Positions 1 to 20,674 of a stretch of 20,674 nt of DNA are shown piece by piece. The position numbers were made by a program, and so were the translations under genes. Within the stretch, counting starts at the first letter, position 1; each line of letters starts with the position of its first letter. The stretch is from a virus, in IMG/VR virus record IMGVR_UViG_3300036832_000812, positions 1-20,674 of that record. One strand, 5' to 3'. The notes beneath the pieces were generated by a model. That model searched no databases and was not told the origin of the DNA. It worked only from the letters and a program-made list of their open reading frames with translations.

Positions 1-253
1 GGTCGAACACCCGCAGTCCAGGCATCGGATTGCAGGACCACGCGCCCATGTTGGGACGGAACTGCGTCATGGTGAAGATACGATCTCTGCCCCATTTGCT
101 ATCGGGCAGATCGGCGCCAGCGACGTGACGATAATAGCCGCCCAGGAATAGTTCCTGAGCCTTCGCTGGCCGAGTTGGATCAAGGCCGGCGCACATCATG
201 TCGCGCACCAGCAGATCGAGCTGGTCCGTATCAAGATGATACATGATTAACAT
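1..253 (-). CDS. Hypothetical protein, 3' end beyond window
   Basis: This is the last visible gene of the minus-strand operon. It is open from ATG at 253 to the window edge (84 codons seen), so its C-terminus is missing. The start is set by the operon ribosome-binding cassette CAGAGGAACACCA, which touches the ATG. The visible protein begins MLIMYHLDTDQLDLLVRDMM and has no membrane segment or motif I recognise; a helical N-terminus and a Trp/Gly-rich stretch around residues 39-75 can be seen. A hammerhead ribozyme lies just upstream, so after cleavage this gene would sit on its own mRNA. The function is unknown. Confidence 0.75.
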   Translation of the reverse strand, partial: MLIMYHLDTDQLDLLVRDMMCAGLDPTRPAKAQELFLGGYYRHVAGADLPDSKWGRDRIFTMTQFRPNMGAWSCNPMPGLRVFD

Positions 254-276
254 TGGTGTTCCTCTGTGTTGCCGAT

Positions 277-337
277 GGCCTCATCGGGCAGCGCATCACG
301 CTGCGACCACGCAGACCGGAGCCTGCGGGTTTCGGCC
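277..337 (-). ncRNA. Type II hammerhead ribozyme HHR-1 (U4C variant)
   Basis: Read on the minus strand. Stem II is GGCC (337-334) with GGCC (280-277). The GAAA core is 333-330. Stem III is 329-323 with 314-307, with one bulged base (309) and an 8-base loop. The cleavage triplet GUC is 307-305, so cutting is predicted between 305 and 304. Stem I is GCAGCG (304-299) with CGCTGC (293-288) and loop UGAUG. The second core strand is CCGATGA (287-281), which differs from the consensus CUGANGA by C at position 4. It fills the gap between the genes ending at 337 and starting at 253; the upstream stop codon shares base 337 with stem II. All other core bases fit, but the U4C change could slow cleavage. 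Confidence 0.75.
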
Positions 338-561
338 TATGGACGTAGCGGGTTCTTCCGCTCCGGTGGCGGGGAGATGCGATACGGATCGCGTAGGTTG
401 GTCCAGCCGCCGGGAATGATCATCGGCGACCGATCCCTGGCAACTCCGCTCGCATAGCGGAACGCCTCTGCCTCGGTGCTGAATATCAAGAGGGTAGCCA
501 GGATATATCGTCCGGCATCATCGAGCACGACGACGACATAGGTTTCGGTGTCGCTCTTCAT
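337..561 (-). CDS. Small hypothetical protein (74 aa)
   Basis: I chose the ATG at 561 (protein MKSDTETYVVVVLDDAGRYI...) because AAAGG lies 8 bases upstream and the start overlaps the stop of the preceding 54-aa gene (ATGA). A longer form from 606 is possible but would run through the upstream gene in another frame. The N-terminal half looks like a beta-rich fold (YVVVVLDDAGRYILATLLIF) followed by a helix (STEAEAFRYASGVARD), a layout common in tiny phage proteins. It has no cysteines, signal peptide or membrane helix. It is the third gene of a coupled trio (997 to 337), and its stop codon runs into ribozyme HHR-1. The function is unknown. Confidence 0.7.
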   Translation of the reverse strand: MKSDTETYVVVVLDDAGRYILATLLIFSTEAEAFRYASGVARDRSPMIIPGGWTNLRDPYRISPPPERKNPLRP

Positions 562-722
562 TGCTTGATACCTTTCCCATTCACGATTGCATCGCACATG
601 CCGCAACGATCATTGGCCGACAATTTGTTAAACTCGGCGCGGGTTGCGACAATCTTGAATGTTGGATTTATGCGACGACCGCACATCGTCGTCTGAGTGC
701 GGGGAACCAGATGGATCTTCAT
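558..722 (-). CDS. Very small Cys-rich protein (54 aa), possible zinc site
   Basis: This gene is easily missed. It runs from ATG 722 to TGA 558 and is linked by four-base ATGA overlaps to genes on both sides (719-722 upstream, 558-561 downstream), the usual sign of translational coupling. The protein starts MKIHLVPRTQTTMCGRR and ends in NGKGIKQ. His4, Cys14 and the pair Cys40-x2-Cys43 (RCGMC) could form a single zinc site; small phage proteins with this spacing are common, but I cannot name the family. Its position inside a coupled trio suggests it is made with, and in step with, its neighbours. Confidence 0.7.
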   Translation of the reverse strand: MKIHLVPRTQTTMCGRRINPTFKIVATRAEFNKLSANDRCGMCDAIVNGKGIKQ

Positions 723-997
723 CTAGCCCTCCGACGATCGCGGGCAATGTCCTGTGATGATTTGCTCATGACGATCCTGCTGCCAGTCGCCCGACGCAGA
801 TTGCGATCGTGGCCGAACGCGATGCCCATCACCGCCGACCGCAGGTTCATGATCTCGTGGCCCAGCTTCAGCAGGTCCTCGATCTCCTCCCGCGTCATCT
901 TCTCGGTGGCGTCCAGGCATTCCATGTCGGTGACAAGTTTGAGCAGCAGATCCCGCATGTGCGAGGTCCGCTGCGCCGTTGTCAGACGCCTGTTCAT
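719..997 (-). CDS. Hypothetical helical protein (92 aa)
   Basis: The start at ATG 997 is fixed by the operon cassette CAGAGGAGCACCA, one base upstream. The protein is predicted to be almost wholly helical and highly charged. Residues 1-50 alternate Leu/Met with Lys/Glu (for example MRDLLLKLVTDMECLDATEK), followed by a basic tail ending RDRRRAR. It has no catalytic motif or membrane helix. It heads a three-gene coupled block, and the structured element at 1024-1082 lies just upstream. DNA or RNA binding by the basic tail is possible but not shown. The function is unknown. Confidence 0.75.
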   Translation of the reverse strand: MNRRLTTAQRTSHMRDLLLKLVTDMECLDATEKMTREEIEDLLKLGHEIMNLRSAVMGIAFGHDRNLRRATGSRIVMSKSSQDIARDRRRAR

Positions 998-1023
998 GTG
1001 GTGCTCCTCTGAATATCCCAGGT

Positions 1024-1082
1024 TGATCCCCAGGCTGAAACAGCCACCGCATCACTACGGGGCTGCTTCAGTCAACGGATCA
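1024..1082 (-). ncRNA. Structured intergenic RNA element, copy 1 (non-hammerhead)
   Basis: On the minus strand, outer stem P1 is TGATCC (1082-1077) with GGATCA (1029-1024), and its first three bases are the stop codon of the upstream gene. An internal loop GTTGA / CCTGG follows. P2 is 11 pairs, CTGAAGCAGCC (1071-1061) with GGCTGTTTCAG (1045-1035), including one G-U pair. A short CCG/CGG stem (1060-1058 with 1049-1047) tops it. The copy at 2522-2582 has the same layout with compensating base changes in P1 and P2 and a similar internal loop (RUUGA / CCUGR), which supports a conserved RNA fold. It occupies the slot where other gaps hold a hammerhead, 13 bases before a ribosome-binding cassette. 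I recognise no known class. Confidence 0.65.
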
Positions 1083-1508
1083 CTCGGCAGCAGGCATGTG
1101 AACGCCGACCCTGATCCCTCTCGGCCCACGTATGCGATGTCGCGATTCGCAACCAGGGGAGTGGTATCGTGCCTTCACGATAGAGAAGAACGGCACACCG
1201 CATCCCTCACAGGGCTTCGTCCGAGGGATGAGGACCGTGTGCATAGGAGCGCGAACCTTTTCCTTGGTCGGCGGGTCTCGCTCACAGTTCAGAAACCAGA
1301 TGAACTGCGAGAACACTACCCACCGCATCACTGTTGGCGTCGCCGCCCGGCGCGGTTTTCTGCGCCGGTATTTCGACGCATAGAGACGCGATGCCTCATG
1401 CAGCGGGATGTCGTCCATATAGCGAGCGAACAACTCCTGCATGCTCACCCGTTGCCCGATCTTGCCTGCAAGTTCTGCACGGATTCGCTTCTTCCAGTCG
1501 TTGTCCAC
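1080..1508 (-). CDS. Small zinc-ribbon-like protein (142 aa)
   Basis: The C-terminal part has the signature CEGC (Cys100, Cys103), then an aromatic pair and ARYHSPGCESRH (His116, Cys120, His124) and a basic tail RIRGPR. This resembles the short zinc fingers ending in ARYCSPACRQRA... seen in many phage and bacterial proteins; here one usual cysteine is His. Residues 1-45 are helical and 46-56 are very basic, so nucleic-acid binding is likely. The start is GTG 1508 behind GGAGAAGAGGAA, overlapping the ParB-like gene by 64 bases. A shorter form from ATG 1442, two bases after the ParB stop, is the alternative. The upstream 22 residues look protein-like, so I prefer the longer form. Confidence 0.65.
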   Translation of the reverse strand: MDNDWKKRIRAELAGKIGQRVSMQELFARYMDDIPLHEASRLYASKYRRRKPRRAATPTVMRWVVFSQFIWFLNCERDPPTKEKVRAPMHTVLIPRTKPCEGCGVPFFSIVKARYHSPGCESRHRIRGPRGIRVGVHMPAAE

Positions 1509-2476
1509 TTCCTCTTCTCCAGTTCCGCTAACCGACTAACCAATGCCTGATGCACCCGTTCGAGCAGTTCTCTTGCCTGCTCGATCGAGTGAATTGCATC
1601 TGGCAGCTTCTCGGCAAAGATGCCGTTCAGTGCCAGCTTGGACAGGTTCGTCTCCTTCGTGAGGACCTTGACCCGCCCAAGGAACCGGGTGGACGCAGCG
1701 GTCGGAGTCTTGCCGTAACGGGCACGCGCCCGCTCCTGCTCCTCGCGGAATTCACGAACATGACGCTCAATGATCTTGTTCGCCGCTTCCTCTGAACGAA
1801 CCCCGCGCACCGACTTGATCAGGTCCGTGGCAACATTGCCGCGTGCCTTGGTGCCAGCGATCGCCCTGACCAATATCGGAAAGGTCACGTCTGACGCGAC
1901 GCGGCCGATCTCGATCTTGGTAAAGGAAGGAAGCCCGGAGAATTCGTCGCCGACCATCAAGCGGATAGCCCGATGCTCGGCAGCGACCTTGTGCTGGTAT
2001 TGGACGATCGCGTCCGGCTTCATATTGAAAGCCGCAGCGATGTCCTTGACCAGTGAACCTGGGAATTGCCGCAGTATCTCGCAGGCATGGTTCAGTTGCT
2101 CTTGCACATCTGGCGCCTTGCCTTCGATCGTGTTGATCGACCGCATCAGCAGTTGCCGACGATATTCGTCGGTCTCTCTGACGAGGTAGGCATCAAACAC
2201 GGTCTTATGGGCATCCTGCGCCGCCGTCAGGCGATGCAGGCCGGTCACCAGATGCTTCTTCGGCTCGTCGTCGAATAGGACGATGGCCGGGAAATCAGCG
2301 CCATCCAGCATAGCAATGCCGTAGGCGTTGACCCGGTCATCATCGATCCGACGCTGAAGCCGCGCAGGGTTCGCCTTCGCCTCGCCCATGTCGATATCCC
2401 GGATCGGGACATCCTTGGCGAACACGAAGGCATATCTGCCCGCCGACAGATATTGCTCTGTCTTAGGGTCCTGCAT
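1445..2476 (-). CDS. ParB-like DNA-binding protein (343 aa)
   Basis: An N-terminal ParB/Srx-type fold spans about residues 20-120, with the strand-turn motif VTGLHRLTAAQDA (77-89) matching the G-x-H-R-x-x-A box of the family. A helix-turn-helix follows at about 142-163 (VKDIAAAFNMKPDAIVQYQHK). The rest is a charged helical region (about 225-335). In phages such proteins act as site-specific DNA binders, sometimes nucleases or transcription regulators; which applies here cannot be told, and no ParA partner is in the window. The only workable in-frame start is ATG 2476. It lacks a good ribosome-binding site of its own: the operon cassette instead points at an 8-codon ORF that overlaps the start. 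The last 20 residues overlap the next gene and look non-conserved. Confidence 0.85.
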   Translation of the reverse strand: MQDPKTEQYLSAGRYAFVFAKDVPIRDIDMGEAKANPARLQRRIDDDRVNAYGIAMLDGADFPAIVLFDDEPKKHLVTGLHRLTAAQDAHKTVFDAYLVRETDEYRRQLLMRSINTIEGKAPDVQEQLNHACEILRQFPGSLVKDIAAAFNMKPDAIVQYQHKVAAEHRAIRLMVGDEFSGLPSFTKIEIGRVASDVTFPILVRAIAGTKARGNVATDLIKSVRGVRSEEAANKIIERHVREFREEQERARARYGKTPTAASTRFLGRVKVLTKETNLSKLALNGIFAEKLPDAIHSIEQARELLERVHQALVSRLAELEKRKWTTTGRSESVQNLQARSGNG

Positions 2477-2489
2477 GACTCTGTTCCAT
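2463..2489 (-). promoter_or_regulatory. 8-codon leader ORF overlapping the ParB-like start
   Basis: The conserved ribosome-binding cassette CAGAGGAGCAC (2505-2495) is followed at normal distance by ATG 2489, which opens MEQSHAGP and stops at TAA 2465-2463. The ParB-like gene starts at 2476, in another frame, inside this mini-ORF. A ribosome ending at 2463 would be 11 bases past the ParB start and could reinitiate backwards. This is either a translational brake or a drifted cassette. The sequence alone cannot tell. Confidence 0.4.
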
Positions 2490-2521
2490 CGATTGTGCTC
2501 CTCTGTTCCTAAGATCCACCG

Positions 2522-2582
2522 TGAACCTCAGGCCGAAAGAGCCGCACGCACAAGGCGCGAGGCTCCTTCGGTCAATGGTTCA
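2522..2582 (-). ncRNA. Structured intergenic RNA element, copy 2 (non-hammerhead)
   Basis: P1 is TGAACC (2582-2577) with GGTTCA (2527-2522). The internal loop is ATTGA / CCTGA. P2 is CCGAAGGAGCC (2571-2561) with GGCTCTTTCGG (2543-2533). An apical stem CGCGC/GTGCG (2559-2555 with 2551-2547) is closed by a three-base loop. Compared with the copy at 1024-1082, P1 swaps T-A for A-T, and P2 swaps T-A for C-G and C-G for G-C, while the single G-U pair stays at the same place. The element starts directly after the stop of the pentapeptide gene (tandem TGA TGA, the second TGA opening P1) and ends 17 bases before the ribosome-binding cassette of the ParB-like gene. There is no T-tract, so it is not a normal terminator. 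Confidence 0.65.
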
Positions 2583-3041
2583 TCACTTCGGCACTTCAGC
2601 GCTGGCGATCCTTTCGACCAACTCCAACGCTTCCTCATTGTCCTGATCTTCCGGCCCCCAATGATAGCGGGCATCGGACAGGGTGAACCAACGGCAGCCG
2701 GCCTTGATCTTCCAGCCCGGTTCATACTCATCATCGGGATGCCAGACGCCGATAAAGCGATACTCTCGGCTGTCTTCGCCGGCATCATAGATGCCCTGGG
2801 CATCATCGAACCTTACGCAGCGGTCAATGAGCGCACCGTCCAGATTGCAGCCGACCATATTGGCACCACGAAAGTCGGCGGCTTGGATGTCGGCGGAAGA
2901 GAGATCGGTGCCACGGAAGTCACAGTGGGCGAACTTGCCGCCCTCCAGGAAAAGTCCTGACAGATCCTGTCGGGAGAAATCTCCGCGGGACAGATCGAGG
3001 CCATTGCAGACGGCCCGCTGTATGTCGCCTTTTGTCATCAT
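2583..3041 (-). CDS. Pentapeptide-repeat protein with C-terminal phage domain (152 aa)
   Basis: Residues about 14-76 carry A(D/N)LxX-type pentapeptide repeats: DLSRGDFSRQDLSGLFLEGG, then ADFRGANMVGCNLDGALI. These form a right-handed quadrilateral beta-helix; some family members mimic DNA. Residues about 90-130 are a second domain (YRFIGVWHPD, AGCRWFTLSDARYHWG) often found behind pentapeptide repeats in phage proteins. The start is ATG 3041 behind CAGAGGAGCACCA (a second ATG follows at 3038). HHR-2 lies directly upstream and the non-hammerhead element directly downstream. A role as DNA mimic or host-takeover factor is a guess; the repeat call is firm. Confidence 0.85.
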   Translation of the reverse strand: MMTKGDIQRAVCNGLDLSRGDFSRQDLSGLFLEGGKFAHCDFRGTDLSSADIQAADFRGANMVGCNLDGALIDRCVRFDDAQGIYDAGEDSREYRFIGVWHPDDEYEPGWKIKAGCRWFTLSDARYHWGPEDQDNEEALELVERIASAEVPK

Positions 3042-3060
3042 GTTTGGTGCTCCTCTGGTT

Positions 3061-3125
3061 GGTCATCATCAGGCGGCGCATGACGCCGCGACACATGGGC
3101 ACGTTATCCCCCATGTGTTTCGACC
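3061..3125 (-). ncRNA. Type II hammerhead ribozyme HHR-2
   Basis: Minus strand. Stem II is GGTC (3125-3122) with GACC (3064-3061). GAAA is 3121-3118. Stem III is nine pairs including the core A-U and C-G (3118-3110 with 3099-3091), with a 10-base loop. Cleavage triplet GUC is 3092-3090, with the cut predicted between 3090 and 3089. Stem I is GCGGCG (3089-3084) with CGCCGC (3078-3073), loop UCAUG. The core strand CTGATGA is 3072-3066. One extra T (3065) sits between the core and stem II, as an extra A does in HHR-5. It starts four bases after the stop of the upstream gene and ends three bases before the ribosome-binding cassette of the pentapeptide gene. Confidence 0.87.
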
Positions 3126-3129
3126 TGTT

Positions 3130-3891
3130 TTACTTCACTAACCGCCAATGGCGATCGCCGATCTTCTCCATCTTCGCTTTAGCACGATCCGCCAGTCGCC
3201 GAATGAACGGCTCCCCGACTTTTCTGCCGACGATCGCATCCAATTCAGCGCCCGTCGCACCCTTGTCGCGCAACAGCAAAGCGGAACATTGCCCGCGTTT
3301 GCTATCATCGCGCTGCTCGCCGATGCGCCGCGTGCCGCTGGATTTGCGCAACGAGCGCTCGTATTCTTGGCGGACAGCGTAATCGATCACACGCACAGCT
3401 TCGCCTTTGGCGTTGACGACCGTTACCGGCCTCTTCGCCGCCTTTGATATATCCAACGCTGAATAGTTGACGCTGTTCTGGGTCACATTGGCCGCTTCGA
3501 TGCGCAATGTATAAGGACCATCGTCGGGCGATAAAGCAGAGATGTCGCCGCCATGCGGAACAGGCGGCTGTTCTGGCGTCTCTGCCTTCGTCTCTGCCTT
3601 CTTCTTCTGCGGCCCCTGCTTCTTGGGCATCTGCACGACCTCTGCGGCCTTCACCGGTTTCTTCGTCGCTGCTTTGATGCGCGATATCGGCGATGCCTTC
3701 TTGCCGGTATTCAACGGCTGCGACGCATCGTCCCGGCGATCGGCGATCCACCATTTGTCGGTCTCTTTGTTGAGTTCGACACGATAGTCATCGCCGACAG
3801 GTTTGAATCCATTGCGCTTCAGTTCCGTGATAGCCTCCTTTTCGCTATCCCAGACCAGACTGCGCAATTGATCCATGCTGCGGAAAGTCAT
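3130..3891 (-). CDS. DUF3489-like winged-helix protein with basic linker (253 aa)
   Basis: Three parts can be seen. Residues 1-55 form a small alpha/beta domain (SEKEAITELKRNGFKPVGDD, then a WWIAD motif). Residues 60-115 are a Lys/Pro/Ala-rich disordered linker. Residues about 190-253 resemble the DUF3489/winged-helix repeat (LLLRDKGATGAELDAIVGRK, ending in RHWRLVK). The last part is related to the next gene, whose core is LMLREDGATAPEIQKKTG. Such domains likely bind DNA. The start at ATG 3891 follows CAGAGGAGCACCA and ribozyme HHR-3. The linker suggests a tether between two functional ends. The precise role is unknown. Confidence 0.75.
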   Translation of the reverse strand: MTFRSMDQLRSLVWDSEKEAITELKRNGFKPVGDDYRVELNKETDKWWIADRRDDASQPLNTGKKASPISRIKAATKKPVKAAEVVQMPKKQGPQKKKAETKAETPEQPPVPHGGDISALSPDDGPYTLRIEAANVTQNSVNYSALDISKAAKRPVTVVNAKGEAVRVIDYAVRQEYERSLRKSSGTRRIGEQRDDSKRGQCSALLLRDKGATGAELDAIVGRKVGEPFIRRLADRAKAKMEKIGDRHWRLVK

Positions 3892-3908
3892 TGTTGGTGC
3901 TCCTCTGT

Positions 3909-3974
3909 GGTCTCGTCAGGCAACGCATGACGTTGCTACATGACGGGGCCGTGTGGCCCCGCCATGTTTCGACC
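3909..3974 (-). ncRNA. Type II hammerhead ribozyme HHR-3 (full consensus core, GUA site)
   Basis: Minus strand. Stem II is GGTC (3974-3971) with GACC (3912-3909). GAAA is 3970-3967. Stem III is long, 13 pairs including the core A-U and C-G and one G-U (3967-3955 with 3950-3938), capped by loop ACAC. The cleavage triplet is GUA (3939-3937), allowed by the NUH rule, with cutting between 3937 and 3936. Stem I is GCAACG (3936-3931) with CGTTGC (3925-3920), loop UCAUG. The core strand CTGACGA (3919-3913) fits CUGANGA exactly and joins stem II with no extra base. The upstream stop codon ends one base before stem II, and the ribosome-binding cassette of the next gene starts right behind. This is the cleanest of the five copies. 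Confidence 0.92.
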
Positions 3975-3975
3975 T

Positions 3976-4254
3976 TCACGCAGCTTTTGCCTTGCGCGGC
4001 AGCTTGACGACGTTCGCGGTTTTCTTTGCGATCATGAAGTGATGGAGATAACGGTCGCCGTCATAGGAATATGCCTCGTAGACATAGCCTAGCGTTTCCG
4101 CCAGCTTCGCCAGTGAATAACGCGAACGGCGCTTGCTCTCGCCGGTCTTCTTCTGAATCTCCGGCGCCGTCGCGCCATCTTCACGCAACATCAGATCGGC
4201 GATCTGCTGCTGCTTCTTGGTCGCGGCGGCATATTGTTCGGTATGTGTGGTCAT
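3976..4254 (-). CDS. Small DUF3489-like winged-helix protein (92 aa)
   Basis: Residues about 14-60 form a winged-helix-like core: QIADLMLREDGATAPEIQKK, then SKRRSRYSLAKLAETLGYVY. The last 15 residues are basic. The GAT-x-x-E pattern matches the C-terminal domain of the neighbouring 253-aa protein (DKGATGAELDAIVGRK), so the two are probably relatives, one free-standing and one tethered. DNA binding is the likely role. The start at ATG 4254 is set by CAGAGGAACACCA. It lies between HHR-4 upstream and HHR-3 downstream, so self-cleavage at both would give a one-gene mRNA. Confidence 0.78.
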   Translation of the reverse strand: MTTHTEQYAAATKKQQQIADLMLREDGATAPEIQKKTGESKRRSRYSLAKLAETLGYVYEAYSYDGDRYLHHFMIAKKTANVVKLPRKAKAA

Positions 4255-4273
4255 TGTGGTGTTCCTCTGTGAA

Positions 4274-4353
4274 TTGCCCCTGGCTCATCAGCGCAGTGTC
4301 CGGGGCCAACGATCTGCGGACAACGCAATGTTGCCATTGCGCTGTTTCGCTGG
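4274..4353 (-). ncRNA. Type II hammerhead ribozyme HHR-4 with loop I pseudoknot
   Basis: Minus strand. GAAA is 4348-4345. Stem III is 11 pairs including the core A-U and C-G (4345-4335 with 4330-4320), with a GCAA tetraloop. GUC is 4321-4319, with cutting between 4319 and 4318. Stem I is CGCAG (4318-4314) with CTGCG (4296-4292), enclosing a 17-base loop. Core CTGATGA is 4291-4285. Stem II is short: G4284-C4349 and C4283-G4350, then mismatches. Loop I bases GCCCC (4306-4302) can pair with GGGGC (4280-4276) just 3' of stem II, which may replace the weak outer part of stem II. The same 3' flank (GGGCAATTC) occurs at HHR-5. The weak stem II is the main doubt. Confidence 0.83.
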
Positions 4354-4361
4354 TCAGTAAT

Positions 4362-4538
4362 TTATCTCCATGCGCCGTTACGCTTGAACGCGCGACGCGA
4401 CTGCTTGACCGCCTCGGCATACGCCGTGCCGTCCTTCATCAGATCAGCGATCGCCTTCGCCCGCCATGCGTCCCACTTGTCGTTGACGCGGGCATTGGCG
4501 ATCCGGTCGCGGGCAGTCATCTTCATTGTCTTGGTCAT
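4362..4538 (-). CDS. Small hypothetical protein (58 aa)
   Basis: The start at ATG 4538 is fixed by CAGAGGAGCACCA two bases upstream; a longer reading from 4643 would cross ribozyme HHR-5 and is rejected. The protein (MTKTMKMTARDRIANARVND...) is basic and helical. It has KWDAWRAKAIADLMKDGTAY in the middle and a basic end (KQSRRAFKRNGAWR). It has no cysteines or membrane helix. The charge suggests nucleic-acid binding, but no family is recognised. It lies between HHR-5 and HHR-4. Confidence 0.72.
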   Translation of the reverse strand: MTKTMKMTARDRIANARVNDKWDAWRAKAIADLMKDGTAYAEAVKQSRRAFKRNGAWR

Positions 4539-4555
4539 TGTGGTGCTCCTCTGAA

Positions 4556-4632
4556 TTGCCCTGACTTCATCAGTGCGGGTGGGGCAAGTTTCCCGCAGAC
4601 AGCACAGCAGAGCGCGCTGTGCCGTTTCGTCA
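4556..4632 (-). ncRNA. Type II hammerhead ribozyme HHR-5 with loop I pseudoknot
   Basis: Minus strand. Stem II is TGAC (4632-4629) with GTCA (4565-4562). GAAA is 4628-4625. Stem III is ten pairs including the core A-U and C-G (4625-4616 with 4608-4599), with a 7-base loop. GUC is 4600-4598, with cutting between 4598 and 4597. Stem I is TGCGGG (4597-4592) with CCCGCA (4579-4574). Core CTGATGA is 4573-4567, followed by one extra A (4566). Loop I bases TTGCCC (4587-4582) pair perfectly with GGGCAA (4561-4556) directly after stem II. The stop codon of the upstream gene (4632-4630) is itself part of stem II. The ribosome-binding cassette starts two bases past the pseudoknot. Confidence 0.9.
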
Positions 4633-5178
4633 TGCCGCCGCATAAGGGTGGAATCGATAGAACGCGCCGTCGCGTGTCATGCGGCAGCGATATTTCATCG
4701 CCAGCAATTGCAGCGGGGTCGATACGCGCGTGCCGTGAGGCAACCCGATGTAATGACGTATCCACGCACGCGACACCGATATCTTTTGTAGGCGCTCGAC
4801 CAAGTGTTTTTCCTGATCGGGCGTCATCGTGATCTTCTGGCGCGGTTCGCGTCGCGGACGCGATGTCGTCTGTTGCGCCCGATTCTCTTGCGCCGCCGCT
4901 CGGCCACGAAGGTCCATGATCTGCCGCTGCAACCCACGCACCATCGTTTGCAGATCACCGATCTGCCGTTCGGCGCGTATCGCACGGCCCATCCAGGCAA
5001 TTGCCTGTTGGGAATGATCAGTTGTTGACGACGCGCTGCCGGACAGCAGCACCGCCCAGGACTTATCGATGTCCTTGCGGATCTTCTCGGCCGCGCGTGC
5101 AGCGTTCAGGACTTCGCCGTCATGATCGCTGCCCATCATACCAAGCACACGGGTCAACCGTGTCATGTTATCGCTCAT
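4630..5178 (-). CDS. Hypothetical protein, first gene of the operon (182 aa)
   Basis: The N-terminus (LTRVLGMMGSDHDGEVLNAA, RAAEKIRKDIDKSWAVLL) resembles the N-terminal segment of a common alphaproteobacterial phage protein with a DUF2786-like helical start; this is a similarity from memory, not a search. Residues about 60-100 look like a coiled coil (AEERQIGDLQTM-type heptads around ERQIGDLQTMVRGLQRQIMD), followed by a basic Gln/Arg linker and a C-terminal helical domain ending in FYRFHPYAAA. The start is ATG 5178 behind CAGAGGAACACCA. It is the promoter-proximal gene of the minus-strand operon, and its stop codon is built into HHR-5. The function is unknown. Confidence 0.75.
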   Translation of the reverse strand: MSDNMTRLTRVLGMMGSDHDGEVLNAARAAEKIRKDIDKSWAVLLSGSASSTTDHSQQAIAWMGRAIRAERQIGDLQTMVRGLQRQIMDLRGRAAAQENRAQQTTSRPRREPRQKITMTPDQEKHLVERLQKISVSRAWIRHYIGLPHGTRVSTPLQLLAMKYRCRMTRDGAFYRFHPYAAA

Positions 5179-5194
5179 GTTGGTGTTCCTCTGT

Positions 5195-5227
5195 GGGCTC
5201 CGTTAGCCGTCGCATCATGCGACGCCC
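5195..5227 (-). promoter_or_regulatory. Leader hairpin ahead of the first operon gene
   Basis: On the minus strand GGGC (5227-5224) pairs with GCCC (5198-5195), and GTCGCA (5223-5218) with TGCGAC (5214-5209), loop TGA. A 10-base one-sided bulge GGCTAACGGA (5208-5199) lies between the stems. It sits directly before the ribosome-binding cassette at 5193-5181. It has no GAAA or CUGANGA and so is not a hammerhead. A further imperfect hairpin just upstream (about 5230-5262) pairs GTTCAAC with GTTGGAC. Together they form a structured 5' leader; a role in mRNA stability or translation control is an inference. Confidence 0.45.
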
Positions 5228-5529
5228 GTCCAACACCACGCGGAGGTGGAGCAACGTTGAACTACCGCGCAATCCCGCCCAATGGGCTACACGCGGCGTT
5301 TGTATTTACAGAGGAGGAACACACCGTTAAGCCGGACAGCCGCGCGTCGCGCAAACTGTCAAACACGCATCCGCGTGTCGCCATGACCTTTCGGATCACG
5401 GCCGGCACGGACGATAACTCGTCCGGCTGATTCACATTATGCACCACTGTATATTCGCATCCATCGTGCACCGTCCGGCCTATTCAGGCGTCCCCGTGCC
5501 CATCCTCCCTTTCCTCGTTCAGATGGGGG

Positions 5530-5545
5530 GACATCGGGTGATGTC
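5530..5545. promoter_or_regulatory. Palindrome, possible operator
   Basis: GACATC and GATGTC are separated by GGGT, ten bases before an AT-rich TATATA (5556-5561) that could be a -10 box of a rightward promoter; no clear -35 box is seen. The position between divergent operons fits a repressor site, but a perfect 6-base arm pair can occur by chance in a region this long. Confidence 0.3.
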
Positions 5546-5875
5546 GTTATGAGGATATATACAGCGGCGGCAAAAGAGCGGATCGATATCATCGTGGAGA
5601 CAGGCTGCGCAGCGTGAACCGTAGGGGCATCATCACTGATGTTTTGCCCGGGCGTCCGTATAACGGTTTGACCAAGGCCCACGCCCGAAAGCGGGAAGCG
5701 CGACCACGACGTATTCATCAATCAAAGATCATGCGATATCAATGCACTACATCGATATCGTGCAGCATCCTCGCAGCCTGTGTGAGTTGTGCAAGTCAAG
5801 AGATAGCTCAATGAAATCAAGAGCTTCTAGAGGATGGACACCAAATCGGGCCCAATTTTTGTGCAGGAAACGGCA

Positions 5876-7873
5876 ATGGACGTTTCGGTGAGTGAAACAA
5901 CGTCGCCCGGCATCGATTTGCAGATTGCCTATCGTCCTCTCCGGGAACTGATCCCGTATGCGCGTAATGCACGCACACATTCGGCGGATCAGATAAAGCT
6001 GATCCGGCAACTGCTCGGGCATTATGGCTGGACCAATCCGATGCTGATCGCCGGCAATGACATGATTGCTGGACACGCCCGCCTCACAGCGGCGATGCAG
6101 ATGGCCTCTGCCGGCCAGATGATCCCGCGCAATGCCGATCCATGGCGCGGCCCGACCATCGACCTGTCCCATCTCTCCGAGGACGACCGACGCGCCTATA
6201 TCATCGCCGACAACCAATCCGCCCTGCTCGCCGGATGGGACCAGGACCTCCTGCGGATCGATATGGGCGAATTGCGCGAGCGCGGGTTCGATCTCTCCCT
6301 GACCGGCTTCGCCAGCCTCGAAGTCGATGTCATGCTCGGCGGCACCACAGACGGGACAGGCAAGCAGGACGGCATCGATCGTGCCCTGTTCCCTGATGAG
6401 CAGACGGTGTGGAACGCGGCATGGCGATCGTTGATGGAGGAATGGCACGCAAGGTTCGAGGCAACCCGCCTCAATGCCGCTCCGCTGTCCTCGACCTTCT
6501 CGCCTGCGTCTCTCGCCGTGTATTTCGTCCGCGCCATGCTCTACGGCGGCGAGATACCCCGAGGATGCACGCTCGCCTATCAGCCTCACCGCATGTGGGT
6601 GAACGCCCATCAATTGCCATTGTCCGAACTATTTCTTGCGGCGACGCAAAACCCATCGCTGATGGACAGTGTGCGATGGCAATGCCAGAACCGCCCGCTC
6701 TATGACAAGTTGATCTCGGCCTCGCTCGGCATCCACGGGCATAGGGCGCCGAACGATTTCCCTGCCCATCTGGCACGCGACCTGATCAATGAGTTCTGCC
6801 CAGACCACGGCGCCCGCATCCTCGACCCTTGCCATGGATGGGGCGGCCGCCTCCTCGGTTTCATGCTTTCGCGGCATGGCGCGCATTATCACGGATACGA
6901 TGTGTGCGATCGGACACAGGACGGCGTGCGGCGCATCTTCGCCGATCTGCTGCCCTATTGCCTAAATCAGCAACGGGCCGTGCAGCTCGACCTAATCCCG
7001 TATCAGGAAGCGCAGCCCGAGGCGGACACGTATGATTTCGCGCTGACCTCGCCGCCGTATTACAACGTGGAGAAATATGACGGCGATCGGCAATCATGGC
7101 GCGATTTCGCCTCGTTCGACGATTGGGTTGCAGGGTTCTATCGCCCGCTGTTGGGCAACACCGCTCGCGCCCTCAAGCCCGGCAAGACCTTCGCATTGCA
7201 GGTGGGATCACAGAACTTCCCGCTGGCGCGGCTCGCAAAGGAAATCGCCCCGCGTGTCGGCATGCATATTGTCGCAATCCGCCCGACCGATATGACGAAC
7301 ATCCAAACGCAGACAGCAGCGCATGACGGGGAGGTTATCGTCATCATGCGAAAGGCTGACGGATCAGAACCGATCAGCCTCTATGTCACGCCACCCGTCC
7401 CGCCAGGATATCTCGCTGAGCTATTCGGCGTCACCATTCGACGTATCGAGACAGTCGAAGAGGCAAAGGGAGCAATCCGCATCAGGCAGCCCTGGGCCGG
7501 CAAGATGCTTCGCCCGTTACCGCCGATCGTCTACTACGGAGCAATGGAAGACGGACGCCTCTGGGGAGCATTCGACGACACAACAGGCGCCATTATCGGA
7601 TACGCTATGGCGCGCGTCAGAAAGCGTGAGGCATCAATCGATCTGCAACAGATCGCCGTCAACGACAACGCGCCTAAGGGTGTCGCGCGACGCCTCATGT
7701 CTGTCATCTGGGAATGGGCGGTCGATCGCGGCGCCAAGAAGCTCACCGTCAATACCTTGTTGACCTCCGAACGCGCCCGCATGCTCTACGATCGCTTCGG
7801 CTTTTCAGAGACCAACCGCGACCACAAAGATATCGATTACGCGATATCCTTGGACCCGGTTCAGCATAATTAA
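5876..7873 (+). CDS. ParB - DNA methyltransferase - GNAT fusion (665 aa)
   Basis: Three enzymes appear to be joined. Residues about 15-155 are a ParB/Srx-type domain (RPLRELIPYARNARTHSADQ; GNDMIAGHARLTAA at 60-73), the usual N-terminal partner of phage methylases. Residues about 290-495 are an amino-methyltransferase: SAM motif I LDPCHGWGGRLLG (316-328), then catalytic motif IV TSPPYY (391-396), typical of N4-cytosine/N6-adenine enzymes. Residues about 545-660 look like a GNAT acyltransferase (GAIIGYAMARVRKR; IAVNDNAPKGVARRLM; SERARMLYDRFGF). The first two are common together; a GNAT domain is unusual and suggests further modification of the methylated base or of a protein. I chose ATG 5876 for its AGGAAA site; ATG 5834 would add 14 residues. 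It leads the plus-strand operon, before terminase. Confidence 0.85.
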   Translation: MDVSVSETTSPGIDLQIAYRPLRELIPYARNARTHSADQIKLIRQLLGHYGWTNPMLIAGNDMIAGHARLTAAMQMASAGQMIPRNADPWRGPTIDLSHLSEDDRRAYIIADNQSALLAGWDQDLLRIDMGELRERGFDLSLTGFASLEVDVMLGGTTDGTGKQDGIDRALFPDEQTVWNAAWRSLMEEWHARFEATRLNAAPLSSTFSPASLAVYFVRAMLYGGEIPRGCTLAYQPHRMWVNAHQLPLSELFLAATQNPSLMDSVRWQCQNRPLYDKLISASLGIHGHRAPNDFPAHLARDLINEFCPDHGARILDPCHGWGGRLLGFMLSRHGAHYHGYDVCDRTQDGVRRIFADLLPYCLNQQRAVQLDLIPYQEAQPEADTYDFALTSPPYYNVEKYDGDRQSWRDFASFDDWVAGFYRPLLGNTARALKPGKTFALQVGSQNFPLARLAKEIAPRVGMHIVAIRPTDMTNIQTQTAAHDGEVIVIMRKADGSEPISLYVTPPVPPGYLAELFGVTIRRIETVEEAKGAIRIRQPWAGKMLRPLPPIVYYGAMEDGRLWGAFDDTTGAIIGYAMARVRKREASIDLQQIAVNDNAPKGVARRLMSVIWEWAVDRGAKKLTVNTLLTSERARMLYDRFGFSETNRDHKDIDYAISLDPVQHN

Positions 7874-7893
7874 CCGAGAGGGGAGCGGCCAGA

Positions 7894-8373
7894 ATGTCTG
7901 GAGCGCCGAATAGAATGGGCCAGCCGCCCCACGAACCGACGCAAAAAAGCCGAGAGACGGTCATGGTCATGCACGCGCATGCCATCCCGCATCGCATCAT
8001 CGCCAATCTGCTGGAGATCGATAGCAAGACCCTGCGCAAGCACTACGCCACAGAATTGCGTGACGCCAAATTGCGCGTCGAAGCAGCGATGGGCGCGGCG
8101 ATCGTCCGGGCGGCACAGAACGGAGCATGGGGCGCGGCGAAGTATTGGTTGCAGACCCATGGCTCGGAGGCATGGAAGATTCCGCCGCACATGCGCGATG
8201 CCGAAAACTTGCCGCCGCCTGGGCAAACCAACACAACGATCATAATCAAGGGCGGCTTGCCCGACGCTGCCACGATCTATGCTACGACCACGAATGGCGA
8301 GGACGACGAAGAAGCGCCGCCGCCACGGCCAAACGGCGAGCATAGAGGCAATGGATCAGATCACATCATTTGA
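7894..8373 (+). CDS. terS: Terminase small subunit-like DNA-binding protein (159 aa)
   Basis: A helix-turn-helix at about residues 25-58 (MHAHAIPHRIIANLLEIDSK, then TLRKHYATELRDAK) is followed by a helical segment with a WGAAKYWLQTHG motif (about 78-90). This is the pattern of small terminase subunits that read LGIS-type HTH plus LRKHY...EL and xAAxFWLKT. The C-terminus (100-159) is low-complexity and acidic/Pro-rich. It would recognise the packaging site and load the large subunit. The start ATG 7894 has GGGGAG upstream. It overlaps the large-subunit gene by 23 bases, the expected order and coupling. Confidence 0.8.
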   Translation: MSGAPNRMGQPPHEPTQKSRETVMVMHAHAIPHRIIANLLEIDSKTLRKHYATELRDAKLRVEAAMGAAIVRAAQNGAWGAAKYWLQTHGSEAWKIPPHMRDAENLPPPGQTNTTIIIKGGLPDAATIYATTTNGEDDEEAPPPRPNGEHRGNGSDHII

Positions 8374-9691
8374 CGGACGCCTCCCGCCGCCAGGGCGGAA
8401 CCGGAAACAACGCAGAGGCGGCGACGAAGGGATCGAGATCGATCTGCCGTATCTGCACGCCGATCAGGTCAAGGCGTATCAGATGCCGGGCCGGTTCAAG
8501 GCGGTCAGATGTGGGCGGCGGTGGGGCAAGACGAAATTCGCGGAAGTCCAGGCGGCAGATAAATCGATCAGGGGCCAATTGGTCGGATGGTTCGCGCCGG
8601 AATATAAATTCCTGTCGGAAGCATATAACGATCTTGCCGACATGCTGCGCCCGGTCATCTGGCGCGCCTCAAAGGATCGATTGATCTGGACCACGACAGG
8701 AGGCCGGATCGATTTCTGGTCGCTCGATAAGCCGAACGTCGGGCGGTCGCGCCGGTATCATTTCGTGGTAATCGATGAGGCGGCGTTCACCAAGCCGGTG
8801 ATGTTCGATATCTGGCGCAAGGCAATCCGCCCTACGCTCGTCGATTTCCGCGGGTCGGCATTGGTTGCCAGTAATACGAATGGCCTCGATTCGGAGAATT
8901 TCCTCTATAAGATATGCAACGATCCGATCCACGGTTTCGTGCAATATCACGCTCCGACTTCCGCCAATCCATATATGCCACCGGAGGAGCTGGAGGAGAT
9001 CAAGGCCAGCACACATCCGTTGGTGTTCGAGCAGGAGTATCTTGCCGAGTTTGTTGATTGGTCTGGATCTGCGTTCTTTTCGCAGATATCGCTGTTGGAC
9101 GGAAATTCGCTGCCAGTTGCTTATCCGACGATCTGTGATGGCGTCTATGCGACGATCGACACCGCGATAAAGGATGGCAAGGAACGCGATGGAACGGCGG
9201 TGACGTTCTGGGCGATATCGAACCGCGTCGGCATTCCGTTGACGATCCTTGATTATGATCTGATCCAGATTGAAGGCAGCCTGCTGGAAGCGTGGCTGCC
9301 CGGCGTCTATCAACGCCTGGAGGAGCTGGCCCGCCTCTGCCGCGCCCGCCACGGCTCGCTGGGCGCCTTCATCGAGGACAAGGGGTCAGGGACCATCCTG
9401 CTTCAACAGGCCCGCAGGCGAGGCTGGATGGCCCGGGCGATAGACAGCAAGCTGACCGACCTCGGCCGCGACGCCCGCTGCATCAACGCATCCGGCTATG
9501 TTCATCGCGGCATGGTCAAGATCAGCGCTACCGCCTACGATCGGGTGATCACGTATAAAGGGACGACCCGCAATCATCTTCTCGGGCAGATCGTCGGCTA
9601 TCGTGTCGGCATCGATCAGGGCGAGGACGATGCACTTGACACGTTCACCTACGGCGTTGCCTTGGCCCTCGGAGACTCGAAGGGGTTCTGA
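8351..9691 (+). CDS. terL: Terminase large subunit (446 aa)
   Basis: This is the ATPase-nuclease motor that packs and cuts DNA at the portal. The Walker A-like P-loop is CGRRWGKT (54-61), Walker B with catalytic Glu is HFVVIDEAA (137-145) and the coupling motif is VASNTNG (172-178). The RNase H-like nuclease has candidate metal ligands Asp270 (YATIDTA), Glu342 or Asp343 (FIEDKGSG) and the acidic cluster EDDALD (425-430). The length fits the family. ATG 8351 is preferred because the protein then starts just before the conserved region and overlaps the small subunit by 23 bases; an earlier in-frame ATG at 8279 would add 24 basic residues read inside the small-subunit gene. Confidence 0.95.
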   Translation: MDQITSFDGRLPPPGRNRKQRRGGDEGIEIDLPYLHADQVKAYQMPGRFKAVRCGRRWGKTKFAEVQAADKSIRGQLVGWFAPEYKFLSEAYNDLADMLRPVIWRASKDRLIWTTTGGRIDFWSLDKPNVGRSRRYHFVVIDEAAFTKPVMFDIWRKAIRPTLVDFRGSALVASNTNGLDSENFLYKICNDPIHGFVQYHAPTSANPYMPPEELEEIKASTHPLVFEQEYLAEFVDWSGSAFFSQISLLDGNSLPVAYPTICDGVYATIDTAIKDGKERDGTAVTFWAISNRVGIPLTILDYDLIQIEGSLLEAWLPGVYQRLEELARLCRARHGSLGAFIEDKGSGTILLQQARRRGWMARAIDSKLTDLGRDARCINASGYVHRGMVKISATAYDRVITYKGTTRNHLLGQIVGYRVGIDQGEDDALDTFTYGVALALGDSKGF

Positions 9692-9692
9692 G

Positions 9693-9974
9693 ATGATCTG
9701 GACCGATGATCAAATCCAGACGCTGCGCCGCATGTTCTCTGCTGGACACAACGATAATGAGATCGGCAGAGAGATCGGCGTGACGGGACGGGCGGTGAAC
9801 GGCAAGCGCTATCGTTTGCATCTGATGCGCGAGGTCGTTGATGGCTATGAGGCTGCGATACGGCGTGCGGAGCGCGCTCGTCGCGCTGCTCTGCCTGATC
9901 CTGACCGCGCTCCTGTTGATCCTGGGCCTTCAGCCGCCCGCCCCGTGGCAGGATATCGATCTGCACGGGCCTGA
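9693..9974 (+). CDS. GcrA-like helix-turn-helix protein (93 aa)
   Basis: Residues 1-45 (MIWTDDQIQTLRRMFSAGHN, then DNEIGREIGVTGRAVNGKRYRL) match the start of the GcrA family: WTD, a long helix, then S/xEIxxEIGVTxxAVxGKxxRL. GcrA is an alphaproteobacterial cell-cycle transcription factor, and phages carry shortened copies. The remaining 48 residues are Arg/Ala/Pro-rich and may be poorly ordered. The start ATG 9693 lies one base after the terL stop, with AAGGGG upstream. The last 45 codons overlap a possible membrane-protein gene in another frame (9841-10053), whose codon use looks the more natural there, so the C-terminal tail may be unselected. Confidence 0.78.
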   Translation: MIWTDDQIQTLRRMFSAGHNDNEIGREIGVTGRAVNGKRYRLHLMREVVDGYEAAIRRAERARRAALPDPDRAPVDPGPSAARPVAGYRSARA

Positions 9975-10053
9975 TCCTGGACGGCCGGCCAAATTGGTCA
10001 TGGCATCTCGGTGTCTATCTGCGCCAGTTCTCGGGCAATCGCCGACAAGCTGA
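9841..10053 (+). CDS. Possible overlapping small membrane protein (70 aa)
   Basis: A second frame inside the GcrA-like gene gives MAMRLRYGVRSALVALLCLI followed by more Leu/Ile: a basic start and one strong transmembrane helix (about 10-30), then LQPPAPWQDIDLHGPDPG. GAGG lies 6 bases before ATG 9841, and third codon positions are G/C-rich as in the neighbouring genes. The HGPDG-like stretch recalls the membrane protein at 12454. Against it, the 3' end overlaps the oppositely directed HNH gene by 56 bases. An inner-membrane or lysis-related role is only a guess. Confidence 0.42.
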   Translation: MAMRLRYGVRSALVALLCLILTALLLILGLQPPAPWQDIDLHGPDPGRPAKLVMASRCLSAPVLGQSPTS

Positions 10054-10267
10054 TATCGTAGGTGCGCTCGAATGTGCGCCAACCGCGCCGATGCCCCTCC
10101 TGATGGTGCTCGAAACACAATGGCACGAGCCAGTCATCCGATGGCTTCATGCCGATACCCGAATTGGCTGCGGTCCTGATATGGTGCAATTCGATCCGCG
10201 TGTGACGACAGCCCGGAATGCAGCAGGGCAATGATCGGATGATCGCAATATGGCGGGCCTTCGACAT
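9998..10267 (-). CDS. HNH nuclease, DUF968/Ref-like (89 aa)
   Basis: This is the only minus-strand gene I call inside the rightward block. It has LPCCIPGC (Cys15/16/20), LHHIRTA (His28-His29), a MKPSDDWLVPLC loop (Cys51) and HHQEGHR (His54, His55, His59), followed by a GWRTFERTYDI helix. This is the Cys/His layout of the compact HNH nucleases of the DUF968/Ref group, which cut DNA using one metal. The start ATG 10267 has AGGAGA at 7 bases. Small HNH proteins near terminase genes often help packaging cleavage; its opposite direction could instead mean a mobile insertion. It overlaps the end of the possible membrane ORF. Confidence 0.85.
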   Translation of the reverse strand: MSKARHIAIIRSLPCCIPGCRHTRIELHHIRTAANSGIGMKPSDDWLVPLCFEHHQEGHRRGWRTFERTYDISLSAIARELAQIDTEMP

Positions 10268-10290
10268 CGTGTTCTCCTGTGACGACTGAC

Positions 10291-10479
10291 ATGCCGCAAA
10301 ACTGCCCGGCTGCGCTCTATGAGCGTGTCGAACCGCACATGACCATGCAAGGGCCGATCTACGCGCGGGCAGGGCCGATTTACTTCGAGCTGCGAGATGG
10401 CATGAAGATCGATGGGCCGTTCATCATGCAGATCTGCCACGGTCCGGACCACACCTACGTCCTGATCACCAAACCTTAA
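10291..10479 (+). CDS. Small hypothetical protein (62 aa)
   Basis: The protein (MPQNCPAALYERVEPHMTMQ...) has two similar half-lines, GPIYARAGPIYFELRDGMKI and DGPFIMQICHGPDHTYVLI, suggesting a small beta fold. GTG 10279 would add four residues. Neither start has a ribosome-binding site, and the start lies only 12-24 bases from the divergent HNH start, so how it is translated is unclear. The function is unknown. Confidence 0.55.
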   Translation: MPQNCPAALYERVEPHMTMQGPIYARAGPIYFELRDGMKIDGPFIMQICHGPDHTYVLITKP

Positions 10480-10616
10480 TCACTAAACGATGGACGAATC
10501 GTATCACCATCGCGCAGAACGTGCCGTGGACGTTTCCTCCCACTAACTGCCCGGGGGCGGCCTTCCTTCCCGTTCTTCCCGATGAGAATGCCCCTGGGCC
10601 TTTTCTGGAGATCGCC

Positions 10617-11798
10617 ATGAGCGTCAACGTCCCAACCATGGACGAGTTCAATGCGCTGACGGCGCGCGTCACGGCCTTGGAGTCTGGTGGCACCCATCCG
10701 CCTGACCCTACTAAGACGCCATCGCCAGATGGCACGACGGTCACCACAATCGGCCCGGCGGTCATCGATCAGTTGCTGCGCTCGTTCACGCTGGTTGCAC
10801 AGGATGCCTCGAATAAAGGCCAGCAGATCGCCATCAATGGCACGCGCGACACGCGCACCGGCCTTGTGGTGAAGCTCTACGCCAAGGGCCAGCAGTGCTA
10901 TCAGCAGAACCAGCCAGGGACGTGGTATGTCGCCGATGGCGCCAATCCGCCGAACTGGAACCAAACCCAAGATCCGACAGGAGGCAGCGTGCCACCATCT
11001 GGAGATGTGCCGCCACAAGCCGCCGCAGTCGGCTACAACACGCTGACCCTGGGGCCGGAGGTAAAGCTCGGCACGAACTGGTGGGGCTATGACGGCGCCA
11101 ATCTGCGGACCAATCCAGACGGGTCGGTGACCGACATCGGCGGTGTGCCGAACCACTACAACGCGCATGCCTCATCGACGCATCCGGTCAACGGACAGAT
11201 CGGCGGCACCGCGTTCGGTGGCGGCTTCTATGCCGAGATCGAATGGTCATGGCCGCCGCCGACAGCCGGATATCAGAACTCTGATGGCTGGCCCTCGTTC
11301 TGGGCGACGACGGCAGAAGCAGACAGCCGCTACAACGTCACGCGCCTGCCAAATGATGGCAACCTGGAGTTCGATTGCGTCGAGGCCATGAACGCGGGCG
11401 ACTCGTCAGAATTCAACCACGGCATCATTCACTGGTATGGCGGCCAGGGCGCGCTGTGGAGCAATAACAACTCAGGCATGAGCGGCTCGACGCATCTGCC
11501 TGCCGGGCTCAATCCGGGGACAAGGCACAGGATAGCTTGGCTTTGGGTGCCCGCAACGGCCACATCCAAGGGCTACACCAAGGGCTTCGTCAACGATCAG
11601 CAAGTCGGCAACACATATACCTGGGACAAATGGGGCGGCGGCGGAACGCCAGGGCAGCCAGATTGCCCGCCGTTCTCGATCCAGGATGCCGGGCATACTC
11701 AGTTGATCTGGGGCAGCGGCACGAAGAACCCGATCACGGTTTACGCGGTGCGCGTGTATCAGAAGGACAAGAGCCACAATATAGGCACGGGCAATTGA
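10617..11798 (+). CDS. GH16-like glycosidase with coiled-coil start (393 aa)
   Basis: Residues 6-22 (PTMDEFNALTARVTALES) form a short coiled coil of the kind that trimerises phage fibres. Residues about 140-390 look like a concanavalin-type beta sandwich. EFDCVE (251-256) fits the GH16 active-site pattern E-x-D-x-x-E, preceded by Trp-rich substrate-cleft segments (GWPSFWATT, about 221-229). If active, it would cut beta-linked glucans or galactans, for example host capsule. I chose ATG 10617 for GGAG at 7 bases; GTG 10521 would add 32 Pro-rich residues. Its place between terminase and portal is unusual for a tail depolymerase, so a head- or virion-attached enzyme is possible. The GH16 call rests on the motif and fold pattern only. 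Confidence 0.7.
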   Translation: MSVNVPTMDEFNALTARVTALESGGTHPPDPTKTPSPDGTTVTTIGPAVIDQLLRSFTLVAQDASNKGQQIAINGTRDTRTGLVVKLYAKGQQCYQQNQPGTWYVADGANPPNWNQTQDPTGGSVPPSGDVPPQAAAVGYNTLTLGPEVKLGTNWWGYDGANLRTNPDGSVTDIGGVPNHYNAHASSTHPVNGQIGGTAFGGGFYAEIEWSWPPPTAGYQNSDGWPSFWATTAEADSRYNVTRLPNDGNLEFDCVEAMNAGDSSEFNHGIIHWYGGQGALWSNNNSGMSGSTHLPAGLNPGTRHRIAWLWVPATATSKGYTKGFVNDQQVGNTYTWDKWGGGGTPGQPDCPPFSIQDAGHTQLIWGSGTKNPITVYAVRVYQKDKSHNIGTGN

Positions 11799-11810
11799 GG
11801 GAGATCGACG

Positions 11811-11981
11811 ATGCCTGAAGCTGAATACGAAGTTGCTGTCATCGCTTGGCGCAAGCGTCGCCATTTGTGGATGCTCGGCAAAGGGGAACCATGGGAGCCG
11901 GGTGTGCCGCGCGCCGACCAACAGGCCGAGGAGCCAGATAAGCCGGCTGGCGAGCAGGATGATACGGCGCCGCGAGGCTGA
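11811..11981 (+). CDS. Small hypothetical protein (56 aa)
   Basis: ATG 11811 has GGGAG at 7 bases. The protein begins MPEAEYEVAVIAWRKRRHLW and ends in an acidic, Pro-rich tail (EEPDKPAGEQDDTAPRG). It has no recognised domain. It overlaps the next gene by 23 bases. It may be an accessory of the virion protein upstream; nothing more can be said. Confidence 0.65.
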   Translation: MPEAEYEVAVIAWRKRRHLWMLGKGEPWEPGVPRADQQAEEPDKPAGEQDDTAPRG

Positions 11982-12441
11982 TACGGCTTCCGACCTCACC
12001 GCGACGGTCAACGTCCTATTCGGGGGCACCGTCGCGCTACAATTGGTGCCGTATAAGACCGGCTATGTGCTGGTCACCGTGCGGTTCGGCAACTACGCCG
12101 TCACCATGAAGGGGACCGACAAAATGGCCTACACAGTATCCGTAGACAATCCGGTTGAATTCCAGGTCGAATACTTCGACGCGCACGACAATCCAGCGGT
12201 GGTCGATGGAGAGGTGACCTGGAGCCTCTCGGACCCCACGTTCGGCACCATCGCTGTAGATGCGACGAACAGTATGCTGGCGACGGTCACGCCGTCCGGC
12301 ACGCTCGGCAACTGCCAGATTGCTGCCAACGCCGATGCCGATCTGGGCACAGGCGTCAAGAATATCACCACGCTAGGCGATCTGACCTTCGTCGCGGGCG
12401 AGGCCGTCGCAGGACGAATCTCCCCGGTCGCAGCGCCGTAA
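11959..12441 (+). CDS. Ig-like (BIG2-type) virion protein (160 aa)
   Basis: The C-terminal ~105 residues have the strand pattern of a bacterial Ig-like fold: YTVSVDNPVEFQVEYFDAHD, then VTWSLSDPTFGTIAVDAT and a Gly/Thr-rich end. Such domains decorate phage capsids and tails and bind surfaces weakly. The first 50 residues are another beta-rich stretch (ATVNVLFGGTVALQLVPYK). ATG 11959 keeps good codon use and overlaps the upstream gene; ATG 12124, with GGGGA upstream, would give the Ig-like part alone. It may decorate the head. Confidence 0.65.
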   Translation: MIRRREADTASDLTATVNVLFGGTVALQLVPYKTGYVLVTVRFGNYAVTMKGTDKMAYTVSVDNPVEFQVEYFDAHDNPAVVDGEVTWSLSDPTFGTIAVDATNSMLATVTPSGTLGNCQIAANADADLGTGVKNITTLGDLTFVAGEAVAGRISPVAAP

Positions 12442-12453
12442 GAGACTGCTCGT

Positions 12454-12726
12454 GTGCGCAGGCTCGGCGCATTGCTGGGCCTGCTTGGCCTGTTGTTCCT
12501 ATCAGGCTCAACGATTGATCTACTGCCGCTGCATGGTCCAGACGGACAGAGAGTATTCGTCAATCCGCATGAAGTGACGACGGTGCGCGAACCGACCGCG
12601 GTCGATCTGAAACACTTCGCGTATGGCGCGCGCTGCGTCGTGGTCACAGTGAACGGAAAATTCGTCGCGGTCGTAGAGGACTGCGATTACGTGGTTCGGC
12701 GGCTGACCGGAACCAACGCGCAATAG
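12454..12726 (+). CDS. Small membrane-anchored protein, FlbD-like fold (90 aa)
   Basis: It starts at GTG 12454 with a hydrophobic helix (RLGALLGLLGLLFLSGS), a signal or anchor. The rest (GQRVFVNPHEVTTVREP, then CVVVTVNGKFVAVVEDCDYV) resembles the short FlbD-like beta fold, in which NP-x-x-V-x-x-V is followed by a strand with NGK. The role is unknown; in phages such proteins appear as small structural or membrane accessories. Cys65 and Cys78 might pair if exported. It is eight bases before the portal gene. Confidence 0.62.
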   Translation: MRRLGALLGLLGLLFLSGSTIDLLPLHGPDGQRVFVNPHEVTTVREPTAVDLKHFAYGARCVVVTVNGKFVAVVEDCDYVVRRLTGTNAQ

Positions 12727-12735
12727 GAGCCGCCG

Positions 12736-14241
12736 ATGTCCGATACTCTAACCGGCGGCTCCTCTCTGCTCTCGGTCTCCGGATCGAACATCAGCACGGC
12801 GCTGATGCAGATCCTGACGGCCGACGATATCCTGCCCGGCAGCGAACCCAGCTATCAGCTCTGCAAACTGATCTACCTGTTCCATCCGCTCGGCTCGAAA
12901 ATGGCCGAGGCGCCGATCAATTTAGCCCAGAGCCAGAGCCGCGATATCCGTGTATCTGGAGCGCCCGACCGTGTGCGAGAGGCGTTCATCAAAGAATGGA
13001 AAGCAATAAAGGCCGACAAGATCATCCACAGCGTCACGAAACAAGCACGCATCTATGGCATCAGTTCCGTCGTTCTTGGAATAGAGGGGAAAAGCAGCGA
13101 AACGCCGCTCCAGCCGCAGACGCTGGCAACGGACAGCATTTACTTCAATGTGCTGGACCCGTTGAACACGGCGGGCAGCCTTGTGTTGCAACAGGACACG
13201 AACAGCCCGGACTACCAGAAGACCCAACAGGTGACTACGCAGGGCGAGACGTATCATCGCAGTCGCGTCTGTGTGGTGATGAATGAAGAACCGATCTATA
13301 TTGCCTACACATCATCGGCGTTTGGCTTTGTAGGGCGCAGCGTTTACCAGCGCGTGCTCTACCCGATGAAGTCATTCATCCAGAGCATGGTCACCGACGA
13401 CATGATCAGCCGCAAAGCCGGGCTGATGATCGCCAAGATGCAGAGCCCGTCCAGCTTCATCAATCGGGCCATGACCTCGTTGTTCGCTGCCAAACGCGCG
13501 ATGCTGCACGAGGGACGGACGGATAATGTGCTGTCGATCGGCATCGAGGAGGATGTCTCGTCGCTGAATTTGCAGAACATAGACAGCGCAGGCACGTTCG
13601 CGCGCACCAACATATTGAAGAACATCGCGACCGGCGCCGATATGCCGGCGATCCTGCTGGAGAACGAGACGCTGGTCGAGGGGTTCGGCGAAGGCACGGA
13701 AGACGCCAAGATGATCGCCCGATATGTCGATCGCTACCGCGAGGAGATGACGCCGACCTACGAATTCATGGACAATATCGTGCAGAACCGGGCATGGAAC
13801 CCGGACTTCTATGAAGGCGTCCAGCGGGAATATCCGAAAGAATACGGCGACACGAAGTATGAAGCCGCGCTGAGCCAATGGCAGAACGCCTTCTCGGCTA
13901 AATGGCCATCGCTGCTGGAGGAACCCGACAGCGAAAAGGTCGGAGTGGACGATGTCCGGCTGAAGGCAGCGCTGGCGACCTATCAGATGCTGTCGGGGAC
14001 CGGCATGGACCCGGAGAACAAGGCGCGGCTGACGGATTGGCTCATTTCCGCCGTCAATCAATCCGAGCTGTTGTTCAGCTCCGTCCTATCATTGGACACC
14101 CAAGCGCTGGCCGAGCACGCCGAGCAGCAAGCGGCCAATCAGCAGTCAATGATGCAGGGCGTGGGCGGCGAGGAAGGCGGACAAAATGAGATGGCGGGGG
14201 CCAAGCCGCCCAGCTTCAAGCTGGTGGGCGGATCTAAATGA
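12736..14241 (+). CDS. Portal protein, DUF1073 type (501 aa)
   Basis: This is the ring at the capsid vertex through which DNA passes. The N-terminal half has the DUF1073/Mu gp29-like signatures: early YQLCKLIYLFHPLGSKMAEA, then KQARIYGISSVVLGIEGK. In the middle come a DDMISRKAGLMIAKM helix and ATGADMPAILLENETLVEGF, a highly conserved stretch. Residues after about 330 are the helical stem and crown, and the last 45 are Gln/Gly-rich. The start ATG 12736 has GGAG at 6 bases. The 501-aa length is typical. Its stop overlaps the next small gene by ATGA. Confidence 0.9.
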   Translation: MSDTLTGGSSLLSVSGSNISTALMQILTADDILPGSEPSYQLCKLIYLFHPLGSKMAEAPINLAQSQSRDIRVSGAPDRVREAFIKEWKAIKADKIIHSVTKQARIYGISSVVLGIEGKSSETPLQPQTLATDSIYFNVLDPLNTAGSLVLQQDTNSPDYQKTQQVTTQGETYHRSRVCVVMNEEPIYIAYTSSAFGFVGRSVYQRVLYPMKSFIQSMVTDDMISRKAGLMIAKMQSPSSFINRAMTSLFAAKRAMLHEGRTDNVLSIGIEEDVSSLNLQNIDSAGTFARTNILKNIATGADMPAILLENETLVEGFGEGTEDAKMIARYVDRYREEMTPTYEFMDNIVQNRAWNPDFYEGVQREYPKEYGDTKYEAALSQWQNAFSAKWPSLLEEPDSEKVGVDDVRLKAALATYQMLSGTGMDPENKARLTDWLISAVNQSELLFSSVLSLDTQALAEHAEQQAANQQSMMQGVGGEEGGQNEMAGAKPPSFKLVGGSK

Positions 14242-14318
14242 CCGAGCCATGGAAGGACATCGGCATTGCCGTCGTCATCATGATCGTCGTTCTCGTGCTG
14301 CTCGCCGTGGCCTTATAG
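14238..14318 (+). CDS. Mini membrane protein (26 aa)
   Basis: ATGACC overlaps the portal stop (ATGA). The product MTEPWKDIGIAVVIMIVVLV continues into a single strong transmembrane helix and ends at TAG 14318. It is far too short for most gene finders. It is the first of three small membrane proteins around a lysozyme-like gene, so a holin-like or lysis-control role is possible. Coupling and hydrophobicity support it; there is no other evidence. Confidence 0.55.
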   Translation: MTEPWKDIGIAVVIMIVVLVLLAVAL

Positions 14319-14349
14319 CGAGGACCAATCCCGGGGAGGGGCGAATAAA

Positions 14350-14550
14350 ATGATCTCGATCCTGTTCAGCCTTCTCTTTCTGATCATCGTCGCGGGCATC
14401 CTCTGGTATGTGATCACGCTGCTGCCATTGCCGCCCCCGTTCGGCGTCATCGCGCAGCTGATCTTGCTGCTGATTATCGTGGCCGTGCTGTTCTACATGC
14501 TCGTGCCGGTGTTCGGCAGCGGGTATTACCACAACCGACTTGGGCCATGA
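14350..14550 (+). CDS. Small two-helix membrane protein, Thivi_2564-like (66 aa)
   Basis: ISILFSLLFLIIVAGILWYV and VIAQLILLLIIVAVLFYMLV are two transmembrane helices joined by a short Pro-rich turn (LPLPPPFG), with a short tail. The pattern resembles the Thivi_2564 membrane family, found in many proteobacterial phages. The strong site GGGGAGGGG precedes ATG 14350. The stop overlaps the lysozyme-like gene by ATGA, so it is a holin candidate, though sequence alone does not prove lysis activity. Confidence 0.7.
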   Translation: MISILFSLLFLIIVAGILWYVITLLPLPPPFGVIAQLILLLIIVAVLFYMLVPVFGSGYYHNRLGP

Positions 14551-15056
14551 CGCCAGAGGACTTTCTGCTCCACTTCCTCGACCCGTGCCTGCATTGGCTG
14601 GAGCAGAACAGCGGGCCGAAGCGCGACTATGATGCCCGCCGCTTTCTCCTGGCCGTGGCACTACAGGAGGCCGGCCCCGACCTGATGGCGCGCTATCAGA
14701 ACCACCCCGCTGATGATCCAGGCCCAGCGCGCGGCTGGTGGCAATTCGAGCAGGGCGGTGGCGTTGCCGGCGTGCTGACGCACACAGCCTCGATCGATGT
14801 CATCAACCACGTCTGCGGCCTGCTGGTTGTGCACAACGAGCCGGCGGCGTGCTGGCGGGCGATCGAGGGCAACGACCTGCTGGCTGTCGCCTTCGCCCGT
14901 ATGCTGGCCTACACCGACCCGGCGCCGATACCGTCCGATGAGACCGCCGCCTGGGATTTCTATCTCCGCTGCTGGCGTCCTGGTAAACCCCATCCCGAGA
15001 CGTGGCCCGGCAATTGGAACACCGCGACATCGACGGTAACGCAGCATCCGCAATGA
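14547..15056 (+). CDS. Lysozyme/transglycosylase-like protein (169 aa)
   Basis: The pattern FLLAVALQEAGPDLMARYQN, then GPARGWWQFEQGGGVAGVL, fits the lysozyme-like superfamily: a helix with a candidate catalytic Glu (Glu41 in LQEAG) followed by a G-x-WQFE turn. It would cut peptidoglycan for lysis or DNA entry. There is no signal peptide, so export would need a holin or virion delivery. It overlaps a two-helix membrane gene upstream and a 27-aa membrane gene downstream (both ATGA), a lysis-cassette-like layout placed within the head genes. The family match is by pattern only. Confidence 0.6.
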   Translation: MTPEDFLLHFLDPCLHWLEQNSGPKRDYDARRFLLAVALQEAGPDLMARYQNHPADDPGPARGWWQFEQGGGVAGVLTHTASIDVINHVCGLLVVHNEPAACWRAIEGNDLLAVAFARMLAYTDPAPIPSDETAAWDFYLRCWRPGKPHPETWPGNWNTATSTVTQHPQ

Positions 15057-15136
15057 GATACGATCCGCTCAGTGACGGCCGCGTCGTCATTGCGTTCATC
15101 GTGACCTTGATCTTCTGTGTGTGGCTGTTCGGCTGA
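15053..15136 (+). CDS. Mini membrane protein (27 aa)
   Basis: It starts by ATGA overlap with the lysozyme-like gene and ends in TGATG, overlapping the next start by one base. The product MRYDPLSDGRVVIAFIVTLI ends in more hydrophobic residues (FCVWLFG), giving a single C-terminal transmembrane helix. With 14238 and 14350 it forms a set of small membrane proteins around one muralytic candidate. A holin or antiholin role is an inference. Confidence 0.55.
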   Translation: MRYDPLSDGRVVIAFIVTLIFCVWLFG

Positions 15137-15957
15137 TGGCATCGTTTTTCCAGGTCATCACCAATGCGCTCAACGACCTCGCCGAATACGGCTACGAAAG
15201 CGAAGCCCGCCTGAGCTATTGGATCGAGGCCATCCGCGAGGCGGCGCAGGCCGATATGGTCACCGAAACCGCACTGACGGAACAATTGAAGAGGGTGCTC
15301 GGCGCGACCTACACTCGGCTGATCGAGGAAGGCAACATCCTCCAACATCATCCGGGTGTCGATCGCTTCACGCTGCAACACATAGCGCCGAAACTACGCG
15401 CCGAACTGGATCGGCGGATACTTGCCAGCGCCAACCTGATCCGGCTCAACCGCGAGGAGGCGGTCAACGCCACGCTACGGAGGTTCCAGGGCTGGGCCAC
15501 GTCCATTCCGATCGGCGGGACAGATCAAGTCGATCGGCGCGAGGAGAAACGGAACATACGCAAGGCGCTGACCTCGCTGCCGTTCGAGGAACGGCGGGTC
15601 ATCATTGACCAGGGCCACAAACTCAATTCGGCTCTGTCAGAGATCGTAGCGCAGGACGGCGGCGCGATCGGCGCGGTGTGGCGCAGCCATTGGCGGCAGT
15701 CCGGCTATGATTATCGCGAGGACCACAAAGAGCGCGACAAGGTGTTCTACACGATGCGCGATGGCTGGGCAGCGAGACGCCGCTTCCTGGGCATCGGATC
15801 ACAAGGAGCCTGGGAGGACCACGAGAAGCCGGGAGAATTCATCTTCTGCCGGTGTTATGCCGTATATCGATACAATCTGCGCGATGTCCCCCCACTGATG
15901 TTGACCGAGCGCGGCAAGGATGCCCTGGCGGCTGCACGAGAAAGGATGATGGCATGA
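15136..15957 (+). CDS. Mu F-like minor head protein (273 aa)
   Basis: The C-terminal third has the Mu gpF/SPP1 gp7 signature: SHWRQSGYDYREDHKERDKV, then a DGWA segment, and KPGEFIFCRCYAVYRYNLRD with conserved Cys-x-Cys. These proteins sit inside the head next to the portal and are needed for assembly and DNA ejection. The N-terminal two thirds are helical. ATG 15136 overlaps the preceding stop (TGATG). Portal followed by this gene, then protease and scaffold, is the classic order. Confidence 0.88.
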   Translation: MASFFQVITNALNDLAEYGYESEARLSYWIEAIREAAQADMVTETALTEQLKRVLGATYTRLIEEGNILQHHPGVDRFTLQHIAPKLRAELDRRILASANLIRLNREEAVNATLRRFQGWATSIPIGGTDQVDRREEKRNIRKALTSLPFEERRVIIDQGHKLNSALSEIVAQDGGAIGAVWRSHWRQSGYDYREDHKERDKVFYTMRDGWAARRRFLGIGSQGAWEDHEKPGEFIFCRCYAVYRYNLRDVPPLMLTERGKDALAAARERMMA

Positions 15958-16136
15958 ACAACTTCGCCGTCGAATTTCTCGATCAGAACGAAGACCAGAT
16001 CGGAGAGGCAGAGCTGTTCGTCGTCAGTGGCATGGGCTTGCTGTTGCGTCTGCTGTCACATCGTATGGCAGACGAGAGCTTGCGTGGATGCGAGGGGCTG
16101 AACATTCGTTCCACCGACCAAGGAGACAATGGATGA
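15954..16136 (+). CDS. Small hypothetical protein (60 aa)
   Basis: The gene is coupled by ATGA overlaps at both ends (15954 and 16133). The product MNNFAVEFLDQNEDQIGEAE, then LFVVSGMGLLLRLLSH, has an amphipathic rather than a clear membrane helix. No domain is recognised. Confidence 0.62.
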   Translation: MNNFAVEFLDQNEDQIGEAELFVVSGMGLLLRLLSHRMADESLRGCEGLNIRSTDQGDNG

Positions 16137-16345
16137 GCAAACCACCCGAGACGCACACCGGGCACGGCGACAGCAAGCCGATCGGTGCGCATGAGGAACC
16201 GGCCGCGAAGCCCGCAGAGGCGCCGGCCGCCGAGCCAACGGAGGCCGAACAGACCACCGAATGGGTCAATCCTGAGATGGAACCGATCGACCCCAACAAT
16301 CCGGCTGCGCCGCGCGTTCCCAGACAGGATACGTCTAAGTCCTGA
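16133..16345 (+). CDS. Small disordered acidic/Pro-rich protein (70 aa)
   Basis: ATG 16133 has AGGAG at 8 bases and overlaps the previous stop. The product starts MSKPPETHTGHGDSKPIGAH; residues 20-50 are an Ala/Glu/Pro repeat (EEPAAKPAEAPAAEPTEAEQ) and the protein looks intrinsically disordered throughout. The role is unknown, perhaps a spacer or assembly aid for the head proteins that follow. Confidence 0.6.
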   Translation: MSKPPETHTGHGDSKPIGAHEEPAAKPAEAPAAEPTEAEQTTEWVNPEMEPIDPNNPAAPRVPRQDTSKS

Positions 16346-16348
16346 CCA

Positions 16349-17593
16349 ATGTTCATCCAGGTCCCGAACGCATACGGCGGCGCGACCTGGGTCTTTGTTC
16401 CAGACTTCGAGCCGCCATCGATATCCGAGCTGGTGCACGAGGAAGAGGCATCAGAGCGGACCGATCATGATCCGCCGCATCGCGCCCCGCTGCTGCGCGT
16501 GGACAATGAGAAGCAAACCAAGGCAGAGGTCGATTACGGCCCCGGTATGCCGGAGAGCCATTGCTCGATCTGCACACACTTCATCGCGCCTGATGCCTGC
16601 CATCTCGTGCAGGGCGAGATCGACGGAGAGGATTGGTGCCGGCTGTTCGATAAGGCCGCACGCGGCGACGATGCGACATTCCGCGAGAGCGAACACCCGC
16701 GCGATGAGGACGGGAAGTTCGCCGAGGGAGGAGGGGCAGGCAAGTCTGCACCGAAGAAACTAGAGGCAACAACACGCCTGGAGAGCGGGCTGGCGACCGC
16801 AGATGGCAAACCGCTGCCCGAACACATCGCCGCACTGAAGATACCGCCCGCCTGGACCGACGTGCACTTCTCGCCGGACCCGAACGCGGCGCTCCAGGTC
16901 ACCGGCAAGGACGCAAAAGGAAGACGGACCTCGATCTATTCCGCTGAACACACATCGCAGGCAGCGGCGGCGAAGTATTCGCGGATCAGGGAATTGTCGG
17001 ACAAGTTCAACGCGATCAAGAAACAGAACGATGCGGCGCGGAAGAACCCAGAGACCAGAGATGCCGCTGATTGCCTCGCGTTGGTCATGGCGATGGGCAT
17101 CAGGCCGGGCAGCGAACGGGACACCGGAGCGGAGAAGCAGGCGTATGGCGCGACCACGTTGCAGGGCAAGCATGTGCGCGTGACGGCAGGAGGCAAGGTC
17201 AGCCTGCAATTCACCGGCAAGAAGGGCGTCGCTTTGAACTTGCCAGTGACCGATCCTGATATCGCCAAGATGCTGCTGAAACGGAAGGATCAGGCCGGGC
17301 CCACCGGACAGCTATTCGATATCACCGATGCCGATCTGCGCGATCATACACACAGCATGGATGGCGGGGGCTTCAAAACCAAAGACTTCCGCACCCATCT
17401 CGGCACATCGACGGCGATGCAGATGGTTGAGAAGACCGAGGAGCCGCCTGACAATCCGCGGGCGTATAAACGCGCGGTGCTCGCGGTCGCAAAAGAGGTC
17501 TCGACCCGTCTGGGCAATACGCCGGCCATCGCATTGCAATCCTACATCAACCCTGTGGTGTTCGCCGAGTGGCGGCAGGCGGCAGGCGTATGA
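16349..17593 (+). CDS. Type IB topoisomerase with Cys4 N-terminal domain (414 aa)
   Basis: Residues about 165-410 match poxvirus/bacterial topoisomerase IB: LKIPPAWTDVHFSPDPN (163-179), VTGKDAKGRR (184-193), catalytic Arg252 in MGIRPGSE, Lys of FTGKKG (288-293), Arg348 in DFRTHLGT and the nucleophile Tyr399 in SYINPVV. All catalytic positions seem present. It would relax supercoils through a 3'-phosphotyrosine. Residues 68-100 carry Cys72, Cys75, Cys84 and Cys97 (HCSICTHF...DACHLV...WCRLF), a metal- or Fe-S-type site seen in phage head proteins, followed by the phage head motif HPRDEDGKFA (116-125). This and the head-gene context suggest a virion-packaged enzyme. No clear ribosome site; probably coupled. 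Confidence 0.88.
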   Translation: MFIQVPNAYGGATWVFVPDFEPPSISELVHEEEASERTDHDPPHRAPLLRVDNEKQTKAEVDYGPGMPESHCSICTHFIAPDACHLVQGEIDGEDWCRLFDKAARGDDATFRESEHPRDEDGKFAEGGGAGKSAPKKLEATTRLESGLATADGKPLPEHIAALKIPPAWTDVHFSPDPNAALQVTGKDAKGRRTSIYSAEHTSQAAAAKYSRIRELSDKFNAIKKQNDAARKNPETRDAADCLALVMAMGIRPGSERDTGAEKQAYGATTLQGKHVRVTAGGKVSLQFTGKKGVALNLPVTDPDIAKMLLKRKDQAGPTGQLFDITDADLRDHTHSMDGGGFKTKDFRTHLGTSTAMQMVEKTEEPPDNPRAYKRAVLAVAKEVSTRLGNTPAIALQSYINPVVFAEWRQAAGV

Positions 17594-18855
17594 GCGACTC
17601 GCCCGACAAAGATCAGCCCCAGCTTCCGCGTGTCCGCTTCGGCTCAGAACCATTACAGGACTGGCGCAGCCAGGACGAAGGCGACGAGGACGCCGACGAC
17701 GAGCTCCTGCCTGAGACGCCTGACGATGTGATCGAGATGCTGGGCTTCGATCCGATCGAACTGGACACAGAGGACGAAGACGAAGAGGGCGAGGCAAGGG
17801 CTGACGCGACCACAGTCGGCGGAAACCCGCTTGCAGCGCCGATCGCAATGCGCGGCGCAGGAACCATGCTTCTCAGCCGCGATGGAGATCGAGATCGGGC
17901 ACTGTTCGTCAAACACGCCGAGCGCGGAACGTGGGAATTCCCTGGCGGGATGGTCGAACCGGGCGAGACCGCAGCCGATGCCGCCGAGCGGGAGCTGAAG
18001 GAAGAGATCGGCACGGTCCCCTACGGACAGATATCCTTGCTGATGCGCGATCGTCTGACGGGCATGGATTACAGCACGTTCCAGGCGCGTGCGGCGACGC
18101 AGTTCGATCCGGTGCTGAGCGACGAATTGACGGACTATGAATGGGCGCCGATCGATGAGCCGCCCGATCCGTTGCATCCCGGTGTCCGATTGGCGCTGGA
18201 TCGGCTGCGGATGAATGAACTGGACATCGCCCGCGCGATCGCCGAGGGACGGCTGTCATCGCCGCAGCAATACGAGAATGTCTGGCTGTTCGCGCTGCGG
18301 ATCACCGGAACAGGCGCCAGCTACCGCCCGGAATTGGAGGAGCATGTCTGGCGCGATCCTGGCCTCTATCTGAACTCTGAATTCCTCGATCGCTGCAATG
18401 GGCTGCCGGTCATCTGGCAGCACCCGCCAGGGGACCAATTGGATCAGGCCGAATTCGAGGATCGCATCATCGGGGCAATCATGCTGCCCTATCTGGAGCA
18501 GGATGAAGTCTGGGGCGTCGCCAAGATCTATGACCAGAACGCGGCGCAGATGATGTTGGATCTGCCGCTCTCCACATCGCCCGCTGTGGTATTTCGTGAT
18601 CCTGATGTGAACCGGACCCGCAAACTGGCGAACGGACGGACATTGCTGATCGAGGGCGAACCGTCGTTGGTCGATCATCTCGCGATCTGCGAACTGGGCG
18701 TCTGGGACAAGGCAGGCGAACCGACCGGGATCGCCAAGGGCGAACCAGAGATGGCCGAAGGCCCGGCGGAGAACCTGCCGACAGAGGCGACCCGTCTCGA
18801 CAGCTTGGCGAGCGCAGTCGATGCGCTCCGCGCCATCATCTCTCATTACCGATAG
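17590..18855 (+). CDS. NUDIX - head maturation protease fusion (421 aa)
   Basis: ATG 17590 overlaps the topoisomerase stop. Residues 1-75 are acidic and disordered. Residues about 85-200 hold a full NUDIX box from 120 to 141: GGMVEPGETAADAAERELK followed by EEIG, fitting G-x5-E-x7-REU-x-EE-x-G, so it may hydrolyse nucleoside diphosphate-linked compounds. Residues about 225-380 resemble the DUF2213 capsid maturation protease: LNSEFLDRCNGLPVIWQHPP with His278, and later STSPAVVF with candidate Ser330. It would trim scaffold and capsid during assembly. The last 50 residues form a helix. Scaffold and structural genes follow, as expected. Confidence 0.85.
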   Translation: MSDSPDKDQPQLPRVRFGSEPLQDWRSQDEGDEDADDELLPETPDDVIEMLGFDPIELDTEDEDEEGEARADATTVGGNPLAAPIAMRGAGTMLLSRDGDRDRALFVKHAERGTWEFPGGMVEPGETAADAAERELKEEIGTVPYGQISLLMRDRLTGMDYSTFQARAATQFDPVLSDELTDYEWAPIDEPPDPLHPGVRLALDRLRMNELDIARAIAEGRLSSPQQYENVWLFALRITGTGASYRPELEEHVWRDPGLYLNSEFLDRCNGLPVIWQHPPGDQLDQAEFEDRIIGAIMLPYLEQDEVWGVAKIYDQNAAQMMLDLPLSTSPAVVFRDPDVNRTRKLANGRTLLIEGEPSLVDHLAICELGVWDKAGEPTGIAKGEPEMAEGPAENLPTEATRLDSLASAVDALRAIISHYR

Positions 18856-18933
18856 CGAGGGCGTCCCCGCCTCTCGCCTCTTGATCACGAGCGGGGCCAC
18901 GGCCGGTCCTCCGGCAATCACAGGAGAAGTGGT

Positions 18934-19875
18934 ATGGCCGAAGCTAGGGCCGTTCCGTCTGTTGACGACAAGATCAATGCGCTCACCGATGCGGTCACGA
19001 CCTTGATGCGCAAGGTTGACGGAATGGTCAGCCGCGATGCGATGTCGCGCAAAGACAGCGCAGCCGCCGATGATGATCGCGGCGACAAAGCTGCGAAGGA
19101 CGCGGCGCGCGATACGCTGTTCGGCAAACGCGACAAGGCCGACGAATTCCCACCCAAGAAGGAAGAGGGGGAGGAGGAGGAAAAGGAGGCCAAGGGCGAC
19201 GAGGACGAGGAGGAGGAAAAGAAGGGCGATGAATTCCCGCCCAAGAAGGAAGAAGAGGGCGAGGAAAAGGAAGAGGAGGAGGAAGAGAAAGAGAAGAAGG
19301 GCGATGAGGCCGAGGAGGAAAAGGGCGAGCCGGCGCCGATGGCCTCCGATGACAAGTCGGACCGTGCCGACGCCCGCGCCGATGCCGCCATCCGCAGCCT
19401 GAAGAAGGAGCTTGCCGATCTGCGCCGCAGCATCCGCCGCCCGCGCACGATGACGGACGATGAGCTGAACAATCTCGCCGAACGGCAACAGGAATGGGAT
19501 CGAGTGGCGCAGATGCACGGCCAGCGCGCCTCGCGACCGCTCGATGGCGAACGGATCGAGAGCTACGACCGTCGCTTGTCGAAGATGTTCCAGAAGCACA
19601 GTCCGCGGTGGAAGGACCACGATCTGACGCAGATGCCGATCGAGGTGGTGACCAAGGTCGTCGCGCCAGACATTAGGGCCGACGCCATCACCGCCGCATA
19701 TCGGGTCGAACCGAGTGAAGGCGCTATGCTGAGAGAGGTCCGCAAGGCCGATCGCACCGGTCGCATCATCAGCGAGTTCGTCGGCCCGGTGAATGCGCTC
19801 AATGGCGCATTGGCGCCGTTCCGCATGCCCTCTGCGCGGGTCCGTCGCATCAACACCCAGCCGAACCAGTTCTAA
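18934..19875 (+). CDS. Acidic scaffold-like head protein (313 aa)
   Basis: A helical start (VDDKINALTDAVTTLMRKVD) is followed by an extreme Glu/Lys-rich region (about 68-133) with two copies of DEFPPKKEE, then a coiled-coil helix (ADAAIRSLKKELADLRRSIR) and a C-terminal domain (about 160-313). High charge, coiled coils and the place between protease and structural gene are what scaffolding proteins show. ATG 18934 has CAGGAGAA at about 6 bases. The C-terminal part (ITAAYRVEPSEGAMLREVRK) looks more conserved and may be a capsid-binding end. The DUF is not identified. Confidence 0.72.
   Translation: MAEARAVPSVDDKINALTDAVTTLMRKVDGMVSRDAMSRKDSAAADDDRGDKAAKDAARDTLFGKRDKADEFPPKKEEGEEEEKEAKGDEDEEEEKKGDEFPPKKEEEGEEKEEEEEEKEKKGDEAEEEKGEPAPMASDDKSDRADARADAAIRSLKKELADLRRSIRRPRTMTDDELNNLAERQQEWDRVAQMHGQRASRPLDGERIESYDRRLSKMFQKHSPRWKDHDLTQMPIEVVTKVVAPDIRADAITAAYRVEPSEGAMLREVRKADRTGRIISEFVGPVNALNGALAPFRMPSARVRRINTQPNQF
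19141..19254 (+). repeat. In-frame repeat DEFPPKKEE in the acidic linker
   Basis: A 27-base unit at 19141-19167 recurs at 19228-19254, 87 bases (29 codons) apart, with three silent differences visible at wobble positions. Both copies encode DEFPPKKEE. The Glu/Lys codon runs between them (gag/gaa/aag) make this a likely site of length variation. Confidence 0.8.
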
Positions 19876-19887
19876 GGGAGCACAGCA

Positions 19888-20674
19888 ATGGCTGCGAACC
19901 TCAGTCTCAACCCGTTGCTGGTGACCAATGCACCGGGGACGTTCTCCATCCAGTCGGAGGGATATATCCAGGGTGTTGCCCTGGATGACCCTGCCGTTCG
20001 CTATTCAATGGCAGGCGGCGTGCTGGCGCTGACCGAAACGCTGCCGATGTGGGGCGGCGTGGGCCTCACCGAGAGCCTCGGCTATCCGCCGATCCAGACA
20101 TCCGTCGCACAAGACAATCTCGGCTCGATTGTTGCCCGCGCGGCATCATCGGCCACGGTCACCGCGTTCTCGGTGTTCAATCAGGCGCACCACTTCATCA
20201 ACACGCCACAGGGCGATGCTCCGGTTGCGGCAGCCGGCATGGGAGTCCACTTCCATCGCATGGGCAGCGGCGCACGTATCGTGGTCAAGGCCGATCCGGC
20301 GCTGGCTTCGCTGGAGGGCGGGCTGGTCGGCGCGCAGGTCTCCTGGGATACCAGTGCGCAGTGCCTCCAGCCCTTCCAGGCATCGGCAGGCACGGCATCG
20401 ATCACCGGCATCACCGTCAGCGGGGGCGTTGCCACGGCCACGCTCTCCGGCGCGATTTCCGGCTGGACGTTGACGGCCGGCGATACGGTGGTGATCAGCG
20501 GCGCTACCAACTCCGGCACCGCGCCGGTTGCCCTGCTGAACACATCGCAGAAGATCGTCAATGTCGTATCTTCGACCGTGTTCACCTTTGCCTTGCCGAC
20601 CAACCAGGGCACCTGGGGCACGATTGGCGGCACGATCCTGTTGAACTACGGTGGCGGTGCGCTCGCCTGCAAGG
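19888..20674 (+). CDS. Structural protein, 3' end beyond window
   Basis: ATG 19888 has AAGGGAG at 7 bases and the frame stays open to the window end (262 codons). The protein begins MAANLSLNPLLVTNAPGTFS and continues with Gly/Ala/Thr-rich beta strands (VALDDPAVRYSMAGGVLALT, GGVGLTESLGYPPIQT). An Ig-like or decoration-like repeat appears later (ASITGITVSGGVATATLSGA). Directly after the scaffold-like gene, a head structural protein is expected: a decoration or cement protein, or a capsid protein with an added domain. The missing C-terminus prevents a firm choice. Confidence 0.75.
   Translation, partial: MAANLSLNPLLVTNAPGTFSIQSEGYIQGVALDDPAVRYSMAGGVLALTETLPMWGGVGLTESLGYPPIQTSVAQDNLGSIVARAASSATVTAFSVFNQAHHFINTPQGDAPVAAAGMGVHFHRMGSGARIVVKADPALASLEGGLVGAQVSWDTSAQCLQPFQASAGTASITGITVSGGVATATLSGAISGWTLTAGDTVVISGATNSGTAPVALLNTSQKIVNVVSSTVFTFALPTNQGTWGTIGGTILLNYGGGALACK

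Follow-up and report, generated by a model that had tools for sequence, protein, structure and literature searches.

The window analysed here (the whole stretch of 20,674 nucleotides that forms positions 1 to 20,674 of IMG/VR virus record IMGVR_UViG_3300036832_000812) carries a single ORF for a 665 amino acids-long protein that joins a ParB-like domain, a predicted DNA methyltransferase (MTase) and a predicted GNAT acyltransferase. This triple fusion is a rare new form of the known phage ParB-methyltransferase fusion. Our preferred reading, to which we give a probability of roughly 0.4, is that of a phage enzyme made just before packaging that would mark DNA with methyl groups and whose GNAT domain would acylate a different amine, protecting the DNA against restriction.

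Domain organization of the fusion protein

The reading frame is open from position 5834 to 7873 (+). The start at 5876 is favoured because of the AGGAAA sequence that precedes it (Table 1) and because it coincides with the aligned start of a homologue, L002, which has the same three domains in one ORF and is 71% identical overall. In the AlphaFold2 model of the full protein, built from a 30-sequence alignment (mean pLDDT 84.7), the ParB domain, the helices (173-281 in the model), the Rossmann methyltransferase and the GNAT domain are all ordered; the placement of the domains relative to each other is unreliable because the overall pTM is only 0.56.

Table 1. Features of the fusion protein, its gene and the genes that follow it in the window.
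Feature	Residues	Window position	Strand	Basis
ParB-MTase-GNAT fusion gene	1-665	5876..7873	+	sequence, Pfam, PHROGs, L002 alignment
AGGAAA, likely ribosome-binding site		5865..5870	+	sequence; inference
ParB/sulfiredoxin-fold domain	15-155	5918..6340	+	PHROG matches, profile A6, conservation
Helical region between ParB and MTase	about 170-284	6383..6727	+	AlphaFold2 secondary structure
Class I amino-methyltransferase domain	285-497	6728..7366	+	Pfam PF01555; Z 19.1 to Trm11 6zxv
MTase motif I, LDPCHGWGGR	316-325	6821..6850	+	nearly invariant, 30 sequences
MTase motif IV, TSPPYYNVEKY	391-401	7046..7078	+	SPPY invariant, 30 sequences
GNAT acyltransferase domain	517-660	7424..7855	+	Pfam, model, fold search
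GNAT elements b1-b3	b1 519-523, a1 527-535, a2 550-558, b2 562-567, b3 573-582			AlphaFold2
GNAT elements b4-b7	b4 587-595, a3 603-617, b5 622-628, a4 632-640, b6 644-648, b7 652-658			AlphaFold2
RQPWAGK, between helices a1 and a2	537-543	7484..7504	+	invariant, three fused GNATs
Putative acyl-CoA pyrophosphate loop APKGVA	599-604	7670..7687	+	alignment of three fused GNATs
GNAT motif B, ERARMLYDRFGF, Tyr638 conserved	632-643	7769..7804	+	alignment of three fused GNATs
HTH / TerS-like gene, phrog_12540		7894..8373	+	67% identical (89 aa) to gene after L002 fusion
Terminase large subunit (TerL)		8279..9691	+	without similarity to L002 terminase
Portal gene		starts 12736	rightward block	
Head morphogenesis gene		starts 15121	rightward block	

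Sequence comparison assigns the N-terminal domain to the ParB/sulfiredoxin (ParB-CTPase) fold. ParB-like PHROG families match residues 14-178 (phrog_620, 7e-34; others similar), and a profile of 30 relatives (A6) matches ParB/Noc/Spo0J structures in a sequence profile search (2e-9). The segments GHAR (66-69) and ADN (111-113) are conserved in the alignment of relatives, Gly66 and Arg69 of the G-H-x-R box being found in 27 and 23 of its 30 rows, respectively. The central domain is predicted to be a DNA amino-methyltransferase of the PF01555 type with intact SAM and SPPY motifs: Pfam PF01555 (N6_N4_Mtase) matches residues 387-495 above its curated cut-off (2e-9), phrog_498 “DNA methyltransferase” matches the protein, and the AlphaFold2 model aligns with Trm11 (6zxv; VIA-align Z 19.1). 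Motif I comes before motif IV, so the enzyme is not in the beta-class order. The TSPPY sequence, together with weak profile matches to the N4-cytosine enzymes 2zie and 8s9m, leans towards N4-methylcytosine as the predicted product rather than N6-adenine methylation.

The C-terminal domain is modelled as a real and complete GNAT fold (b1-a1-a2-b2-b3-b4-a3-b5-a4-b6-b7) fused in frame, as an earlier note made from the sequence had proposed for residues 545-660; the fold is as expected, and the domain starts nearer to residue 517 than to 545. Pfam PF00583 (Acetyltransf_1) matches residues 557-643 above its cut-off (1.6e-8), phrog_1249 “acetyltransferase” matches the protein, and VIA-align superposes the model on Ard1 (5c88; Z 19.2, rmsd 1.6, 136 aligned) and RimI (5isv; Z 18.0). 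When compared to the Q/R-x-x-G-x-G/A signature, the putative acyl-CoA loop reads APKGVA/G in all three fused proteins known here, the Gly and the Ala/Gly being kept and the first Q/R replaced by Ala. The most constrained new segment of the domain in the alignment of the three is IRxRQPWAGK, which is basic and aromatic; its RQPWAGK part lies at the usual GNAT acceptor position between a1 and a2 and may bind the acceptor. The GNAT dN/dS is 0.14 between the window and L002 and 0.29 to 0.30 against the third fused protein, L005, values that point to purifying selection on the domain. The other domains give 0.17 (ParB), 0.28 (linker) and 0.20 (MTase) against L002; all these ratios are rough because dS exceeds 1 in most comparisons.

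Kinship of the domain with the phage Mu Mom protein, named in the same note as a GNAT-fold precedent, was not borne out. Pfam PF25680 scores Mu Mom at 2.4e-75 and gives no match to the fusion GNAT up to an E-value of 5, hhalign returns a probability of 0.4% for the pair, and the generic Acetyltransf_1 model matches the fusion GNAT but not Mu Mom. By these sequence measures the domain does not appear to belong to the Mom family. The Mom structure 8bv8 is absent among the best 50 fold-search matches listed, which leaves a shared fold possible.

Distribution and genomic context of the fusion

L005 encodes the tail of a ParB domain, an MTase and a GNAT (54% identical to that of the window) in one ORF whose 5′ end is cut. 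The IMG/VR names of the L002 and L005 contigs point to metagenomes other than that of the window. Because both carry the fusion in one ORF, and given the GNAT dN/dS of 0.14, the architecture is not an assembly accident. It is scarce: used as query against IMG/VR, the MTase domain brought up 407 relatives, and among the best 80 of these, which were retrieved, the GNAT is fused only in L002 and L005. Nearly all of the about 35 nearest ParB-MTase relatives end 0-20 residues past the MTase and have no GNAT, which makes the GNAT a rare addition. This agrees with the earlier view that ParB-methylase fusions are common and the GNAT an unusual extra.

No fused copy was found when phage records were scanned with the GNAT region, and no match among phages and plasmids covered 80% of the fusion protein. 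A genome collection had no match to the GNAT, a second genome scan returned unfused MTases only, and 398 genomes sampled from the phylum of the Nitrosomonas locus L089 yielded only unfused MTases and generic GNAT matches. In a tree the three fused proteins group together without resolution, and a single origin is possible. Separate GNAT genes beside ParB-MTases are also scarce: of the 17 families in the list for 61 neighbours, none is a GNAT family. A home-made GNAT profile run over all loci found only one such gene, in L055 (10511-11044), where it overlaps the start of a distantly related MTase gene; this is an independent GNAT-MTase pairing. The literature searched contained no description of the triple fusion, an earlier mention elsewhere being possible.

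Leftward genes of the window lie before position 5178. The fusion gene then opens a rightward block that continues with the HTH/TerS-like gene, TerL, the portal and the head genes (Table 1), a leading position that had been correctly read from the sequence at the outset. An HTH gene also follows the ParB-MTase in L002 and in the relatives L006, L007, L009 and L010. The fusion and HTH genes look like a mobile unit because both are kept between the window and L002 while TerL differs. A promoter scan upstream from the fusion gene gave nothing above chance. The intergenic region 5′ of it contains a near-palindrome (5734-5760; CGATATCAATG-CACTA-CATCGATATCG), present in one copy in the window, which is possibly an operator; a search of the 240 bp upstream from the L002 gene revealed no inverted repeat.

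Elsewhere in the window, a leftward gene (1445-2476) codes for a 343 amino acids-long protein that by eye is ParB/KorB-like and DNA-binding; it has a weak PHROG match to a transcriptional activator and no Pfam match. Another leftward gene (2583-3041) encodes a pentapeptide-repeat protein (PF00805, 1e-16); in phages, proteins of this kind can serve as DNA mimics. Amid the structural genes, ORF 17569-18855 matches phrog_6216 and NUDIX hydrolase families, and the gene that comes after it (18934-19875) covers the remaining half of phrog_6216.

Gene neighbourhoods of the relatives favour a DNA-hypermodification role for the fusion protein. In L005 the 3′ end of the fusion gene is overlapped by the gene for P0003 (379 aa, L005:1690-2826), which has a 2OG oxygenase domain of the aspartyl/asparaginyl-hydroxylase type (2.7e-11) preceded by an N-terminal domain of no recognised kind. 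A second GNAT suspected by eye in this N-terminal part gained no support: hhalign was negative, and a model built from the sequence alone (pLDDT 37) was too poor to use. P0003 has homologues in Mycobacterium phage LilMcDreamy, whose gp4 (L084:2656-3759) matches it at 31% over 93%, and in L096 (ORF 3778-4965). Both genomes have the gene order ParB, TET/JBP-like oxygenase, ADDT (amino-acid:DNA transferase), P0003-like and then terminase genes, and the L096 operon also has a Ploopntkinase3 match (4.7e-71). The ADDT matches lie above the Pfam cut-off and the TET/JBP matches below it; residues that characterise 2OG oxygenases, an HxD followed further on by H and R, are readable in the TET/JBP-like proteins. 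LilMcDreamy gp2 (L084:855-1787) is annotated as a queuine tRNA-ribosyltransferase; its Pfam TET/JBP score is 0.0022, below cut-off, and that of the L096 homologue is 0.0003. From its sequence gp2 looks like a TET/JBP 2OG oxygenase. The two-part P0003-type protein probably serves base hypermodification as a new tailoring enzyme; its link to the fusion comes from the single locus L005, and L002 has no P0003.

Other partners are found near ParB-MTases. A PALP-fold enzyme that depends on PLP lies near the ParB-MTase in the near relatives L007, L011 and L012. This enzyme corresponds to phrog_7093 “threonine dehydratase” and occurs in L098-L177, L085-L087, L007, L011 and L012. Among 80 loci retrieved with it, an MTase is present in 78, on the same strand in 76 and within 150 bp in 73, and ParB is usually close to the pair. 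In Erythrobacter phages R6L and ZS04 the PLP enzyme is inserted within the MTase, between motifs I and IV. The pairing suggests an undescribed PLP-dependent base modification. In L021 a SAM decarboxylase gene (6649-6945; PF02675, 7.6e-15) lies 13 bp past the ParB-MTase and could supply an aminopropyl donor. Of all these partners, only the GNAT, in fused form, is seen in the window. ParB-domain genes have also been described near the carboxymethylcytosine enzyme CmoX (PMC12783734).

Proposed function and alternative readings

In the reading that we prefer, the ParB domain would hold DNA, perhaps in an NTP-gated manner, and the methyltransferase would methylate an exocyclic amine, with N4 of cytosine likelier than N6 of adenine. 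Carried to DNA on the same polypeptide, the GNAT would use acyl-CoA to acylate a different amine of the phage DNA and so add a second protective mark against restriction. GNAT acylation of an already N-methylated exocyclic amine is chemically unlikely, so that the acceptor would be another one, either an exocyclic amine that carries no methyl group or an amino group on a base side chain that other enzymes have installed. Methylation followed by acylation of the same base, as first suggested, found no support, the about 35 close relatives doing without a GNAT. Several findings count against this reading: the nearest GNAT folds are protein N-terminal acetyltransferases and RimI, the domain lies outside the Mom family and is missing from those relatives, L002 has no P0003, and the window, a 20.7 kb fragment, has no recognised ADDT, TET/JBP, kinase, PLP or P0003-like gene. 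The specific proposal that one polypeptide writes both methyl and acyl groups on DNA, with its GNAT as a non-Mom DNA acyltransferase and a second DNA-base GNAT lineage, is put forward as unlikely.

The same fold matches feed the closest alternative, a serious rival to which we give less than even odds and which takes up the second option of the note, a protein as acceptor. In it the GNAT acetylates a host or phage protein (RNA polymerase, a nucleoid or defence protein, or a packaging protein, for example) while the ParB-MTase separately protects DNA, the whole being a conflict protein of the polyvalent type. The best structural matches of the GNAT are Ard1, Naa50, NatC and RimI, and the best NCBIfam match is RimI (TIGR01575), at 25.5 bits below the cut-off of 86.4. 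Precedents exist in the RimI-like GNATs of phage polyvalent proteins, thought to modify proteins (PMC5512222), and in the GNAT Rac, with which phiKMV-like phages acetylate RNA polymerase (PMC7824862). However, GNAT fold matches are poorly informative on acceptors, the catalytic Glu of RimI aligns (by hand) with Asn626, the partner of the domain is a DNA-directed enzyme, with none of the usual polyvalent domains attached, and in the relative L005 the fusion adjoins an oxygenase of the hypermodification type.

It is quite improbable that the GNAT acts on a small molecule (a drug, toxin, nucleotide or defence signal) and was fused by a chance rearrangement whose sole benefit is co-expression. Phage genomes are mosaic, and there are weak matches to streptothricin, nourseothricin and aminoglycoside acetyltransferases (NCBIfam, PDB sequences), but the domain reaches the family cut-offs of generic GNAT models only, its dN/dS is low (0.14 to 0.30) and the fusion persists in contigs that have diverged and whose terminases differ. 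A role in marking packaging sites, by methylation and perhaps acylation of pac-site DNA or of the TerS-like HTH protein to control the start of packaging instead of protecting the genome, would suit a gene directly before HTH/TerS-like and TerL genes, an arrangement whose HTH part recurs in the five relatives listed above, and has a precedent in Dam methylation at pac of phage P1, but TerL is not conserved together with the fusion and we regard this role as highly improbable.

Relation to known systems and significance

The protein shares with phage ParB-methyltransferase fusions (phrog_498) an N-terminal ParB domain, a C-terminal SPPY-type MTase and a position near packaging genes; they differ in having no GNAT. 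Bce_0392 is an example of such a ParB-methylase (cited in PMC5512222). A bacterial ParB-acetyltransferase fusion that binds GTP likewise joins a ParB-CTPase fold to an acetyltransferase; in the accessible part of its report (PMC12704722) it is described without a methyltransferase and there is no mention of the triple architecture. The fourth member of the LilMcDreamy/L096 operon and the gene after the L005 fusion are homologues, and the operon, too, lies before the terminase. Unlike the fusion loci, it has no GNAT-fused ParB-MTase, and the window in turn lacks TET/JBP-like, ADDT, 2OG oxygenase and kinase genes: no ADDT, TET/JBP, kinase, PLP or P0003-like gene was recognised among the ORFs scanned in this 20.7 kb fragment. 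Mu Mom (PF25680, PDB 8bv8) is also a phage enzyme of the GNAT superfamily, and it modifies phage DNA, which makes it a possible functional analogue; in contrast to the fusion, it is a protein on its own, with neither ParB nor MTase, and no sequence relation was detected. AprA (PDB 7uch, 6b3a) also combines a methyltransferase with a GNAT in one chain, but it belongs to polyketide biosynthesis, its arrangement is unrelated and it was reached only by a Foldseek match with a TM of about 0.2.

Phages commonly have ParB-methyltransferase fusions, whose role is not settled; the window adds one whose third part is predicted to be an enzyme that depends on acyl-CoA. Should the GNAT act on DNA, this would be a new, non-Mom route to base acylation, built on the ParB-MTase scaffold for which other phages have PLP enzymes, a SAM decarboxylase and 2OG oxygenases as partners. 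The GNAT version, together with the PLP, decarboxylase and oxygenase partners of its relatives, suggests that ParB-MTases may be hubs for modifications beyond methylation.
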